NCBI RefSeq assembly: GCF_005938085.1
Contig: NZ_SMZK01000001.1
Coordinates: forward strand, 620,001 to 684,000
Origin: Haloterrigena sp. H1
Lineage (GTDB): Archaea; Halobacteriota; Halobacteria; Halobacteriales; Natrialbaceae
Length of the DNA stretch: 64,000 bases
Direction of reading: 5' to 3'
The position numbers and the translations under genes were made by a program. Below are positions 1 to 64,000 of the stretch, in pieces (the first letter of the stretch is position 1; every line of letters begins with the position of its first letter). Below the pieces are notes generated by a model, which ran no database searches, was not told the DNA's origin, and saw nothing but the letters and a program-made list of their open reading frames with translations.

Positions 1-267
1 CTGGGCACCGTTGCAGACGCCGAGGACGGGCACGCCGTCGGCCGCAGCCTCGCGGACCTCGGCCATGATCGGGGAGCGAGCCGCCATCGCTCCGCCGCGG
101 AGGTAGTCGCCGTAGGAGAACCCGCCGGGAAGCACGATCCCCGTCGTCTCCTCAGGGAGGCCATCCTCGTGCCAGACGATTTCGGCGTCGATATCGAGAT
201 GCTCGAGGGCGCGTTCGGCGTCGCGGTCGCAGTTCGAGCCGCCGAAGCGGATGATCGAAACCGTCAC
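1..267 (-). CDS. purQ: Phosphoribosylformylglycinamidine synthase, glutaminase subunit PurQ (partial)
   Basis: PurQ releases ammonia from glutamine for the PurL-catalysed conversion of FGAR to FGAM in purine synthesis, in the PurLQS complex. The visible N-terminal 89 residues begin [16 protein letters not shown] and include the class I amidotransferase segments [14 protein letters not shown] and GVCNGAQ, whose Cys is the expected nucleophile. The C-terminal part runs off the window edge. No ATG fits this frame: the start is GTG at 265-267, or the GTG three codons upstream at 274-276. It lies about 50 bp behind purS on the same strand, which fits a purS-purQ operon. Identity is firm; only the exact start is open. 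Confidence 0.93.
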
Positions 268-326
268 AGTCGACACCCCGCGGTGTTGCGACCGACGGTT
301 TCGATCAGTGTGATTGCGACGGTCAT

Positions 327-578
327 TTACCGTTCGGCGACCTCCACGTCGTAGTCGTGGATGGTCGGGTTCGCCAGCAGCCGTTCGGCCATCTCGTCGG
401 CACGCTCGCGCGCGTCGTCCGCGGAGTCGGCCTCGAGGTCGACTTCGAAGCGATCGGCCGAGCGCAGCGCCTCGAGTTCGAAGCCGAGCCGTTCTAAGGC
501 CCGCTTCGTCGTCTCGGCCTCGGGATCCAGCACGCCACGCTTGAGTCGAACCGTCACCGTCGCGGTGTAGGCGGTCAT
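327..578 (-). CDS. purS: Phosphoribosylformylglycinamidine synthase subunit PurS
   Basis: PurS is the small subunit that bridges PurL and PurQ in the FGAM synthase complex. The 83-residue product has the usual family length. It starts [20 protein letters not shown], a typical PurS opening with the RxGVLDPE signature, and its middle contains GFE and RFEVDLEA. It begins at ATG 576-578, and purQ follows downstream on the same strand. The divergent intergenic region to purU probably carries both promoters. Confidence 0.95.
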
Positions 579-797
579 TACCTGATACCCCGTAACCGTG
601 CTCAAAAACGCTTTCGCCTTGACTCCGTAATGCACGTTCGTGGATACTGATGGCCACGCTGCCGGCCGGGTCGCATGTGGCTGCCGGACTTGAGCCACAC
701 TGCAATGTGGTGGATTCTCACGCGCCTCCACGGAAAGCAGGACTTTTAGCCGCTCGTAGACTGTGATCCGTCGTGATGAATCGCTATTCGCTCGAGC

Positions 798-804
798 GGA
801 GGTG
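798..804 (+). promoter_or_regulatory. Shine-Dalgarno site deciding the purU start
   Basis: GGAGGTG at 798-804 lies six bases before TTG 811 and is in register for initiation there. An in-frame GTG at 763 would put this purine-rich site inside the coding region and would lie very close to a TATA-like CTTTTAG near 743-749. The TTG start is therefore preferred. Confidence 0.5.
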
Positions 805-810
805 GCAGCG

Positions 811-1761
811 TTGACGACCGACGTAACCGAAATCACGGTAATCGGAGACGACGATACCGGACTTATCGCCCGCGTGACAAGCCTCCTGTTCGAGCGCGGG
901 ATCAATATCGAGGATCTCGACCAGGCGGTTCGTGACGGCGTCTTCCGGATGTATCTGGCCGTCGACACGTCGGAGATGGTCTGTACCGAAGACACGCTTC
1001 GGGCGGACCTCCACGATCTCGGGGACGACCTCGGCCTCGACGTACAGGTCCGGTTCCCCGCCGACCGCGAGCACCAGCAGATCGCCGTCCTCGTGACGAA
1101 AGAGAGTCACGGTCTCGAGGCGCTGTTCGAGGCCTGGGCTAACGACGAACTCGGCGCGGACATCGGCGTGGTCATCGGCAACCACGACGATCTCCAGCCG
1201 CTGGCCGAGCACTACGACGTGCCGTTCCACGATATTGGTGACGAGGGTGGCCAGCAAAACGAGGACGAGCTCCTCGCGCTCCTCGAGGAGTACAACGTCG
1301 ATCTGATCGTCCTCGCGCGGTACATGCGCATTCTCAGCCCCAACGTGGTCTTTCGCTACGAGGATCGCATCATCAACATCCACCCGTCCCTGCTGCCGGC
1401 GTTCCCCGGCGCGGAGGCCTATCGGCAGGCGATCGAGGAAGGCGTTCGAGTTGCCGGTGTCACCGCCCACTACGTCACGACTGACTTAGATCAGGGGCCG
1501 ATCATCACCCAGCGCGCGTTCGATGTCCCTGACGACGCCGACTTAGACGAGATGAAACGCCGTGGCCAGCCACTGGAAGCTGACGCCCTGCTCGAGGCCG
1601 TCCAGCTTCACTTAAACGGCGACGTGTCGGTCCACCGCGGCCGAACCTCGGTTCGGGAGAACGGCGACGAGTACCAGCTCGGCCTCCCCGACGAACTCGA
1701 GGAGTTCACGCCTGACCGGCCGATCGACGGCATCGGCAATGCGGTCGCTGAAGACCACTGA
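811..1761 (+). CDS. purU: Formyltetrahydrofolate deformylase, PurU family
   Basis: This cytoplasmic enzyme hydrolyses 10-formyl-THF to formate and THF, or works as a related formyl-transfer enzyme in purine synthesis. The 316-residue product has an N-terminal ACT domain (about residues 5-80, DDTGLIARVTSLLFERGIN), then a PurN-type formyltransferase domain with NIHPSLLPAFPG. Catalytic Asn189 and His191 are present, as is Asp227 in DLDQGPI. A roughly 60-residue C-terminal tail goes beyond standard PurU. The start is TTG 811, chosen because of the Shine-Dalgarno site just upstream; GTG 763 is the alternative. It is divergent from purS-purQ. Whether it acts as deformylase or GAR formyltransferase cannot be told from sequence alone. 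Confidence 0.88.
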   Translation: MTTDVTEITVIGDDDTGLIARVTSLLFERGINIEDLDQAVRDGVFRMYLAVDTSEMVCTEDTLRADLHDLGDDLGLDVQVRFPADREHQQIAVLVTKESHGLEALFEAWANDELGADIGVVIGNHDDLQPLAEHYDVPFHDIGDEGGQQNEDELLALLEEYNVDLIVLARYMRILSPNVVFRYEDRIINIHPSLLPAFPGAEAYRQAIEEGVRVAGVTAHYVTTDLDQGPIITQRAFDVPDDADLDEMKRRGQPLEADALLEAVQLHLNGDVSVHRGRTSVRENGDEYQLGLPDELEEFTPDRPIDGIGNAVAEDH

Positions 1762-1820
1762 TTGCTGTACCACGTTTTGTTGTTCGGTTTGCTGCTATGG
1801 CGCAGTGACAGCAACCAGTC

Positions 1821-1991
1821 TCAGTCTGACTCCGGTGATTCCCAGCCCTCGAGACACTCGTCGCTACAGAAGTGACGATGCACGACGGTCCCGTCTTCGA
1901 CGGTCGTCACGACGCGCCGTTCGGACGACGGCTCCACCGACCACCCACACTGTCGACATTGGGGTAGCTCCTTGTCGAGCGAGTCGATCAT
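1821..1991 (-). CDS. Small zinc-finger protein, haloarchaeal type
   Basis: A 56-residue reading frame starts at ATG 1989-1991 (MIDSLDKELPQCRQCGW) and ends at TGA 1821-1823. It carries Cys12-x2-Cys15 and a second pair Cys42-x3-Cys46 following HRHF, the spacing of a small treble-clef or TRASH-like zinc site. Short proteins of this design are common in haloarchaea (DUF7576-like). It is convergent with purU and separated from it by 59 bp. Function is unknown; nucleic-acid or protein binding is a guess. The regular Cys pattern and acidic character make chance unlikely. Confidence 0.7.
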   Translation of the reverse strand: MIDSLDKELPQCRQCGWSVEPSSERRVVTTVEDGTVVHRHFCSDECLEGWESPESD

Positions 1992-2116
1992 CGGCTGACA
2001 GATGGGGTGACCCCCACTTGAACGACCCTATCTTATCGAACACTCGGTCGTAACTCGAGGAGTGTGGAAGAGTGGGCAGCAGCCTTATCGCCGTCAGTGT
2101 CGAACTGTGGGTTGGT

Positions 2117-3424
2117 ATGGCACAACAAGAAGTTCAACAGGAGCTCTCCGTCGACCAGTACACGCTCGGCCTCGTCGGACCGGATCAGGAGTGGGCCGGC
2201 ACCGTCGCCGACGGCGGCACGATCGAGACGTACACGCCGCCGGGCTGCTGGGGGCCGATGATCACTCCCGAGTTCCACGGGGGCCACGAAGTCACTCGTC
2301 CGGTTCGCGTCGAGGGCGCATCGGTGGGTGACGCCGTCGCGATCCACATCCGGGACATGACGGTCACGAGCATGGCCACGAGTACGGGGTCGATGGCCGA
2401 ACGCGAAGATGCCTTCGGCGACGACCCGTTCGTCGACCACCGCTGTCCCGAGTGTGGCACCGAGTGGCCCGAGTCGATCGTCGAGGGTACCGGTGAGGAC
2501 GCGATCAAGTGCGCCGAGTGTGGCGCGAACGCCTCCTCCTTTGGCTTCGAGTACGGCTACACTGTCGCCTTCGACGACGACCACACCGTCGGAATCACCC
2601 TCGACGAGGACGGCGCACACGACCTCGCCGACAACGCCGCCGAGGTGATGGACATCCCCGAGAACTCCCGCCAGCACCCCATCCTGTTATACGAACCTGG
2701 CGAGATGCCCGGCACGCTGGGACGGCTGCGCCCCTTTATCGGAAACATCGGCACGACCCCGCCGGTCACGCTGCCCGACTCACACAACGCGGGTGACTTC
2801 GGCCAGTTCCTCATCGGTGCCGACCACGACTACGGCCTCGAGAGCGAAGCCGACCTCGAGGCACGCACCGACGGTCACATGGACATCCCGCAGGTGCGGC
2901 CGGGCGCGACGCTCATCTGTCCCGTCAAGGTCGACGGCGCGGGGATCTACGTCGGCGACCTCCACGCCAACCAGGGCGACGGCGAACTCTCCCTGCACAC
3001 GACCGACGTCAGCGGCACCGTGCGGATGGATGTGGAGGTCATCGGAGGCCTCGACCTCGACGGCCCGATACTCCTGCCGCCCGAGGAGGACCTGCCCTTC
3101 ATCAGCAGACCCTACAGCGACGAGGAACGCGAGGCGGGCCGCCATCTCGGCGCAGAACACGGCGTCGATATCGAGGAGGACATGGGTCCGATCCAGGTGA
3201 TCGGCTCCGGTGCGACGGTCAACGACGCCACGCAGAACGCCTTCGACCGCGCCACTGACCTGCTCGACATGAGCGAGGGCGAGGTCCGCTCGCGGTGTAC
3301 GTTCACCGGCGGCGTCCAGATCGGCCGCCTTCCCGGCGTCGTGCAACTTGACATGCTCGCGCCGATGGGCGTCCTCGAGGAACGCGGCATCGATCATCTG
3401 GTGCGCGAGCAGTACGACCTCTGA
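2117..3424 (+). CDS. Acetamidase/formamidase family protein
   Basis: The family (FmdA/AmdA) hydrolyses formamide or acetamide to ammonia and the carboxylate. The 435-residue protein has the family hallmarks: PGCWGPMITPEFHGGHEV near the N-terminus, DMTVTSM, and a C-terminal half with GGLDLDGPILLP and RCTFTGGVQIG. An inserted zinc-ribbon-like element with Cys110/Cys113 and Cys132/Cys135 sits in the N-terminal third. The start is ATG 2117; an in-frame GTG at 2072 would add an unlikely leader. The stop codon TGA at 3422-3424 is also the first three bases of an inverted-repeat element. The physiological substrate is not known. Confidence 0.88.
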   Translation: MAQQEVQQELSVDQYTLGLVGPDQEWAGTVADGGTIETYTPPGCWGPMITPEFHGGHEVTRPVRVEGASVGDAVAIHIRDMTVTSMATSTGSMAEREDAFGDDPFVDHRCPECGTEWPESIVEGTGEDAIKCAECGANASSFGFEYGYTVAFDDDHTVGITLDEDGAHDLADNAAEVMDIPENSRQHPILLYEPGEMPGTLGRLRPFIGNIGTTPPVTLPDSHNAGDFGQFLIGADHDYGLESEADLEARTDGHMDIPQVRPGATLICPVKVDGAGIYVGDLHANQGDGELSLHTTDVSGTVRMDVEVIGGLDLDGPILLPPEEDLPFISRPYSDEEREAGRHLGAEHGVDIEEDMGPIQVIGSGATVNDATQNAFDRATDLLDMSEGEVRSRCTFTGGVQIGRLPGVVQLDMLAPMGVLEERGIDHLVREQYDL

Positions 3425-3506
3425 TACGGACTGCTGTACCGATGTACCGGTGCAACCGCAAGACAGTCGCGGTTGCGCCGGAAATGACGTACAGGAGTCC
3501 GTATAA
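3422..3506. repeat. Family A inverted-repeat element, copy 1
   Basis: The arms are TGATACGGACTGCTGTAC at 3422-3439 and GTACAGGAGTCCGTATAA at 3489-3506, matching in 16 of 18 positions when one is reverse-complemented. The element fills the gap between two convergent genes, and its first TGA is the acetamidase stop codon. Similar elements are at 4231, 26849 and 35036, with partial copies at 6955, 14824 and 46061. It may fold into a hairpin and act as a bidirectional terminator. Confidence 0.75.
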
Positions 3507-3512
3507 GCCGGC

Positions 3513-3782
3513 TCACCCGTCGATCGAGCCGCCTTGCACGGCCGGCATCAGCGTCAGTTCGGCGTCGTTCGACACTGGTGCCTCGAGCGGCGCACGTTCG
3601 CCGTTGACCGTCACTCGAACGCTCGAGCGAACCTCGTCGCCGTCGTAGAGATACGGAGTCGCGCGCGGATATGCGGCGGTGAACTCGGCCAGCGCATCCG
3701 AAACGGTCGTCCCCGTAAACTCGAGGGTGACCGTCTTCTCGCCGGTCGCGCTTCGGAGCGGCCCGTACACTGTGATGTCCAT
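3513..3782 (-). CDS. MoaD/ThiS-like ubiquitin-fold protein, SAMP-related
   Basis: The 89-residue beta-grasp protein is of the MoaD/SAMP type: it begins MDITVYGPLR, has RVTVNGERA in the middle and ELTLMPAVQGGSIDG at the end. Haloarchaeal SAMPs are conjugated to target lysines or used as sulfur carriers through a C-terminal Gly-Gly that E1-like UbaA activates. Here the GG is followed by four more residues (SIDG), so a mature GG end would need removal of the tail, or the protein is not conjugated. The start is ATG 3780-3782. It converges on the acetamidase gene. The MoaD-like fold is confident; the role is open. Confidence 0.8.
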   Translation of the reverse strand: MDITVYGPLRSATGEKTVTLEFTGTTVSDALAEFTAAYPRATPYLYDGDEVRSSVRVTVNGERAPLEAPVSNDAELTLMPAVQGGSIDG

Positions 3783-3933
3783 AGCCGATGTTGGACTCGA
3801 GCGATCAAATACCGTCGCCACGAAGCGCGGGGCGAACACCCGGACTCGAGGACGGCATCCACCGCCACTGTACTCGCGCCTGCCACTGCGTGGCGCAGCC
3901 ACTTGGTTCACATTAGCATACGTACGCTGGACG

Positions 3934-4233
3934 ATGACCAAGTTCGACCGATACCTCTGGGCGATCGGTCATATTCAACGCCGGCGGCTGCTCCTCGAGC
4001 TACTGGAAACGCCCGCGATCCACACGAGCGAGCTGAATATGAGCGAGGGAGAAACGAAGCTCCTGCTCGCGGAGGTGAAACACGCCCATCTGCCGAAGTT
4101 AGCGGATCACGACGTCATCGACTGGAATCCGGAACGCAACCGAGTAAAACGAGGGTCGAAGTTCGAGGAAGTCAAGCCGCTGCTCGAACTGTTAGATGCA
4201 AATCGAGAGCGGCTTCCCGACGGCTGGATGTGA
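3934..4233 (+). CDS. Small winged-helix transcriptional regulator-like protein
   Basis: The 99-residue basic-acidic protein starts at ATG 3934 (MTKFDRYLWAIGHIQRRR). It has a predicted helix-turn-helix pattern (LLLELLETPAIHTSELNMS, then a helix and a LADHDVIDWN wing), similar to the haloarchaeal DUF7344-type winged helix. It probably binds DNA; the target is unknown. It is divergent from the SAMP-like gene, and its stop codon TGA lies in the left arm of a family A repeat element. Confidence 0.65.
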   Translation: MTKFDRYLWAIGHIQRRRLLLELLETPAIHTSELNMSEGETKLLLAEVKHAHLPKLADHDVIDWNPERNRVKRGSKFEEVKPLLELLDANRERLPDGWM

Positions 4234-4315
4234 TACGGTCTGCTGTACGCCATTCTCGCTGCACCCGCAGGACAGTCGCAGTTGCACCGGGACATCGGTA
4301 CAGCAGACCGTATAA
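4231..4315. repeat. Family A inverted-repeat element, copy 2
   Basis: The arms are TGATACGGTCTGCTGTAC at 4231-4248 and GTACAGCAGACCGTATAA at 4298-4315; reverse-complemented they agree in 17 of 18 bases, the best-preserved copy in the window. The initial TGA is the stop codon of the winged-helix gene. The internal sequence includes ACAGTCGCAGTTGCACCGG, closely matching the inside of copy 1. Confidence 0.8.
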
Positions 4316-4367
4316 GTCCCCGCGAGCGCCGCGTTCGCCAACGGGCGTCCGGAACAGAATCCGATCG

Positions 4368-5387
4368 TCAGAGACGCTGGACCGCCCCGATCGCACTCGA
4401 GAGCGGCGGCGCGTCGAAGAACTCCTGGCCGGTGTAGGCGTTGGCCCCCGCACAGTACATGTCGCGGGCGGTCTCGAGGACCTCCTCTGCGAGCGGCTCG
4501 GGTGCTTCCTCACACAGCGATTTCCAGTCGGCGATATCTTCCTGCTTGGCCTCGGTCTTGGCTGCGTCGACGGCCTCGACCCAGTCGGGCTGGGTGCGCT
4601 TGTGGTACTGGCGCAGGACTTCCTTCGAGAGCTGGGTGCCCTCGTAGCTAAAACGGTTCTCGTCGAAGGTGCCGACGACGTCGGCGACGCGAATCTCGCC
4701 CTGATAATAGCAACACTCGATCTTGCCGTCCTCGTGGACGAGTCCCGCCGACTCGGCCTGCTCGGTGATGATTCGGTTGACCTCGCGGGCGACCGCCTCG
4801 AGGTCGTCGATGGCGGCGACGCCGGCGATTGCGTCGGCTTCCGCGCGGTCGAGATAGCGGTCGCTTTCCTCGTATTTCGTAGAGAACTCGACGATCGGCT
4901 CGTCTAAGTCGACGGCCTCGTCGGGCCACTCGTCGAACGCGAGATCGTGATCGGCGGGATCGGTCCGACGGCGCAGACTCGAGCCGACGGGAACCCGGTT
5001 GCGGAAGACGATCTCGAGCGGAACGAGGTAGTTCTCGCCGGCTGCCTCGTGGTAGTGGTCGTAGTCGTACTCGCGACCCTCGTGGGGCAGGTCGGGGACC
5101 TGCGTGAGATCGATCGCCATCTCCCAGGGCGGATGGGACGCCTCCTCGAGCGGGATGACGTCGCCGTTCTCGACGACGCCACGGTAGTGGGTCGGGACGC
5201 CCTCGGACTCGAGCAGCTCGAAGTTGAACGCGCCCATCGTACAGAGGGTCGCGCCCTTCTCGGGAATCTGGTCGGGCATTTTCCCCCAGTCAAACACCGA
5301 GTAGTCGTCGGTGAAGACGAACGAGCCCTGGCCGAGTTCCTCGGCGGTCGCTTTCTCCTCGATGCGGAACTCTTTGACGCTCGTCAT
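4368..5387 (-). CDS. purC: Phosphoribosylaminoimidazole-succinocarboxamide synthase (SAICAR synthetase)
   Basis: PurC joins CAIR with aspartate using ATP in purine synthesis. The 339-residue protein begins MTSVKEFRIEEKATAEELG and contains GSFVFTDDYSVFDWG, LVPLEIVFRNRVPVGSS and HEDGKIECCY, all SAICAR synthetase signatures. It has the longer haloarchaeal form with a C-terminal extension. The start is ATG 5385-5387; a GTG three codons upstream (5396) is possible. It lies on the same strand as purS/purQ, with the convergent winged-helix gene after it. Confidence 0.93.
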   Translation of the reverse strand: MTSVKEFRIEEKATAEELGQGSFVFTDDYSVFDWGKMPDQIPEKGATLCTMGAFNFELLESEGVPTHYRGVVENGDVIPLEEASHPPWEMAIDLTQVPDLPHEGREYDYDHYHEAAGENYLVPLEIVFRNRVPVGSSLRRRTDPADHDLAFDEWPDEAVDLDEPIVEFSTKYEESDRYLDRAEADAIAGVAAIDDLEAVAREVNRIITEQAESAGLVHEDGKIECCYYQGEIRVADVVGTFDENRFSYEGTQLSKEVLRQYHKRTQPDWVEAVDAAKTEAKQEDIADWKSLCEEAPEPLAEEVLETARDMYCAGANAYTGQEFFDAPPLSSAIGAVQRL

Positions 5388-5577
5388 ACGAGACACCCCA
5401 GCACGTGTCCGTCGCCGCAGTTCATACCCCAGTTGGGGTGGCCGGACCGTAAGAAGGTTTCAGTATCGTGCCGACCACCGCCGGTGCCACAGCCGAAAAA
5501 TCGAGACGTGCGTTCCGGGAACAGGGCGAATACCGGATCCATCATCCTTTTCTCGCTGTGCAGGCATTGCTATTCCG

Positions 5578-6957
5578 ATGGAGCGACCGGTGACCGAGGC
5601 CGACCTCTCGTTCGAACACGTCCCCGAGACCGACCAGTCATTCGAGAACGCGCTGGCGAAGGCGCGCGACGGCGATCGACTCACGGTCGACGACGCGATC
5701 GAACTGCTCACCACGGGAACCGACGGCGAGGGGCTCGACCGGCGGCGCAAGGAACGCGTCCTTGAGGCGGCCGACCGCCGGCGTGCCGAGGTCGTCGGCG
5801 AGGAGGTCACCTTCATCGCAAACCTGAACAACAACGTGACGACGGCCTGTAACGTGGGCTGTCTGTTCTGTAACTTCAAAGACGCCGCTCACACGTTCGA
5901 ACGCGAGACCGAGACCGAGACCGCGGGCTTTACGAAAACGCCAGCGGAGTCACGCGAGATCGTCGCCGATGCGGTCGACCGGGGGATCTACGAAGTTACC
6001 TCGGTGTCGGGACTACACCCCGCGTTCGCGCTCGACAAGGAACACCGGGAGATCCTCGAGGCCCATCCGAACCCGAAGGACATCAACTACAAGCCACCCG
6101 ACGTCTACGAGACCAGCCCCGGCACCTACACGGACCAAATTTCGGCGATGAGCGTCGACGGCGTTCACGTTCACTCGATGACCCCCGAGGAGGCGTATCA
6201 CGCCCGCCGGGGCACCGATTGGGACTACGAAGCAGTCTACCGGCGGCTGAAAGACGCGGGACTCGATACAGTTCCCGGCACTGCCGCTGAAATCCTCGTC
6301 GAGGAGGTCCGCGAGGTGATTTGCCCCGGGAAGATCAGCACTGACGGCTGGCTCGAGGCCATGGAAGCCGCCGCCAGCGTCGGGTTCGACATGACGGCGA
6401 CGATCATGTACGGCCACGTCGAGAACGAGGCCCACCGCGCGATGCACCTGAAACGCGTTCGGGACCTGCAGGACCGGACCGGCGCGATCACGGAGTTCGT
6501 CCCACTCTCCTTTATCCATCAGAACACGCCGCTGTTCGAACACGACGTGGTCGCCGGCGGCGCGAGCACCGACGAGGACGAATTGATGATCGCCGTCTCG
6601 AGGCTCTTTCTTGACAACATCGAGCACATCCAGTCCTCGTGGGTCAAGTACGGCGACGAACACGGGCTGAAGCTGCTCAACTGTGGTGCCGACGACTACA
6701 TGGGAACGATCCTCTCCGAAGAGATCACCAAGCGCGCCGGCGGCGGCTACGGTGAATTCCGCTCGTTCGCGGACTACGTCGAGATGATCTCCTCGATCGG
6801 CCGGGTTCCCGTCGAGCGCTCGACCGACTACGGGACGCGACGGGTCATCGACCCCGACGACCCGCCTTTCGGTCCGCAACTCGGGCCGAACGCGGACGGA
6901 ACGCCGTTGCTGACGCGAGAAGAGCGAGAGGCGCGAGCGGTCCCTGCTGACGACTGA
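5578..6957 (+). CDS. cofH: FO synthase subunit 2 (CofH)
   Basis: CofH is the radical-SAM 5-amino-6-(D-ribitylamino)uracil:L-tyrosine 4-hydroxyphenyl transferase that, with CofG, builds the deazaflavin FO of coenzyme F420. The 459-residue protein carries the cluster-binding motif CNVGCLFCNF (Cys91, Cys95, Cys98), then EVTSVSGLHP and TATIMYGHVE, typical of the CofH/MqnE group. Within that group CofH is favoured because cofG and cofC are in the same window. The start is ATG 5578. The stop TGA opens a truncated family A repeat (TGATACGGGCTG). Confidence 0.9.
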   Translation: MERPVTEADLSFEHVPETDQSFENALAKARDGDRLTVDDAIELLTTGTDGEGLDRRRKERVLEAADRRRAEVVGEEVTFIANLNNNVTTACNVGCLFCNFKDAAHTFERETETETAGFTKTPAESREIVADAVDRGIYEVTSVSGLHPAFALDKEHREILEAHPNPKDINYKPPDVYETSPGTYTDQISAMSVDGVHVHSMTPEEAYHARRGTDWDYEAVYRRLKDAGLDTVPGTAAEILVEEVREVICPGKISTDGWLEAMEAAASVGFDMTATIMYGHVENEAHRAMHLKRVRDLQDRTGAITEFVPLSFIHQNTPLFEHDVVAGGASTDEDELMIAVSRLFLDNIEHIQSSWVKYGDEHGLKLLNCGADDYMGTILSEEITKRAGGGYGEFRSFADYVEMISSIGRVPVERSTDYGTRRVIDPDDPPFGPQLGPNADGTPLLTREEREARAVPADD

Positions 6958-6972
6958 TACGGGCTGTGTCCC
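6955..6972. repeat. Family A repeat, partial copy at the cofH stop
   Basis: TGATACGGGCTGTGTCCC at 6955-6972 matches the left arm of the family A elements. No matching right arm was found before the cupredoxin gene at 7164. As in other copies, the TGA is the stop codon of the gene it follows. Confidence 0.5.
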
Positions 6973-7163
6973 GAGTGACCCGCTCACAGTTCTCTCCGAC
7001 AGTATTGCGGCTGGAAAAGCGTGATTTTCACGCCTCTTCGTCCGATTGTGAGCGGATGGGTCTTCCATCGAGCGAGACCCACCTCATGTAGTCGAACCCC
7101 GCCCTCGAGCGCCGCCGAGTCCGTCGTCTTGGGGGAAGCCGGACAGCGGTCAGCCGTTTGCCA

Positions 7164-8093
7164 TCACTCGTGGTCAGCCGGGTCCTCGCTCGATCGGTTC
7201 GAGGTCGGTCCTGCGTCGTCGGCGTTGCCGTGTTCCGAAACGCCGTCAGCGAAGCGATCGATATCGGCGAGCACGTCCTCGAACGGCACCGCTCCCAGGT
7301 CTTGAATCGTCGCCGGATCGAGCGCAGGCGCGTCAAGGATCTCCTGCGGAGTCAACCACGACCACTCACAGCCCTCGTTCGCCTCGTTCGTTGCGTTGAG
7401 CTCTCGCTCGAGGAACGCCTTGCTAAACGGGGGAAGTAGCGGCGGATCTTCGCTCCCTTCGAACGTATCCTCGTAGGCCGGGATGTCGCCGGGCTCGAGG
7501 TCGCCGACGACGATTCGCATGGCCATTCCCAGCACGTGGTGTGGACCACAGCACACGTCGTAGAGCCCCGGCTCGGTGAACTCGTAGAGCCAGGCACCAT
7601 CGACGTTGAGCACCGGTGACGAGAACGGCGGAACCCCGTCGGGGACTCGCTGTTGGAATCCCTGTGCAGGGTGGTATGCCGTAATCGTGTGGTCGGGTGA
7701 GTCGGCGGTGAACTGCACGACATCGCCAGTGCTGACGTGAATCCCAGTCGGGTTAAAGTGGAAGAACGGCGGGCGATCCGGGTTCTCCGGGTTGGCCGGT
7801 TCGTTCGTGCGGAGCTCGACCTCGTGGTCCGGTTGACGGTTGCCGGGAACGGTCTTGGCGTCGGGTGTCGCCAGGCCGTAATACGGGTCGATCCCCGCGG
7901 TAGTCGGCTCTGTCCCATCAGTCGGTGCTGCGTCGGACTCGTTGCGATTTTGGGCAGTTGCGAGCCCGCTTCCCAGCGAAAGAATGGCCCCCGCGCCCAG
8001 CGTTTTCAACAGCGGCCGCCGCCGAGCGTCGACCAATTCGGCTTCCGATTCGGTGAGCGATTCCTCGGTCCGCTCCGTGTCGGATGGTGTCAT
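7164..8093 (-). CDS. Tat-exported cupredoxin (plastocyanin/halocyanin-like) protein
   Basis: The 309-residue secreted protein has a twin-arginine signal (RRRPLLKTLGAG followed by a hydrophobic stretch ending near ATAQ, residue 48). The copper-binding fold is at about residues 85-198, with candidate type I copper ligands His135 (SPDHTI), Cys182, His185 and Met190 in CCGPHHVLGM. The roughly 110-residue acidic C-terminal part has no domain I recognise. It could be an extracytoplasmic electron carrier or copper protein. The start is ATG 8091-8093; it converges with cofH. No lipobox Cys is seen, so it is either released or anchored in another way. Confidence 0.82.
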   Translation of the reverse strand: MTPSDTERTEESLTESEAELVDARRRPLLKTLGAGAILSLGSGLATAQNRNESDAAPTDGTEPTTAGIDPYYGLATPDAKTVPGNRQPDHEVELRTNEPANPENPDRPPFFHFNPTGIHVSTGDVVQFTADSPDHTITAYHPAQGFQQRVPDGVPPFSSPVLNVDGAWLYEFTEPGLYDVCCGPHHVLGMAMRIVVGDLEPGDIPAYEDTFEGSEDPPLLPPFSKAFLERELNATNEANEGCEWSWLTPQEILDAPALDPATIQDLGAVPFEDVLADIDRFADGVSEHGNADDAGPTSNRSSEDPADHE

Positions 8094-8373
8094 CGTTTCA
8101 CTCCTCCAGTTACGTCTGGCTGCATCGAATCGGTCGACCGGCGGCAGAATAGATGGCAAGGATCGTTGCAGCCTAACCAGAGCATTCGACTACTGGATCG
8201 CTCTCGTCACTGGTCCGGGGCGGATTCACCGCTAGCGATACGGTAACAGCCAATGTACTTCGAGAACACCGTAAAAACAATCTCTTACGCGTGTGGGCCG
8301 CTGGCGACCGAGACGACGGATAGCTGCAGTCTCGAGTGGAATCAGCGCTTCAACCGGTTCTTATGGTGCCGTT

Positions 8374-8413
8374 TGATACTGTCGGACAGCAGTCAATACG
8401 ACGTCGGTCGCGG
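8374..8413 (+). repeat. Family B repeat module, copy 1
   Basis: TGATACTGTCGGACAGCAGT begins at 8374 and is followed by CAATACGACGTCGG. It matches the right end of the family B element at 57294-57406 read on the opposite strand (TGATACTACCGGACAACAGT). Here it follows no gene stop codon. Confidence 0.5.
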
Positions 8414-8478
8414 ATTCGCGGCCGTCTCAACCGGTGACGGCCGCAGCAGAGCGATCGAACGCCGACTGATTGCATCAG

Positions 8479-8560
8479 CATACTGCCGGACAACAATCTG
8501 TGGATACTCGATCGCGTCTCGCGTGTGATCAGTGTGTAAATTATTTTGTTCAGTACTATC
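8479..8560. repeat. Family B repeat module, copy 2
   Basis: ATACTGCCGGACAACAATCT near 8480 is followed by TGGATACTCGATCGCGTCTC, the same inner block as in the 57 kb copy. The far end reads AGTACTGAACAAAATAA on the minus strand and partly mirrors the left end, so the unit looks like an inverted-repeat element of about 80 bp. The TTTACACA.TGATC segment near this end recurs at 47442-47455 on the opposite strand. Confidence 0.5.
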
Positions 8561-8760
8561 ATGTTGCGAGAAGTGGCGGTACTCGACCGGATCAGCGCGG
8601 ACCGCTTTCGAAACGTTTGCGGGTGTGCCTTACAGCGACTGTCCGTCGCTCGAGTCGTCGAGTGACCCGACGTGAGGCTGTGTTACATTTTCCAACACCG
8701 TTTGAACGGCGGTCTATGGTCGCTGTTATCATACAATATGCAAACTAATTAGAAATAGAA

Positions 8761-8773
8761 TATATTATATAAT
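8761..8773 (+). promoter_or_regulatory. TATA box of the sppA-like gene
   Basis: TATATTATATAAT at 8761-8773 lies 30 bp before ATG 8803, in a 60-bp AT-rich block inside a GC-rich genome. This is the normal distance for an archaeal TATA box and a very short or absent 5' leader. Confidence 0.6.
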
Positions 8774-8802
8774 GTAATTTGAAAAGTATTCTTTGTTGTG
8801 AT

Positions 8803-9768
8803 ATGACTCCAACACTTGCGTCCCTGCGAAACCTGCTGGGGACCGTCACGAAGTCGTACGTGACGGTCGTCGTCGTTGCCCTCCTCGTCAGTGCCAGTCT
8901 GGCACCGATCGTCTGGGGGTCGACGAGCAATCCCGACGGAACAGTTGCCGTAATCGAAGTCGATTCGACACTCACCGAATCGTCCGCCGAGCGAATCACG
9001 GACGACCTACGAGAAGCACGACAGAACGACTCGATCAATGCGGTCGTATTGGATGTCGATAGCCCTGGTGGTGGTGTCAGCGCGAGCGAGGGGTTGTACC
9101 TCGCTGTCGAACGCACCGCTGAAGAGATGCCCGTCGTTACGAGCGTCGACTCGACGGCCGCCTCGGGCGGATATTACATGATTGCGCCGAGCGACGAAAT
9201 CTACGTCAAGCCGGGCTCGATCGTCGGTAGCATCGGCGTTCGGGCGACGTACTTCGACGTGCCGCCGGCCGACGAGCAGATCACGACCGGTCCTGACAAG
9301 AACACCGGCGGCACCGAAGCCGAGTACAAGACACAGGTAGAGATGATGCGTCAAGCGTTCGTCGGCACCGTCGTCGAGCATCGCGGCGACGAGTTGACCC
9401 TTTCGGAGACGGAACTGGCGTACGCAAAGGTCTACACCGGCATCGAGAGCGTCGAGAACGGGCTCGCAGATGAGATCGGAGACACCGAGGTCGCAACCGG
9501 GACGGCCGCGGATATGGCCGGCCTCAAGGACTATGATGTCGTCGAAATGGAGAGTGAACCGCGCTCCGGTATTTCGCTGATCATCGGTGGTGAAAGCGGC
9601 GACCGCCCGGAGGCGTCCGCCGTTCACCCACAGACCTTCGGCCGGTACGGCGCCGTCAATACACCCACGTTCCTCGCGCTGTGGGGGTCGGTCGACAACG
9701 AACGGGTCATCGCCGCGACCGAACTCGAGCGCCCCGTGGCCAACGAGACTGGAGGTGGTCGCCCGTGA
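8803..9768 (+). CDS. sppA: SppA-like membrane serine protease (family S49)
   Basis: S49 peptidases degrade cleaved signal peptides or other membrane fragments. The 321-residue protein has one N-terminal membrane segment (about residues 19-38) and then the S49 domain: AVVLDVDSPGGGVSASE, the nucleophile Ser121 in STAASGGYYMIA, and GSIVGSIGVR. A lysine near residue 166 (GPDKNTGG) is a candidate general base. ATG 8803 is chosen because it directly follows the AT-rich promoter; an earlier in-frame start at 8779 would lie in the promoter. The gene overlaps the next by 4 bp (GTGA), so the two are probably translated together. Confidence 0.85.
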   Translation: MTPTLASLRNLLGTVTKSYVTVVVVALLVSASLAPIVWGSTSNPDGTVAVIEVDSTLTESSAERITDDLREARQNDSINAVVLDVDSPGGGVSASEGLYLAVERTAEEMPVVTSVDSTAASGGYYMIAPSDEIYVKPGSIVGSIGVRATYFDVPPADEQITTGPDKNTGGTEAEYKTQVEMMRQAFVGTVVEHRGDELTLSETELAYAKVYTGIESVENGLADEIGDTEVATGTAADMAGLKDYDVVEMESEPRSGISLIIGGESGDRPEASAVHPQTFGRYGAVNTPTFLALWGSVDNERVIAATELERPVANETGGGRP

Positions 9769-10763
9769 GCGTCCGCTCTCGGCTCGTCGTCTTCGCTACC
9801 GTCGTGTTCGTCACCGTCGCCAGCGTGGGTGCGGCCGGACTCGTCACCAATCAGGGGATGACAGCACAACCAACGGTTGATCAACAACAGTTCCAGCCGA
9901 GCGCGATCGACGCGCCGACAGTCGACCGCAGCGGGACGATCTCCTACGATGACGACGGCGAGTCAAAGACCATCGTGATCGACGTCGCCCACTCGAACGA
10001 CGTCGCCGAGGAAGACCTCGAGCCAGTCGTTTCTGCGCTAACGGCGAACGGTCACTCCGTGCAGTATCTCGAAGCGTCGGACGAGTTCGACCGTGATCCT
10101 GCTGCACGATTGAACGAGACGCTCCGTGGCGCCGACGCGCTGATCGTCGTCGAACCCGGGACGCGATACACCGCCGAAGAAGCGGCTGGCGTGAGCGCGT
10201 TCGCCGATGCCGGCGGCCGCGTCCTGTTCGCTGCCGGCCCCGACTCGGGCGGCCTCGGTGGGCTGCTCGGGTTGCTCGGCGGCACCCAGCCGACGGGCGA
10301 CGAGTTCGCTGCCGTCACCTCGCCTGTGGGAATCGCCTACGACACCGGCTACCTCTACAATATGGAGGAGTATGCGAACAATTTCCAGTCGATCTACGCG
10401 ACCCCGTCGACCGACTCCGCGCTGACCGACGGCGTCGACCGCGTCGTCTTCGACGGCCCGACACCGGTCGTCACAGACGGGCAGACCCTCCTCACGACGC
10501 TCGAGGGAACGGAACACTCCGAAACCCGAGAGACAGGAGCGTACGGTGTCCTTGCACGGAGCGGGAACGTGATCGCAGTCGGTGATCCCGGCTTCATGTC
10601 CAGTACGAACTACAACCGTGCCGACAACGATGTCCTGATCGGCAACATCCTCAAGTTCCTCGTGACCGGTGAGAAGGTGTCCGGTGTTCCCGAGGAGACG
10701 AGTGCTGAGCGTGACACTGGCGTGAAGGCGAAATCCAGTCCACCGCGAATGCCGAGCACGTAG
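9765..10763 (+). CDS. DUF4350-type exported protein
   Basis: The 332-residue protein begins at GTG 9765, overlapping the sppA stop. An N-terminal hydrophobic helix (about residues 5-27) is a signal or anchor. The body resembles DUF4350/GATase-like folds: TIVIDVAHSNDV, then ADALIVVEPGTRYTAEE, and late GNVIAVGDPGFMSSTNYNRA with NDVLIGNILKFL. A glycine-rich loop (GGLGGLLGLLGG) sits mid-protein. No catalytic residue assignment is made. Coupling to an S49 protease suggests a joint role at the outer face of the membrane, but that is inference. A T6 run follows the stop codon. Confidence 0.72.
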   Translation: MSVRSRLVVFATVVFVTVASVGAAGLVTNQGMTAQPTVDQQQFQPSAIDAPTVDRSGTISYDDDGESKTIVIDVAHSNDVAEEDLEPVVSALTANGHSVQYLEASDEFDRDPAARLNETLRGADALIVVEPGTRYTAEEAAGVSAFADAGGRVLFAAGPDSGGLGGLLGLLGGTQPTGDEFAAVTSPVGIAYDTGYLYNMEEYANNFQSIYATPSTDSALTDGVDRVVFDGPTPVVTDGQTLLTTLEGTEHSETRETGAYGVLARSGNVIAVGDPGFMSSTNYNRADNDVLIGNILKFLVTGEKVSGVPEETSAERDTGVKAKSSPPRMPST

Positions 10764-10784
10764 CCGAGACCACTCTACCGCCGC

Positions 10785-10790
10785 TTTTTT
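10785..10790 (+). terminator. Oligo-T terminator after the sppA/DUF4350 pair
   Basis: A run of six T's sits 22 bp after the TAG of the DUF4350 gene and before the next promoter. Archaeal termination commonly uses such U-tracts without a hairpin. Confidence 0.4.
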
Positions 10791-10929
10791 GCTGGCTCGA
10801 TCGCTGCCGGTCCGTGCTATCACTATCATCTCAGATCATACGCATATGAGAGTCGGTGGTTCCCACAGCGGAAACGGCGCAGTCGAGAGTACAGCAACCC
10901 GTATCAGTGGTGGCGACCGACGAATCGGT

Positions 10930-11382
10930 ATGACAAGCGACGAGTCGTACGTGCGACGGGCGATCGACCTCGCCGAATCGGCAGTCGAGAGCGGCAACAC
11001 ACCCTTTGGCTCCCTGCTCGTTATCGAAGACGAAATCGTCAGAACGGCCGAGAACACGACGCTGACCGACGACGACATCGCCGCCCACCCGGAGTTCAAA
11101 TTGGCCAGATGGGCCGCGACGGAACTCGAGCCGGCCGAGCGCGCGTCGTGTACGATGTACACCAGCACTGAACCGTGTCCGATGTGTGCGAGTGCGATCG
11201 TCTATGCGGGGCTCGACCAGATCGTCTACAGCGTCTCCGTCGACTCGCTCGCAGCAGTCCGAGACGAAGACGTGATCGAAATTCCCTGCGAAGAAGTCGT
11301 CGACCGGGCCGACGGACCGACGACAGTCGACGGGCCGCTTCTCGAGGACGAGGGGCTTGCAGTCCACGAGGACTTCTTCTAA
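10930..11382 (+). CDS. Nucleoside/cytosine deaminase family protein
   Basis: The 150-residue protein has the zinc-dependent CMP/dCMP deaminase motifs: HPE (in AAHPEFKLAR) with the catalytic Glu, and PCPMC (in STEPCPMCASAIVYAG), whose two cysteines complete the zinc site. NTPFGSLLV is typical of guanine or tRNA-adenosine deaminase-like members. Substrate cannot be decided from sequence: guanine, cytosine and nucleosides are all possible. The start is ATG 10930; an upstream in-frame ATG adds a leader unlike the family. Its stop overlaps that of the convergent cofG. Confidence 0.85.
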   Translation: MTSDESYVRRAIDLAESAVESGNTPFGSLLVIEDEIVRTAENTTLTDDDIAAHPEFKLARWAATELEPAERASCTMYTSTEPCPMCASAIVYAGLDQIVYSVSVDSLAAVRDEDVIEIPCEEVVDRADGPTTVDGPLLEDEGLAVHEDFF

Positions 11383-12545
11383 TCCGCGAGCGTCGTCGTC
11401 CGATCGTGAAGCACCGCCCGATAGCGCTTGCCCGCCGGATCGTCGGCCGTCAGCGCAGCCCGGATCGTCGACGAGATCCACGCCCGGTCGTCGCCGTCCG
11501 CACCGTCGGCGGCGGTGCCATCGAACCCGTCCGGTCGAAGGTCGGCTGGCAGAAATCGCTCGTAGACCGGCAGTCGCTCGCCGAGTGGCACGCCCGTGTC
11601 CTCGGCGATCGCCTCGAGTTCGCGCAGCGCCGGCCACGCGTACTCGGGATTGATGTGATCGTCGGTGACCGGCGAGACACCGCCCAGATCGTCGACGCCA
11701 CAGTCGATCAGGTCGCTCGCGGGGGCGAGGTTCGGCGGCACCTGAACCGAGATTTCCTCGGGGAGCGCGGCGCGGGCCATCGCTGTCACGCGACGCATCG
11801 TCGCAAGGTCGGGCGAACCGCCGGCCCAGCGCTCGTTGTCCACGACGGGCTGGACGATCACTTCCTGAACGTGATCGTAGCGGTCGTGTAACTCACGGAT
11901 TGCGAGCAGGCTCTCGGCACGATGCCGCCACGTCTCGCCGATCCCGACGAGAATCCCGGTCGTGAACGCGACGTCGAGTTCGCCCGCGTTTTGGATGGTC
12001 CGCAGGCGCTGTCCGGGTTCCTTCCGGCGCGGGCCGGCATGAGCATCGACTTCGGCGGTCGTCTCGAGCATCACACCCATGCTGGCGTTGACGTCAGCGA
12101 CGGTTTCCATCTGTTCGCGCGTCTGATCGCCCGGATTGGCATGTGGGAGCAGTCCTTCGTCGAGGGCGACCTCACAGGCCGCACGCAGATACTCGTGAAT
12201 CGAGTCGTAGCCCCACTCCGCGAGCTGGGCGTGAATCTCGGTGTAGCGATCGTCGGGATCGTCGCCGAACGTAAATAGCGCCTCCGTACAGCCCGCATCC
12301 GCGCCACGCCGGCAGATCTCGCGGACCTCCTCGAGCGAGAGCAGTGAGGCCTGTCCCGGCGGGTCGAAGTAGGTGCAGTACGTGCAGGTGTAGCGACAGG
12401 CCGTCGTCAGCGGCACGAAGACGTTCCGTGCGAATGTCAGTTCCGACGGCGCGTCGACGTCGGTTGGGCTGATCGCAAGCAGGTCCTCGACGGCTCGATC
12501 GTCGACGGCAAGCTCGACGCCGTACTCGTTCGCCCCGGGGAACAT
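11379..12545 (-). CDS. cofG: FO synthase subunit 1 (CofG)
   Basis: CofG is the radical-SAM partner of CofH and closes the deazaflavin ring of FO, the chromophore of coenzyme F420. The 388-residue protein has CRYTCTYCTY with Cys50, Cys54 and Cys57 as cluster ligands, then GADAGCTEALFTFGDDPDDRY and ETTAEVDAHAGPRRKEP, specific to CofG. LNYLT-like regions are replaced by the typical haloarchaeal HEYLRAACEVALDEGLLPH. The start is ATG 12543-12545. It lies 64 bp downstream of cofC on the same strand, giving a cofC-cofG operon. Confidence 0.95.
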   Translation of the reverse strand: MFPGANEYGVELAVDDRAVEDLLAISPTDVDAPSELTFARNVFVPLTTACRYTCTYCTYFDPPGQASLLSLEEVREICRRGADAGCTEALFTFGDDPDDRYTEIHAQLAEWGYDSIHEYLRAACEVALDEGLLPHANPGDQTREQMETVADVNASMGVMLETTAEVDAHAGPRRKEPGQRLRTIQNAGELDVAFTTGILVGIGETWRHRAESLLAIRELHDRYDHVQEVIVQPVVDNERWAGGSPDLATMRRVTAMARAALPEEISVQVPPNLAPASDLIDCGVDDLGGVSPVTDDHINPEYAWPALRELEAIAEDTGVPLGERLPVYERFLPADLRPDGFDGTAADGADGDDRAWISSTIRAALTADDPAGKRYRAVLHDRTTTLAD

Positions 12546-12609
12546 TACCTCTCCCTGTCGTCGCTTGGCGTATAAGGGCTTGGCTTCGCGGTGTTCGGGC
12601 CGGCGGGTG

Positions 12610-13299
12610 TCACGTCTCCGTCAGTGACTCCTCGGGACGAACGACGCCGACCCGACCGTCGTGTCGGTCGAGTTCGAAGCCGAACGCCCGGAGGCGGGCG
12701 AGCGCACGATCGCGCTCGCGCCCGTGGACGAGCACTTCGACGAGGTCGTCGGGTTCGTCGATGTCCGTTCCCAGCCGAAACGAGTCGATCGTCTCGAGGC
12801 TGGCCCCGACCTCGTGGGCGATCTCGCAGTGGTCGTGATAGGAGGTGCCGTGATAGTCGACGACGAACGCGGGATCACGAACGACGAGCGCGTTCGTGCC
12901 GCCGGCCCGACCTGGCGCGATCGCGACGTCGGCCTCGGCAGTCAGGAGGCGCTCGAGTGCAGCGGGCGTCGCCAGCGCGAGATCGGCCATGACGACCGCG
13001 ACGGCGTCTCCGGTCGTCGCGTCGCCGTCCGGCAATCGCGCGTTGACCGCGTCCGTCAGCGGTCTGTCGTCGACCGTGACCGACACTGCTGTGGCGACGC
13101 CGTCCGGGAGCTCGAGGCCGGGCGCGGCGAGATCAAGCGGCGCGGTCGCGACGACCGTCGGCTCGTGGCCCGCTTCGACGATCGCCTCTACGACGTCCGC
13201 GAGCATGGCGCGGGCAAAGCCCAGTCGCTCGGGCGGGGACAGCACGGACTCGAGGCGAGTCTTCGGCGTCTCGGCGGCGAACGGGACCACGACGCGCAT
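12610..13299 (-). CDS. cofC: 2-phospho-L-lactate guanylyltransferase (CofC)
   Basis: CofC activates 2-phospholactate (or phosphoenolpyruvate) with GTP for attachment to FO in F420 synthesis. The 229-residue protein begins MRVVVPFAAETPKTRLESVL, the standard opening of this nucleotidyltransferase. It includes VVMADLALATPAALERLL and GGTNALVVRDP, and late FRLGTDIDEPDDLVEVL. The start ATG 13297-13299 gives the family's usual N-terminus; the longer upstream frame is not supported. It is followed by cofG on the same strand. Confidence 0.93.
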   Translation of the reverse strand: MRVVVPFAAETPKTRLESVLSPPERLGFARAMLADVVEAIVEAGHEPTVVATAPLDLAAPGLELPDGVATAVSVTVDDRPLTDAVNARLPDGDATTGDAVAVVMADLALATPAALERLLTAEADVAIAPGRAGGTNALVVRDPAFVVDYHGTSYHDHCEIAHEVGASLETIDSFRLGTDIDEPDDLVEVLVHGRERDRALARLRAFGFELDRHDGRVGVVRPEESLTET

Positions 13300-13449
13300 C
13301 TGAATGGGGTGCCGTAGTCCGGGCGCGCTCAAAAGCACGTCGGAGCCGGCATCGATTCCGGTCGACCGATCGTATAGGTCGGTTCGATTCTCGTGCCCCC
13401 TGACACGAGTGCGGTCGCTCAAACCGTCGGCTGAAACGGAAACCGCGGT

Positions 13450-14628
13450 CTAGAATAGCGGTTCGAGTTCGTCCTCGTCGTCCTCGACGAGTTCCTCTAA
13501 GTTCTCTTCGCTCTCCTGTTGGATGTCGTCAATGTTGTCCTGGGCTTCGATTGCGACCTGCTGGAGACGCTTGATTCGGGGGACGTTCGTCACACCCGAG
13601 AGCAAGATCGCTGCGGCGACTTCGGGTTCCTCCCGGGGGAAGTCGCCACCGCGAACTTCCATGCTGCCGGTTTCCTCCTCGAGCCACTTGCGCCCGCGTT
13701 CGATGCCTTTCCGGTTGAGGTACTCCGAGGGGCCGGCGAGCACGAGCAGTGCGCGCTCGGTGCCTTCGATCTCACACGGGAGCGTGAGCCGGCCGAGTGC
13801 GGCCTTGCGGACGAGACTCGTGATGCGGTTCGTGGTGTTGGCGGCGTCCAGTCCGTCGTCGCCGTCACCATCGCCGGTAAACCGTGAGAGGAGTCCACCG
13901 CCAGTGTTGAGTTCAACCTCCTCGCTCGCGTAGCCGACGGTCGAGACGCCGCCACCGGAGAGCGTATTGATGATCTCCGAGGAGTCGACGATGCTTTCTG
14001 CGACCTCTTGTCCTTCTCCGACCTCACCGGCACCGAAGAGGATCCCAAAGCGGCGGACGATCTCCTCGTTGATCTGGTCGTAGCCGCCTTCCATGGACTC
14101 GCCGGTCTGTCGCCACGAGTCGTTGTCGAAGACGAGCAGGTTGTCGACCTCGCGGACGAACGTCTGGAACGAGCGAGCCGCGTTGAGCGTGTAGATACCA
14201 CCCTCGTCCGTGCCCGGCAGGACGCCGAGTCCGTAGACGGGGATCGTGTAGATCCGTTTCAGGTGTTTGGCGAGGACCGGCGCGCCACCGGAACCAGTGC
14301 CGCCGCCCATACCGGCGACGATCAGGAACGCGTCGACCTCGTGGGTCGGGATCTGGTCGATGGCGTTCTGTACCTCGTCGATGTCCTCCTCGGCGACTTC
14401 CGCGCCGAGCTCGTTGTCAGCACCCACGCCGTGGCCCTTTACACGGGCCTGGCCGATGAGTACGCGATTCTCCTGTGGAATATTGTCGAGACCGATGAGG
14501 TCCGCTTTCGCGGAGTTGACGGCAATCGCCGCGCGGACGATTCCGCTGTTCGTCCGATCGTCGTACTCGAGGAATCGATCGACGATCTTGCCACCGGCCT
14601 GTCCGAATCCGACCATCGCCAGCTTCAT
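13450..14628 (-). CDS. cetZ: CetZ-family tubulin-like protein
   Basis: CetZ proteins are archaeal tubulin-superfamily GTPases that control cell shape in haloarchaea. The 392-residue product begins MKLAMVGFGQAGGKIVDRFL, diagnostic of CetZ rather than FtsZ1/2. It has the GTP signature GGGTGSG at residues 108-114 and a variable Asp/Gly-rich loop (GDGDGDDG) before the C-terminal domain. The tail is acidic (EELVEDDEDELEPLF). The start is ATG 14626-14628 with its own TATA box upstream. Which CetZ subgroup it belongs to needs a tree. Confidence 0.93.
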   Translation of the reverse strand: MKLAMVGFGQAGGKIVDRFLEYDDRTNSGIVRAAIAVNSAKADLIGLDNIPQENRVLIGQARVKGHGVGADNELGAEVAEEDIDEVQNAIDQIPTHEVDAFLIVAGMGGGTGSGGAPVLAKHLKRIYTIPVYGLGVLPGTDEGGIYTLNAARSFQTFVREVDNLLVFDNDSWRQTGESMEGGYDQINEEIVRRFGILFGAGEVGEGQEVAESIVDSSEIINTLSGGGVSTVGYASEEVELNTGGGLLSRFTGDGDGDDGLDAANTTNRITSLVRKAALGRLTLPCEIEGTERALLVLAGPSEYLNRKGIERGRKWLEEETGSMEVRGGDFPREEPEVAAAILLSGVTNVPRIKRLQQVAIEAQDNIDDIQQESEENLEELVEDDEDELEPLF

Positions 14629-14671
14629 TGTTTGTCAGGGGGCTCCGTTGGATTGGTACCAGTGCAATGGA

Positions 14672-14681
14672 GGATATAAAC
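14672..14681 (-). promoter_or_regulatory. TATA box of cetZ
   Basis: On the minus strand the sequence reads TTTATATCCT about 45 bp before the cetZ ATG, preceded by a purine-rich stretch. Transcription would start near 14650, giving a leader of about 20 bases. Confidence 0.5.
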
Positions 14682-14823
14682 CTTGTGCTAAGCTGAATTT
14701 CTCGAGTGGAGTACTCTCACGTAACTAGAACGAACGAGCCGTGACATCTCCGAAAATCCTGGCCGAAACGCCACCGTTGCTGTCTGTGCTTTGATAAGCC
14801 GATCGACTTCGGAAAACTGTCTC

Positions 14824-14860
14824 TGATACGGACCCTTGTCAGACGGTCTGCCGTGCCGAG
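14824..14860. repeat. Family A repeat, partial copy
   Basis: TGATACGGACCCTTGTCAGA followed by CGGTCTGCCGTGCC contains two left-arm-like motifs (TGATACGGAC and ACGGTCTGCCGT) next to each other. No right arm was found, so this looks like a decayed or composite copy. Confidence 0.45.
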
Positions 14861-14930
14861 TTTCCGGTGGGACCGCCGGGCGTCTGAATCTAGTCGGCGA
14901 ATACTCGAGCCCGCTTCCGGCTCGCCGCCG

Positions 14931-15851
14931 TCAGGCGGTGTCGGCCGGTTTCGACAGTCGTGTCGCGCCATCAAGGCCAAGATACGCACTGAGCGTCGTC
15001 AACTCCGCTGGATCTCGGCCGAAGGCGGCCACGTCGTTGTCGGCGACGGTGTTGTCGAAGGCGAGCGATCGGGCCTGGTCCGGGCCGAAGGGGACGAACG
15101 GCAGCGGGCCAGCCGCCGAGAGCCCGACTTTGGCCAGTCCCATCGGGATCGGGACGATCGTGACGTCTTTGCCCTCGGCTTCGTAGGCCAGTTCCGTCAC
15201 GTCTGCGAGCGTCAGGACCTCCGGGCCGCCGATCTCGTAGGTTTCACCGACGTGGGTGTCGTCTTCGAGGGCGTCAGCCAGTATCGGGACGAGATCGCCG
15301 ACCCAGATGGGCTGGAACCGCGTCTTCCCACCGCCCGGCAACCCCGTCACGTGCGGCGTCGTCAGTGTCTTCGTGAAGTCGACGAACTCGCCGCCGTCGC
15401 CGAAGACGACCGACGGGCGGACGATCGTCCACTCGAGACTCGAGTCCCGGACGACCCGCTCTGCGTTTCCCTTGGCGCGGATGTAGGCGGTGTCGCCGTT
15501 CGGATCGGCACCGAGCGCGCTCATCTGGAGGAAACGGTCGGTGTCCCCGTCTTCGGCGGCGCGAACGAGGTTTTCGGTGCCGCCGAGATGGACCTCCTCG
15601 TGGCTCGTCCCGCGGGGTGGCTCGAACAGCGGCGACAGCGAGACGAGGTTGACGACGGCGTCGTGGTCCGCGACGGTCGTGGCGATCGAGTCGTAGGCGC
15701 TGACGTCGCCGATCGCCGTCTCGACGTCGGCCGGAAGTCCGCCTCCGTCCGGCGATCGAGACAGTGCCGTTACCTCGTGGCCGCGCTCGGCCAGTTCCGC
15801 ACACAGGTTCGTGCCGATAAAGCCGGTGCCGCCGGCGACGAGGATCTTCAT
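14931..15851 (-). CDS. NAD(P)-binding epimerase/NDUFA9-like protein
   Basis: The 306-residue atypical short-chain dehydrogenase is of the complex I NDUFA9/NmrA type. It has an N-terminal Rossmann motif GGTGFIG (residues 7-13), then VVNLVSLSPLFEPPRG, FLQMSALGADPNGDTAYIRAKG (the atypical active-site segment) and WTIVRPSVVFGDGGEF. Such proteins act on sugar nucleotides, quinone-related substrates or electron-carrier chains; the substrate is unknown here. The start is ATG 15849-15851, and this codon lies inside an inverted repeat that flanks the promoter. It is divergent from the fatty-acid-type operon, so co-regulation is possible. Confidence 0.8.
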   Translation of the reverse strand: MKILVAGGTGFIGTNLCAELAERGHEVTALSRSPDGGGLPADVETAIGDVSAYDSIATTVADHDAVVNLVSLSPLFEPPRGTSHEEVHLGGTENLVRAAEDGDTDRFLQMSALGADPNGDTAYIRAKGNAERVVRDSSLEWTIVRPSVVFGDGGEFVDFTKTLTTPHVTGLPGGGKTRFQPIWVGDLVPILADALEDDTHVGETYEIGGPEVLTLADVTELAYEAEGKDVTIVPIPMGLAKVGLSAAGPLPFVPFGPDQARSLAFDNTVADNDVAAFGRDPAELTTLSAYLGLDGATRLSKPADTA

Positions 15852-15899
15852 ACGTAGAATATGATCCTGCTCCGATAAATAGGTGAACGGCTACGTATG
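15849..15899. promoter_or_regulatory. Perfect 9-bp inverted repeat around the NDUFA9-like promoter
   Basis: CATACGTAG at 15849-15857 and CTACGTATG at 15891-15899 are exact reverse complements separated by 33 bp. Between them, read on the minus strand, is the TATA-like CTATTTATCGG. The left arm includes the start codon of the minus-strand gene. The arrangement suits an operator for a dimeric regulator or a bending site. Confidence 0.45.
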
Positions 15900-15957
15900 C
15901 AGCCAGCGGCGAATCGGATCGACTCGCCGACCCACACCGCCAGCCGGGATGGGCAGT

Positions 15958-15965
15958 CTTATTTT
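15958..15965 (+). promoter_or_regulatory. TATA box of the R2lox/ACP operon
   Basis: CTTATTTT at 15958-15965 lies 23-31 bp before ATG 15989, consistent with a leaderless transcript. No other TATA-like site is closer, and the following genes are too tightly spaced to need further strong promoters. Confidence 0.5.
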
Positions 15966-15988
15966 CGGGTTCATCAAACAAGGCTGAC

Positions 15989-16837
15989 ATGCCGCCGGAC
16001 ACACGGGAGACGACGGAGCGATATTTCAGGCAGGCCGTCGAGCGCCACTGGGACCCGTACGCGATCGACCTGACGGCCGACCGAGAGACGCTCACCGACC
16101 TCAGCCGGAGCGCGTTTACCCAGTTGCGCGCGACGCTCGCCATGTTCGGCGCGGGCGAGGAAAGCGTCACCGAGGATCTGGTGCCGGTCGCCGCGGTCGT
16201 CGACGACGACAGCGATCAGCGATTCGTCGCGAGCCACCTCTACGACGAGGCCAAACACGCCGCCTTCTTCGAGCGCTACTGGGCCGACGTTGTCAGGCCC
16301 GCCGCGGAGGCACGCGGCCTCGAGCCGACCGCGCCGACGGCCGACCGGTGGTTCACCGACTCCTACGAGGAAATCTTCAATCGGACCGAAACGGCAATGA
16401 ATCGCCTGCTCGAGGCAGATACGCCCGAAAACCGGGCTCGAGCGTTCTGTCACTACCATCTGACGGTCGAGGGCGTCTTCGGCCAGACCGGTTTTCACGC
16501 CGTCGAGTCGACGTTCGGCCCGGAAACGGATGGGCCGTCGCTTCCCGGGCTGGTCGAGGGATTCAGCGGTATCCGACGAGACGAGGGTCGCCACGTCGGC
16601 TACGGGATGGGTCGACTTGGGGCCCTCCTCGAGCGCGGCGCGGTCGAGCGCTCGCTCGTCGAGGAGACGGTCATGGGCCTCGCCGACCTGGTCGACGCCG
16701 TCGTCGAGCGAATGGGCTGGCGTCGGCTTCCTGGGCCCGACAGCGACGACCTCGTGGCGTTCGTCGCCCAGCAGCGTCGGAACCGACTGCAGCAACTGCC
16801 TGGCGGAAACGCCGTCGACCCGGAGGCCGGGAACTGA
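15989..16837 (+). CDS. R2-like ligand-binding oxidase (R2lox), ferritin-like dimetal protein
   Basis: The 282-residue protein has the R2/ferritin-like four-helix dimetal site. Candidate ligands are Glu57, Glu87-x2-His90 (DEAKHAAFFERYW), Glu161, and Glu199-x2-His202 (RRDEGRHVGYG). R2lox proteins differ from ribonucleotide reductase R2 by a Val-Tyr ether cross-link; here Val60 sits three residues after Glu57 and Tyr156 five before Glu161, as in the known R2lox proteins. Those proteins bind Mn/Fe and a long-chain fatty acid and carry out oxygen chemistry. It is the first gene of an ACP-dependent synthase operon, two bases before the MDR gene. A role in oxidising a fatty acyl product is inference. 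It might instead be annotated as a ribonucleotide reductase small subunit. Confidence 0.8.
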   Translation: MPPDTRETTERYFRQAVERHWDPYAIDLTADRETLTDLSRSAFTQLRATLAMFGAGEESVTEDLVPVAAVVDDDSDQRFVASHLYDEAKHAAFFERYWADVVRPAAEARGLEPTAPTADRWFTDSYEEIFNRTETAMNRLLEADTPENRARAFCHYHLTVEGVFGQTGFHAVESTFGPETDGPSLPGLVEGFSGIRRDEGRHVGYGMGRLGALLERGAVERSLVEETVMGLADLVDAVVERMGWRRLPGPDSDDLVAFVAQQRRNRLQQLPGGNAVDPEAGN

Positions 16838-16839
16838 CG

Positions 16840-17811
16840 ATGCGAGCTATCGAAGTCCACGAATATGGCGACAGCGACGTGCTGACGGTCACCGACCGGG
16901 ACGTACCTGCGCCAAACGCGAATGAAGTCGCTATCGACGTCGCCGCCGCCGGCGTCAACTTCGCCGACATCGAGCAACGCCGTGGGGCCTATCCGGACAG
17001 TCCATCGCCGCCGTTCGTCCCGGGGCTGGCCGTCGCCGGCACCGTCACGGCCGCGCCGGCGACGAGCGACTTCGCGGTCGGCGACCGCGTCGCTGCGCTG
17101 CCGTCGACCGGTGGCTACGCGGCGGTCGCGACGGCACCCGTCGACCGCACGTTTCGGCTCCCAGACGCGATCGCGTGGGCCGACTCGACGGCCCTGCCGG
17201 TCCAGGGGTTGACCGCCCACAACGTCCTCCACGAGTGGGGCGAGTTGTCGGCCGGCGACCGGGTTCTGATCCACGCTGGAGCCGGCGGCGTCGGCTCGCT
17301 CGCCGTCCAGTTGGCCGCCGCGGCCGGGGCGACGGTCTTTGCGACTGCGAGCACCGCGGCGAAACGCGAGTTGGCTCGCGACCTCGGGGCCGACCACGCT
17401 ATCGACTACACGGACATCGACGTCGCGGACGCCGTCCGCGAACGGACGGACGGCCGTGGCGTTGACCTCGTCATCGATGGAGTCGGCGGCGATGCCTTCG
17501 CTGCCAGCGTGGACGCGCTCGCACCGGTCGGTCGCATCGTCTCGTTCGGGATGGCGAGTGGATCGGTGCCGACCGTGGCGACCCCGCGACTGTTCTTCGC
17601 GAATCAATCTGTTCGCGGCTACCACCTCGAGCACGCCCTCGAACACGTTCCCGAGCGCGTCCTCGGTGCGGTGCCGTCGCTGATCGATCACGTCGCGACC
17701 GGCCACGTTGACGTCGTCGTCGACCGGACGCTGCCGCTGGCGGACGCCGAACAAGCACACGACGCGCTTGCTAACCGCGAGACGGTTGGAACAGTCGTCC
17801 TCGAACCCTAA
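16840..17811 (+). CDS. Zinc-independent MDR-family quinone/enoyl oxidoreductase
   Basis: The 323-residue medium-chain reductase begins MRAIEVHEYGDSDVLTVTD. It has the Rossmann motif HAGAGGVGSLAVQLA and DLVIDGVGGDAF, matching NADPH:quinone reductases (QOR). It lacks the structural-zinc cysteines of alcohol dehydrogenases. Within this operon, where no FabI/FabK/FabL is present, it is the only candidate enoyl reductase; MDR enoyl reductases are known in polyketide and fungal fatty acid synthases. That assignment is inference from context. The start ATG 16840 is two bases after the R2lox stop codon. Confidence 0.82.
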   Translation: MRAIEVHEYGDSDVLTVTDRDVPAPNANEVAIDVAAAGVNFADIEQRRGAYPDSPSPPFVPGLAVAGTVTAAPATSDFAVGDRVAALPSTGGYAAVATAPVDRTFRLPDAIAWADSTALPVQGLTAHNVLHEWGELSAGDRVLIHAGAGGVGSLAVQLAAAAGATVFATASTAAKRELARDLGADHAIDYTDIDVADAVRERTDGRGVDLVIDGVGGDAFAASVDALAPVGRIVSFGMASGSVPTVATPRLFFANQSVRGYHLEHALEHVPERVLGAVPSLIDHVATGHVDVVVDRTLPLADAEQAHDALANRETVGTVVLEP

Positions 17812-17866
17812 CGGGGTGCCGACGAGAATCGGGACGGTTTTGGCAGCGCTCGGGGAACGACAGCAC

Positions 17867-18112
17867 ATGACGGTTACGGAGAACGTATCAGTTCGTGTCG
17901 AAGAGATCGTTGCGGACCGATTGCGCGTCGATTCGGACGTGTTCGACGACGGAACGCCGTTCGACGGCGAGGCGCTCGACGCCGATTCGCTCGATCTGGT
18001 CGAGATCGCGGAGGCTATCGAGGCGGAGGTGGACGTCCACGTCCCCGACGAGGACTTAGAGGACCTCGAGACGGTCGGCGACCTGACGGCGTACGTCGCC
18101 GAGCGCGCCTGA
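17867..18112 (+). CDS. acpP: Acyl carrier protein
   Basis: The 81-residue acidic protein has the ACP fold pattern: helix I (ENVSVRVEEIVADRL), then the 4'-phosphopantetheine attachment motif DADSLDLVEIAEAIE with Ser41, and helix IV (DLETVGDLTAYVAER). Length and motif are those of bacterial type II ACPs. It would carry growing acyl chains as thioesters. The start is ATG 17867, 55 bp after the reductase gene and one base before the ketosynthase ATG. A dedicated AcpS-type phosphopantetheinyl transferase is encoded two genes downstream, which strongly supports function. ACPs are rare in Archaea. Confidence 0.92.
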   Translation: MTVTENVSVRVEEIVADRLRVDSDVFDDGTPFDGEALDADSLDLVEIAEAIEAEVDVHVPDEDLEDLETVGDLTAYVAERA

Positions 18113-18113
18113 G

Positions 18114-19340
18114 ATGGGCCGCGACGTGGTCGTGACCGGCCTCGGACTGGTGACGCCGCTCGGCGAGAGCGTCGAGCGGACCTGGACGGGGCTGCTCGAG
18201 GGTGCAAGCGGTGCGGGGCGGATAACGCACTTCGATCCCGAGGAGGCGGGCCTGCGGGCCTCGACCGCCTGTGAAGTGGAGACGAAGCCGGCAGCTATCG
18301 CGCCCGATGACCGCGTCGACGACCGGACGATGGGCCGGTACGCCCAGTTCGCCGTCGCCGCCACCGCCGAGGCGCTCGACGACACCGGATTCGACGCCGC
18401 CAGCCCCGACTGGAACGCCGAACGGGTGGGAACCAGCATCGGCTCGGGACTGGCCGGCCTGGCCGAAATCGAAGCTGCGGCAGGCGCGCGCCCCTCGCCG
18501 TCGTTTCTCGTGAGCGCGCTGACGAACCTCGCAGCCGGGCACGTCAGCATGACGATCGGTGCGAAGGGGCCGAATCGCGCGCCAGGCACGGCGTGTTCGG
18601 CGGGCACGCACGCCATCGCAGCCGCGGCCGACGACATCCGGCGCGGCCGGGCCGACATCGTCGTCGCCGGCGGCACCGACGCCGCGATCTCGCCGCTCGG
18701 TGTCGGCAGCTTCGACGCGATGCGAGCGCTCAGCACCGCTGACGACCCTGCGACAGCGAGTCGCCCCTTCGACAGCGACCGGGACGGACTCGTTCTCTCG
18801 GAGGGCTGTGGCATCGTTGTTCTCGAGGCACGCGACCATGCCCGCAAGCGTGGCGCGACGCCATACGCCGCGATCACCGGAGCCGGCCGGACCGCCGACG
18901 CCCACCACCCTACGCGGCCGGCCGAAGCGGGTGACGGGCTTCGGCGCTGTCTCGAGCAGGCGCTTTTGGACGCTAACAGGAAGCCGGCCACCGTCGATCA
19001 CGTCAACGCTCACGCGACGAGTACGCCCGTCGGCGACGCCCGTGAGGCCGACGCGCTCGCGACGGTGTTCGGCGAGGTTGAATCCGGCGTCCCGCCGACG
19101 ACGAGTATCAAGGGCCACCTCGGACACGCGCTCGGCGCGGCTGGCGCGATCGAGGCCGTCGTCGTCGCACGGACTATCGCCGAGGGAACGATCCCGCCGA
19201 CGGCAAACTACGAGACGCCCGATCCGGACTGTGACCTGCCGGTCGTCACCGAGCCACGCGAGACGGCCGTCGACGTCGCCGTGAGTACGTCGGCCGGCTT
19301 CGGTGGCACGAACGGGGTACTCGTGTTCGAACGTCCATGA
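18114..19340 (+). CDS. fabF: Beta-ketoacyl-ACP synthase II (FabF-type)
   Basis: The 408-residue thiolase-fold condensing enzyme has the complete Cys-His-His triad of KAS I/II: Cys161 in GTACSAG, His300 in VNAHATSTPVGD and His335 in KGHLGHALGAAG. The gating loop GFGGTN is near residue 395. It condenses malonyl-ACP with an acyl-ACP. It starts MGRDVVVTGLGLVTPLGE, as FabF does, one base after the ACP gene, and its end overlaps the acpS start by 4 bp. Both a fatty acid and a polyketide role are possible. No chain-length factor partner (Cys-less KAS) is nearby, which argues against a type II aromatic polyketide system. Confidence 0.93.
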   Translation: MGRDVVVTGLGLVTPLGESVERTWTGLLEGASGAGRITHFDPEEAGLRASTACEVETKPAAIAPDDRVDDRTMGRYAQFAVAATAEALDDTGFDAASPDWNAERVGTSIGSGLAGLAEIEAAAGARPSPSFLVSALTNLAAGHVSMTIGAKGPNRAPGTACSAGTHAIAAAADDIRRGRADIVVAGGTDAAISPLGVGSFDAMRALSTADDPATASRPFDSDRDGLVLSEGCGIVVLEARDHARKRGATPYAAITGAGRTADAHHPTRPAEAGDGLRRCLEQALLDANRKPATVDHVNAHATSTPVGDAREADALATVFGEVESGVPPTTSIKGHLGHALGAAGAIEAVVVARTIAEGTIPPTANYETPDPDCDLPVVTEPRETAVDVAVSTSAGFGGTNGVLVFERP

Positions 19341-19795
19341 CGATGGCCGACGATGCACCCACTCTCGGCTCCGATCCCGTCGTTTTCCACGGCGTCGACG
19401 TCGTCTCTATCACTCGTATCGCCGACCTGCTCGCGGAGTTCGATGACTCGTTCCGTGACCGCGTGTTCACGCCTGCTGAACAGACCTATTGTGAGGCACA
19501 GGCCGATCCATCACAGCATTACGCCGCCCGATGGGCGGCCAAGGAAGCGTTCCTGAAGACGCTCGCTGGCACGTCTCCCGGCGTGCCCACCGCTGCCATC
19601 GAAATCGACCGCCGGGTCGACGGCCCGCATCTCTCGCTGGCACCCGCCGCGGCCGACGCACTCGCCGCGACGCTCGAGGAACGCGGCAGTTCGCTTGCGA
19701 CGGCCGATATCGATGTCAGCCTGAGCCACGATCAGACCGCGGGCTACGCCGTTGGCTCGGTCACCGTCGTGGGGACGACGACTCGACACCACTAA
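19337..19795 (+). CDS. acpS: Holo-[acyl-carrier-protein] synthase
   Basis: AcpS transfers 4'-phosphopantetheine from CoA to the ACP serine. The 152-residue protein has all AcpS motifs: GVDVVSITRI with Mg-binding Asp21, RVFTPAEQTYCEA, the central WAAKEAFLKTL with Lys69 and Glu70, and VSLSHDQTAGYAV near the end. A short acidic N-terminal extension precedes the domain; ATG 19343 is an alternative start. The 4-bp ATGA overlap with the ketosynthase gene shows tight coupling. Presence of ACP and AcpS in one operon makes a functional carrier system very likely. Confidence 0.92.
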   Translation: MTMADDAPTLGSDPVVFHGVDVVSITRIADLLAEFDDSFRDRVFTPAEQTYCEAQADPSQHYAARWAAKEAFLKTLAGTSPGVPTAAIEIDRRVDGPHLSLAPAAADALAATLEERGSSLATADIDVSLSHDQTAGYAVGSVTVVGTTTRHH

Positions 19796-19822
19796 GCGAG
19801 TGGTCTGACTCACACCACTGAT

Positions 19823-20770
19823 ATGACCACTGCCGAGTCCCTCACGACGCTCGACGGGACGGCGTTTCTCTTCCCCGGCCAGGGGAGCCAGACCGTCGGG
19901 ATGGGACGGGCGTTCTACGACGACTGGCCCGAGACCCGCGCGGTATTCGACCGCCTCGACGCCGCCCTCGAGATCGATCTTCCGGAACTGTGCTTCGACG
20001 GGACCGCCGAGGCGATCCAGCGCCCGAGCAACACCCAGCCACTGTTGTTGGCGACGGGAATCGCGGTCTACGAGGGCGTGACGGCTCGCTTCGACGTCGA
20101 GCCGGCGGCCGTCGCCGGTCACAGCCTTGGGCACTTCACCGCGCTGGCGGCCGCCGGCGCGATCGATCCCGCAACCACAGCAGACCTCACCCACCGGCGA
20201 GGAGTGTGCATGGAACGAGCGGCAGCCGCCGACGGCCCGGGGACGATGGTCGCGGTGTTGCTGGCCGACCCGGAGGAGGTCGCCGAGGTCTGTGCCATCC
20301 GCGAGGACGTCGGCGTCGCCCTCTACAACGCGCCGAAACAGACCGTCATCAGCGGCACAGCCGAGGGCGTGGCGGCGGTCCGGGAACGGCTCGAGGAACG
20401 GACGACCGCCCGGTTTCGCGAACTCGACGTCGGCGCGGCGTTCCACTCGCCGGTGATGGCGTCGGCCGTCGACTGCGTCGAAACGGCGATGGCCGATGTG
20501 ACGCTGCGCGAGGCCCAACTGCCCGTCGTTTCGGACGTGACCGGCGAGTACTATACCGATCCGGCCGTCGCACGGCGAGATCTGACGGCACAGATCACGT
20601 CGCCGGTCGACTGGGTGGCCGTCATCGAAACACTTCGCGAGCGTGGCATCGAGCGGTTCGTCGCGTTCCCGCCGGCCGGAGTACTGTCGGGACTCGTCGA
20701 GCGTATTGCACCTGAGGCCGAGTGCTGGGCGCTCGAGACGCCCGCGGACGCGCGTGAGATGTCCGCATGA
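19823..20770 (+). CDS. fabD: Malonyl-CoA:ACP transacylase (FabD-type)
   Basis: The enzyme loads malonyl groups from CoA onto ACP. The 315-residue protein starts with LFPGQGSQTVGMG, contains the nucleophile Ser101 in GHSLGHFTALAAAG, HRRG with the conserved Arg126, the oxyanion-loop region YNAPKQTVISG, and His208 in AAFHSPVM. The order and spacing are those of bacterial FabD. The start is ATG 19823, 27 bp after acpS; the end overlaps fabG by 4 bp. The malonyl-CoA source (biotin carboxylase) is not in this window. Confidence 0.93.
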   Translation: MTTAESLTTLDGTAFLFPGQGSQTVGMGRAFYDDWPETRAVFDRLDAALEIDLPELCFDGTAEAIQRPSNTQPLLLATGIAVYEGVTARFDVEPAAVAGHSLGHFTALAAAGAIDPATTADLTHRRGVCMERAAAADGPGTMVAVLLADPEEVAEVCAIREDVGVALYNAPKQTVISGTAEGVAAVRERLEERTTARFRELDVGAAFHSPVMASAVDCVETAMADVTLREAQLPVVSDVTGEYYTDPAVARRDLTAQITSPVDWVAVIETLRERGIERFVAFPPAGVLSGLVERIAPEAECWALETPADAREMSA

Positions 20771-21516
20771 TTGACTTCGAGGGCGAGGTCGCGGTCGTCA
20801 CCGGCGGGACACGCGGCATCGGCCGTGCGGTAGCGACGCGACTGGCCGAGTTGGGGGCGACCGTCGTCGCCACCTATCACGAGGACGACGCGGCTGCAGA
20901 CGAGACGACGGCGGCGCTAGCGTCGTTCCCTGCTGAGACAGCAGTCGAGCGATTCGACGTCGCCGACTACGACGCGGTGGCGGCGACGTTCGAGACCATC
21001 GCCGAGCGGTATGGCTCCCCGACAGTACTGGTGAACAACGCTGGAACGGTGGCCGATGGCCTGCTGGTTCGGATGACACCCGAGCAGTGGCAGCGGGTCG
21101 TCGACGTCAACCTCACGGGCACGTTCTACTGTACGCGAGAAGCGGCCAGACGAATGCTACGACGTGACGACCGGGGCGGCCGAATCGTCAACGTCGCGAG
21201 CGTCGCCGCTCAGCACGGTGGGGTCGGGCAGGCCAACTACGCCGCGAGCAAAGCCGGCGTGCTCGGCTTTACGCGTGCGGCGGCCCGCGAACTCGGCGGA
21301 AAGGACATCCGCGTCAATGCCGTCAAACCCGGCTACACCGATACCGACCTGCTCGCGGAGACGCGTGGCCACGAGTCGGCTGTCGAGACGAACACCGCGA
21401 GCGGCCGCACCGCGACGCCCGAGGAAGTCGCTGACGTTATCGCGTTCCTGGCCAGCGACGCTGCCTCGTACGTCAACGGCGAAGTCGTGCGCGTCGACGA
21501 CGGCCTCGTGCTGTGA
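20767..21516 (+). CDS. fabG: 3-oxoacyl-ACP reductase (FabG-type SDR)
   Basis: The 249-residue short-chain dehydrogenase has the cofactor loop TGGTRGIGR (residues 12-20), NNAG at 90-93 and the catalytic set Asn115, Ser145, Tyr158 and Lys162 in GQANYAASKAG. GQANYAASK is very close to bacterial FabG and unlike many sugar-active SDRs. It would reduce 3-ketoacyl-ACP with NADPH. It overlaps fabD by 4 bp and is the last clear member of the operon; tmk follows after 70 bp. FabG-like SDRs are common in haloarchaea, for example in PHA synthesis, but the context argues for ACP substrates. Confidence 0.9.
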   Translation: MIDFEGEVAVVTGGTRGIGRAVATRLAELGATVVATYHEDDAAADETTAALASFPAETAVERFDVADYDAVAATFETIAERYGSPTVLVNNAGTVADGLLVRMTPEQWQRVVDVNLTGTFYCTREAARRMLRRDDRGGRIVNVASVAAQHGGVGQANYAASKAGVLGFTRAAARELGGKDIRVNAVKPGYTDTDLLAETRGHESAVETNTASGRTATPEEVADVIAFLASDAASYVNGEVVRVDDGLVL

Positions 21517-21586
21517 TCGGCAGCCGTCGACGCACCCGAGCGCGCCTCTCGACAGATTGTAGTATCCCTCACGACGAGGTGCGACC

Positions 21587-22189
21587 ATGCTTGTCACGCT
21601 CGAGGGATTAGACGGTAGCGGCAAGACGACGGTCTGGGAGGCCTTACACGAGCGCTATCCCGACGCCGTGTTCACGCGGGAGCCGACGAACTCCTGGTAC
21701 GGCGACGCCGTCTACCGATCGATCGAGGACGACGACGCCGATCCACTGGCGGAACTGTTTCTCTATACCGCCGACCACGCCGACCACCTCTCGCGGGTGA
21801 TCGAGCCTGCCCTCGAGCGTGGCGACCTCGTGATCTCCGATCGCTATTCTGACTCGCGCTTTGCCTACCAGGGTGCGACTCTCGAGGCGGCCGACGGCCA
21901 CGGCCTCGCGGACCCTCTGGAGTACGTCGTCGACGTCCATCGGCCGTTCTCGATCGAGCCCGACCTGACGATCTACCTCGATCTCGACCCCGAAACCGCC
22001 GCGGTCCGTGCAGGGACGACGAACAAGTTCGAACGCGCCGAGTACCTCGCGTCGGTGCGGGACAACTACGAACGCCTCCTCGAGCGCGATCCCGACCGCT
22101 TCGTCCGCGTCGATGCGACGCAGTCGCCCGAGGCGGTCCGCGAGGCGGTGACCGATGCGCTCGCCGAGGCCGTCGACGACGCTCACTGA
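21587..22189 (+). CDS. tmk: Thymidylate kinase
   Basis: The enzyme phosphorylates dTMP to dTDP. The 200-residue P-loop kinase has Walker [10 protein letters not shown] at residues 7-15, the DR motif [15 protein letters not shown] that contacts thymidine, and [14 protein letters not shown]. The lid carries a short FERAEYL segment. The start is ATG 21587, preceded by GAGGTG. It lies 70 bp after fabG on the same strand and could be read through from that operon, but its job is unrelated housekeeping. Confidence 0.92.
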
Positions 22190-22261
22190 GGGAGCGCGAC
22201 GCCGTTCGCGATCGGGCCCCGGGCAAAGGCTTTAGTCGTGCCACAGCGTACCACACTGGCG

Positions 22262-22492
22262 ATGGTCCACGCGTTCATTATGGTGAAGACCGCTGCCGGG
22301 AAATCCGAGGGCCTGCTCGCCGAGATCGACGAGCTCGAGACGGTCTCCGATGCCCACATCGTGGCGGGCAACTACGACATCATCGCCGAGATCGACGCCC
22401 AAGAGGTCTACGACGTGCTCCAGACGGCCTCCTCGCGGATGCAGCGACTCGGCGGCGTCACCGATACGAAGACCTACATCGCGATGGGCTGA
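22262..22492 (+). CDS. Stand-alone Lrp/AsnC RAM-domain protein, copy 1
   Basis: The 76-residue protein is a RAM (regulation of amino acid metabolism) domain without the DNA-binding half: MVHAFIMVKTAAGKSE, then AHIVAGNYDIIAEIDAQE, ending TKTYIAMG. Single RAM proteins bind small ligands and oligomerise. It precedes a TrkA gene, and a second RAM protein follows that gene, so a role in sensing for K+ transport is plausible but inferred. The start is ATG 22262. Confidence 0.85.
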   Translation: MVHAFIMVKTAAGKSEGLLAEIDELETVSDAHIVAGNYDIIAEIDAQEVYDVLQTASSRMQRLGGVTDTKTYIAMG

Positions 22493-22634
22493 TCGCTCGC
22501 TCACAGAGGTCACTGCTACCGTCGTCGTGTCGGGTTCGGCGCGTGTTTTTCGTGCTGCAGCCGCTGCCACAGGCAGCCACGGTCCGTGCTAGTCGGGGGC
22601 AAACTTATTCACAGGGGCGAGCGTACCCCTGTCT

Positions 22635-23381
22635 ATGCAGTTCGTCATTATCGGGGCTGGACGGGTCGGGCTGCGGACGGCACGTGTCCTGCGAGACGAA
22701 GGCCACGAGATCATGCTGGTCGAACGCGACGAACAGCGGATCAAACGCGCCCAGAATCAGGACTTTCCCGTCATCGAGGGCGACGGCTCCCGCGAACCCA
22801 TCCTCGAGGAGGCCGGCGTCGAAGACGCCGACGCCGTCGGCGCGCTGACCAGCGACCTCAACGTCAACTTCACCGCCTGCATGGTCGGGAACCACCACGG
22901 TTGTCGAACCGTCATGCGGATCGACGAGGCCTACCGCGAGGGGATCTACCGCAAGTACGCCGATCAGGTCGACGAGATTATCCACCCCGAGCGACTGGGC
23001 GCGATCGGTGCGAAAAACGCCCTGCTGGGCGGGACGATCCGGGCTATCGCCGACATCGCTCCGAGCCTGCAGGTCGTCGAACTCACGGTCACCGACGCGG
23101 CACCCGTCAACGGGTACACGCTCAGCGAACTGCACCTGCCCGCCGACGCGACCGTCCTCGCGTTCGGCAAGAACAACAGTCCCCTCGAGATCCCGACCGA
23201 AGACAGCTCGCTCGAGGTCGGCGACCGGCTCGTCGTTCTCGCGGACTTCGACGTCTTGAGTGAGGTCCGGCAGCTGCTGGTCGGCGAAACGCCGATGGAG
23301 GCGGCCGCGAACGCCGGCTCGGGCTCGAGTTCGATCTCGACGGACCGTGACGCGGACAGCGACACTGGAGGGATGAACTAA
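22635..23381 (+). CDS. trkA: TrkA-family potassium uptake regulator (RCK domains)
   Basis: The 248-residue cytoplasmic protein has an N-terminal nucleotide-binding RCK_N domain (MQFVIIGAGRVGLRTARVL, with LVERDEQR and VIEGDGSREP) and a C-terminal RCK_C domain (VVELTVTDAAPVNGYTLSEL, then VGDRLVVLAD). A Ser/Ala/Gly-rich acidic tail follows. It would gate a TrkH-type channel in response to NAD(H) or ATP/ADP; no trkH gene is in the window. Its TAA overlaps the ATG of the following RAM protein by one base. Confidence 0.88.
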   Translation: MQFVIIGAGRVGLRTARVLRDEGHEIMLVERDEQRIKRAQNQDFPVIEGDGSREPILEEAGVEDADAVGALTSDLNVNFTACMVGNHHGCRTVMRIDEAYREGIYRKYADQVDEIIHPERLGAIGAKNALLGGTIRAIADIAPSLQVVELTVTDAAPVNGYTLSELHLPADATVLAFGKNNSPLEIPTEDSSLEVGDRLVVLADFDVLSEVRQLLVGETPMEAAANAGSGSSSISTDRDADSDTGGMN

Positions 23382-23611
23382 TGGTCACTGCATTCGTCAT
23401 GATCAAGGCGAACACGGGCGAGGCGGATCGGCTCAAAGACAGCATCGAATCCATCGCAGGCGTGCAATCGGCGCACATCGTTGCCGGCGATGTCGACCTC
23501 ATCGCGAAAGCACGGGTCGAGACGCCGGCCGAAGTCAAAGAAATCGCGGCGACGCACATCCAGGCCATCGAAGGAATCGAGGATACGCAGACGTACATCG
23601 CGATGGACTAA
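23381..23611 (+). CDS. Stand-alone Lrp/AsnC RAM-domain protein, copy 2
   Basis: The 76-residue RAM-domain protein (MVTAFVMIKANTGEADRLKD, then AHIVAGDVDLIAKARVETPA, ending DTQTYIAMD) is a clear paralogue of the one at 22262: identical length and matching start and end. It begins on the last base of the trkA stop codon, so it is very probably co-translated with trkA. Confidence 0.87.
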   Translation: MVTAFVMIKANTGEADRLKDSIESIAGVQSAHIVAGDVDLIAKARVETPAEVKEIAATHIQAIEGIEDTQTYIAMD

Positions 23612-23980
23612 GAACGAAATTTTACTCTGCGGTCTACGACGGCGACGGCAGCTTCGCTGCCGCACACCGTCGCGTCTCTCGGTAAATTCTTCAAAAGAGT
23701 GCTCACGCTCTTTTGGATTTCGCGAGATCTTTGATCCCGCTCAGTGTCGATCAAACGCACTCCTCCCTCCCCGTTGGGTCGGTTGTCGGCCCGCTCGCTC
23801 ACCCTTTTGGGTTCGCTCGCGGTCGGTAACGGGGTGAACGCCTGCCCTTCCCCGGGTCGCGCGACTCTCGCGTCTGCTCGAGTCACGCTCTCGGCCACAG
23901 CCCCCGCAGGGAGCCATTTGACAGTGCTCACACCGTATTTTGTGTGCTTTTCGTCCCCTGATGACCGCCCTGGATCTGTT
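23612..23980. other. Hairpin-rich non-coding stretch downstream of the trkA group
   Basis: No credible gene is seen here; a 138-codon minus-strand frame spans much of it but has low-complexity, Arg-rich content. Perfect hairpins occur at 23647-23661 (GGCAGC-TTC-GCTGCC) and 23692-23715, and further near-palindromes (CACCCTTTTGGGT near 23799) follow. It may be terminators, a structured RNA or a repeat remnant. Confidence 0.45.
23692..23715 (+). terminator. Hairpin with T-run after the trkA group
   Basis: CAAAAGAG at 23692-23699 pairs perfectly with CTCTTTTG at 23708-23715 around an 8-base loop. The 3' arm ends in TTTT, giving a terminator-like shape about 80 bp after the last gene of the group. 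Confidence 0.4.
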
Positions 23981-24175
23981 TCACACCGATTCTGCGATGG
24001 GTTGCCATGGTGCTGGGAAGACACCGATCAATGTCAGGGCGATCGGTGCAAACCAGTATGCAACGATAAACCGGGGGCTGAGGTCGTCGTGTATCCATAG
24101 ATACGTTGCAAAAAGAATGAACGGAAGCGTGAGAACGGCCCAGACTGCGACGATTCGCTGGGTCTCACCCATCAT
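23981..24175 (-). CDS. Small two-helix membrane protein
   Basis: A 64-residue reading frame starts MMGETQRIVAVWAVLTLPFI and has two hydrophobic segments (about residues 8-24 and 36-54) separated by a short polar loop with IHDDLSPR. The end is hydrophilic (PWQPIAESV). The codon pattern and two clean membrane helices suggest a real gene of the kind common in haloarchaea; I do not recognise the family. Starts at 24175 or 24172 are equally possible. Confidence 0.55.
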   Translation of the reverse strand: MMGETQRIVAVWAVLTLPFILFATYLWIHDDLSPRFIVAYWFAPIALTLIGVFPAPWQPIAESV

Positions 24176-24344
24176 AGTCGGTTCCAAAACATTGGAAATC
24201 AAATATATTCGGGATTCCACCCACCACGCATTCTCTAGCCCAATTTATGTTGTCCCGGTTATGGTTCGGGTCGCTCTCACCATGGGGTACGGAAGTAATC
24301 ATATGGCTGGCGTATCTATCACTCGAGCAACCACTCGACTCACA

Positions 24345-24515
24345 ATGAGCCGAAACCGCTACAAAGCGAGCATCGGGACCACGATGGTCCTTCTGGGGCT
24401 CGCTCAGGCTGGGTGGGGCGTCATGGGTAACGACCAACTCTTCGCCGCCTTGGGCCTCGGCTATGCTGCTATCGGTCTCGGCTACCTCTGGACCGAGGTC
24501 TGCACCGCCGAGTAG
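24345..24515 (+). CDS. Small two-helix membrane protein
   Basis: The 56-residue protein starts at ATG 24345 (MSRNRYKASIGTTMVLLGLA) and has two apolar helices joined by GWGVMGNDQ, ending with TEVCTAE. The composition (positive N-terminus, acidic C-terminus) suggests a small integral membrane protein. No family is recognised. The AT-rich stretch upstream (24180-24250) could be its promoter and that of the divergent small membrane gene. Confidence 0.55.
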   Translation: MSRNRYKASIGTTMVLLGLAQAGWGVMGNDQLFAALGLGYAAIGLGYLWTEVCTAE

Positions 24516-24559
24516 TCCAACGGAATGATCCGAAATCGGTCGTTCACGCCGATAGCTCG

Positions 24560-25090
24560 TCACATCGGCATGCCGCCGCTGCTCCCCTCCTCGTCGGCTG
24601 CCTGCTGACCCCGCTGTTGGGCGTTCTCGAGCAGCGTCGCCGCCGGCCCGCGGTAGTCGTAGCCGGGGATGATTCCCTGTGCGTAGGTGCCCTCGACGAA
24701 CTCGATCAGGGCTTTGGCGTCTTCGACGCCCTCGCTTGCGTCCCAGGCGGTGTACTCGAGGTGAACCCGGACCTCTCCGGCGTCGCGCTCGAGCGTTGGC
24801 TCGTCGTAGGTGTTCGTGTGGGCGACGCCGAAGACGTCCTGTAAGCGGCGCTCGAGCGTTTCGAACCAGCCGTCTTCGACGACGTCCGCGACAGTTTCGT
24901 CGGCGACCGCGGCGTCGAGCGTCGGGAGGGCGACGGTAACGCGGAAGCGACCGTCGCGCTTACCCTCGGCGTCCTCGGCCGTGACGGTCGTCTCGAAGAC
25001 GGTAGTCGTGAGGTCGTAGCCGTCGTCGGTGCGATCGAACGCGTCGTGAGAGTCGAGTGCGCGGTCGACGGGGGCCGGAAGATCGGTCAT
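24560..25090 (-). CDS. DUF5813 family haloarchaeal protein
   Basis: The 176-residue acidic cytoplasmic protein starts MTDLPAPVDRALDSHDAFDR. It has a conserved-looking core (TTVTAEDAEG, RVTVALPTLDAAV, EDGWFETLERRLQDVF) and ends in a Gly/Met tail (GSSGGMPM). It matches what I know of DUF5813, found only in haloarchaea, with no known function. No membrane segments or catalytic motifs are seen. Confidence 0.78.
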   Translation of the reverse strand: MTDLPAPVDRALDSHDAFDRTDDGYDLTTTVFETTVTAEDAEGKRDGRFRVTVALPTLDAAVADETVADVVEDGWFETLERRLQDVFGVAHTNTYDEPTLERDAGEVRVHLEYTAWDASEGVEDAKALIEFVEGTYAQGIIPGYDYRGPAATLLENAQQRGQQAADEEGSSGGMPM

Positions 25091-25268
25091 CGGTCATCCA
25101 GAGGGGCGTGACGAAAAAGGGTGTTTTGGAGTAGCTGACTCGCCGCTTCGGCGGCGACCGAACGATGGCCGTTTGGCGGTCGATACTGGATCGTTTCACC
25201 GAGAAACATCGCGTTGTGGCCGAAACGGACCCCGGATACTTCCCGGCACTCCGGCATCGCTCGACGGC

Positions 25269-25448
25269 ATGACTCTCGATCGGAAAACTGCGGACCGTCG
25301 TCGATTCGCTCGCCTCCTCGGGACGGATGGCGACCGCGGCTCTGGCTTGCCCGTTATCGGGACCGATACCGACAGCGAGGCAGCCGACGAAGACGACGAC
25401 CGTGACAGCGCCACTGACGCCACGTCCGACCGCCGCACTCGCTCGTGA
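25269..25448 (+). CDS. Possible small acidic protein
   Basis: A 59-residue frame from ATG 25269 (MTLDRKTADRRRFARLLGTD) ends in a strongly acidic, Asp/Glu/Thr-rich tail. It is 4 bp from the metY stop codon, convergent with it. The basic-then-acidic composition is plausible for haloarchaea, but no motif supports it and it could be a chance frame. Confidence 0.3.
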   Translation: MTLDRKTADRRRFARLLGTDGDRGSGLPVIGTDTDSEAADEDDDRDSATDATSDRRTRS

Positions 25449-25452
25449 CTCC

Positions 25453-26745
25453 TTACGCCTGTTCGATAGCCTGATCGAGGTCGGCGATCACGTCGTCGAC
25501 GTCCTCGATGCCGACCGAGAGGCGCACGAGGTCGTCGGTGACGCCGCCGGCCAACTTCTCTTCCTTGGTGAGTTGCTGGTGAGTCGTACTCGCGGGGTGG
25601 ATGATCAGCGTCTTCGCGTCGCCGACGTTCGCCAGCAGGCTCGTCAGGTCGACCTCGTTACAGACCGTCTCGGCGGCGTCGTAGCCACCTTCGAGCCCGA
25701 AGGTGATCATGCCGCCGTAGCCGCCCTCGAGATACTTCGCGGCGTTCTCGTGGGTCTCGTGGCTCTTGAGGCCAGGGTAGTTGACCCATGCCACGTCGGA
25801 GTGGTCCTCGAGGTACTCCGCGACGGCCATCGCGTTCTCGCAGTGTTTCTCCATGCGCAGGGGCAGCGACTCGAGTTTCTGGAGGGTGACCCAGGCGTCG
25901 AACGGCGACTGCTGGTTGCCCAGGTCTCGCAGGCCGCGGGTCCGAGCGGCGAACGCGAAGGCCGCGTCGCCGAACGTCTCGCGGAAGTTGACGCCGTGAT
26001 AGGCCGGGTTCGGCTCGGTGAGTTCGGGGAAGTCGCCGTCCTCCCAGGGGAACGAGCCGCCGTCGACGAGAATCCCGCCGACGGTCGAGCCTGCACCGTG
26101 GATCCACTTTGTCGTCGAGTTCCAGACGAGGTCCGCGCCGTGCTCGAGCGGTCGGCACAGATACGGCGTCGCGAACGTGTTGTCGACGAACAGCGGGACG
26201 TTGTGCTCGTGGGCGATGTCGGCGATTCGCTCGATGTCCGGGGTGACGAGCGCGGGGTTGCCGATCGTCTCGAGGTGGACAAAGGCGGTGTCGTCGTCGA
26301 TGGCCTCGGCGTAGGCCTCGTAGTCGAGCGTGTCGACGAACTTCGTCTCGACGCCGCGTTTCGAGACGGTGTGGGTGAGGTAGGTGTAGGTCCCGCCGTA
26401 GAGCGACGACGAGGAGACGATGTTGTCGCCGACGTCCGCGAGAATGAACGTCGCGAGGTCGAACGCAGCCATCCCGGAGGCGGTCGCGAGCGCGCCGACG
26501 CCGCCTTCCAGCGTCGCGATGCGTTCCTCGAGCATCGCGTTCGTCGGGTTCATGATCCGCGAGTAGATGTTGCCCAGTTCCTCGAGGCCGAACAGCGCGG
26601 CGGCGTGGTCGGTATCCTCGAACTCGTAGGACGTGGTCTGGTACAGTGGCGGCGCGCGGGCACCCGTCGTCGGGTCCGGTTCCTGACCGGCATGGATGCT
26701 GTTCGTTGCGAAGCGATGGCCGTCCGAATCGGAATCGTCACTCAT
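25453..26745 (-). CDS. metY: O-acetylhomoserine aminocarboxypropyltransferase / cysteine synthase family (MetY)
   Basis: MetY makes homocysteine from O-acetylhomoserine and sulfide, using PLP. The 430-residue protein has the Cys/Met metabolism PLP-enzyme signatures: NIYSRIMNPTNAMLEERI, SGMAAFDLATF, FVDNTFATPYLCRPLEHGAD and the PLP lysine Lys213 in NSTTKWIHGAGS. IHAGQEPDPTTGARAPPLYQ near the start is typical of the MetY branch. The start is ATG 26743-26745. Sequence alone cannot exclude related activities (MetZ or gamma-lyase). Confidence 0.92.
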   Translation of the reverse strand: MSDDSDSDGHRFATNSIHAGQEPDPTTGARAPPLYQTTSYEFEDTDHAAALFGLEELGNIYSRIMNPTNAMLEERIATLEGGVGALATASGMAAFDLATFILADVGDNIVSSSSLYGGTYTYLTHTVSKRGVETKFVDTLDYEAYAEAIDDDTAFVHLETIGNPALVTPDIERIADIAHEHNVPLFVDNTFATPYLCRPLEHGADLVWNSTTKWIHGAGSTVGGILVDGGSFPWEDGDFPELTEPNPAYHGVNFRETFGDAAFAFAARTRGLRDLGNQQSPFDAWVTLQKLESLPLRMEKHCENAMAVAEYLEDHSDVAWVNYPGLKSHETHENAAKYLEGGYGGMITFGLEGGYDAAETVCNEVDLTSLLANVGDAKTLIIHPASTTHQQLTKEEKLAGGVTDDLVRLSVGIEDVDDVIADLDQAIEQA

Positions 26746-26848
26746 ACCTGAGTCGTTGCAGCCACTCCACGTAAAACCCCTCGCGTTTCCCTTGACGCCG
26801 GAATACGACCGAGATGCGGGCAGATATTACCGAGTACCGCATGGTACT

Positions 26849-26933
26849 CATACGGTCTGCTGTCCCGATGTCCCAGTGGGACCGCAGTGTGGGTCGCGAG
26901 TGCACCGGCACTGGCTGACAGGAGTCCGTATCA
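26849..26933. repeat. Family A inverted-repeat element, copy 3
   Basis: The left arm CATACGGTCTGCTGTCC begins at 26849 and the right arm ACAGGAGTCCGTATCA ends at 26933. The last three bases (TCA) are the stop codon TGA of the minus-strand exchanger gene. The other end lies about 100 bp before the metY start. The inside shares GATGTCCC.GTGGGACCG with other copies. Confidence 0.72.
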
Positions 26934-27944
26934 GACCTCGAGCACGGTGACGATACGAAGGCTCTCGAGGAGGAGCCAGCAGACGAACGCGCCATAGAGC
27001 CCCAACAGCAGCCACGCCTCGCGCGTCGAGAGGCGCATTTCGGTGCGGGAAATCGCGAAGAAGACGATCGTTGCGAGCACCAGAAAGGCCATCATCGGGA
27101 CGATGTGGGCGAAATTGACCGTTAGCGAGCCCGCGACGAGGACGCCGACCGGGACGGCGACCAGCAGGTCGAAGGTGTTGCTCCCGAGGACGTTCGCCAG
27201 CGTCACCGTCGGCCGATCCGCTTGGGCGGCTGCGATGCTGACGAACGTATCGGGCAGGCTCGAGCCGGCGGCGACGACGGTCATCCCCCAGAGGAACGAG
27301 GGGGTTCCGAACGCGTCGCCGAGACCGACCGCCGACCGAACGAGGGCCTCGACGCCGACGACGATCGCCACCAGCCCGACGCCGAACTGAACCCAGGTCG
27401 GGAACATGTCGACCGACGTGTCCGTCGTTGCGCCCTCGTCGGCGGCATCGAGGTACTGAGTGAAGATGTAGAGGCCGTACAGCGCGACGGGAAACAGCGC
27501 AAGCGGCCGCGAGACGTCGCCTCGAACGAGCCCGTCGCCGCCGGCAACCGGGTTGTAGATGACCGCCAGCGAGAACGTCAACAGTAGCGACGCGACCGCG
27601 AGCATGTAGAACAGCGATTCCTTATAAACTAGCTCGCGCGACGTGTCGATGCCGCCGCCGACCACCACGGCGAGGCCGGGAATCGCCAGCAAATTGAACA
27701 CCGCCGAGCCGACGATCGACCCCACGCCGAGTTCGAACTCGCCGTGAATCAGTGTCGCGAGCAACACGCTCACCAGTTCGGGCATGCTCGAGCCGACGGC
27801 GGCGATAACAGCTCCCTGCACGACCGCCGGCAGCCCATACGCGGCTGCGAGGTCGTTGGCTGCCTCCTCGAGTCTGGCGCTGCCGTACCAGAGCACGCCC
27901 GTTCCGACGGCAGCGAGGGCGAGCAACCCCGCGATTTCGATCAT
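26931..27944 (-). CDS. Sodium/calcium exchanger family (CaCA) antiporter
   Basis: The 337-residue integral membrane protein has about ten hydrophobic segments and the two alpha-repeats of the family: AVGSSMPELVSVLLATL with GSIVGSAVFNLLAIPGL in the first half, and AAGSSLPDTFVSIAAAQ with ANVLGSNTFDLLVAVPV in the second. It exchanges Na+ (or H+) for Ca2+ or another cation; ion preference is not readable. A short acidic loop near the middle (DAADEGATTDTSVD) separates the halves. The stop codon lies in a family A repeat. Confidence 0.92.
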   Translation of the reverse strand: MIEIAGLLALAAVGTGVLWYGSARLEEAANDLAAAYGLPAVVQGAVIAAVGSSMPELVSVLLATLIHGEFELGVGSIVGSAVFNLLAIPGLAVVVGGGIDTSRELVYKESLFYMLAVASLLLTFSLAVIYNPVAGGDGLVRGDVSRPLALFPVALYGLYIFTQYLDAADEGATTDTSVDMFPTWVQFGVGLVAIVVGVEALVRSAVGLGDAFGTPSFLWGMTVVAAGSSLPDTFVSIAAAQADRPTVTLANVLGSNTFDLLVAVPVGVLVAGSLTVNFAHIVPMMAFLVLATIVFFAISRTEMRLSTREAWLLLGLYGAFVCWLLLESLRIVTVLEV

Positions 27945-28327
27945 GACTGGGTCGCTTGTCGGCGACTGACCGTCGATCCGTGCCGAAACAGTTGGTTGCG
28001 CTCGCCTCGTCGGGCGGTTGGCTCCTGCGTCGCCGGTTCCTCGGTGGCTTCCGCTTCCATGTCTCGCCCTTATCGCGCAGACGTGTAAAGATAGCAGAAC
28101 CTCGCGGCGATGGCGTTACGATCGCTACACTGCGGGGTGCTCGTGCGGCCGTCGACTCGAGTGGGGGTTGTAATAAACGAGGGAGCGCTCTATATCGCTC
28201 GTGAGCACTCCGTGAGCGGTGGTACTGCTACTAGCAACGCTCATACGCACGGCACCCGGCACTTGGTTCACGACGGTACGTGCGACGGACCCCCGTCCGA
28301 ACCGCTGCCGAGCGACATCGACCACCC
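27945..28327. other. Intergenic region upstream of the 28.3 kb gene
   Basis: About 380 bp between the divergent exchanger gene and the next plus-strand gene. A few short frames exist without support, and no repeat family or RNA was recognised. It must hold the promoters of both genes; the AT-containing GGGTTGTAATAAACGAGG near 28166 is one candidate. Confidence 0.45.
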
Positions 28328-28756
28328 ATGTCCGAATCAACGTCACGGTCACCGAGCGACGACACGGAATCGGTCTACAACGACTACATACTGGCTGTCC
28401 GAATCCTCGAGGTCACGCCGCCGGACGCCGAGACACCGCAGTACCGGTTCGAGGCACCCCAGCATACGCCGATCACGTTCGAGGAGCCGGAGATGGCGAC
28501 GCTCTACGCCGATATCTACTTCGACACGAACGGCTTTCAGGAGGCGGGGACCGGCGACCGGGGCGTTCCGCCGGAGGTCATTCAGGCGGGCCGGGATACG
28601 CTCGCGGCGTACTTCCTCACGATGCCCGGCACGGACATAAACTGGGTGGCATCGTTTTACGGGAAAACACCCCCGAAGATCGAGCGCTACGTCGCGTCCG
28701 TCCGCCAGCGCGCCCAGGAGATCCGTGCGAACGCCGCTGAACAGGGGCTCGAGTAG
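28328..28756 (+). CDS. Conserved-looking hypothetical protein
   Basis: The 142-residue soluble acidic protein begins MSESTSRSPSDDTESVYNDY. After a disordered start it has an ordered region (AVRILEVTPPD, FEEPEMATLYADIYFDTNGF) and a helical end (RYVASVRQRAQEIRANAAEQ). No membrane segment or catalytic motif is seen, and I do not recognise the family. ATG 28328 was chosen over an earlier in-frame start because it directly follows CACCC and gives a typical haloarchaeal opening. A T5 run near 28797 follows the gene. Confidence 0.6.
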   Translation: MSESTSRSPSDDTESVYNDYILAVRILEVTPPDAETPQYRFEAPQHTPITFEEPEMATLYADIYFDTNGFQEAGTGDRGVPPEVIQAGRDTLAAYFLTMPGTDINWVASFYGKTPPKIERYVASVRQRAQEIRANAAEQGLE

Positions 28757-28976
28757 CCGATAGCTACCCCTCACACTGGGAGCAGTCGAGGCTCTCTTTT
28801 TGGACCGAATCCTCACTCGAGTAGTCGAATCGTCGTCGGTGTCTATTCGACGCTGCGTAGATCGGTCGGAAGTCGAACGGAGAGCTACATAGGGTTCCGT
28901 ACGCTTCGTTTAGGGATTGATGAATAAATATTAAAAATATAAAATTCCTATAATACGCTGGTCCGTTACGGAACTG

Positions 28977-31106
28977 ATGGTCGATTTAACTCGACGCAAC
29001 CTGATGGAAGTCTCAGTCGCCGCAGCGCTCGGCGCGAGCGTCACTGGCGTCGCGAGCGCCGCCGACCCTGACGATCCCGACACACCGTTGGCACCGCACG
29101 TCGACGGAGAATTAAAGCGGTTCTCCTCGACCGCGCTCGGCGCGGAAGTCACCGGGCCGTTCGTGTTCGATGAAGGATCGCTGCTCTACAGCCTCCAGCA
29201 CCCGAGCCGCGACAATCCCGCGCCGTACGACGAGGCCGGCATCGGCTACTTCAGCGGCTTCCAGTTCGAGTTCGACGGCAGCAACGACGACTTCGACGAG
29301 CTGTCGACGCCCCAGACGAACGCGGAACAGCAGACGGTCCGCGGCGCTGACGGCGAGTTCACGTTCCTCGCACGGGCTCACGAGGCGATCAACGGGGGGA
29401 CCGAAGAACTCGGCGTCGTCCAGACGCCCGATGGCGAAAATATCACGACCGACGCGTTCGCCGGCACGCAGTACGGCGACGCCGCGTACAACCCTGACTG
29501 TAACCAGTTCGTCCCCACGACTGCGGACAGCACCGAGGGCTATCTCTTTACGAACTGGGAGAACAGCCCCGGCAACGTCTCCCGGATCCCGATCAGCCGG
29601 ACCGACGACGGCGAGTGGGAGGCTGACCTCGAGAACGCCATCAACATCGCGAACACCGAGCCGATGCGCGAACTTGGTGGGACGCGCATCAACTGTTACG
29701 GTGATCTGAGTCCGTGGACGACGATGCTCTCCTCCGAAGAGAACTACGCACACCCACGCGTTTCGCTGGCCGCGACGGTCGGCGACATCGTCGAGGCAGG
29801 GACGGGCAAGGGACGCCGCGGCGCCCACGAGTTCTGGAACCGACCGAACCCCTCGGCGATCCAGGGCGCCGTCGACGACTACTACGGCGACGAAGCCTGG
29901 GGCATTCAGGGCTACTGGGCGATGACTGGCGTCGAGTTCCTCGCGTACTATCTCGGCGCGGACCCCGTCGACCAGGGTGCCGACGGGAACACGACCGAGC
30001 CGATCGGTGACGTCTATCCAAATCCCTACCGCTACGGCTATCACGTCGACATCCGCAAGCCGGCAGCCGACACGCCACAGCCCGTGAAGTACTACGTGAT
30101 GGGGCGGGCCGCCTGGGAAGCACCGGACATCCAGTCCGACAAAAAGACCGTCTACGGCTGCTCTGACGGCGACAGCAAGGGGATCTACAAGTTCGTCGCC
30201 GACGAGCCGATCGACAGCCACGACGATCCCATGGATGTCGCCGGCACGCTCTACGCCCCCAAAGTGACCAACGAGGAAGCCGCTCGTGAACTGCCGCCGG
30301 CAGCAATCGACCTCGAACTCGAGTGGCTCGAGCTGGGCCGTGCCACCAACCGCGAGGTCGAAGCGTGGATCGCCGAGTACGACGGGATTACCCAGACCGA
30401 TTACCTCGAGACCCACGCCGAAACCGACTGGGAGACGGACCTCGAAACCGCACTCGAGGAAGCAGACAAGGCGGTCATCGAACACGGCAACCAGGACTAC
30501 ATCACCGACGAGGAGATCATCCGCTGGGCCAACCAGTACGAGGCAACCGGTCCAGACGGCGTCGATCCGGAACTCCGGCGCGTGCCGTTCCTCGAGACGC
30601 GCGCGGCCGCCAAGGAAATCGGCGCGACCATCGAGTTCAACAAAGCCGAGGGCGTCGACAGCGTCGACGGAGCCGGGCCGGGCGATTACGTCTACTTCGC
30701 CATCTCCGAACTCAACGACGACCTCTCCGCCGAGGAGGGTTACGAAGGCGTCGGCGACGTCCAGCTCGAGCGAGTCGACGGCGGCGTCGTCTACCGGGCG
30801 GAACTCGAGGCGGATTTCAACGTCTCGGAGCTCGAGCCGGTCATCGTCGGGCCGGACGCGAGCGACCCAGCAGCCGTCGCGGACGACGCGCTCATCAATG
30901 TCGACAACGTGCTCGTGATAGACGACGGCCGCGTGCTCTGCTGTGAGGACGCCGACCAGTTCGGCCGCTCGTACAGCAACGATTGTCTCTACGTGTACGA
31001 ACCGCCGGAAAACGACTTCCCCGGCCGTCCGGCCGAACAGCCCGGCCGTCACGCCGAGCATCCGGGCCGTGGTCGCGGACGAGGCAAGGACGACAACGAC
31101 GACTGA
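28977..31106 (+). CDS. PhoX-like (DUF839) Tat-exported protein
   Basis: The 709-residue secreted protein has a twin-arginine signal (DLTRRNLMEVSVAAALG, cleavage near ASA-AD at about residue 26) and a beta-propeller region of the PhoX/DUF839 alkaline phosphatase family: GYLFTNWENSPGNVSR, PWTTMLSSEENYAHPRV and VYGCSDGDSKGIYKFVAD. An insertion rich in Glu and Asp covers about residues 430-560, and an Arg/Gly/His/Pro tail ends the protein. The family includes Ca/Fe-dependent phosphatases; activity here is not shown. The start is ATG 28977 after a very AT-rich promoter (28922-28960). Confidence 0.82.
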   Translation: MVDLTRRNLMEVSVAAALGASVTGVASAADPDDPDTPLAPHVDGELKRFSSTALGAEVTGPFVFDEGSLLYSLQHPSRDNPAPYDEAGIGYFSGFQFEFDGSNDDFDELSTPQTNAEQQTVRGADGEFTFLARAHEAINGGTEELGVVQTPDGENITTDAFAGTQYGDAAYNPDCNQFVPTTADSTEGYLFTNWENSPGNVSRIPISRTDDGEWEADLENAINIANTEPMRELGGTRINCYGDLSPWTTMLSSEENYAHPRVSLAATVGDIVEAGTGKGRRGAHEFWNRPNPSAIQGAVDDYYGDEAWGIQGYWAMTGVEFLAYYLGADPVDQGADGNTTEPIGDVYPNPYRYGYHVDIRKPAADTPQPVKYYVMGRAAWEAPDIQSDKKTVYGCSDGDSKGIYKFVADEPIDSHDDPMDVAGTLYAPKVTNEEAARELPPAAIDLELEWLELGRATNREVEAWIAEYDGITQTDYLETHAETDWETDLETALEEADKAVIEHGNQDYITDEEIIRWANQYEATGPDGVDPELRRVPFLETRAAAKEIGATIEFNKAEGVDSVDGAGPGDYVYFAISELNDDLSAEEGYEGVGDVQLERVDGGVVYRAELEADFNVSELEPVIVGPDASDPAAVADDALINVDNVLVIDDGRVLCCEDADQFGRSYSNDCLYVYEPPENDFPGRPAEQPGRHAEHPGRGRGRGKDDNDD

Positions 31107-31160
31107 CGGAGGGCTGCCTATCTGGCGAGCGCTGTCGATATCGATTCGATGACGAACTGA

Positions 31161-31166
31161 TTTTTT
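31161..31166 (+). terminator. Oligo-T terminator between the PhoX-like gene and gpmI
   Basis: A T6 run 55 bp after the PhoX-like stop codon, in the gap to the convergent gpmI gene; it is the only U-tract there. Confidence 0.35.
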
Positions 31167-31238
31167 GACGTGCCCTTCGAACGCATGTCGTTCAGACGAG
31201 CGTAGGGCGACAGCAATTCTAAGAGGGTTACGACGCGC

Positions 31239-32759
31239 TCACTCGAGCAGCGACTCGCCGGTCATCTCGGGTGGCTGGTCGAGGTCGATCGCCTCGAGCA
31301 TCGTCGGCGCGATATCGGCGAGCGTGCCGCCCTCGCGGACGGTTCGACCGCCGTCGGTGCCGTCGGGAGCGAGATAGACCAACGGCACCTCGTTGTACGT
31401 GTGTGCCGTGTGGGGGTCTGCTTCGGTTCCCATGTCGTCGGCGTTGCCGTGGTCTGCAGTGATGAGGACGTGTGCGCCGGCGGCCTCGAGCTGGTCGACG
31501 AGTCGCCCGAGCTGGTCGTCGACGGCTTCGACGGCCTCGATCGCGGCTTCGTAGTCGCCGGTGTGACCGACCATGTCCGGGTTGGCGTAGTTTAACACGA
31601 GGACATCCGGATCGTCAGCGTCGATGGTCTCGATCGCAGTGTCGGTCACCTCGGGCGCGCTCATTTCGGGTTGCTGATCGTAGGTCGGCACGTCGGGGCT
31701 CTCGACGATCTTTCGGATCTCGCCGTCGAACTCGACCTCGCGGCCACCATTGAGGAAGTAGGTCACGTGGGCGTACTTCTCGGATTCGGCGATCCGCAAC
31801 TGCGTCTTCCCGGCGTCAGCCAGCACCTCGCCGAGCACCTGTTCGGGCTGGTTCGGCGGATACGCCACGGGGAGGTCGAAGGTCTTGTCGTACTGAGTCA
31901 TCATCACGACCTCGGCATCCGGCGGGCTGGTTGCGCACTCGTCAGCCCAGTCGTCGGATCGAATGTCCGCGAGCATCCGCGTGAGCTGTCGTGCACGATC
32001 GGAGCGGAAGTTGAACCAGACGACTGCGTCGCCATCTTGTAGCGCAGGCTGTCCTTCGATCACCGTCGGCTCGACGAACTCGTCGGTCTCGCCGCGGTCG
32101 TACGATTCTTCGACCGCGTCGACGGCTGACTCGGCGGTCCACTCCGCTTCGCGGTTGGCGATGGCGTCGTACGCTCGTTTGGTCCGCTCCCAGTTCTGAT
32201 CGCGGTCCATCGCGTAGTACCGGCCCGAGACCGTCGCTACGTCGCCGGTGCCGTGCTCGGCGATCACGTCCTCGAGCGTGCCGAGATAGTCCCGGCCGCC
32301 GGTCGGCGAGGTGTCGCGACCGTCGGTGATCGCGTGAGTGACGGCCTCGACGTCGCGGTCGGCCGCCAGCTCGATCAGCGCGTGGAGGTGCTCCTGATCG
32401 GAGTGGACGCCCCCGTCACTGACGAGGCCGAGGAAGTGAACGCGGCCGTCGTTGTCGCGCGCTCGGTCGAACGCCTCGTTGATCGCGTCGTTCTCCCGGA
32501 ACGAACCGTCCGTGATGGAGTCCGAGATGCGAGTGTACTCCTGATAGACGACGCGGCCAGCACCGATGTTCAGGTGGCCGACTTCGCTGTTGCCCATCTG
32601 TCCCTCGGGGAGGCCGACGCGTCGACCGGCGACCTCGAGCCGGCCGTACGCGCCCGATTCTGCCAGGCGGTCGAAGACCGGCGTTTCGGCCGCGTCGACC
32701 GCGTCCCTGCCGCCGTCACCGAGTCCCCAGCCGTCGAGGACGATCAGCGCAGCTTCCAT
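31239..32759 (-). CDS. gpmI: 2,3-bisphosphoglycerate-independent phosphoglycerate mutase
   Basis: GpmI interconverts 3- and 2-phosphoglycerate in glycolysis and gluconeogenesis, with two metal ions and a phosphoserine. The 506-residue protein starts MEAALIVLDGWG; its nucleophile Ser is in GQMGNSEVGHLNIGAGR. It also has SDGGVHSDQEHLHAL, AITDGRDTSPTGG, YANPDMVGHTGDYEAAIEAVE and ITADHGNADDM, all alkaline-phosphatase-superfamily metal ligands. The length fits the bacterial-type iPGM. The start is ATG 32757-32759. Confidence 0.96.
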   Translation of the reverse strand: MEAALIVLDGWGLGDGGRDAVDAAETPVFDRLAESGAYGRLEVAGRRVGLPEGQMGNSEVGHLNIGAGRVVYQEYTRISDSITDGSFRENDAINEAFDRARDNDGRVHFLGLVSDGGVHSDQEHLHALIELAADRDVEAVTHAITDGRDTSPTGGRDYLGTLEDVIAEHGTGDVATVSGRYYAMDRDQNWERTKRAYDAIANREAEWTAESAVDAVEESYDRGETDEFVEPTVIEGQPALQDGDAVVWFNFRSDRARQLTRMLADIRSDDWADECATSPPDAEVVMMTQYDKTFDLPVAYPPNQPEQVLGEVLADAGKTQLRIAESEKYAHVTYFLNGGREVEFDGEIRKIVESPDVPTYDQQPEMSAPEVTDTAIETIDADDPDVLVLNYANPDMVGHTGDYEAAIEAVEAVDDQLGRLVDQLEAAGAHVLITADHGNADDMGTEADPHTAHTYNEVPLVYLAPDGTDGGRTVREGGTLADIAPTMLEAIDLDQPPEMTGESLLE

Positions 32760-32942
32760 ACCAGATCGGAAACTAGCATATCCTAACTACCTGTCGTTGT
32801 CGTCGTCAACAATGGCCTGCTGCCGGCACTGCTCACCACCAGCGTATCAGTAATTGGTTAGTTCTGTGGACCGACTCGAGCGGCCGAGCCCAGGTCGACT
32901 GCATCGCGTCGCCGAGCCGACTCGAGTCAACCAGTGGCGCGG

Positions 32943-33206
32943 TCAGTCGTCGTGACGGTGATCGAACGTCGTCCCGCAGTCGCCACAGACGGTCGCGTTG
33001 CCGGGCGTGCTCCGCTGTGCGAAGACGGCACCGCACTCGTCACAGATCATAAAGAGACGGTGTTCCGGCGGGACGCCGGCTTCGAAGTCGGCCCGGATCC
33101 AGGCGTCGGGGTTCCCCTCTTCGTAGATGGTGACCCCAGACCCGTTCTGTCGCCAGTTGATCGCACGCTCGTCGGAGGTAACGGTCGCCGATTCTCGCTC
33201 GGACAT
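32943..33206 (-). CDS. Small zinc-ribbon protein
   Basis: The 87-residue protein starts MSERESATVTSDERAINWRQ and ends with a zinc ribbon: CDEC (in MICDECGAVFAQ) and CGDC (in TVCGDCGTTFDHRHDD), probably four Cys ligands. The basic-hydrophobic middle (PDAWIRADFEAGVPPEHR) is ordered. It resembles haloarchaeal DUF7129-type zinc-binding proteins. It is divergent from nurA, separated by 126 bp. The role is unknown. Confidence 0.75.
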   Translation of the reverse strand: MSERESATVTSDERAINWRQNGSGVTIYEEGNPDAWIRADFEAGVPPEHRLFMICDECGAVFAQRSTPGNATVCGDCGTTFDHRHDD

Positions 33207-33332
33207 CCAGATATTACCAGCCTCGAGCCGTCCATACATACGTTTTCTGATAGTAATTTACACGAACCCGAGTCAACATCGTCGTCGTTCACGACCACTG
33301 GCTTTTTGCGGGTCGGGCGGGAGCCCCCTGTC

Positions 33333-34610
33333 ATGACGCTCGATCCGGTCCACTTCGACGGTATCGCGCGGCTCGCGAGGCGGATCGACCACGGGACCGA
33401 CGAGCGCGACCGTCGCGCCTTCGCCGAGACCGTCTGGGAGCAGTTCCTCGATCCCTTGCTCGACGACGGCCGGCGGGTCCTCGAGCCGGTCGACGAGCAG
33501 GCGCGGCGGGTGGTCGACTGCGAGGCGGTTGCGTTGCGCGACCGCGAGTTTCCGACCGAGCACGGCCTCGACGCGGGGACGATCAACCCGACGACGTTCA
33601 AAAACGGGCTCGTCATCGACATCGCGCAGGCGGCGATGAGCGCGACGCCGAGCGATCTCGACCTCCACCGGTCGCGGACGACCGTGATGACGGTCCACTC
33701 GAACGACGAGACGATGTCCGTCGACGAGACCTGGGGGAAGTTCGACGAGGGCTACAGCCGGAGTCGCGCGGTCAAGATCCCACCGCTGCCCCGCTTTGCC
33801 GAGGGCGTCGTCCACGCGCTGGCGCTGTATCTCGCCGAGAGCACCCACGCTCGCGATCACGCCGCCGACGTTTCTGATCTCCTCGTCCTCGACGGCCCGC
33901 TGTACCCGCGGGGCCTGCTGCGCTGGGCCGACCAGCATCCCGATCTGGCCGACTTCCTGCTCGACGATCCCCGACCCACGACGGTCCTCGAGAACTACGT
34001 CCGGCTGGTCGAGGAGTTCGTCGACCGGGACGTGCCGCTCGTCGGCTTCGTCAAAAACCCCGCGACGCGCGTCGTCACGCGGACGCTGAAATCGAACCGG
34101 GAGATCGACGTCAGCATCCCATGGAGCAACGATTCGGCGCTGTTTACCCGGCTGCTCGAGCGCGGCGAGTACGTCGACGACGTCGACGGCGAGCGCTGGG
34201 AACGGGATACCTCGTCGCTATCGTACACGAACTGGTTCCTGTCGCGCGGTGGCGTCGATCACCCGCTCTCGGCCGAGGGCGACGCGCTCGGCGTCGATCG
34301 ACGCCTCGAGCGCTCGGCCTACGAGGTCACCTTCTTCGTCGTCTACGATCCGCGCGACGACCTGCTGTATCGGATCGAGGCCCCGTACGCGTTCACGAAG
34401 GATTCAGAGACGCGCGATCGACTGACGATGCAACTGTTACAGGATATCGCCATCGCCCACGGGCCGCCGACGATCGTGGAGAAGGCCGACGAACTCGCTC
34501 GAATCAGCAACGCGGAGAAGGCCTCGCTTCGTGAGACGCTCGAGACGCAGTTCGACACGGTTCAGGACCGGACGTACGACGATCACCGCTGGGACGACCA
34601 GCCGTACTGA
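33333..34610 (+). CDS. nurA: DNA double-strand break repair nuclease NurA
   Basis: NurA is a 5'-3' nuclease that works with the HerA helicase, Mre11 and Rad50 in end resection. The 425-residue protein has the haloarchaeal NurA form: MTLDPVHFDGIARLARRIDH, LLVLDGPLYPRGLLRW with a likely catalytic Asp, GFVKNPATRVVTRTLK and IEAPYAFTKDSETRD. The C-terminal region is Asp/Arg-rich. herA lies 2.5 kb downstream on the same strand, separated by three unrelated genes. The start is ATG 33333; an earlier frame start is not supported. Confidence 0.88.
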   Translation: MTLDPVHFDGIARLARRIDHGTDERDRRAFAETVWEQFLDPLLDDGRRVLEPVDEQARRVVDCEAVALRDREFPTEHGLDAGTINPTTFKNGLVIDIAQAAMSATPSDLDLHRSRTTVMTVHSNDETMSVDETWGKFDEGYSRSRAVKIPPLPRFAEGVVHALALYLAESTHARDHAADVSDLLVLDGPLYPRGLLRWADQHPDLADFLLDDPRPTTVLENYVRLVEEFVDRDVPLVGFVKNPATRVVTRTLKSNREIDVSIPWSNDSALFTRLLERGEYVDDVDGERWERDTSSLSYTNWFLSRGGVDHPLSAEGDALGVDRRLERSAYEVTFFVVYDPRDDLLYRIEAPYAFTKDSETRDRLTMQLLQDIAIAHGPPTIVEKADELARISNAEKASLRETLETQFDTVQDRTYDDHRWDDQPY

Positions 34611-34618
34611 TCGATCCC

Positions 34619-34954
34619 CTATTCACCGTCGTTTTTCTCCACCTCGAGAGCGACGTTCTCGGGGTCGACGCCGATCCGGGCGAACTGCGTCCGGATGTGT
34701 TCTCTGGCACCCTCGAGGGCTTGGTCGCGGGTGTCGAAGCCCCGCGGCATCGGTGACTCGAAGGCGAGGTTGACCTCGCGGCCGTCGACGAGTTGGGTCG
34801 TGCCACCGCTGTCGACCTCGTAGAACTCGTCACAAACCCAGACGTACGCGGCGTCTTCGTCCGGTGCGCCGCGGAACGAGGGGGCTCGTTCTCCCCGTTC
34901 GTACAGTGTGCCGGTGAGTTCCGTTCCGCCGGCACGACCGCGTACCTGAAGCAT
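34619..34954 (-). CDS. Haloarchaeal conserved small protein (DUF7113-like)
   Basis: The 111-residue acidic protein starts MLQVRGRAGGTELTGTLYER. It has VWVCDEFYEVDSGG, REVNLAFESPMPRGF and a helical end (LEGAREHIRTQFARIGVD, then ALEVEKNDGE). It converges on nurA with 8 bp between stop codons. I connect it loosely with DUF7113; no function is known. ATG 34952-34954 gives the shortest sensible start. Confidence 0.65.
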   Translation of the reverse strand: MLQVRGRAGGTELTGTLYERGERAPSFRGAPDEDAAYVWVCDEFYEVDSGGTTQLVDGREVNLAFESPMPRGFDTRDQALEGAREHIRTQFARIGVDPENVALEVEKNDGE

Positions 34955-35035
34955 AGATGATGATACGTCTCGCGGACGCAAAAGTACAGCGCTCACGAGC
35001 ACGAGACGACGCATTCGATCGAGAGGTGACGTTCA

Positions 35036-35115
35036 ACGGTCTGCCGTCCCTGTGTCCTGGCGCACCTGCAACCCGTCGCGGATGCGCCCGGATCCACTGA
35101 CAGGAGTCCGTATCA
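35036..35115. repeat. Family A inverted-repeat element, copy 4
   Basis: The left arm ACGGTCTGCCGTCCC begins at 35036 and the right arm ACAGGAGTCCGTATCA ends at 35115. The inside, TGTGTCCTGGCGCACCTGCA, is shared with the half copy at 46061. No gene stop codon lies at either end in this case. Confidence 0.7.
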
Positions 35116-35396
35116 GTCGATACGAGACGGGACGACTGATCGACGTTGACGACACGTGTCTCGTTCGGGTCGTGGAACGATTCCGCTGACCTGTGACGAC
35201 TCGTGTGGGCGAGACATCTGCCGAACTGCCTTTCGGTGTGCAGTGACGTTCAGTGGCTCCGTCGTCGCGCGCGATCGTAACAAGATCGTAAACGACTCCG
35301 AGCCGGTGAAAACCGCTCATACCCGATGCTAATAGCTTAGTAACAACGGTGCTACTGCCGTTCACTGTCCAGTAATTCTGACTGGTCTCGAACGAC

Positions 35397-35431
35397 GATA
35401 GTAGATATTTCTAAAAGTAATTTCTACTATC
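35397..35431. promoter_or_regulatory. Perfect inverted repeat upstream of the tandem winged-helix gene
   Basis: GATAGTAGA at 35397-35405 and TCTACTATC at 35423-35431 are exact reverse complements around a 17-base AT-rich centre. The site lies 115 bp before the start codon of a putative DNA-binding protein, so autoregulation is possible. Confidence 0.45.
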
Positions 35432-35545
35432 TGCCGTTCGCAGGCGGTTCAGCGGATTACCCGGCGGATTCGGCGGTAACAACTCATTCACAACCAAATC
35501 ATTTTGGAACTGGTCTTATGCCCATTGCATGAGTTACTACGGATA

Positions 35546-36172
35546 ATGAGTTTGGACGGTCACATCGGCGACGACGCCCCCGGACCGCTCACCGACGTTC
35601 CGGCGGAGTGTTACGAAGTCCTTCGCAGTCCGCACCGACTTCGCGTTCTCGAGGTTCTCGGGCACCGAGAGACGCGACTTCCGCCGGCGGAACTGACGAC
35701 GGCACTGGTCGACCGAATGGACTCGGATTCTGCGACCGGGCAGACGCGACACGAGGTGCGGCTCAGCCTCGTCCACAACCATCTACCACGACTCGAGGAC
35801 GCTGGCATCGTCGACTGGAGCGACGCCGGCGTCGCACTCGTCGACGAACCGCCGGTATGTCCTACGGACCTCTCGATCTTTCTCGAGACCTGTAAAGACG
35901 AAAACGCCGAAGAACTGCTCGAAACACTCGTCGATCCCGTCCGAATGCGTATCCTTTCGGTGCTCGAAGACGGCGACCGTCCACTCTCGCTCGAGGAACT
36001 CGCGACGCAACTCAGCGCACGCGCTGTCGAACCGTTTTGCGACGCCGACCGTGCGGCGGTCGCACTGCACCACTCCCACCTTCCTGCGATGGCCGACGTC
36101 GGCGTCATCAGCTACGATCACGACTCGAAGCTGATCACGCGGGGCGACGAGAGCGTCTCGCTCGTCCAGTAG
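35546..36172 (+). CDS. Tandem winged-helix regulator (DUF7344-like repeats)
   Basis: The 208-residue protein contains two similar winged-helix units. The first, about residues 17-100, has ECYEVLRSPHRLRVLEVLG, VHNHLPRLEDAGIVDWSD. The second, about 118-200, has LLETLVDPVRMRILSVLED, HHSHLPAMADVGVISYDH. Each has a recognition-helix pattern followed by a short wing. It probably arose by internal duplication and may bind DNA as a pseudo-dimer. The start is ATG 35546, in frame with an earlier ATG that would lie in the AT-rich promoter. The target is unknown. Confidence 0.75.
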   Translation: MSLDGHIGDDAPGPLTDVPAECYEVLRSPHRLRVLEVLGHRETRLPPAELTTALVDRMDSDSATGQTRHEVRLSLVHNHLPRLEDAGIVDWSDAGVALVDEPPVCPTDLSIFLETCKDENAEELLETLVDPVRMRILSVLEDGDRPLSLEELATQLSARAVEPFCDADRAAVALHHSHLPAMADVGVISYDHDSKLITRGDESVSLVQ

Positions 36173-36300
36173 TCGCCACCAGCGTCCGAGTCGGCCGGTT
36201 CTTTATTGCTGCATTCGTCTATCCTATCGGTCGTTTCAGCGGATTTCGACGGCGGAAACGGCAAGAGCCATGCCGGTGATCGCTATACCACGATACGACC

Positions 36301-37071
36301 ATGACGGAGCCACGCGGGGACGACGATCGCGACGTTAGCAAAGCCGCCGCCGTGGTCGTCACCGCCATCCTGCTCGCGCTGTCGCTGGCCGGCGTTGCAG
36401 GGACGGCCGTCGCGATCGACCAGGTCGCGATCCTCTCGCCCGATCGGACGACAGTCGAGGCGACGCCCGGCGAGACGATCGCGGTCGACATCACGCTCCA
36501 GAGCCAGGGCGGCCACGGTGGCGAGGGCGTCACGAACGTGTCGGTAGTCGCCCAGTACCATCCCGACTACCTCGCGGTAACCGATGTCGAACAGGGTCCG
36601 TGGCTCGAGGGCAACGAGACCGAGGTCAACACGAGGACGGTGATCGCCAACGAGCAGGGGACGACGGTCATCGAACAGCGCCGCGAGCCGGCAGCCAGCG
36701 GCACGACCGGACGGGGCACGATTGCGACGCTGACCGTGCAGGTCGCCGCTGACGCGCCGGCCGGGACGACGACGATTTCGTTCAGCGAAAGCGACGTGGC
36801 ACTCACCGGCGACTACCCACCTGCTGTTTTCGACGAGCCAGTGACCGTTTCGATCGATGGCGGTGACAACCCACTTGCGTCGTTCGATCACACCGACCCT
36901 GACGAGTTAGACCTCGAGCTCACAGCATCGGCGGCGAACGACTCGAGCGGCGACGGAATGGCAGGCAGCGGCGGTTGGCTGTCGATTCCCAGTTGTATTG
37001 CTGGGCTCGCGCTAGTGGCCGTGTCAGTCATCGCGGGGGCGCTGTGGGTCAGTCGTGAGCGCCGGGGCTGA
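36301..37071 (+). CDS. Membrane-anchored cohesin-type domain protein
   Basis: The 256-residue protein has an N-terminal signal-like helix (about residues 14-38), an extracellular beta domain (VEATPGETIAVDITLQSQGG, VTNVSVVAQYHPDYLAVTDVE, TLTVQVAADAPAGTTTISF) of the cohesin/immunoglobulin-like kind, and a C-terminal membrane helix (SCIAGLALVAVSVIAGALWV) before a short basic end. It probably faces the outside and binds protein or polysaccharide; the partner is unknown. herA follows 59 bp later on the same strand but is functionally unrelated. Confidence 0.75.
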   Translation: MTEPRGDDDRDVSKAAAVVVTAILLALSLAGVAGTAVAIDQVAILSPDRTTVEATPGETIAVDITLQSQGGHGGEGVTNVSVVAQYHPDYLAVTDVEQGPWLEGNETEVNTRTVIANEQGTTVIEQRREPAASGTTGRGTIATLTVQVAADAPAGTTTISFSESDVALTGDYPPAVFDEPVTVSIDGGDNPLASFDHTDPDELDLELTASAANDSSGDGMAGSGGWLSIPSCIAGLALVAVSVIAGALWVSRERRG

Positions 37072-37130
37072 GAGACAGTCCGTCCGACTGGAGGGAAACG
37101 CGTTTTAGTGATGGCCCGGATGAAACCTAT

Positions 37131-38984
37131 ATGACTGATCTGGGAGACTTCGGCGATTTCGACGCCGACGCCGACGCTGGCGAGGGATCGACGGCCGGTA
37201 CAACCGACTCGTCGACGGCCTCGGTAGGACCCGACGAGTCGGCGACGACGAGTTCGACGACCGACGGCGCGAGCGACGACTTCGAGTCGACGCCGGTCGA
37301 GCCCAGCGGCGATGACGTCGGCATCGGCGCGCTCTGTGTCTCCCAGGGACTGCGCGTCGCCGAAGACGGCGACGACACGACGCTACAGGCCTACATCACC
37401 CGCGACAACCGCTCGTCGATTCGGATCGGGAGCTACCTGCTCGCGCCCTACCCCGACGGCGAGACGCTGTTCTGTCGGATTACGGGACTCGAGTACGCCC
37501 AGCAGTACCACGCCGACGACGCAACGGAGATCCACGCCCGGCGGGCGATGCGGTCCGACGGGATCGACGAATCGGACTACAAGTTCGTCGCGACCCTCGA
37601 GCCGGTTGCCGTCCTCTACGACGATGACGGCGACCTCAAACGGCGGATGACCGACCGCGTGCCGAAACCCCAGACCGTGATCCGGCAGGCCGACGACACC
37701 GAAGCGATCAAGACTGGGCTGAAGATGCCCGACGACGGCGTTTTTCTGGGCCATCTCTCCGTCGGCGGCGAGAAAGTATGGACGGCGGCCACCCCGCCGA
37801 CGATCGATTACCGGCTGAAAGACGATTACGACGCAGGCGATCCGCTGGTGTTCCGACACACGCTCGTCGCTGGCGGGACGGGATCGGGCAAGACCCACGG
37901 CGCGAAGAACATCCTGCGGCAGTATCTCGCCGCCGAGCGCACGTATCCGATGGCCGACGGGCGCACGGTTCAGCCCGCGGTCGTCCAGTTCGACCCACAG
38001 GACGAGTACGCCCAGATGCACGACGACAATCCCGAACTGGATGACGATTTCGCGCGTCGGCTCGAGCGCGAAGGGATCGCCTACGGCGGCCACGACGATA
38101 CGACGGCGTTCATCCCGAAAGTGGGGTCGGCGTCGTACGCCGCCGGCCATCACCGCGCGAAGCAAGTCGAGTTCACGATCCCGTTTTCGATGGTTCACGA
38201 CAACCCGTGGCTGGTCGCGGGCAGCGGCTTGAACGACAACCAGTACGGCGCGCTCACGAGTGTCCTGTTGCCACGGTTCCGACAGCAGTACGGCACCGAT
38301 GGTACATACGAGGAGTTCACCACGTTCCTCGACGACCCGGCGCTGCGCGAGGAACTCGACGAGTCCGGCCGCGTTCACGAAGCAACGTTCGACGCCGTGC
38401 GCCGGCGCGTCCTCGGATTCGGCCATGTCTTTGATCAGGACGCACGCCCGATCACCGACCTCGTCCACGAGTTCGTCCGTCCCGGCGGGCTGACCGTGGT
38501 GCCGACCTACCATATCAACGATACGCGCGCGACTGAAACCGTCGTGCTCGCGGTCTCGTCGCTGTTGATCGACCAGAAGCTCTCGAACGATCCGAGCTAC
38601 GACCGGATCAAGGAGACTCCCCTCGTGGTGGGCATGGACGAGGCCCACAATTTCCTGACCGACGCCGACAGCGTCCAGGCTGGAAAGGTCATCCGGAAGT
38701 TCACCGAAGCCGCCAAACAGGGCCGCAAGGAGCGACTCGGCCTCTTCTTGATCACACAGGATCCACAGGACATCCACGACGCCGTCTTCAAGCAGATCAA
38801 CACCACCATCGTCCTGAATCTCGGCGACGAGGACGCCATCAAGAGTGTGAATATTCCGAGCAACCTCGAGTCGAAGGTCCCCTACATGGAGAAAGGCCAG
38901 ATGGTCGTCTACTCGCCCGACAATTCGGAGCCGGTCGAACTGATCGGGCTGCCGAAGTGTCTGACTCGGCACGGGCGGGACTGA
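37131..38984 (+). CDS. herA: HerA-type DNA helicase/translocase ATPase
   Basis: HerA is a hexameric DNA pump that with NurA resects double-strand breaks. The 617-residue protein begins with about 65 residues of disordered acidic Ser/Thr-rich sequence, then a HAS-barrel region (VAEDGDDTTLQAYITRDN, IGSYLLAPY). The RecA-like ATPase follows, with Walker A GGTGSGKTH (Lys254) and Walker B VVGMDEAHNF (Asp503, Glu504). LGLFLITQDPQDI and INTTIVLNLGDEDAIKSV match the sensor and arginine-finger region. The start is ATG 37131. nurA lies upstream on the same strand. Confidence 0.9.
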   Translation: MTDLGDFGDFDADADAGEGSTAGTTDSSTASVGPDESATTSSTTDGASDDFESTPVEPSGDDVGIGALCVSQGLRVAEDGDDTTLQAYITRDNRSSIRIGSYLLAPYPDGETLFCRITGLEYAQQYHADDATEIHARRAMRSDGIDESDYKFVATLEPVAVLYDDDGDLKRRMTDRVPKPQTVIRQADDTEAIKTGLKMPDDGVFLGHLSVGGEKVWTAATPPTIDYRLKDDYDAGDPLVFRHTLVAGGTGSGKTHGAKNILRQYLAAERTYPMADGRTVQPAVVQFDPQDEYAQMHDDNPELDDDFARRLEREGIAYGGHDDTTAFIPKVGSASYAAGHHRAKQVEFTIPFSMVHDNPWLVAGSGLNDNQYGALTSVLLPRFRQQYGTDGTYEEFTTFLDDPALREELDESGRVHEATFDAVRRRVLGFGHVFDQDARPITDLVHEFVRPGGLTVVPTYHINDTRATETVVLAVSSLLIDQKLSNDPSYDRIKETPLVVGMDEAHNFLTDADSVQAGKVIRKFTEAAKQGRKERLGLFLITQDPQDIHDAVFKQINTTIVLNLGDEDAIKSVNIPSNLESKVPYMEKGQMVVYSPDNSEPVELIGLPKCLTRHGRD

Positions 38985-39210
38985 CCCGGCTACGGCGGAT
39001 TGAGGCGAGCGGCAGTGCTGGCGTGCTCTACGCGTTCTCGGTGTCACAGTCAGTCGCTGCCGTGACGTGCCGTCAGCTCGCGGTCGATCTGTCTCGAGTA
39101 GCTGCCGAAAAAGAAACGGGCACAATCGTCAGGAACGGCCACGGTGGGCCGCGACGTCGTCGCGACCGTACTCGGAGGCCGCCCGCGTCGTCAGGGGGTG
39201 CTCGCGTGCG

Positions 39211-40836
39211 TTATCCCTGTCCGACCATCGACTCTTCTTCGTCCCACTCCTGTTCCTGCAGTTCGTATTTCTGAACCTTGCCCGTCGCCGTCTTCGGGAG
39301 CGATTTGACGAACTCGACGCGGTGGACGACCTTGTAACCGGCGAGTCGATCGCGCGTGAACTCCGTCAGTTCCTCCTCGGTGACTGGTGGGTTCTGTGGG
39401 TCGTCGTTCGACGGGACGACGAACGCTTTCGGCGTCTCGCCCCACTTCTCGCTGGGCGAGGGGATCACGGCCACGTCGCCGACCGCTTCGTGGTCGAACA
39501 GCGTGTCCTCGAGTTCGATGCTCGAGATGTTCTCCCCGCCGGAGATGATGATGTCCTTTTCGCGGTCCTGGATCGCGAGCATGCCTTTCTCGTTGACGAC
39601 GGCGAGGTCACCGGTGTGGAACCAGCCCTCGCGCTTGTCGTTGAACGCTTCGTCGGTCGCTTCGGGCTTCTCCCAGTAGCCTTCCATGACCTGGTTGCCG
39701 CGGACGAGAATCTCGCCGATGGACTCGTCGTCCCACGGGACCTCGTTGCCGTCGTCGTCGACGACTTCGAGCTCGGTGGCCAGCGGGGCGATGCCCTGGC
39801 GCTTTTTGAGGCCGAAGCGCTCCTCGCTGTCCTCGTCGATCAGGCGACGGGTCGCGGAGGTGCCGATCAGCGGGCCGGTCTCGGTCGCCCCGTAGAGCTG
39901 GCGGAAGTGCCAGCCGAACGTCTCTTCGACGGTTCGGATGACGCTTTCCGGCGGCGCAGCACCGGCGGCGGTGACGCGCATCGGGTTGTCGCCCTCGGTG
40001 GAGACGTCGTTTTCTTCGTAGTACTCGTCGAGCATGCTGAGCACCGTCGGCGCACAGCAGAGGAACGAGACGTCCTCGTCGTTGATCTGCTGGAAGATCT
40101 CTTCGGCGTTGACGCCGCGGGTACAGACGTGTTTCGCGCCGATGCCCGTGATGGCGTAGATGTGGCCCCAGCCGTTGACGTGGAACATCGGGAGCGTCCA
40201 GAGATAGACGTCGTCGTCGGTGATCTCGTGGTGGATCGTCACGAGCTGGGCGTGCAGCGACTCGGTGCGGTGGGTCCGCATGACTCCTTTCGGGTCGCCG
40301 GTCGTGCCTGACGTGTAGTTGATCGTGATGACGTCGTCTTCGCTCATCTCGGGGCGCTCGTAGTCGGGCTCGACGTCCGCGATGAGGTCGTCGAAGTCCT
40401 CCCAGTCGCCCTCGACTTCGTCGGCGTCGTTCGTGATGAAGATCTCCGTCGGGACCTCGTCACGGATGGCTTCGATCTTGTCGGCGTACTCGTAGTCGGC
40501 GATGATCGCTTTCGTGCCGGAGTCGTTGAGCAGGTACTCGTAGTCTTCGGGGGTCAGCCGGTAGTTCAGCGGCGTGTGAACGGCACCGAGTTGCATGATC
40601 CCGTAGGCGGACTCGAGCTGGTAGTGCGTGTTCGGGTCGAGAACGGCCACGCGATCGCCCTTCTCGATGCCGCGGTCCTGCAGGACCGTCGAGAGGCGGT
40701 CGGCTCGGTCGCCGAACTCCTCGTACGTGAACCGCTCACCCGTCGTCGCGACGATCGCTTCTTCGTCGCCGTAGTACTTGCGCGCTCGGTCGAGGAAATC
40801 GGTCACCAACAGTGGGACTTCCATATACCCGGTCAT
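39211..40836 (-). CDS. Acyl-CoA synthetase (fatty acid-CoA ligase family)
   Basis: The 541-residue adenylate-forming enzyme activates a carboxylic acid to acyl-CoA through acyl-AMP. It has the P-loop-like NYTSGTTGDPKGVMRTH, the GATE motif YGATETGP, the GWFHTGDLAVV motif and the C-terminal catalytic Lys in LPKTATGKVQKYEL. FHVNGWGH is typical of medium- and long-chain acyl-CoA ligases. It starts at ATG 40834-40836 (MTGY) or the ATG four codons later. It could supply acyl-CoA to the ACP system 18 kb away, but nothing here shows that. Confidence 0.9.
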   Translation of the reverse strand: MTGYMEVPLLVTDFLDRARKYYGDEEAIVATTGERFTYEEFGDRADRLSTVLQDRGIEKGDRVAVLDPNTHYQLESAYGIMQLGAVHTPLNYRLTPEDYEYLLNDSGTKAIIADYEYADKIEAIRDEVPTEIFITNDADEVEGDWEDFDDLIADVEPDYERPEMSEDDVITINYTSGTTGDPKGVMRTHRTESLHAQLVTIHHEITDDDVYLWTLPMFHVNGWGHIYAITGIGAKHVCTRGVNAEEIFQQINDEDVSFLCCAPTVLSMLDEYYEENDVSTEGDNPMRVTAAGAAPPESVIRTVEETFGWHFRQLYGATETGPLIGTSATRRLIDEDSEERFGLKKRQGIAPLATELEVVDDDGNEVPWDDESIGEILVRGNQVMEGYWEKPEATDEAFNDKREGWFHTGDLAVVNEKGMLAIQDREKDIIISGGENISSIELEDTLFDHEAVGDVAVIPSPSEKWGETPKAFVVPSNDDPQNPPVTEEELTEFTRDRLAGYKVVHRVEFVKSLPKTATGKVQKYELQEQEWDEEESMVGQG

Positions 40837-41004
40837 CGAACATTGATTATAATATTCTTTATGGAGTCATCCCGTGTTTCAGTACAGCAGTTTGATGCGT
40901 ACCAATTACTGTAATTTTTGTCTGACATCTTGTTCCTGTTCCCGACACGTCGTCTCGAGATCGATCGAAACACGCAGCGGTCGTCTGTGACTGTCTCGGT
41001 CGTG

Positions 41005-41610
41005 CTACGCCGATGCGAGCAACGTTGCCTCGAAAAACGTCCGAACCGCCCTCGCGATGTCGTCGGCCGCGCCGAGGAAGAAGTGATCGGCCGACAGGGC
41101 GGTAGTTTCGTCGCCACGACCTCGCGCGCGCTCGACGATCGGCTCCCAGTCGGCGGTCGTATCTCGGGTGCCATACAGGACGTGGACAGGGGTCTCGAGT
41201 GAATCGACGGTCTCGAGCGCGTCGAGATCGTCGGCCAGTCGCGTCGTCGGGGCGAGGGCGGCGACCGCGTCGGGCTCGACCTCGGCTGCCGCGAGCAGTG
41301 CCAGCGTCGCGCCGAAGCTGTAGCCGAAGACGCCGATCGGACCGCCGTACGCATTGCGCGCCCATCGGCTGGCGTTGTGTACGTCTTCCAGTTCGCCGTA
41401 GCCGTCGTCCCACGGGCCGTAATCGAAGCGCAAACAGGCAATGCCGGCGTCACGTAGGGTATCGCTAACGGCGACGAGGCGCTGATCACTCCGCGTGCCA
41501 CCGTCTTGGGGATGTGGCGGACAGGCGACGACGATCGCACGTGGCTCGCCGTCCGGTTCCTCGAGTGTCCCCCGAACGTCGCGGCTGCCGGGAAGCACTA
41601 CGTTCGTCAT
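41005..41610 (-). CDS. Alpha/beta hydrolase (dienelactone hydrolase-like)
   Basis: The 201-residue protein has the alpha/beta-hydrolase pattern: VVACPPHPQDGGTRSDQRLV near the start, the nucleophile elbow GYSFG in GVFGYSFGATLALLAAA, VHVLYGTRDTTADW with the Asp, and ADHFFLG with the His. The small size and PHP motif match the short KANL3/TEX30-like group found in many prokaryotes. The substrate is unknown. The start is ATG 41608-41610; an earlier in-frame ATG is less likely. It is divergent from pspA. Confidence 0.82.
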   Translation of the reverse strand: MTNVVLPGSRDVRGTLEEPDGEPRAIVVACPPHPQDGGTRSDQRLVAVSDTLRDAGIACLRFDYGPWDDGYGELEDVHNASRWARNAYGGPIGVFGYSFGATLALLAAAEVEPDAVAALAPTTRLADDLDALETVDSLETPVHVLYGTRDTTADWEPIVERARGRGDETTALSADHFFLGAADDIARAVRTFFEATLLASA

Positions 41611-41690
41611 GGATGGGCCATCACGACGCTCGGTAATCAACCCGGCGCGCCGGGACAGCCGGGTCGACATGGAATATTCCCGAAGTGACA

Positions 41691-41698
41691 TTTTTAAG
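41691..41698 (+). promoter_or_regulatory. TATA box of pspA
   Basis: TTTTTAAG at 41691-41698 lies 25-32 bp before ATG 41723, the typical archaeal promoter distance for a leaderless transcript. Confidence 0.5.
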
Positions 41699-41722
41699 GG
41701 TCAAGAGCGATACGTTGCGAGT

Positions 41723-42547
41723 ATGGGCATCCTCTCTCGGGCTTCCTACGTCATCCGGTCGAAACTCAACTCGGTACTCAACCGGGCCGAGGACCCGACC
41801 GAAACGCTGGACTACTCCTACGAACAGATGCGCGACCAGCTCCAGCAGGTCAAACGCGGCATCGCCGATCTCACTACGCAAAAAAAGCGCCTCGAGATGC
41901 AGAAACGCCGACTCGAGGACAACGTCGAGAAACACAACCAACAGGCACGCACAGCGGTCCAGCAGGACCGGGAGGATCTGGCACGACGCGCCCTCGAAAA
42001 GAAGAAGACGAAGATGAACCAGATCGAGGACTTAGAGCGCCAGATCTCGGACCTGCAGGGCCAGCAAGACCGGCTGGTCGAACAGAAAGACGAACTCCAG
42101 CGCCGCATCGAGGAGTTCCGCACGAAAAAGGAGACGATGAAAGCCCGCCACGAGGCCGCGAAAGCCAGCACGACGGTCTCGGAGGCGATGACGTCCACCG
42201 GCGAGGAGTTCGAGGACGTCGGCCGCGCCATCGAACGCGCGGAAGAACAGACCGAGGACATGGAGGCCCGCGCCGCCGCCCTCGACGAACTCCATGAGTC
42301 CGGCGCGTTCGAGGACGTCATGTCCGACAAGGACACGATCGACCGCGAACTCGAGCAGCTGTCGACCGACAGCGGCGTCGACGCCGAACTCGAGACGCTC
42401 AAATCCGAGGTCGGTGAGGGAGAATCCGAGCCGGCGGCCGATGCTGCGAGCGAGGTCGACGAGAAAGAACTCGCCGACCTCGAGAGTGAGGATCAGGAAG
42501 ACGTCGAGGCCGAACTCGCGGAGTTACAGGACGACGAGGGTGCCTGA
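41723..42547 (+). CDS. pspA: PspA/IM30 family membrane-stress protein
   Basis: PspA/Vipp1 proteins form ESCRT-III-like rods that protect damaged membranes. The 274-residue protein has the amphipathic N-terminus (MGILSRASYVIRSKLNSVLN) and long coiled-coil helices (about residues 25-180, full of Glu, Lys, Arg and Gln). A haloarchaeal acidic C-terminal tail rich in Glu and Asp follows. The start is ATG 41723. The gene stands alone, with an alpha/beta hydrolase divergent from it. Confidence 0.9.
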   Translation: MGILSRASYVIRSKLNSVLNRAEDPTETLDYSYEQMRDQLQQVKRGIADLTTQKKRLEMQKRRLEDNVEKHNQQARTAVQQDREDLARRALEKKKTKMNQIEDLERQISDLQGQQDRLVEQKDELQRRIEEFRTKKETMKARHEAAKASTTVSEAMTSTGEEFEDVGRAIERAEEQTEDMEARAAALDELHESGAFEDVMSDKDTIDRELEQLSTDSGVDAELETLKSEVGEGESEPAADAASEVDEKELADLESEDQEDVEAELAELQDDEGA

Positions 42548-42711
42548 GAGGGATACAGGCATCCCAATAACCCACAGCAAAATTAACTCTTTATGTAGTA
42601 ACATATTCTGGGTTAGTCTACCAGTTATTGACACAGCTATCGTCCGGGAGCCCGGTTCTCTCGCTGGGATTTGGGGTAACGGTTACCATTGTCCATGAAG
42701 AAGGGATACAC

Positions 42712-43059
42712 ATGAGTGACGAGTCACCATTCGAATCGATCTCCCTGACAAATCAGGCGGTCCTGCTTACTGTCGCCGAGCTCGCCCGCCAAGACGAAAC
42801 GCCGATCCAGACACACGACCTTCGGAAACGCTGTCAGGAGCAACTCGCCGATGTCGACACGGAAGTCATCGGCACGATCTCAGAAGCCGACATCATCCGC
42901 TCGCTGTACCAACTCGAGGACGAGGACCTCGTCGCTGAGGTCAACCCGCCGGAGACGTCGCCGACGGGCAAGGGGCGGCCGGCGTACACGCTTGCCGTCC
43001 CCGAAACGGCGGTCTACGAGGGTGTCGCCGATGAACTGCACGAGGTCATCCTTGAGTGA
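42712..43059 (+). CDS. Winged-helix DNA-binding domain protein
   Basis: The 115-residue protein (MSDESPFESISLTNQAVLLT) has a winged-helix layout: helix VLLTVAELARQDE, IQTHDLRKRCQEQL, then SEADIIRSLYQLEDEDLVAE as recognition helix and a PTGKGRPAYTLAV wing. It resembles haloarchaeal Cdc6-C-terminal-like or PadR-like wHTH proteins. It follows pspA on the same strand after 164 bp. The target is unknown. Confidence 0.72.
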   Translation: MSDESPFESISLTNQAVLLTVAELARQDETPIQTHDLRKRCQEQLADVDTEVIGTISEADIIRSLYQLEDEDLVAEVNPPETSPTGKGRPAYTLAVPETAVYEGVADELHEVILE

Positions 43060-43097
43060 CACCCGTACCCGCCCGGAAGGTGACTGACGTATCGCCG

Positions 43098-43607
43098 TCA
43101 CGACGGGGTCCCGAGAACGGCGATGTCGTAGCTTGCGACGGCCGACGGTGACTCGAGAACGATCACCTGAAACTCCCAGCTGAGACCAGCGTTGAGGTCC
43201 CCGGTACTGGCGAGGTATCGGCCGAGCATGGTGCCAGCGTCGTCGTAGACCCGTGTCCGTACTTCCACGGTCTGAATCCGGTTTGATCCCGTGTTTTCGA
43301 CGGTCCCCTGGATGGTCGAGCCGAGGTAGCCGCTCTCGACGACGAACTCGTGGTCACGGAGCGAGAGCGGGTCGAGCGGCGTCACCGAGTTGCTGGGTTG
43401 TTGCTGGGAGAGTGCTGCCGCCGCAGACAGCTGCGTTGCCGACCGGTTGGAGACGTTGCTGGCGTTGATCCCACTGACGGTTCCTTCCTCGTAGGTCGGC
43501 TGTCCGCCGAGACTACTGCTGCCGAGACAGCCGGCGGCTGCGGCTGCGATACCCGTTCCCAGTGTCGCAAGGACGCGTCGTCGACTCGTCGACTGCCGTC
43601 GGCTCAT
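43098..43607 (-). CDS. FxLYD-type Tat lipoprotein
   Basis: The 169-residue secreted lipoprotein has a twin-arginine signal with lipobox (RRRVLATLGTGIAAAAAGC; Cys27 is the lipid site), a Ser/Asn/Gln-rich spacer and a beta-sandwich domain. YLGSTIQGTVENTGSNRIQT and the later YDDAGTMLGRYLASTGDLNAG match the FxLYD family. It is displayed on the outer cell surface; the role is unknown. It converges on the winged-helix gene. Confidence 0.8.
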   Translation of the reverse strand: MSRRQSTSRRRVLATLGTGIAAAAAGCLGSSSLGGQPTYEEGTVSGINASNVSNRSATQLSAAAALSQQQPSNSVTPLDPLSLRDHEFVVESGYLGSTIQGTVENTGSNRIQTVEVRTRVYDDAGTMLGRYLASTGDLNAGLSWEFQVIVLESPSAVASYDIAVLGTPS

Positions 43608-43838
43608 CGCCGTCGAGCGGTCGTCTGCGAGGTGACTCCATCACGGTACATGTGTCGGGTCAACACCGCGGATCCATTTCAGTGTCGGCCTTGAAACCGC
43701 TGTCCTCGTCCGCCGGCGGCCGTCTCGGTCGTCCCTGTTTCGGCACGACTCGCTCGAGCGCTGTACCCGTTCGTCAGCGCCGGCGTGTGGCGGTGTGCAA
43801 CGCAGCCCCTTATTGTCGGGTCGGTGGAACGTGTCGCT

Positions 43839-44888
43839 ATGGAATCCGCCGAGACCGACGAAACGCTCGAGTCTTACGGGGCCGACATCGGTACCCACGA
43901 GGGGCTGTTGACGCGGGTCCGTGAGTGGGTTCTGGTCGATGGAAACCGGTTATCCGTCGCCGCCATCATCTTGCTCGTCGTCTTCGCGGTGGTCGCCGCG
44001 TTGTACGAACTCGGCGTCATTACCTTCGTCAACCCGGGTGCCGTGACGAGCGTGGCAAGCGGTCTGATCGCGGGGACGTTCTCGCTCGTGACGCTCGTGG
44101 TCTCGGTCAACCAGCTCATCCTCTCTCAGGAGTTCAGCGCGGCCGGCAGGGCCCGCGACCGGCTCGAGGACGTCATCGAGTTCCGTCAGACCCTCGCGGA
44201 CGACGCGGCCATCCCTGCGAGCCCGGCAGTGCCGACGCGAGTCCTCGGAGTGATCCTCGAATCGATCCATCGCGACGCCACCGCGCTCGCCGATGCGGTC
44301 GGGGATCACGACGACGGGCCCTCGGAGATAGTCATTCGATACACGAACAGCGTTCGAGAGCGGACAGAGCGGATCGACGACCGTATCGGGCAGTCCGGTT
44401 CCGACGCGTTCACCGCCGTGTCGGCGGCGATCACGTACGACGAGTCCTGGCACCTGTACGTCGGTACCCACCTGCGCGGCGAGTACGCCGACTCGCTGTC
44501 GCCGGCTGCTGTCGAGCGACTCGACGAACTGATCGACTCGCTCAAGCTGTTTCACGTGGCCCGCGAGCAGTTCAAGACGACGTACCTGCAGCAGGAACTC
44601 ACGCGCTTCTCGCAACTCACGGTCTACTGTGGCGTGCCATCGATCCTGTCGGCGATCCTCATCGGGTTGTTGTATGCTGACTTCACTGGGCCGAGCGTCA
44701 GCGCCGCCGTGCTCCCGGCCGTCGTGAGCGTGCTGTTTCTCGTCGTCCTCTCGCCGCTCGCGCTGCTTGCCTCCTACATCCTGCGAACCGCGACTATCAC
44801 GCGCCGAACCGCGTCGGTCGGCCCAATGGTCCCCCAGAAAGATCCCGAAGCGGGCCCGTTCGACGTGAGCGCCGGGGACGATCGGTGA
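43839..44888 (+). CDS. Four-helix membrane protein, conserved-looking
   Basis: The 349-residue protein has two membrane helices near the start (about residues 39-60 and 68-95), a long soluble loop of about 170 residues (GRARDRLEDVIEFRQTLAD, TERIDDRIGQSGSDAFTAV, RLDELIDSLKLFHVAREQF) and two more near the end. The layout recalls DUF4239/bestrophin-like channels, but I cannot assign it. The start is ATG 43839; an earlier GTG at 43785 is in frame. A conserved role in haloarchaea is a guess from its regularity. Confidence 0.65.
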   Translation: MESAETDETLESYGADIGTHEGLLTRVREWVLVDGNRLSVAAIILLVVFAVVAALYELGVITFVNPGAVTSVASGLIAGTFSLVTLVVSVNQLILSQEFSAAGRARDRLEDVIEFRQTLADDAAIPASPAVPTRVLGVILESIHRDATALADAVGDHDDGPSEIVIRYTNSVRERTERIDDRIGQSGSDAFTAVSAAITYDESWHLYVGTHLRGEYADSLSPAAVERLDELIDSLKLFHVAREQFKTTYLQQELTRFSQLTVYCGVPSILSAILIGLLYADFTGPSVSAAVLPAVVSVLFLVVLSPLALLASYILRTATITRRTASVGPMVPQKDPEAGPFDVSAGDDR

Positions 44889-45020
44889 CCGCGTCCACAC
44901 CTGCTCGAGCGTGACATCGTGGCTGTTCGCAGAACGAACACGTCGTTCGAGCGACGCCGGAACCCACCCTCCCGATTCCGGATCGACTCATTCGTATGGC
45001 CGCGGCCACTATCGACGGCT

Positions 45021-45500
45021 GTGATCGTCATCTGCGGGCCGTCGGGTGCCGGGAAAACCACCATCGCGACCCGCGTCCGTGACCGACTCACGGAGCGGGA
45101 CGTTCCGGTTCGACTCTCCCACTCTGATGACTTCTCGAGTCGCACCTACGAACAACTGGCCGAGCAGGCCGGTTCGGCCCCTGCGGCCGGCGTTACGCTC
45201 GTCGACGGGACGTTCTACCGTCGGAAATGGCAGACGCAGTTTCGCGCCCTCGGCGACGTGCGGTTCGTCCACGTGACCGCGAGCCTCGAGACCTGTCTCG
45301 AGCGTAATCGGGCCCGGGCGGATTCGATCGCGGAACAGGGCGTCCACGTCGTCTACCGGGAGTTCGAGGCCCCCGACGCCGATCTCGTGATCGATACCGA
45401 TCGGTGTGAGCCCGCCGCCGCTGCCGAGCGAATACTGACTGCGATCGAGACGTGGGACGAGCACAACGCGGTGCCATCGGTCGATGACACTCTCTGCTAA
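45021..45500 (+). CDS. P-loop kinase, adenylylsulfate kinase-like
   Basis: The 159-residue protein starts at GTG 45021 (MIVICGPSGAGKTTIATRV) with Walker A directly at the N-terminus. Then come LTERDVPVRLSHSDDFSSRT, VDGTFYRRKWQTQF and VHVTASLETCLERNRARAD, the pattern of small nucleotide or tRNA kinases such as APS kinase-like and PSTK-like enzymes. A start further upstream at 44919 is possible but adds a basic leader overlapping the promoter. The substrate is not decidable. Confidence 0.72.
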   Translation: MIVICGPSGAGKTTIATRVRDRLTERDVPVRLSHSDDFSSRTYEQLAEQAGSAPAAGVTLVDGTFYRRKWQTQFRALGDVRFVHVTASLETCLERNRARADSIAEQGVHVVYREFEAPDADLVIDTDRCEPAAAAERILTAIETWDEHNAVPSVDDTLC

Positions 45501-45569
45501 TGAATCCCGAGAGCGATTGCCGCCGTCGAGACAGTCAGACGACGGGTACGACGCCGGGAATGGCTCTCG

Positions 45570-46016
45570 TCAGGCAGTGAATACGGGGACGTCGAGCGAG
45601 CCGATGACCCGGTTGGTGATCGAGCCCAAAAGCGGTTTGTCCGGATCCGAGCGCCCGCGTTTCCCCATGACAACGAGGTCGATATCGTGTTCGTCGACGT
45701 ACTCGGTGATGGCCTCGACAGGCGTGTTCGCCTTGACAGCCGTGACACAGGAGACGCCGGCGTCGTCGGCAAGGTCTTCGATCTCGGTGACGAACGTCTG
45801 CCCTTTCTTCTCGAGTCGGCGTCGTGTCTGCTTGATATCGCTTGGCACCGCGACGTAGTCGGCATCACCCATATCCATCGCGTACAGGACGTGCAGGGTC
45901 GCGTCGTTTCGCTGTGCGAACTTGATAGCCTGTGCAGCCCCATTGCGGGCGGCCTTGCTGCCGTCGGTCGGCACGAGGATATCGTCGAAGTCGTGTGGTT
46001 CGTCCATACGTGCCAT
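45570..46016 (-). CDS. Universal stress protein (UspA family)
   Basis: The 148-residue protein (or 145 from the second Met) has DDILVPTDGSKAARNGAAQA at the start and the ATP-binding G-2x-G-9x-G(S/T) motif GKRGRSDPDKPLLGSITNRV near the end, so it is of the ATP-binding UspA type. It probably helps survival under stress. It is convergent with the P-loop kinase gene. A half copy of a family A repeat lies 45 bp before its start. Confidence 0.9.
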   Translation of the reverse strand: MARMDEPHDFDDILVPTDGSKAARNGAAQAIKFAQRNDATLHVLYAMDMGDADYVAVPSDIKQTRRRLEKKGQTFVTEIEDLADDAGVSCVTAVKANTPVEAITEYVDEHDIDLVVMGKRGRSDPDKPLLGSITNRVIGSLDVPVFTA

Positions 46017-46060
46017 ACAACGCTCAAATGGGTAATCCTTATCGATACAGGAGAGACACC

Positions 46061-46110
46061 GATACGGTCTGCTACCGCTGTGTCCCGGCGCACCCGCGAT
46101 CCGTCGTCAC
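46061..46110. repeat. Family A repeat, half copy
   Basis: GATACGGTCTGCTACCGCTG starts at 46061, followed by TGTCCCGGCGCACCCGC, which matches the inside of copy 4. No right arm was found, so this is a truncated element. Confidence 0.5.
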
Positions 46111-46165
46111 TCGTGACTCGCCAGCACCGGTTGTCTCAATCGAACCCGTGACCGGCTATCCGGGG

Positions 46166-46444
46166 TCACGAAACCGGCGCGTGATCCGGTGGCGGGCGTG
46201 TTCGGACGGATTGACCGAGTCCCTCCAGAAGCAGGTCGATCGCGTGTTCGTGTTCGTGCTTCGGGCGATGGATGTGCGTTGGGCGAACCGGTTGCGTCTC
46301 GTAGGCAGTAAACGCACCCGCGGGCATGTCGCCGTCCCGCTCGAAATGTACCCGCAATTCGAACAGTAATGCGTGGACATGGATGAGTTCTTGGGCGTTC
46401 ACGCAGCAATCCACACGAGCGATTTCCTTAATATTCTCTGTCAT
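46166..46444 (-). CDS. UPF0058 family protein
   Basis: The 92-residue protein has the UPF0058 core: NAQELIHVHALLFELRVHF, then YETQPVRPTHIHRPKHEHEH and DLLLEGLGQSVR. These small helical proteins are present in many copies in haloarchaea and in some methanogens; their function is not known. The N-terminal MTENIKEIARVDCC extension is longer than in most members. The start is ATG 46442-46444. Confidence 0.85.
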   Translation of the reverse strand: MTENIKEIARVDCCVNAQELIHVHALLFELRVHFERDGDMPAGAFTAYETQPVRPTHIHRPKHEHEHAIDLLLEGLGQSVRTRPPPDHAPVS

Positions 46445-46534
46445 TTCTCCCGAGTATCACGCTGATCGTGACTGTATGATGGGCACACTCACGATGTGAG
46501 TCACCGTGTGTCTCGCTCCGATCGCAGCCGTTGT

Positions 46535-47395
46535 CTAGTCGAGATACTTGCCGGCCAGCAGGTCGATGCGCTCGAGCGTGTCGTCGGGAATCGCCTCCGG
46601 TGGCGTGTTGATCGCGCCCTCGAGCGCGTTCCAGGCCTCGCTTTCGAAGTCGTCTGGCATCGTTCGGATCGCGTGTTCGACGACCGCATTGATCGAATCC
46701 CGGTTCGCCACGGCGTTTTGGCGGACCTCCTCGAGGGAGACCTCGCTATCCGATTTCCAGACGTCGTAGTCGGTGACGCCGGCGACGGTGGCGTAGCTCA
46801 GTTCTGCTTCGCGGGCGAGTTTGGCCTCGGGGATGGCGGTCATGCCGATGATGTCCCAGCCCTGCTCGCGGTAGAACTCGCTTTCGGCCTTCGTCGAGAA
46901 CTGTGGGCCTTCGATGCAGACGTAGGTGCCGTCTGGTGCAACTTTGGTGTCGGCATCGGTCGCCTCGCGGGCCGATTCGGCCAGATGGGCGGCCAGTGCC
47001 GGACAGTAGGGCTCGGCAAAGCCCATGTGGACGACCATCCCGTCGCCGAAGAACGTCGGCGAGCGGTGTTTGGTTCGGTCGAAGATCTGATCGGGGACGA
47101 CCAGCGTCCGTGGCGGCAGGTCCTCGCGGAGGCTCCCGACCGCGTTCGTCGAGATCACTCGGTCGACGCCGACCGATTTGAGCGCGTAGATGTTCGCCCG
47201 ATAGGACGCGTCGGTCGGCGGATGCTGATGGGCCTCGCCGTGACGCGGCAGAAACGCGACCTCCCGGCCGGCGAGCTCGCCGATCGTGACCGCGTCGCTT
47301 GGCTCGCCGTAGGGCGTCGAGACGTGCTCACGACGGACGTTCTCGAGTGGCAGTGCCTCGTAGATGCCGCTTCCACCGATGACGCCGATTGTCAT
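46535..47395 (-). CDS. mtnP: S-methyl-5'-thioadenosine phosphorylase
   Basis: MtnP splits methylthioadenosine to adenine and methylthioribose-1-phosphate in methionine and purine salvage. The 286-residue protein begins MTIGVIGGSGIYEALPLENV. It has FLPRHGEAHQHPPTDASYRANIY (phosphate and sugar binding) split over adjacent segments, NAVGSLREDLPP, YVCIEGPQFSTKAESEFYR and IIGMTAIPEAKLAREAELSY, which are signatures of the MTAP/PNP family. A purine PRTase gene lies 1 kb upstream on the same strand, so adenine can be reclaimed. Confidence 0.93.
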   Translation of the reverse strand: MTIGVIGGSGIYEALPLENVRREHVSTPYGEPSDAVTIGELAGREVAFLPRHGEAHQHPPTDASYRANIYALKSVGVDRVISTNAVGSLREDLPPRTLVVPDQIFDRTKHRSPTFFGDGMVVHMGFAEPYCPALAAHLAESAREATDADTKVAPDGTYVCIEGPQFSTKAESEFYREQGWDIIGMTAIPEAKLAREAELSYATVAGVTDYDVWKSDSEVSLEEVRQNAVANRDSINAVVEHAIRTMPDDFESEAWNALEGAINTPPEAIPDDTLERIDLLAGKYLD

Positions 47396-47422
47396 ACGGA
47401 GACGTGGGCGGACGACCCTCCT

Positions 47423-47460
47423 AATACTGCCGGACGAACCGATTTACACATTGATCGAGC
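47423..47460. repeat. Family B repeat fragment
   Basis: AATACTGCCGGAC at 47423-47435 followed by CGATTTACACATTGATCGAG matches, in shortened form, the two ends of the element at 8479-8560. It sits between mtnP and the Spo0M-like gene. Confidence 0.45.
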
Positions 47461-47470
47461 GTTCGGCTGC

Positions 47471-48199
47471 TCAACAGTTCCGTTCGATCACCGTTCGCAG
47501 CCGCCGCTCGATGTCCCCCTCCTCGCCGGGCATGAGCGACAGTCGCTCGTACTGCTCGTCGAGGTCGAACTGCTCCGCCAGCAAGCCGCCACGACGGTCG
47601 ACCTCGAGCAGCAGGTCGAACCCGTCGCCTTCGGGAAGCGTGACGACCTCGAGTTCGTCGAGTTCGCCCGCGAACGGCCCCGATCGGGGGACGAACTCGA
47701 GTTCCTGGACGAAGCGATGGTCGGCGAACAGCGACTCCGTGGCCTCGCACTTGGCCGATCGGAGCGTAAAGCCGAGCGACTCGAGAGCGTCGAACAGCGC
47801 CTGCCGGAGCGGATCGGGCTCGATCTCGACAGGGTCGCGATCGTCGGGATCGACCGCCCAGTCGATGTCGAGCCCGGTGTCGAGCCAGACCTTCGTTTTC
47901 CCCAGTGTGACGGGCGTGTGGTACGGGACGTCGACCGAGACGGTAAAACTCCGTTCCTCGTCAGGCTCGATCGTAAACGGGTCCGCGAGACGAAACGTGT
48001 CGATCTTCGCCGTCCCCGTGCTGTCGTCGGTCTCGTAGCGCGTCTCGAGCGCGAAGTAGATCCCGTCGACCTCCTGGCTGTCGTTACCGCCGGTGACGTC
48101 GACGCGTGCGTCGACGGACTCGCCGGCCGTGAGCGTCGTTGGGAGAACCGTATCGACCGTCGCCGAACCGATGCCGAGACTCGTGAGGACTCGTTTCAT
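47471..48199 (-). CDS. Spo0M (arrestin-like) family protein
   Basis: The 242-residue protein begins MKRVLTSLGIGSATVDTVLP and has an arrestin-like beta-sandwich in the N-terminal half (AGESVDARVDVTGG, EVDGIYFALETRY, FTVSVDVPYHTPVTLGKTKVWL). The C-terminal half has LEFVPRSGPFAGELDELEV and LEVDRRGGLLAEQFDLDE, as in Spo0M homologues. In Bacillus Spo0M affects sporulation; in haloarchaea no role is established. The start is ATG 48197-48199. Confidence 0.88.
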   Translation of the reverse strand: MKRVLTSLGIGSATVDTVLPTTLTAGESVDARVDVTGGNDSQEVDGIYFALETRYETDDSTGTAKIDTFRLADPFTIEPDEERSFTVSVDVPYHTPVTLGKTKVWLDTGLDIDWAVDPDDRDPVEIEPDPLRQALFDALESLGFTLRSAKCEATESLFADHRFVQELEFVPRSGPFAGELDELEVVTLPEGDGFDLLLEVDRRGGLLAEQFDLDEQYERLSLMPGEEGDIERRLRTVIERNC

Positions 48200-48378
48200 A
48201 CGTCGGAAACAGTCACAGCCAGCCCATAAATACGTGTCCCGTTGACACTCTCGAGTACTGATCGTTGCTTGCGATATCGGACAGCCGTACTGTCGATCTC
48301 CGCGAGCGAGCGCGCACTGGCTGGTAGTCGCCGGTATCGCGCCCGGCAGAAGCGGCTCCTGTGGGAGGGCTTTGAGAC

Positions 48379-49077
48379 CTACTCGCCGACGAGCGCCCAC
48401 TCCTCGGTACCGACCGACTCGAGCACCTCGCGTCGTTCCATCTCGGCGAGGACTTCGGGGAGCCGGTCGGGCTGGGCGATTTCCATCTCGATGCGGTCGA
48501 TTCCGTGGTACGCCGCGAGGAAGTGACGGAGCTCCTCGTTCGTGAACGTCTCCTGGTCGGCCTTTTCCATGGCGCTCGAGGTCAGGTCGATCATGTCCTC
48601 GATGAAGTTCCACGGGTAGACGACCCAGGTCCACTCCTCGAGTCGTTCGCCGACGTAGTCAGGCTGGAACTCGCTGGTGCCAAGCAGTTGCAGCGTCGCG
48701 GTGCGGACCTCGCTGGCCTCGCGGTCCATGACGTACTCGTGGGCGTGGCTGATCGAGCCGCCGGTGTCGGCGATGTCGTCGATGATGAGCACGTCCTTCC
48801 CTTCGACGCTGCCTTCCGGCATCGGATACCGGACAGTCGGCTCGTCGGCTTTCGCGGCGGTGCCGACGTAGTGTTCCATCTTTAGGCTCGTCAGGTCGTC
48901 CAAGCCGAGGAAGTCACAGAGACACCGACCCGCGAACCAGCCACCGCGGGCCAGCGCGACGACGACGTCCGGTTCGAATTCGTCGTCGCGGACATCGTCA
49001 GCCACGTCTCGGCACAGGCCGTAAATGTACTCCCAGTTGGTTATGGTACAGTCGAAATCGTCCGGTAGATCGGACAT
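48379..49077 (-). CDS. Purine/xanthine-type phosphoribosyltransferase
   Basis: The 232-residue protein has a type I PRTase domain (residues 15-170) with the PRPP-binding motif VLIIDDIADTGGS, VALARGGWFAGRCLCDFLG and VVYPWNFIEDM. A C-terminal helical region of about 60 residues follows. Proteins of this kind are annotated as hypoxanthine/guanine or xanthine PRTases, or as HGPRTase-like proteins in archaea. Its position next to mtnP fits purine salvage. Base preference is not certain. The start is ATG 49075-49077, divergent from thiC. Confidence 0.85.
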   Translation of the reverse strand: MSDLPDDFDCTITNWEYIYGLCRDVADDVRDDEFEPDVVVALARGGWFAGRCLCDFLGLDDLTSLKMEHYVGTAAKADEPTVRYPMPEGSVEGKDVLIIDDIADTGGSISHAHEYVMDREASEVRTATLQLLGTSEFQPDYVGERLEEWTWVVYPWNFIEDMIDLTSSAMEKADQETFTNEELRHFLAAYHGIDRIEMEIAQPDRLPEVLAEMERREVLESVGTEEWALVGE

Positions 49078-49182
49078 CTGATGGCCACCTATCGGGTGTC
49101 TCGAGCGCGGTCCCCTTAAGTTGGCTGAAACGGCCGTCGATCACCAGCCGCGTTTGACCGCGTCGTTTACGGCCGTAGACAG

Positions 49183-49192
49183 TTATTTATAA
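49183..49192 (+). promoter_or_regulatory. TATA box of thiC
   Basis: TTATTTATAA at 49183-49192 lies 25-34 bp before ATG 49217, so the transcript would be leaderless or nearly so. The region shows no TPP riboswitch core, and there is no room for one. Confidence 0.55.
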
Positions 49193-49214
49193 CTGGATAA
49201 TACAACCTAGTTAT
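49189..49214 (+). promoter_or_regulatory. Inverted repeat overlapping the thiC transcription start
   Basis: ATAACTGG at 49189-49196 is mirrored by CCTAGTTAT at 49206-49214 (one base looped out), with a 9-base centre. It runs from the TATA box to three bases before the ATG, just where a repressor would block initiation. Haloarchaea control thiC with the regulator ThiR; that this is its site is inference. Confidence 0.5.
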
Positions 49215-49216
49215 CA

Positions 49217-50665
49217 ATGGCGCAGACACAGCGACAGGCCGCCCGTGAAGGAACGATCACGCCCGCAATGGAACGTGTCGCCGAGCGAGAGAACCGAAAG
49301 CCGAAGTTTGTCCGCGAACAGGTCGCCGCAGGACAGGCCGTCATCCCGGCCAACCGCAACCACGACACGCTCGATCCGGTGATCATCGGCCGCGAGTTCG
49401 CGACGAAGGTCAACGCTAACATCGGCAACAGCGAGACGACCAGTGACCTCGAGACGGAACTCGAGAAGCTCCACACCGCGGTCCACTACGGCGCGGATAC
49501 GGTGATGGACCTCGGAACAGGCAGCGATTTAGACGAGATCCGTGAGGCCCACGTCGACCACTCGCCGGTGCCGCTCGGGACGGTGCCGCTGTACGAGGCG
49601 GTCAAGCAAGCCGGCAGCCCCAAGGACATCACGAAAGATCTGCTGCTCGAACTCATTGAAAAGCAAGCCGAGCAGGGCGTCGACTACATGACGATCCACG
49701 CGGGGATTCTGGCCGAACATCTGCCGCTGACCGACGGCCGGAAGACGGGCATCGTCTCGCGGGGCGGCTCGATCATGGCGTCGTGGATGGAAGCACATGG
49801 CGAACAGAACCCCCTGTATCAGGTGTTTCCGGAGATCTGCGAGATCTTCGCCGAACACGACGTGACGTTCAGCCTGGGGGACAGCCTCCGGCCGGGCTGT
49901 CTGGCCGACGCCTGTGACGACGCCCAGTACGCCGAACTCGACACGCTGGGTGAACTCACACGCGTCGGCTGGGACCACGGCGTCCAGGTGATGGTCGAGG
50001 GCCCGGGCCACGTCCCGATGCACAAGATCGCGGAGAACGTCGAGCGCCAGCAGGAGGTCTGTGACGGTGCGCCTTTCTACGTCCTCGGTCCGCTGGTGAC
50101 TGACATCGCGCCGGGCTACGACCACATCACCAGCGCCATCGGGGCCGCGATGGCAGCGCAAGCGGGTGCCGCAATGTTGTGCTACGTGACCCCGAAAGAA
50201 CACCTCGGTCTCCCCGAGAAAGACGACGTTCGCGATGGCCTCGCGGCCTACCGGATCGCCGCCCACGCCGCCGATGTCGGCACCGAACGCCCTGGCGCAC
50301 GCGACTGGGACGACGCCCTCTCGGAAGCCCGCTACGCGTTCGACTGGCGCGAGCAGTTCGACCTCGCGCTCGATCCCGACCGTGCCCGATCCTTCCACGA
50401 CCAGACACTGCCTGGTGACAACTACAAGGAGGCCCGCTTCTGCTCGATGTGCGGTGCGGAGTTCTGCTCGATGCGGATCGACCAGGATGCGCGCGAAAGC
50501 GGGGACATGGACTCACTCGAGGAAGAAGACGAGGGAACCGACCTCGAGACCTCGCCGGCAGCCGAGGTCAACCGGCCGCCGGTCGGTACCCACGCGTCGG
50601 GCGATCTGCCGCCGATGGCGGACGACGAAGGTGTCGATCGACTCGAGGAAGTCGGAGACGACTGA
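49217..50665 (+). CDS. thiC: Phosphomethylpyrimidine synthase (ThiC)
   Basis: ThiC is the radical-SAM enzyme that converts AIR to HMP-P for thiamine. The 482-residue protein has the family blocks [46 protein letters not shown] and the unusual C-terminal [4Fe-4S] motif CSMCGAEFC (Cys409, Cys412, Cys417). A charged tail of about 60 residues (acidic, then Pro-rich) follows the cluster motif. The start is ATG 49217 with a leaderless promoter and probable operator. Confidence 0.96.
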
Positions 50666-50771
50666 GTCGGACCCGCCGGTGACCGGCGGGACCTTCGTAT
50701 GTCAAAATCGAATACAGTCACAGAGAATCGACCTCGTCTTTATCCGATATACTGTGGACGGTCCGACAACG

Positions 50772-52116
50772 ATGGCTCCTCGACGGCGGACCGTACTTGC
50801 GGCAGTATCGACGGCGACAGCGTCGGCAGCGGCCGGCTGTACGGACTTGTTCACTGAGCAGACGAGCGACGAAACCGACGGCTCGACCCCCTCCGACGTC
50901 GCGACGGCACTGGTCAGCGACCTCGCGAACGAGAAGTTCGATCGGGCCAGCGAGCGATTCGTCGAACAGGAACGCGACAGACGCGGCGATCCCGCCCGCC
51001 TCGAGCGCCTCTGGATGGGATACGGCACGGTCGGCGGCTCGTTCGACGAGGTCGTCGATACGAGCACAATGACGAGAAACGGCTTCACGGCGGTCGACCT
51101 GACGCTGGCGTTCGCCCGCGGCGACCACACCTGTCGTGTCATCGTCAATGGGCAGTCGCGGCCCGTCGATTGCGGGATCGTCGACGAGTACGAGCGACCG
51201 TCGTACGTCGATCCGGACGCGATCGTTACACGCGAGGTGAGCCTTTCGGTCGCGGACTGTTCGCTGCCGGGGACCGTCGCGACACCCAACGGAAGCACGG
51301 GAGACGGCGTCCCCGGCGTCGTCCTCGTCCACGACGTCGGGCCCGGGACGAAAAACACCGATCGCGGCGGCACCAGGACGTTTACCGATATAGGAGCGGG
51401 GACTCGCCACGAAGGGCGTCGCGACGCTTCGCTACGACAAGCGCATCCCGGCCTGCGAGGTCCAACCGGGCTCGTACACCCTCGACCATGTTACCGTCGA
51501 CGACGCGCTGGTCGCCGTCGAGCGACTCCGGGCCGTCGAGGGCGTCGACGCCGATCGGATCGTCGTCGTCGGGCACGGTCTCGGCGGCCGCGCGACACCG
51601 CGGATCGCCGCTCGAGACGGGAACCTCGCCGGCATCGCCGGCCTGGCCGCGCCGGCACGTCCGTACCACGAACTGACGCTCGCGCAACTGGAACACAAGG
51701 TAGCGGTCGGCAGCCAGACGTGGGACGATCTGGCGACGATCGCCGACCAGTGGGCTGACGAAATCGAGCGGATTCGAGCGGACGAGTACGACGCGAGCGA
51801 GAAGCTACTCGGGAAACCCGGCGCGTTCTGGGACAGTCTCGCAGCGTACGATCACCTCGAAACCGGGGCGGGGATCGACGTTCCGACGTACTTCTTGCAG
51901 GGCACGCGCGACTTTCAGGTCACCGCGGCCGACGACCTCGAGCGCTGGCAGACCGAACTCGAAGGCCGATCCGAGACGACGTTCGAGACGTATGACGGTC
52001 TCAACCACCTGTTCATGCCGGGTGAAGGGCCGTCGGTGGAGTTCGCCTACGCCGTTCGGAACAACGTCGCCGAGCGGGTCGTCGCCGATCTCGCGACCTG
52101 GGTGGCCAACCGGTAG
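50772..52116 (+). pseudogene. Frameshifted alpha/beta hydrolase lipoprotein (DUF3887 + hydrolase)
   Basis: The gene would encode about 447 residues but is broken by one extra base. It starts at ATG 50772 with a Tat lipoprotein signal (RRRTVLAAVSTATASAAAGC), has a DUF3887-like region, then VPGVVLVHDVGPGTKNTDRG. At the GGGG run 51398-51401 the frame shifts; removing one G continues GLATKGVATLRYDKRIPACE in the next frame through to TAG 52114-52116. The nucleophile elbow is GHGLGG instead of GHSLGG (codon 51577-51579), so the catalytic Ser is also lost, while TYFLQGTRDFQVT and LNHLF remain. Two separate losses favour a true pseudogene over a sequencing error, though the single-base run needs checking. 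Confidence 0.8.
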
Positions 52117-52185
52117 CCGGCGGTTCACACGGTAGTCCGGATGAACGACCGAGGATTGATACGGCGGTCGCCCAATCCACGTCAC

Positions 52186-53085
52186 ATGGAGACGACTCGA
52201 GTCGTGCAGGTCGACGCGTTTACTGACGAACCGCTGACCGGGAATCCCGCGGGCGTCGTGCCGGACGCAGACGGTCTCTCGGCAGAGCAGATGCAGGCGA
52301 TCGCCGCGGAAATTGCTGTCAGCGAGACCGCATTTCTCCGCTCGAGTCAGACCGCCGACTATCGAATCAGATACTTTACCCCGACGCAGGAGGTCGATCT
52401 CTGCGGGCACGCGACGATCGGGACGTTCGCACACCTTCGTGACGAAGGACTCGACCCTGGAACGACAACCCTCGAGACGAACGTCGGCGTCCTCGAGATC
52501 GAGGTCGAGCCCGACGGCACGGTCTGGATGAGCCAAGACGAGCCGACGATCCGCGAGGTCGACGTCGGCTACGACCGCGTCGCCGACGCGCTGGGCGTCG
52601 ACCGGGCCGCCCTCGAGGGGGCGAGCGCCGACCTCCCGATGGCGGTGGCCTCGACTGGCCTTCCCTTCCTGATCGTCCCGATCACGTACCTCTCTGACGT
52701 CGGCAGCGCCGAGCCGGATATGGCTGCAATCGAGGCGGTGACCGACGCGGTCGACGCGACCGGAATCTATCTCTTCACGTTCGACGCACTCGAGCGCGAG
52801 TCGACGCTGCACGGCCGAATGTTCGCGCCGGGCGCTGGCGTGTCGGAAGATCCCGTCACCGGCACCGCAAGCGGGGCCGCCAGCGCGTATCTCGACCGGT
52901 TCGGCGCGTTCGACGACGATCTGCCCGAGGAACTCCGTCTCGAGCAGGGCCACTACGTCGACCGGCCGGGCACGGTTCGCGTTCGCCTCGACGACGGAGT
53001 GCAGGTCGGCGGCCGCGGAGTGACTGTCCTCGATGGATCGCTCGTCGTCCCCGACGACGACGAGGACGACATTCTCGAGGCCTGA
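52186..53085 (+). CDS. PhzF-family isomerase/epimerase
   Basis: The 299-residue protein begins METTRVVQVDAFTDEPLTGNPAGVV, with the conserved GNPAGVV motif. Its SETAFLRSS segment carries the catalytic Glu, followed by RYFTPTQEVDLCGHATIG and the second-half motif GVSEDPVTGTASGAASAYL. The fold is that of the diaminopimelate epimerase superfamily; many members are not phenazine enzymes, and substrates are mostly unknown. ATG 52186 gives the family N-terminus; an earlier in-frame ATG at 52141 is less likely. Confidence 0.9.
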   Translation: METTRVVQVDAFTDEPLTGNPAGVVPDADGLSAEQMQAIAAEIAVSETAFLRSSQTADYRIRYFTPTQEVDLCGHATIGTFAHLRDEGLDPGTTTLETNVGVLEIEVEPDGTVWMSQDEPTIREVDVGYDRVADALGVDRAALEGASADLPMAVASTGLPFLIVPITYLSDVGSAEPDMAAIEAVTDAVDATGIYLFTFDALERESTLHGRMFAPGAGVSEDPVTGTASGAASAYLDRFGAFDDDLPEELRLEQGHYVDRPGTVRVRLDDGVQVGGRGVTVLDGSLVVPDDDEDDILEA

Positions 53086-53092
53086 GCCCCAA

Positions 53093-53181
53093 CCCGAACG
53101 GACGATCAGCCGGTGGTCGCGTTCTCAGAGCCGATGAGAATCCCGACTGTGATCACACCGGTTCGAACCCGGTGTTCCGGC
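53093..53181 (+). other. Degenerate tRNA-like sequence
   Basis: A perfect T-arm is present: ACCGG-TTCGAAC-CCGGT at 53157-53173. The next seven bases GTTCCGG pair in six of seven positions with CCCGAAC at 53093-53099, as an acceptor stem would. Between them are a possible D-arm (GATC-AGCCGGT-GGTC) and a hairpin TTCTCA-GAGCCGA-TGAGAA. U8 and U33 are missing and the arms are not in standard spacing, so this is at best a decayed tRNA or tRNA-like element, not a working gene. Confidence 0.35.
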
Positions 53182-53386
53182 CGTGCTCGCTCGATGGCTG
53201 ACCATCCGCGTGCGCCAGCATCAACGATCGATATCGATGACTGTCAGTTAAATTGTACACTCACGATAGCTATCTAGTTTTTCACTGCATGTCACAGAAA
53301 CGACTGCGTTGACTCCACTCGACGGCCAGAAGAAGTAGATCCTCATTCACGTTCGAGTTCCGACTGCGAGCGGCTGTTCGCAACCT

Positions 53387-53395
53387 TCTTTATGC
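53387..53395 (+). promoter_or_regulatory. TATA-like box of ppsA
   Basis: TTCTTTATG at 53387-53395, 25-33 bp before the ppsA ATG, is the only AT-rich octamer at the right distance. A near-leaderless transcript is expected. Confidence 0.4.
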
Positions 53396-53419
53396 GGACC
53401 ACTGTCACTCTCAATAGAG

Positions 53420-55750
53420 ATGGCTGTACTCTGGCTGGACGAGATCGGTGCCGGCGACCTCGAGAAGGTCGGCGGTAAAGGTGCCTCCCTGGGCGAGCTT
53501 ACGGGTGCGGGGCTACCCGTCCCACCGGGATTCGTCGTAACCGCCGGGACATATCGTTCGTTTATCGAAGAAGCCGAGATCGACGAGGAACTGTTCGCAG
53601 CCGTCGACGTCGACGTCGATGACTCGGCCGCGCTGGCTGACGCTGCAGACCGCGCACAGGAACTCATCCTCGAGACGCCGTTCCCCGACGAGCTTCGCGA
53701 GGAGATCCTCGAGAGCTACCGCGAGGTCGGCAACGGCGAGGCGTTCGTCGCCGTCCGCTCGTCGGCGACGGCCGAAGACCTGCCCGACGCGTCCTTTGCC
53801 GGCCAACAGGAGACGTTCCTCAACGTCACCGAAGACGAACTCCTAAAACGCGTTCGCGAGTGTTGGGCCTCGCTGTTCACCCAGCGGGCGATCTACTATC
53901 GGCAGGAGCAGGGCTTCGACCACTCCGTCGTCAACATCGCGGTCGTCGTCCAGCAGATGGTCGACGCCGAGAAGTCGGGTGTGATGTTCACGAGCCACCC
54001 CTCGACCGGCGATCCGACGATGATCATCGAGGCCGCGTGGGGACTCGGCGAAGCCGTCGTCTCCGGTGCCGTCTCGCCGGACAACTACGTCATCGATCGC
54101 TCGGACCGGTCGATGGATGTCACCGTCGCCGAAAAGAAGGTGATGCACGAGAAAGACGAGGAATCCGGCCAAACCGTCGAGCGTGAGGTCCCCGAGGACA
54201 AGCGAACGGCACGGGTCCTCGACGCCGACGAAATCGAGGAACTCATGGATCTCGGCGAGCGCGTCGAGGACCACTACGGCGAGCCACAGGACGTCGAGTG
54301 GGCGATCGTGGAGGGAGAGGTCTACATGCTCCAGTCGCGACCGATCACCACGATCGACGAGGCCGACACCGACGCCGCGGCAACCGCCGACGCCTCGAAA
54401 GGCGTGACTGACGGTAGCGGTAGCGTCCAGGCCGCCGACGCTAGCGACACTGACGCTGCTGAGGCGAGTGGCTCCGGCGACGTACTCGTCGACGGACTCG
54501 GCTCGAGTCCCGGCACCGTCAGCGGTCCCGCCCGGATCGTCACCAAGCTCGACGACCTCGCGAAGGTCGGCGAGGGCGACGTGATCGTCACCGAAATGAC
54601 GATGCCCGATATGGTGCCCGCGATGAAACGCGCCTCGGGGATCATCACCGACGAGGGTGGGATGACCAGCCACGCTGCCATCGTCTCGCGTGAACTGGGT
54701 GTCCCCGCAATCGTCGGGACGACCAACGCGACGACGACGTTAGAGGACGGGCAGGTCGTCACGCTCGACGGCGACAAGGGTGCCGTCCTCGAGGGCTCGA
54801 CGGTCGAGCCCGACGAGGAGACCGAGCCGGTCGAGGAGGTCCGCCCACAGTCGCCGGTCAAGCCGATGACCGCGACGGAGGTCAAGGTAAACGTCTCGAT
54901 TCCCGAAGCCGCCGAGCGCGCGGCCGCGACGGGTGCTGACGGCGTCGGCCTACTGCGGACCGAGCACATGATCCTCTCGCTGAACCAGACCCCGGAGAAG
55001 TTCATCGAGGAAAACGGGACGGACGCCTACATCACGGAGCTCGTCGAGGGTATCCGCGGCGTCGCCGACGAGTTCTATCCGCGCCCCGTCCGCGTGCGCA
55101 CCCTCGACGCACCCACTGACGAGTTCCGTCAGCTCGAGGGCGGCGACAACGAGCCAGAAGAACACAACCCGATGCTCGGCTATCGGGGTATCCGCCGCTC
55201 GCTCGACCGCACTGACGTCTTCGGCCACGAACTCGAGGCGTTCCGTCGGCTCTACGACCTGGGCTACGACAACGTCGAGATCATGTTCCCGCTGGTCAAC
55301 GACGCCGAGGACGTCTATCAGGCCAAAGCGTGCATGAAAGAAGCCGGCATCGACCCCGAGAAGCGCCGCTGGGGTGCCATGATCGAGACACCTGCCTCCG
55401 CGCTGTCTGTCGAGGAGATGGCCGAGGCGGGGATCGACTTCGCCTCCTTCGGCACGAACGATCTGACCCAGTACACGCTCGCGGTCGACCGGAACAACGA
55501 GAACGTCGCTGACCGCTTCGACGAACTCCACCCCGCCGTGTTGCGCCTGATCGGCAACGTCATCGAGACCTGCCGCGAACACGACGTCGACACGAGTATC
55601 TGCGGGCAGGCCGGCTCCAAACCCGAGATGGTCCAGTACCTCGTCAACGAAGGCATCAGCTCGATCTCCGCGAACATCGACGCCGTCCGCGACGTCCAAC
55701 ACGAGGTCAAACGCGTCGAACAGAAACTGCTGCTCGATTCGGTCCGCTAA
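53420..55750 (+). CDS. ppsA: Phosphoenolpyruvate synthase
   Basis: PpsA makes PEP from pyruvate and ATP for gluconeogenesis. The 776-residue protein has the ATP-grasp domain (KVGGKGASLGELTGAGLPVP, AVRSSATAEDLPDASFAGQQ). The mobile phosphohistidine domain has the active His418 in GGMTSHAAIVSRELG, and the C-terminal TIM barrel has SICGQAGS with Cys728. Between the first two domains, residues about 312-355 form an Ala/Asp/Ser-rich linker longer than usual. The start is ATG 53420. The gene is monocistronic by context. Confidence 0.95.
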   Translation: MAVLWLDEIGAGDLEKVGGKGASLGELTGAGLPVPPGFVVTAGTYRSFIEEAEIDEELFAAVDVDVDDSAALADAADRAQELILETPFPDELREEILESYREVGNGEAFVAVRSSATAEDLPDASFAGQQETFLNVTEDELLKRVRECWASLFTQRAIYYRQEQGFDHSVVNIAVVVQQMVDAEKSGVMFTSHPSTGDPTMIIEAAWGLGEAVVSGAVSPDNYVIDRSDRSMDVTVAEKKVMHEKDEESGQTVEREVPEDKRTARVLDADEIEELMDLGERVEDHYGEPQDVEWAIVEGEVYMLQSRPITTIDEADTDAAATADASKGVTDGSGSVQAADASDTDAAEASGSGDVLVDGLGSSPGTVSGPARIVTKLDDLAKVGEGDVIVTEMTMPDMVPAMKRASGIITDEGGMTSHAAIVSRELGVPAIVGTTNATTTLEDGQVVTLDGDKGAVLEGSTVEPDEETEPVEEVRPQSPVKPMTATEVKVNVSIPEAAERAAATGADGVGLLRTEHMILSLNQTPEKFIEENGTDAYITELVEGIRGVADEFYPRPVRVRTLDAPTDEFRQLEGGDNEPEEHNPMLGYRGIRRSLDRTDVFGHELEAFRRLYDLGYDNVEIMFPLVNDAEDVYQAKACMKEAGIDPEKRRWGAMIETPASALSVEEMAEAGIDFASFGTNDLTQYTLAVDRNNENVADRFDELHPAVLRLIGNVIETCREHDVDTSICGQAGSKPEMVQYLVNEGISSISANIDAVRDVQHEVKRVEQKLLLDSVR

Positions 55751-55868
55751 CGGTCTCCGGCGCCGATTTTCGACCGTTGCTGATGTGATCGCTCGAGCCC
55801 AGCCCCGCCTCGCCCGAGGAGCGAGGCCGGGGGAAAGGCCCATCACGTCGGCCGCCCTCCGTGCAGCC

Positions 55869-56507
55869 ATGAGCGACCGCTCGGACGAGGTCACCGAAAG
55901 CCGGCGGGAGACCGCCACCGACGACCTCCTCGAGGAGACGGATCGGCTGCTCTCTGAGTCGGATATCGACACCGGTGACGGGTCGTCCGAGTCCGTCGGT
56001 ACATCGCCGAGCGAATCGAGCGACGACACTGGCCTGGATTTGCTCACCGGGTTCGATCGCGAGCTGGACGCCGAACACGAACCCACTGGCCCCACCGACA
56101 CCGCGTCGGACACCGGCTCGTCAGGCTCGTGGCTCTCGCCGCTGACGGCACGGCTCTCACTTGGACGGTACTTTTCGCCGAAGGCGTACGTCGCACTCGT
56201 GGCACTGCTCGGTGTCGGGTTACTGGCCGGTGCAACCGTGCTGCCGGTCGCCGGGCGCTTGATCGGCACGTTCCTCACCGCCTTTTTCATCGGGCTAGTC
56301 GCGTCGAAGCGGCGCTATCTCGAGATGATGGCCGCTGGCGTCTCCGTTGGTGCGATTGCAGCAGTCCTCAACAATATGATCCTCTCCGTGGCCGGCTCCG
56401 GCCAGACGCTCGTCGCCATCGGCGCGACTGTGGGAGTCCTCGCCGCGGTCGGCGGCTATTACTTCGGTCGCGACCTGCGTGACGGACTGGGCCGCGATCT
56501 CGAGTGA
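55869..56507 (+). CDS. Membrane protein with acidic cytoplasmic N-terminus
   Basis: The 212-residue protein begins with about 95 residues of acidic disordered sequence (MSDRSDEVTESRRETATDDL), followed by four membrane helices (starting near AYVALVALLGVGLLAGATVL). The third and fourth are Ala/Gly-rich (GAIAAVLNNMILSVAGSG, VAIGATVGVLAAVGGYYFG), recalling DUF456-type proteins. It ends in a short charged tail. It converges on the ArsR-like gene. No function can be assigned. Confidence 0.65.
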   Translation: MSDRSDEVTESRRETATDDLLEETDRLLSESDIDTGDGSSESVGTSPSESSDDTGLDLLTGFDRELDAEHEPTGPTDTASDTGSSGSWLSPLTARLSLGRYFSPKAYVALVALLGVGLLAGATVLPVAGRLIGTFLTAFFIGLVASKRRYLEMMAAGVSVGAIAAVLNNMILSVAGSGQTLVAIGATVGVLAAVGGYYFGRDLRDGLGRDLE

Positions 56508-56533
56508 TCAGGGCCAGAAACCGGTCCTGCGCG

Positions 56534-57205
56534 TCACTCGCTACTGTACCCGTTCGTGGTCAATTCCCAGCCGTGTTCGGTCCGGCGAACCACGCCGTTG
56601 TCGGCCATCACCTCGAGTAGTTCGGCGATGACTTCGCGTGGCGCGCCGAGGTCCTCACTGAGCTCGCCGACGGATTTCGGCTCCGAGCGGACGCTCGCGA
56701 GCAGATCGGCGTAGATCCGACTTTCCGAACCGGCCCCGACGGCCTCGGAGATGTGATCGAGCACGTCCGAGAGGCGTCCCTGCACCCAGCGCTGGGCCAG
56801 CGAGAGTTCGTTTTCGAGTTGTTCTAACTCCTCGAGGACGGCCAGCAAGTCGTCGAGATCGTCCGTTTCGTCCCAGGTGACGTCGAGCGAGAGGTGTCGG
56901 CAAGCCGTAATATCGAAGCTGTTATTGGCCGGATAGGCGCTCTTGCTCGCGAATCCGTACGGAGAGACAGTTACCTCGAGTCTGACGTTACGAGCGATGT
57001 GAAAGTATTTTCGTCGCTGGTCGTCGACGCGGCTCTCGACGAGACCAGCGTCCTCGAGTTTGCGCAGGTGTTCGATGACCGCCTTGGGACTCACGCCGAG
57101 GTAATCCGATATTTCGGTGACGTAGCACGGCTTGCGGGCGAGCAACCGAAGGATTCGTCTTCGGTTTTCGTTCCCGAGTAAATCCAACAGCGCGGCGGAG
57201 TCCAT
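56534..57205 (-). CDS. ArsR-family winged-helix regulator
   Basis: The 223-residue protein has an N-terminal winged helix (LLDLLGNENRRRILRLLARK, then VTEISDYLGVSPKAVIEHLR and ESRVDDQRRKYFHIARNVRL as wing). A middle ligand or dimer region follows (SLDVTWDETDDLDDLLAVLE), and a second helical/winged segment (VGELSEDLGAPREVIAELLE) near the C-terminus. This double arrangement is typical of haloarchaeal ArsR proteins. The start is ATG 57203-57205. The target is unknown; the neighbours give no clear hint. Confidence 0.85.
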   Translation of the reverse strand: MDSAALLDLLGNENRRRILRLLARKPCYVTEISDYLGVSPKAVIEHLRKLEDAGLVESRVDDQRRKYFHIARNVRLEVTVSPYGFASKSAYPANNSFDITACRHLSLDVTWDETDDLDDLLAVLEELEQLENELSLAQRWVQGRLSDVLDHISEAVGAGSESRIYADLLASVRSEPKSVGELSEDLGAPREVIAELLEVMADNGVVRRTEHGWELTTNGYSSE

Positions 57206-57293
57206 TACGAGAGCGTTAGTGACTGCCGCTGAAAAGCGTGTCTGCTCGGCAGACGATCGATGACGCGGTGGTATGGAAAACGGTGTCGTTGAT

Positions 57294-57406
57294 CATACTG
57301 CCGGACAATACGGTTCAGACCTCGACCGCACCCAAGACGCTGTCGCCGACGGCGACAGCCGTCGAGACGCGATCGAGTATTCACTGACTGTTGTCCGGTA
57401 GTATCA
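57294..57406. repeat. Family B inverted-repeat element, complete copy
   Basis: ATACTGCCGGACAA near 57295 is mirrored by TTGTCCGGTAGTAT near 57391-57404 (one mismatch). The right part, read on the minus strand, is TGATACTACCGGACAACAGT followed by CAGTGAATACTCGATCGCG, the block also found at 8479. The terminal TCA (57404-57406) is the stop codon of the minus-strand gene. Confidence 0.65.
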
Positions 57407-58300
57407 CTTGTCGGGGCCGGCACCCTGTGCAGGTCCTCGATCAGTGGCTGTACCAGCGTTCGAGGTATCTGCGGACTCGCCACCTTTCGAGTTGTCGGCG
57501 GATTCGCCATCCGTCGAGTTGTCAGTGGCTACGCCATCGTTTGAGGTGTCAGCGGATTCGCCACCCGTTTCGTTACTACTCGAGGGGGCGGCTGGCGTCG
57601 ATTCTGACGGCTGCGTCTCGGCGGGCCGTTCTGACTGCTGGTCGGCCGAACCTGCCTCTGACGGGCGATTCTCCGGGCCGTTTGCCGGCGATTGCCCGGT
57701 GTCAGGGCCGCGCTCGCTCGGCGGTCCCGTGGCGACGTCGGCCGGACCCGTGCCAGCCATGCCGCGGGCGACGGCCGCAACGCTGGGACCGGCCTGCGTC
57801 GAGACGTTCTGCCGACTTGCAGTCACGTTCTGCCGGAGTGTCGTGAGCCGCTCTTCGGCGACGCCGACCGCCTCGGCGCGGCGTTCGGTCCGTTCGATCG
57901 ACCGCTCGAGGGCGGCGAGTTGGACCGTCAGTCGTGACAGCTGCGACTGATAGACACCCTGCGAGAGTTGCTCGCGGTTCGCTTTCAGTTGTTCGCGTTC
58001 GGCTTCGAGGGCGGCGGCCTTTTCCTCGAGTTCGGTCGTGCGATCACTGACGAGTGTTGCCTTGTGTTCGGTGTCGGCACGCTCGTAGGCCGTCTCGAAC
58101 AGCTCGGACTCGACCCCGTTGCTCGCGTCGGCTGCGCTGGCTTGCATGAGCGTGCCGACGGACGCGTTCGTTCCGGTCGATTGGGGCTTCTCGGCGTCGG
58201 TCGCAGCAAGTGTACTCGAGACGCTGCCCGCAGCCGGCACGAATACGAGCCCGGTGATCGTGAGGGCCATCAGGAGGGCGACAGACCGCGTGGTTCTCAT
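57404..58300 (-). CDS. Exported coiled-coil protein with a repetitive tail
   Basis: The 298-residue protein has a Sec-type signal helix (SVALLMALTITGLVFVPAAG) and a coiled coil (about residues 85-165: ELEEKAAALEAEREQLKANR and following heptads). A long disordered Ser/Pro/Glu/Gly tail follows, with imperfect repeats of GESADTSN and ATDNSTDG types. The stop codon lies in a family B repeat. It probably faces the cell surface; the layout resembles DUF7096-like haloarchaeal secreted proteins, but I am not certain. The start is ATG 58298-58300. Confidence 0.68.
   Translation of the reverse strand: MRTTRSVALLMALTITGLVFVPAAGSVSSTLAATDAEKPQSTGTNASVGTLMQASAADASNGVESELFETAYERADTEHKATLVSDRTTELEEKAAALEAEREQLKANREQLSQGVYQSQLSRLTVQLAALERSIERTERRAEAVGVAEERLTTLRQNVTASRQNVSTQAGPSVAAVARGMAGTGPADVATGPPSERGPDTGQSPANGPENRPSEAGSADQQSERPAETQPSESTPAAPSSSNETGGESADTSNDGVATDNSTDGESADNSKGGESADTSNAGTATDRGPAQGAGPDK
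57450..57570 (-). repeat. Short tandem repeats in the tail of the secreted protein
   Basis: The DNA repeats GCGGATTCGCCA-type units at intervals of about 36-48 bases (near 57471, 57500 and 57549), coding for GGESADTSN / GESADNSKG blocks. Such units expand and contract easily. Confidence 0.5.
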
Positions 58301-58621
58301 CGGTCGTGTTATCGGTCCGAATATCCTAAAAAGACTGACCTTCGTTCGAATCGTTTACTCGCATCGTTCGACCGTTAAGAGCCGTTTTGAGCGTTCACAA
58401 CGGACTGTGGTTCCGTAATCGTCGCTATTCGGACGACGGCTATATCCAATCGTTGTCACGATTCGTGACTGACGGGGCACACCGTTGAATCACGAGTATG
58501 AAATCACTCACGTGCGACCGTCGGTTGCGTGTGGCCGCCGACCGGAAACCCCGCTGATAGCGCGTCGTTGTAAACGTGTCCGAAAACAGTTATGCCGTTC
58601 CGTACCTTGGTACTAACTAGC
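58301..58621. other. Intergenic region between divergent genes
   Basis: About 320 bp with both promoters. A 15-bp palindrome, GTCACGATTCGTGAC, is at 58455-58469. Nothing else was recognised, and there is no open frame of note. Confidence 0.45.
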
Positions 58622-59014
58622 ATGTTCGAGGTGTTCTCTCGAGGCTACTATCTCGGGCGGCTCTACGTGACCCCGACCGACGGGCACCGCGCACTCATGC
58701 ACAGCGAGCAACACGAACGGATCAACGAGGCGGTGTACGCAACCGGCGACGGCCTCGAGCGACTCGATACCCCGCTGGTGATGAAACTCGAGACGAGCCA
58801 TTTCCCGGTTCACGGGGCCGACGACGTTCCGACAAATACGCTCGCACTCCCGGAACCGATGCTCGAGGACACCGACGTTCGGAACCCACCCTCGCTCCGA
58901 GAGGTGTTTCTGGCCCGCCGGGAACGTGCTCGCCAGTTGCTTTCGTTCGTCGGCGGCTGGGAGGCCGACGACGCGACGCCGTTCGACGACTCGCCGTCGC
59001 CTGCCGGAACCTAA
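58622..59014 (+). CDS. DUF5802 family haloarchaeal protein
   Basis: The 130-residue protein begins MFEVFSRGYYLGRLYVTPTD, which is characteristic of DUF5802, with HSEQHERINEAVYATGDGLE and VMKLETSHFPVHG after it. It ends in a helical segment with FLARRERARQLLSFVGGW and a short acidic tail. The function is unknown. The start is ATG 58622; the Vms1-like gene follows after 29 bp on the same strand, so the two may share a transcript. Confidence 0.8.
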   Translation: MFEVFSRGYYLGRLYVTPTDGHRALMHSEQHERINEAVYATGDGLERLDTPLVMKLETSHFPVHGADDVPTNTLALPEPMLEDTDVRNPPSLREVFLARRERARQLLSFVGGWEADDATPFDDSPSPAGT

Positions 59015-59043
59015 AAGTAGTCTCGATTCCCGGTTTCGCCCGC

Positions 59044-59973
59044 ATGCTCGACGAGTTGCTCGGCCGCGCGTCGCTCAAGCAGCGCATCGACGAGCTCGAG
59101 GCGGAAACCGAGCGGTTGCGAAAGCGCTACGAGGCCGAGGCCGAACGCCGGGCCGACGCTGCCACCGCCCGACAGGAGGTCGAAGAGCGTAACAATCGGC
59201 TCGAGGATCACATCGCCCAACTCGAAGGCGAACTCGAGCGGGTCGACGATGGCGAACCCGGACTCGACGCCCGCCGCTGTGAACAGCTTCGCGGTGCCCG
59301 TCTCGAGGAGGTCCTCGATCGGCTGGGCTCGGTTCGAACGGGTCCCGAGGGAGCGCTGACCGTTAGCGTCGACGACGAGGTACCTGATGCCGTTCGCGAC
59401 GACCTCGAGCCGGTCCTCGGCGAGCGACTCGCACTCGTCGCCGACGCCGCGCCGTGTCTTTGCTGTGTCGACGACGCCGGACTGCTCGCAGTAACACTCG
59501 AGCCGCCGATCGTTCCCGACGTCGATACCGCGTGGAGCGACCGATTCGAACTCGAGCGCGAGTGGTTCCTGCCGACCGGCCGCCACGCGGTCGCGCTGGT
59601 CCGGACCGATCTGTTCGCCTGTGGCGTCTACGACGGCGACGAACGGATCGACTACCGTGGCTTCGAAAGCGATGTCAAAGGCAGCCACTCGAAGGGTGGC
59701 TTCTCGCAGGCACGCTTCGAGCGGCTCCGCGACGGGCAGATCGACGACCATCTCGAGCGCTGTCGCGAGGCGCTGTCGGCGTACGAAGCCGGCGGCGACC
59801 GTGCCGAGACGCCGCTCGTGCTCGTGGGTCAGCGCGGTATCGTCGACGCACTCGTCGACGAATCGAGACTCGAGCCGACCGCGACGGCTGCCGTCGACGC
59901 GACCGGCGACCCGAAACCGGCGCTTGCTGATGCCGTCCGTTCGTTCTGGACGACCGATATACGAGTTCTGTAA
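59044..59973 (+). CDS. Vms1/Ankzf1-type peptidyl-tRNA hydrolase (VLRF1 domain)
   Basis: The family releases nascent chains from stalled ribosomes by cutting tRNA. The 309-residue protein begins with a coiled coil (about residues 10-75: RIDELEAETERLRKRYEAEA and following), then an eRF1-like VLRF1 domain. GFESDVKGSHSKGGFSQARF holds the loop with the likely catalytic Gln, and late LVLVGQRGIVDALVDESRL. No zinc finger or ankyrin part is present, as expected for archaeal forms. The start is ATG 59044. Confidence 0.85.
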   Translation: MLDELLGRASLKQRIDELEAETERLRKRYEAEAERRADAATARQEVEERNNRLEDHIAQLEGELERVDDGEPGLDARRCEQLRGARLEEVLDRLGSVRTGPEGALTVSVDDEVPDAVRDDLEPVLGERLALVADAAPCLCCVDDAGLLAVTLEPPIVPDVDTAWSDRFELEREWFLPTGRHAVALVRTDLFACGVYDGDERIDYRGFESDVKGSHSKGGFSQARFERLRDGQIDDHLERCREALSAYEAGGDRAETPLVLVGQRGIVDALVDESRLEPTATAAVDATGDPKPALADAVRSFWTTDIRVL

Positions 59974-59989
59974 CCCCGTCAACAGGTCG

Positions 59990-60199
59990 TCAGTAGCCGC
60001 TGCCGTCGGCAAAACAACGACCGCATTTCGTCACGCTCGTATCGGCAACCGCCCGCTCGATGGAGATCAACCGGAGGTGGTCGTGAGCGACGTGGGCGGT
60101 CGCACCACAGGTCGTCTGGAAGTCAGAGCGGCCGACTTCGTGTCTGTGTATCTTGTTCGTCGTTTCGTTCAGGACGCCATCCATGGCAGGCTTCATCAT
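59990..60199 (-). CDS. Small zinc-binding haloarchaeal protein
   Basis: The 69-residue protein (MMKPAMDGVLNETTNKIHRH) has Cys-x3-His-like and Cys-x2-Cys elements (TTCGATAHVAHDHL and KCGRCFADGSGY) that could form one zinc site. The ending CGRCFxDGxGY recurs in small haloarchaeal proteins I know of. It is convergent with the Vms1-like gene with a gap of 16 bp. The role is unknown. Either of the two N-terminal Met codons could be the start. Confidence 0.72.
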   Translation of the reverse strand: MMKPAMDGVLNETTNKIHRHEVGRSDFQTTCGATAHVAHDHLRLISIERAVADTSVTKCGRCFADGSGY

Positions 60200-60417
60200 A
60201 CCATAGTCAATAAGCGCACCGATCGTTGATCCCGTGGTAGAAGATCGTTAGTGGCTATGGAGATCGGCCGCGTCCGCTGTATGTCCGTGAAATAGTTGTG
60301 ACACCGACAACTGTTACGGCAGGGTCCGACGGGAGCCGTAGTAGTAACAGCTACGATGGTATCTGCCATTTCTCAGCGGGTCCGGTATTTCAAGTACTCG
60401 CTCGTCTATCTCATAGT

Positions 60418-61437
60418 ATGCGCGTCGCAATTCTCGCCCACGAAAAATTCCCTGAGAACGCCAAAACTGCACTCGGTATCCTCCGCTATGCCGACCACGA
60501 TGTCGTTTCGATCCTCGATCGGGCGACCGATGGCCAGCGCGTCTCCGATTTCGTTTCTGACGTGCAGGATGCACCGATCGTCTCCGAGATGGCGGCCGTA
60601 GAGCCCGATGCCGTCGACGCCTTAGTGATCGGCATCGCGCCGATCGGCGGCGGTTTCGACGAGAGTTGGCGCGACGACGTTCGAACAGCATTGGAGTACG
60701 GCTGTGACGTGATTTCGGGACTGCACTACTTCCTCGAAGACGACGAGGAATTCGCTCGGCTGGCAGCCGAAAACGACTGTGACATCTGGGACGTTCGGAA
60801 CCCGCCCGAACACCTCACAGTCGCCGAGGGCGTGGCCGACGAGGTCGACGCCGACGTAATTCTCACCGTCGGCACTGACTGCTCGACCGGGAAGATGACG
60901 ACGACGATGGAACTCGCCCGTGATGCCCGCGCGGCCGGCCACGACGCCGCCGTGATCCCGACTGGCCAGACGGGCATCATGATCGAGGGCTGGGGGAACC
61001 CGATCGATCGCGTCATCAGCGACTTCACCGCGGGTGCGGTCGAAGAGATGATCACAGAGAAAGGCGACGAGCACGACTACCTGTTCGTCGAGGGCCAGGG
61101 CAGCATCGTCCATCCGGCGTACTCGGCGGTCACGCTCGGCATCCTCCACGGGTCGATGGCCGACAAACTCGTGCTCTGTCACAACGCCGGCCAGGAGGCG
61201 ATCCACGGCTACGAGTCGTTCGCGCTACCGTCGATTCCGACGTACGTCGATCTCTACGAGAACGTCGCCGCCCCGGTCGCGGACAGCGAAATCGTCGCCG
61301 GCGCGCTGAACACGTCCGCCCTCGAGGACGACGAGGCGGCCCGCGACGCCGTCGACGCGTACGCCGATCGGCTCGATGCGCCCGCGACCGACGTGATCCG
61401 CTTTGGAACCGACGCCCTCCTCGACGAACTCCTATGA
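60418..61437 (+). CDS. DUF1611/DgcN-like protein, P-loop fold
   Basis: The 339-residue protein has an N-terminal Rossmann-like part (MRVAILAHEKFPENAKTALG, VDALVIGIAPIGGGF) and a C-terminal P-loop domain (VGTDCSTGKMTTTMELARDA, PTGQTGIMIEGWGNP, VEGQGSIVHPAYSAVTLGIL). In bacteria DgcN acetylates D-glutamate for the DgcA-mediated conversion to L-glutamate. The next gene, with which it overlaps by 4 bp, is a DgcA/dipeptide epimerase-type enzyme, so the pair is intact. The substrate in this archaeon is inferred only from the family. Confidence 0.82.
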   Translation: MRVAILAHEKFPENAKTALGILRYADHDVVSILDRATDGQRVSDFVSDVQDAPIVSEMAAVEPDAVDALVIGIAPIGGGFDESWRDDVRTALEYGCDVISGLHYFLEDDEEFARLAAENDCDIWDVRNPPEHLTVAEGVADEVDADVILTVGTDCSTGKMTTTMELARDARAAGHDAAVIPTGQTGIMIEGWGNPIDRVISDFTAGAVEEMITEKGDEHDYLFVEGQGSIVHPAYSAVTLGILHGSMADKLVLCHNAGQEAIHGYESFALPSIPTYVDLYENVAAPVADSEIVAGALNTSALEDDEAARDAVDAYADRLDAPATDVIRFGTDALLDELL

Positions 61438-62486
61438 GCCTCGAGACCGCGTTCGAACGGCGCTCGCTGCCACTCGAGTACCCGTTCGGCATCGCTCGCG
61501 GCACGACGACCGAATCCGAGGCCGTGTTCGTCCGAATCGAGGACGACGAGGGCCGGGTCGGTATCGGTGCTGGCACACCGTCGGCACACTACGGCGAAAC
61601 CCTCGAGACCGTCACCGCCGTCTTACCTGACCTGTTGTCGGTCGTCGAAGACGTCGGTGATCCTCACCAACTCGAGCGGATCGAACGCCGTATGCGCGAG
61701 ACGGTCCGCAAGAATCCGGCCGCTCGGACCGCGGTCAGCATCGCGCTTCACGATCTCGTCGCAAAGAGACTCGAGGTACCGCTCTACCGCTACTGGGGAC
61801 TCGACCCCGACCGGACCCTCGAGACCTCCTACACCATCGGACTCGACGACACGGAGACGATGCGCGAGAAGACAGAGACGGCCATCGAGCGCGGGTACAC
61901 CACGCTGAAAGTCAAGCTGGGGACCGACCGCGACCTCGAGATCGTCGAGACGATTCGGTCGGTCGCGCCGGATGTCCGGCTGTTCGTCGACGCGAACGAG
62001 GCCTGGACGCCTCGCGAGGCCGTCGCCAAGATCGAACGGTTAGCGGACTACGACCTGGCGTTCGTCGAACAGCCCGTTCCTGCCGAGGACTCGGAGGGGC
62101 TTCGGTTCGTCTCCGAACGGTCGGCGCTGCCGATCGCCGCCGACGAATCCTGTGTCACGCTCGCGGACATCCCACAGATCGCGGACCGCTGTGACATCGC
62201 GAACCTGAAGCTGATGAAATGTGGCGGCCTGCTGGAAGCCACGCGGATGATCCACGCCGCCCGCGCCCACGGCCTCGAGGTGATGTGTGGCTGTATGACC
62301 GAGTCGAACGCCTCGATCGCGGCGGCCTGTCACCTCGCCCCGCTGCTCGACTACGCCGATCTCGACGGCTCGCTGCTGTTGGCCGACGATCCCGCAGACG
62401 GCGTCCCGATGCCCAACGGCCGGATCGATCTCGCCGGTCTCGAACGCCCCGGGACCGGTGCCGTCCTCGAGTCCGTGTTCGACTGA
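61434..62486 (+). CDS. Dipeptide epimerase / DgcA-like enolase-superfamily enzyme
   Basis: The 350-residue protein is of the muconate-lactonizing subgroup: a capping domain, then a TIM barrel with the KxK motif (Lys159 and Lys161 in TLKVKLG), metal ligands Asp186 (VDANEAW), Glu212 (VEQPVP) and Asp237 (ADESC), and Lys262 in LKLMKCGG. GCMTESNASIAAACHLAPL is typical of L-Ala-D/L-Glu epimerases and DgcA. It could epimerise a dipeptide or racemise an N-acyl amino acid; pairing with the DUF1611 gene favours the second. It overlaps that gene by 4 bp. Confidence 0.85.
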   Translation: MSLETAFERRSLPLEYPFGIARGTTTESEAVFVRIEDDEGRVGIGAGTPSAHYGETLETVTAVLPDLLSVVEDVGDPHQLERIERRMRETVRKNPAARTAVSIALHDLVAKRLEVPLYRYWGLDPDRTLETSYTIGLDDTETMREKTETAIERGYTTLKVKLGTDRDLEIVETIRSVAPDVRLFVDANEAWTPREAVAKIERLADYDLAFVEQPVPAEDSEGLRFVSERSALPIAADESCVTLADIPQIADRCDIANLKLMKCGGLLEATRMIHAARAHGLEVMCGCMTESNASIAAACHLAPLLDYADLDGSLLLADDPADGVPMPNGRIDLAGLERPGTGAVLESVFD

Positions 62487-62584
62487 CCGGTCCGCGTCGA
62501 GGCCGGCCGAGTACCACGCACAGTGACTGTCAGCCCGACCGGTAACGGGGTTTCATACCGGTCGTCGGTGTGGAACCGGCCGGT

Positions 62585-63442
62585 ATGGACGACAATGATG
62601 ACGATCTATCCGTCTCCCGTCGGACACTATTGCACGCGTCGGCCGGGACGGCTTCGCTTTCGGCCGTCGGAAGCGCGCGAGCCGACGACGGCGGCGGTGA
62701 TGGGAACGGGGAGGGCGTTCCATGGCTCGACCAGAACTGTCCGGAGGCGACCGTCGAGCCCGGAATGGAGCCGTGCGAGGGAGGGAGTGCAGAGGGCTGT
62801 GCGGACGACCATCCGGCGACGATCGAGCTTCGATCGGCGGTCGAGGAATCCCTCGAGGCGGGGTTTTCCGACGTCGACGCGCTGATCGACGCAGGGTTCA
62901 AGCCGTACTTCGACGCGCTCGAGGTCGGGGACGACAGCTGGTCACACTGGCTCCATCCGGAGTTCATCGGCGACGACGGGCTCGTGGACCCCGAACGGCC
63001 TGAATCGGTTCTCGTCGACAACGAGTCGTGGCGGTCGATGGGCGTCATGTTCATCGCGACGCGCGGCGGAGAGCCGGTCGAGCCGCCGGCAGTGTACGGA
63101 GCGGACGATACCGAGGAACAGTGTTCGCCCTGGCATACCCACACCGGCCTTCCCGGCCGGTTCGCGTGGTGGTACTACCAGCAGGTGTACGGCCACGCGG
63201 CTGACGACCTCGAGTTTCCCTGTCGAACCCCCTGTATGCTCCACGTCTGGACCGTCGATCATCCCGAGACCGTCTACGCACACGACGCACCACCACAGGA
63301 GAACCGCGAGCTATCGCCCGCCAGCGATCCCAGTTTCGAGACCGACGCGGCCCCCGGCGAGGACGAACTCGGGTGGGACGTGCTGCCGAACGATCTCGTT
63401 CCCGACCAGCGTCCCGAGGAGCGCATTCCGGTCGATCTGTAG
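62585..63442 (+). CDS. Tat-exported protein of unknown function
   Basis: The 285-residue secreted protein has a twin-arginine signal (SVSRRTLLHASAGTASLSAV) and a mature part with six cysteines: NCPEATVEPGMEPCEGG, GCADD, QCSPWHTHTGLPGRFAWW and CRTPCMLHVW. The HTH in PWHTHTG and nearby residues could bind a metal. The end is acidic and Pro-rich. The family is not recognised. ATG 62585 follows the fairly conserved Tat-protein gene layout; it lies 98 bp after the epimerase gene. Confidence 0.7.
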   Translation: MDDNDDDLSVSRRTLLHASAGTASLSAVGSARADDGGGDGNGEGVPWLDQNCPEATVEPGMEPCEGGSAEGCADDHPATIELRSAVEESLEAGFSDVDALIDAGFKPYFDALEVGDDSWSHWLHPEFIGDDGLVDPERPESVLVDNESWRSMGVMFIATRGGEPVEPPAVYGADDTEEQCSPWHTHTGLPGRFAWWYYQQVYGHAADDLEFPCRTPCMLHVWTVDHPETVYAHDAPPQENRELSPASDPSFETDAAPGEDELGWDVLPNDLVPDQRPEERIPVDL

Positions 63443-63469
63443 CGATTCCGGATCGTGATCGGTCGCCGC

Positions 63470-64000
63470 TCAGTCGGCGATCGCTTCGCTCGCGTCCGAC
63501 TCTACCGTCGCCGCTTTGATCCAGAGATCACCGAACAGGTCGTCCTGCTCGAGGGTCACCCGACCCCGATGGGCCAAAAAGAGTAATGCGAGATACGTCA
63601 TCACGCGCGAGCCGCCGACCGCGTCGATTTCGGCGTACAGCACTTCGTCGCGACCCCGCTCGTAGTGGGCCTCGAGTTCGGCCTCGACGTCGTCGATAAC
63701 CGCCTCGATGTCTTCCTCGTGGGTCGTGTGAGTGACGTCGTCGCTGGTCGGCTCGTCGTCGACCCGGAAGTCGTCGCCCGAGTGGTAGTTTAATTCCTGG
63801 ACGCCGCGATCGTACCCTTTCGGCGAATCGCTCGTGTCGTAACTGCGGGATTCTTTCCACCAGGTATCGCGTTCGGCGGTACGAAGTTCGCGCACGAGTT
63901 CGTCAAGCGTCTCCGGCTTCCCGCGAGCGTGCTTGCGCTCGAGGCGGCGTTCCATCTCGTCCTCGAGACTCTCGACGGGGTCGAACCCCGGCGGGTGGCT
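63470..64000 (-). CDS. scpA: Segregation and condensation protein ScpA (partial)
   Basis: ScpA is the kleisin that closes the SMC ring in chromosome organisation. The visible 176 residues are its C-terminal part: PGFDPVESLEDEMERRLERK, a charged helix with ETLDELVRELRTAERDTWW, a middle acidic region, and the C-terminal winged helix YLALLFLAHRGRVTLEQDDL with FGDLWIKAA. The N-terminal part runs off the right edge of the window. In haloarchaea scpA usually follows smc; only this end is seen. It converges with the Tat-protein gene. Confidence 0.88.
   Translation of the reverse strand, partial: SHPPGFDPVESLEDEMERRLERKHARGKPETLDELVRELRTAERDTWWKESRSYDTSDSPKGYDRGVQELNYHSGDDFRVDDEPTSDDVTHTTHEEDIEAVIDDVEAELEAHYERGRDEVLYAEIDAVGGSRVMTYLALLFLAHRGRVTLEQDDLFGDLWIKAATVESDASEAIAD

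Follow-up and report, generated by a model that had tools for sequence, protein, structure and literature searches.

Acyl-ACP desaturases, such as plant SAD and mycobacterial DesA, are ferritin-like dimetal enzymes that use O2 to act on acyl chains bound to acyl carrier protein (ACP). The physiological function of another group of dimetal oxidases, R2lox, has been open since crystal structures were obtained with a bound fatty acid. In GkR2loxI of Geobacillus kaustophilus, the metal ligands and the ether cross-link pair (V72/Y162) have been assigned to individual residues, and the carboxylate of the fatty acid ligates the metals (PMC6060897). Ala171 lines the fatty-acid tunnel and is conserved across the R2lox family (PMC6399176), and Tyr175, a conserved tyrosine at the ligand cavity about 5 Å from the metals, possibly takes part in substrate oxidation (PMC4118035). 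Known R2lox proteins bind fatty acid, and a desaturase role has been proposed for them (PMC6060897, PMC4118035). The sole published answer that we found is an alkane-monooxygenase claim from lysates: GkR2loxI, encoded in a beta-oxidation cluster, is reported as an alkane monooxygenase, and a haloarchaeal R2lox (Halorientalis) is reported to be induced by hexadecane (PMC10867098). The locus described here had been put forward in the original prediction as the first strong contextual hint on an R2lox substrate, a priority which that publication takes away. Archaeal ACP machinery has been described as rare and bacterially acquired (PMC3533463), and a literature search for R2-like proteins, ACP and haloarchaea together returned no report.

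The window, which is the whole analysed stretch of 64,000 nucleotides from Haloterrigena sp. H1, contains an ATG-initiated open reading frame (ORF) encoding 282 amino acids (Table 1). All significant phmmer matches of this ORF among solved structures are R2lox proteins, with the best matches to 4hr0 and 6qk1 (E 3.6e-20 to 9.5e-20) and those of S. acidocaldarius and M. tuberculosis lower down. The phmmer alignment places E57, V60, E87, H90, Y156, E161, E199 and H202 of the window protein on E69, V72, E102, H105, Y162, E167, E202 and H205 of GkR2loxI. Thus, the dimetal ligands originally claimed (Glu57, Glu87/His90, Glu161 and Glu199/His202) all align with GkR2loxI ligands, and Val60 and Tyr156, whose misplacement had been named beforehand as refuting, lie at the cross-link positions; the six metal ligands and the Val/Tyr pair are identical in 108 of 108 aligned R2lox sequences. 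Membership among the ribonucleotide reductase R2 subunits (RNR R2; NrdB/NrdF), which would likewise have spoken against R2lox, is rejected by profile scores and by structure. The NCBIfam R2lox models score 58.9–118.6 bits on the window protein, against 16.2 bits for RNR beta (NF005550, cut-off 309), and the RNR R2 family PF00268 reaches 31 bits against a cut-off of 33.6. An AlphaFold2 model of the window protein (mean pLDDT 91.2) superposes on R2lox structures with Z 29.4–32.1 and on RNR R2 with Z of at most 26.2, among the 50 structures listed by VIA-align. The curated NCBIfam R2lox cut-off, which is a naming threshold and not a defining property of R2lox, is missed (118.6 against 194 bits); since the other haloarchaeal R2lox tested also fall under the NCBIfam R2lox cut-offs, the miss is considered to be a limit of the models. 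Because its Pfam and NCBIfam matches are R2-type yet under the curated cut-offs, the window protein is, as judged from alignment and predicted fold, a divergent R2lox, which resembles R2lox proteins more than it does RNR R2. That the ORF is a chance or frameshift artefact is excluded by intact orthologues and by dN/dS, which is 0.12–0.19 against congeners, similar to that of KAS and MDR, and 0.12–0.24 overall, and indicates purifying selection. The window-type R2lox is present as one copy in the genome.

Table 1. Features of the R2lox-headed cassette in the window.
Feature	Position	Strand	Remarks
TATA-like element CTTATT	15958..15963	+	about 26–31 nt ahead of the R2lox start codon; probably promotes a leaderless transcript
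R2lox-type dimetal oxidase (clade A)	15989..16837	+	ligands E57, E87, H90, E161, E199, H202; cross-link pair V60/Y156; clade-specific H83, G165, F169
MDR-superfamily reductase (Qor/PIG3-like), probable enoyl reductase	16840..17811	+	Pfam ADH_N, ADH_zinc_N
Acyl carrier protein (ACP)	17867..18112	+	PF00550, E 3e-12; DSL phosphopantetheine motif, residue 40
Beta-ketoacyl-ACP synthase (KAS), FabF type	18114..19340	+	TIGR03150 fabF 445 bits; PRK07314 over cut-off; Cys-His-His motifs intact
Holo-ACP synthase (AcpS)	19337..19795	+	PF01648; TIGR00556 over cut-off
Malonyl-CoA:ACP transacylase (FabD)	19823..20770	+	PF00698; TIGR00128 241.8 bits; GHSLG motif
3-Oxoacyl-ACP reductase (FabG)	20767..21516	+	TIGR01830, PRK12826; YxxxK motif

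As had been claimed, R2lox is the first gene of an ACP operon, a tight, co-directional run in the order R2lox-MDR-ACP-KAS-AcpS-FabD-FabG, with successive intergenic gaps of 2, 55, 1, -4, 27 and -4 nt. When the upstream regions of eight cassettes are aligned, the columns of the CTTATT-like element and of AAC..CATG are largely retained although the flanks are otherwise unrelated, so that the promoter probably moves along with the cassette. The operon holds a type II fatty-acid-synthesis (FAS) set of ACP, KAS, MAT, KR and phosphopantetheinyl transferase with intact catalytic motifs. It contains no FabH, and genes for thioesterase, ligase and acyl-CoA functions are absent from the cassette; no FabA/FabZ dehydratase was found in the genome, which has eight MaoC-type loci, all of them outside the operon. 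The PDB relatives of the MDR protein comprise quinone reductases and the enoyl-reductase (ER) domains of PKS/MAS. Since these ER domains are among its relatives, and since KAS clusters lacking R2lox (G243, G299:C3 and G301:C7) have an MDR of the same kind, the MDR is more likely an enoyl reductase than an R2lox partner; its presence in such clusters also marks the MDR as core and R2lox as an add-on.

In a sample of 391 Halobacteria genomes, R2lox was found in 133 and KAS in 17, and the neighbourhoods of the KAS places and of other R2lox genes were covered by 40 genome stretches, 80 named genome loci and five plasmid records. A quick R2lox tree with SH-aLRT support, from which a frame-broken copy of Natrinema SYSU A 869 was omitted, groups 13 window-type sequences as clade A (SH-aLRT 99). 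Its sister is clade B (SH-aLRT 100), consisting of Haloterrigena turkmenica, Haloterrigena sp. KLK7 and G029, and every ACP-linked R2lox on the tree falls within the two clades together (SH-aLRT 97). Eleven of the 13 members of clade A, the window protein included, have exactly the seven-gene order given above, and this order recurs in six distinct flanks in several haloarchaeal families: between SDR/CetZ and tmk in Natrinema; beside phaC and coaD on plasmid pHME505 of Haloferax mediterranei; in one context each in Haloarcula pellucida, Halomicroarcula rubra and Haloarcula amylovorans; and in a context of Natronorubrum with Natronolimnohabitans. G243 has a cassette without R2lox. Of the 11 genomes that have an R2lox of clade A or B, 10 carry KAS, compared with 7 among the remaining 380 (Fisher 1e-14), and KAS is not enriched where a genome has other R2lox alone (p 0.22). 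Both p-values ignore kinship, and the low-identity R2lox of G183 and G390, which are absent from the tree, were counted as other R2lox in this comparison. Neither ACP nor KAS lies near any of the other 86 R2lox from haloarchaea. The neighbourhood survey called for by the original prediction therefore reveals a recurrent R2lox-ACP association that is specific to the clade A+B lineage, and a general link is rejected. Likewise, the idea that the operon context hints at action on a fatty acyl chain holds as a contextual argument for one haloarchaeal subclade, and not for R2lox at large.

Several further observations were made around these loci. On Haloferax mediterranei pHME505 (L090 7089-10003), genes for pantetheine-phosphate adenylyltransferase and the PHA synthase PhaC lie just upstream of the cassette. 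Identical 20.8-kb cassette stretches occur in chromosome and plasmid records of Natronorubrum bangense (L101 and L103), through recent duplication or an assembly artefact. In Natronorubrum, R2lox is directly preceded by genes for a member of the geranylgeranyl reductase family and for a 2Fe-2S protein (L091 9737-11666); by blastp family sharing, relatives of both lie near the Natronolimnohabitans cassette, and a relative of the reductase also near that of Haloarcula pellucida. A glycine-cleavage/lipoate island with IclR, ilvA, gcvT, gcvH, gcvPA, gcvPB, lpd, ridA, glyA, a second lipA and a pdxS-like gene adjoins ACP cassettes at L054/L191 (G369), L056/L190 (G181), L057 (G197) and L055/L189 (G243), with the cassettes at different island ends in three families, which suggests a link between cassette and lipoate supply.

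The MDR tree recovers the same two groups as the R2lox tree, and R2lox, as read from these trees, shares ancestry with its MDR partner. The KAS tree departs from both at a hybrid locus of Haloterrigena, where a B-type half, R2lox-MDR-ACP-KAS remnant (73 aa)-FabG, faces an A-type half, ACP-KAS-AcpS-FabD, such that the halves complete each other (L092 7618-15030 on Haloterrigena turkmenica pHTUR01). The B-type set of G029 lies in two places, with R2lox-MDR 226 kb from ACP-KAS-AcpS-FabD-FabG. These split operons, in which R2lox stayed with complementary parts, are the strongest signs of R2lox working with the pathway. Two cassettes have decayed. One, in G301 (G301:C1), is reduced to R2lox-FabD without MDR, and a separate KAS cluster lies elsewhere in that genome. 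The other is that of Halostella pelagica (G053), where the clade-A R2lox is intact, the MDR is joined to the tail of FabG, and the genome has no KAS. At this locus (L068 8122-9327), the MDR is in frame with a C-terminal FabG part, and ACP, KAS, AcpS and FabD have been lost. With R2lox and MDR kept and KAS gone, either a function without ACP or a recent decay is possible, and Halostella pelagica constitutes the main evidence against a strict ACP dependence of R2lox.

Clade A differs from other R2lox in the tunnel region. Tyr175 of GkR2loxI is replaced by Phe (F169 in the window) in 13/13 clade-A sequences as against 0/86 other haloarchaeal R2lox, and Ala171 by Gly (G165) in 11/13 as against 0/86; position 83 of the window protein is His throughout clade A (13/13) and Gln in all 86 of the others. 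Clade A is thus the natural counterpart of the Y175F protein of crystal structure 6qk1. Ala171 and Tyr175 are secondary features of the described R2lox and do not define the family, and since the window protein keeps neither, it is filed as a divergent subfamily. Clade B is ACP-linked, yet retains both Tyr175 and Ala171, which means that the tunnel change is a hallmark of clade A that linkage to ACP does not require. With Tyr175 absent and Ala171 mostly absent from clade A, an acyl-ACP result obtained there would not simply transfer to the whole R2lox family.

As R2lox stands first in a mobile fatty-acid operon and its active site is altered, its substrate is probably a fatty chain from that operon. 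The best reading of this genomic evidence is an O2-dependent acyl-chain tailoring enzyme, for which acyl-ACP would be the leading candidate substrate. We give about even credence to the view that the window R2lox is inherited along with a small, mobile cassette for type II fatty-acid synthesis as its tailoring component and oxidises the acyl chain made there. In such a scheme, ACP, AcpS, FabD, KAS, FabG and MDR, together with an unlinked MaoC-type dehydratase, would build an acyl chain on ACP; R2lox, as an Mn/Fe or Fe/Fe carboxylate oxidase, would activate O2 at its dimetal site and carry out a two-electron C-H oxidation of the chain (hydroxylation or desaturation), most likely while it is still ACP-bound. 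In clade A, this chemistry would proceed without Tyr175, the residue proposed for oxidation in other R2lox. A ferredoxin could supply the electrons, and the 2Fe-2S protein encoded directly upstream of the Natronorubrum R2lox is a possible donor. The more specific proposal, offered tentatively and with less confidence, is that an R2lox lineage has come to serve a miniature fatty-acid synthase of archaea as its dedicated acyl-ACP oxygenase/desaturase, with Tyr175-free chemistry and a widened tunnel.

In the leading rival, the substrate of R2lox is a free fatty acid released from the cassette, or a hydrocarbon derived from it, and the reaction is a carboxylate-anchored oxidation or decarboxylation. 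The pose in which the carboxylate binds the metals of GkR2loxI (PMC6060897) is open to a free acid and closed to an ACP thioester, and alkane degradation has been reported for GkR2loxI lysate (PMC10867098). Moreover, bacterial R2lox genes on plasmids have genes for acyl-CoA ligases and for alcohol and aldehyde dehydrogenases as neighbours, and in Natrinema a second group of R2lox genes lies ahead of genes for a CoA-transferase, an acyl-CoA ligase and an acyl-CoA dehydrogenase. These acyl-CoA and dehydrogenase contexts of other R2lox fit the alkane-oxidation claim for GkR2loxI and the hexadecane induction reported for Halorientalis, so that R2lox substrates may differ between clades. The window cassette, however, has no gene for thioester release or acyl-CoA metabolism of the kinds named above, and the constant neighbours of its R2lox are biosynthetic and ACP-dependent; a free-acid substrate is considered unlikely here, though it deserves to be taken seriously.

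It is less probable still that the ACP cassette supplies octanoyl-ACP for lipoate, leaving R2lox with a separate or protective role. Such a supply is suggested by four genomes in three families (G369, G181, G197 and G243), in which the cassette lies 5–12 kb from a second lipA in a glycine-cleavage island (gcvT, gcvH, gcvP, lpd, glyA), whereas the window, Haloferax and Natronorubrum cassettes lie outside such an island. All 36 genomes tested have LipA, whether or not they carry the cassette, and none has LipB, so that neither tracks the cassette and lipoate is rejected as its general reason. Where it lies beside a glycine-cleavage island, the cassette may serve, among other things, to supply octanoyl groups; R2lox is not explained thereby, as this account gives an O2-dependent oxidase no role.

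We also regard as quite improbable a two-component redox pair in which MDR passes electrons to R2lox, unrelated to acyl chains and merely carried along with the ACP operon. The 2-nt spacing and matching trees of the two genes are in its favour, as is the occurrence of the pair alone in Halostella pelagica and apart from the ACP genes in G029. Nevertheless, the G029 genome still holds ACP genes of the matching type, R2lox was kept with FabD and not with MDR in G301:C1, and the MDR genes of KAS clusters without R2lox make a role purely as R2lox electron donor unlikely. Very improbable, finally, is a hitchhiking R2lox that owes its place at the operon head to one ancestral insertion by the promoter without a functional link, since the origin of all ACP-linked R2lox from one clade and the retention of promoter-proximal R2lox in the decayed cassettes (G053, G301) are outweighed by purifying selection, by an order unbroken over six contexts in several families, and by the retention of R2lox with complementary parts after operon splitting.

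Acyl-ACP oxidation thus appears to be the most likely function of R2lox in the ACP-linked subclade. A natural R2lox subfamily that moves with ACP, KAS and FabD, and from which clade A has lost the tunnel tyrosine, provides a concrete substrate to test, and an intact copy of the cassette, with E6P09_RS15840 as its R2lox gene, is present in Haloferax mediterranei, a much-used culturable species. The membranes of haloarchaea consist of isoprenoid ethers, and the cassette points to ACP-dependent acyl synthesis in archaea. An acyl-ACP oxygenase or desaturase activity of the protein, if real, would give the R2lox family its first carrier-bound substrate, and this in hosts presumed to be without ACP-dependent fatty-acid synthesis. 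Separately, a plasmid of Streptomyces sp. NBC_00557 (L187 159-8744) carries an R2lox-like gene that encodes the complete set of ligand and cross-link residues. This gene belongs to an NRPS cluster, where it immediately follows the gene for an AMP-binding protein, and its product is a second candidate for a carrier-bound substrate.

Among known systems, bacterial type II FAS clusters (fabD-fabG-acpP-fabF) resemble the cassette in having ACP, KAS, AcpS, MAT and KR with their catalytic motifs. The cassette differs from them in lacking FabH in the operon and FabA/FabZ in the genome, in an enoyl reductase that would be of the MDR type, in the dimetal oxidase at its head and in its haloarchaeal host. 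Acyl-ACP desaturases offer a functional analogy for the proposed role of the window R2lox, which has no Pfam match to them at E 0.01 and none among the 50 structures listed by VIA-align; we know of no Val-Tyr cross-link pair in these desaturases. R2loxI/II of S. acidocaldarius (6qrz, 7qbk) and R2lox of M. tuberculosis (3ee4) have the R2lox fold and metal site in common with the window protein (Z 29–31), at 23–25% identity. GkR2loxI (GK2771; PDB 4hr0 and mutants) shares with it the fold (Z ~32), the 2-His/4-Glu ligands, the Val/Tyr pair and the tunnel region at about 26% identity, but has Tyr175 and Ala171 where the window protein has Phe and Gly, and its gene lies in an alkane/beta-oxidation cluster, whereas that of the window R2lox lies in an ACP operon.
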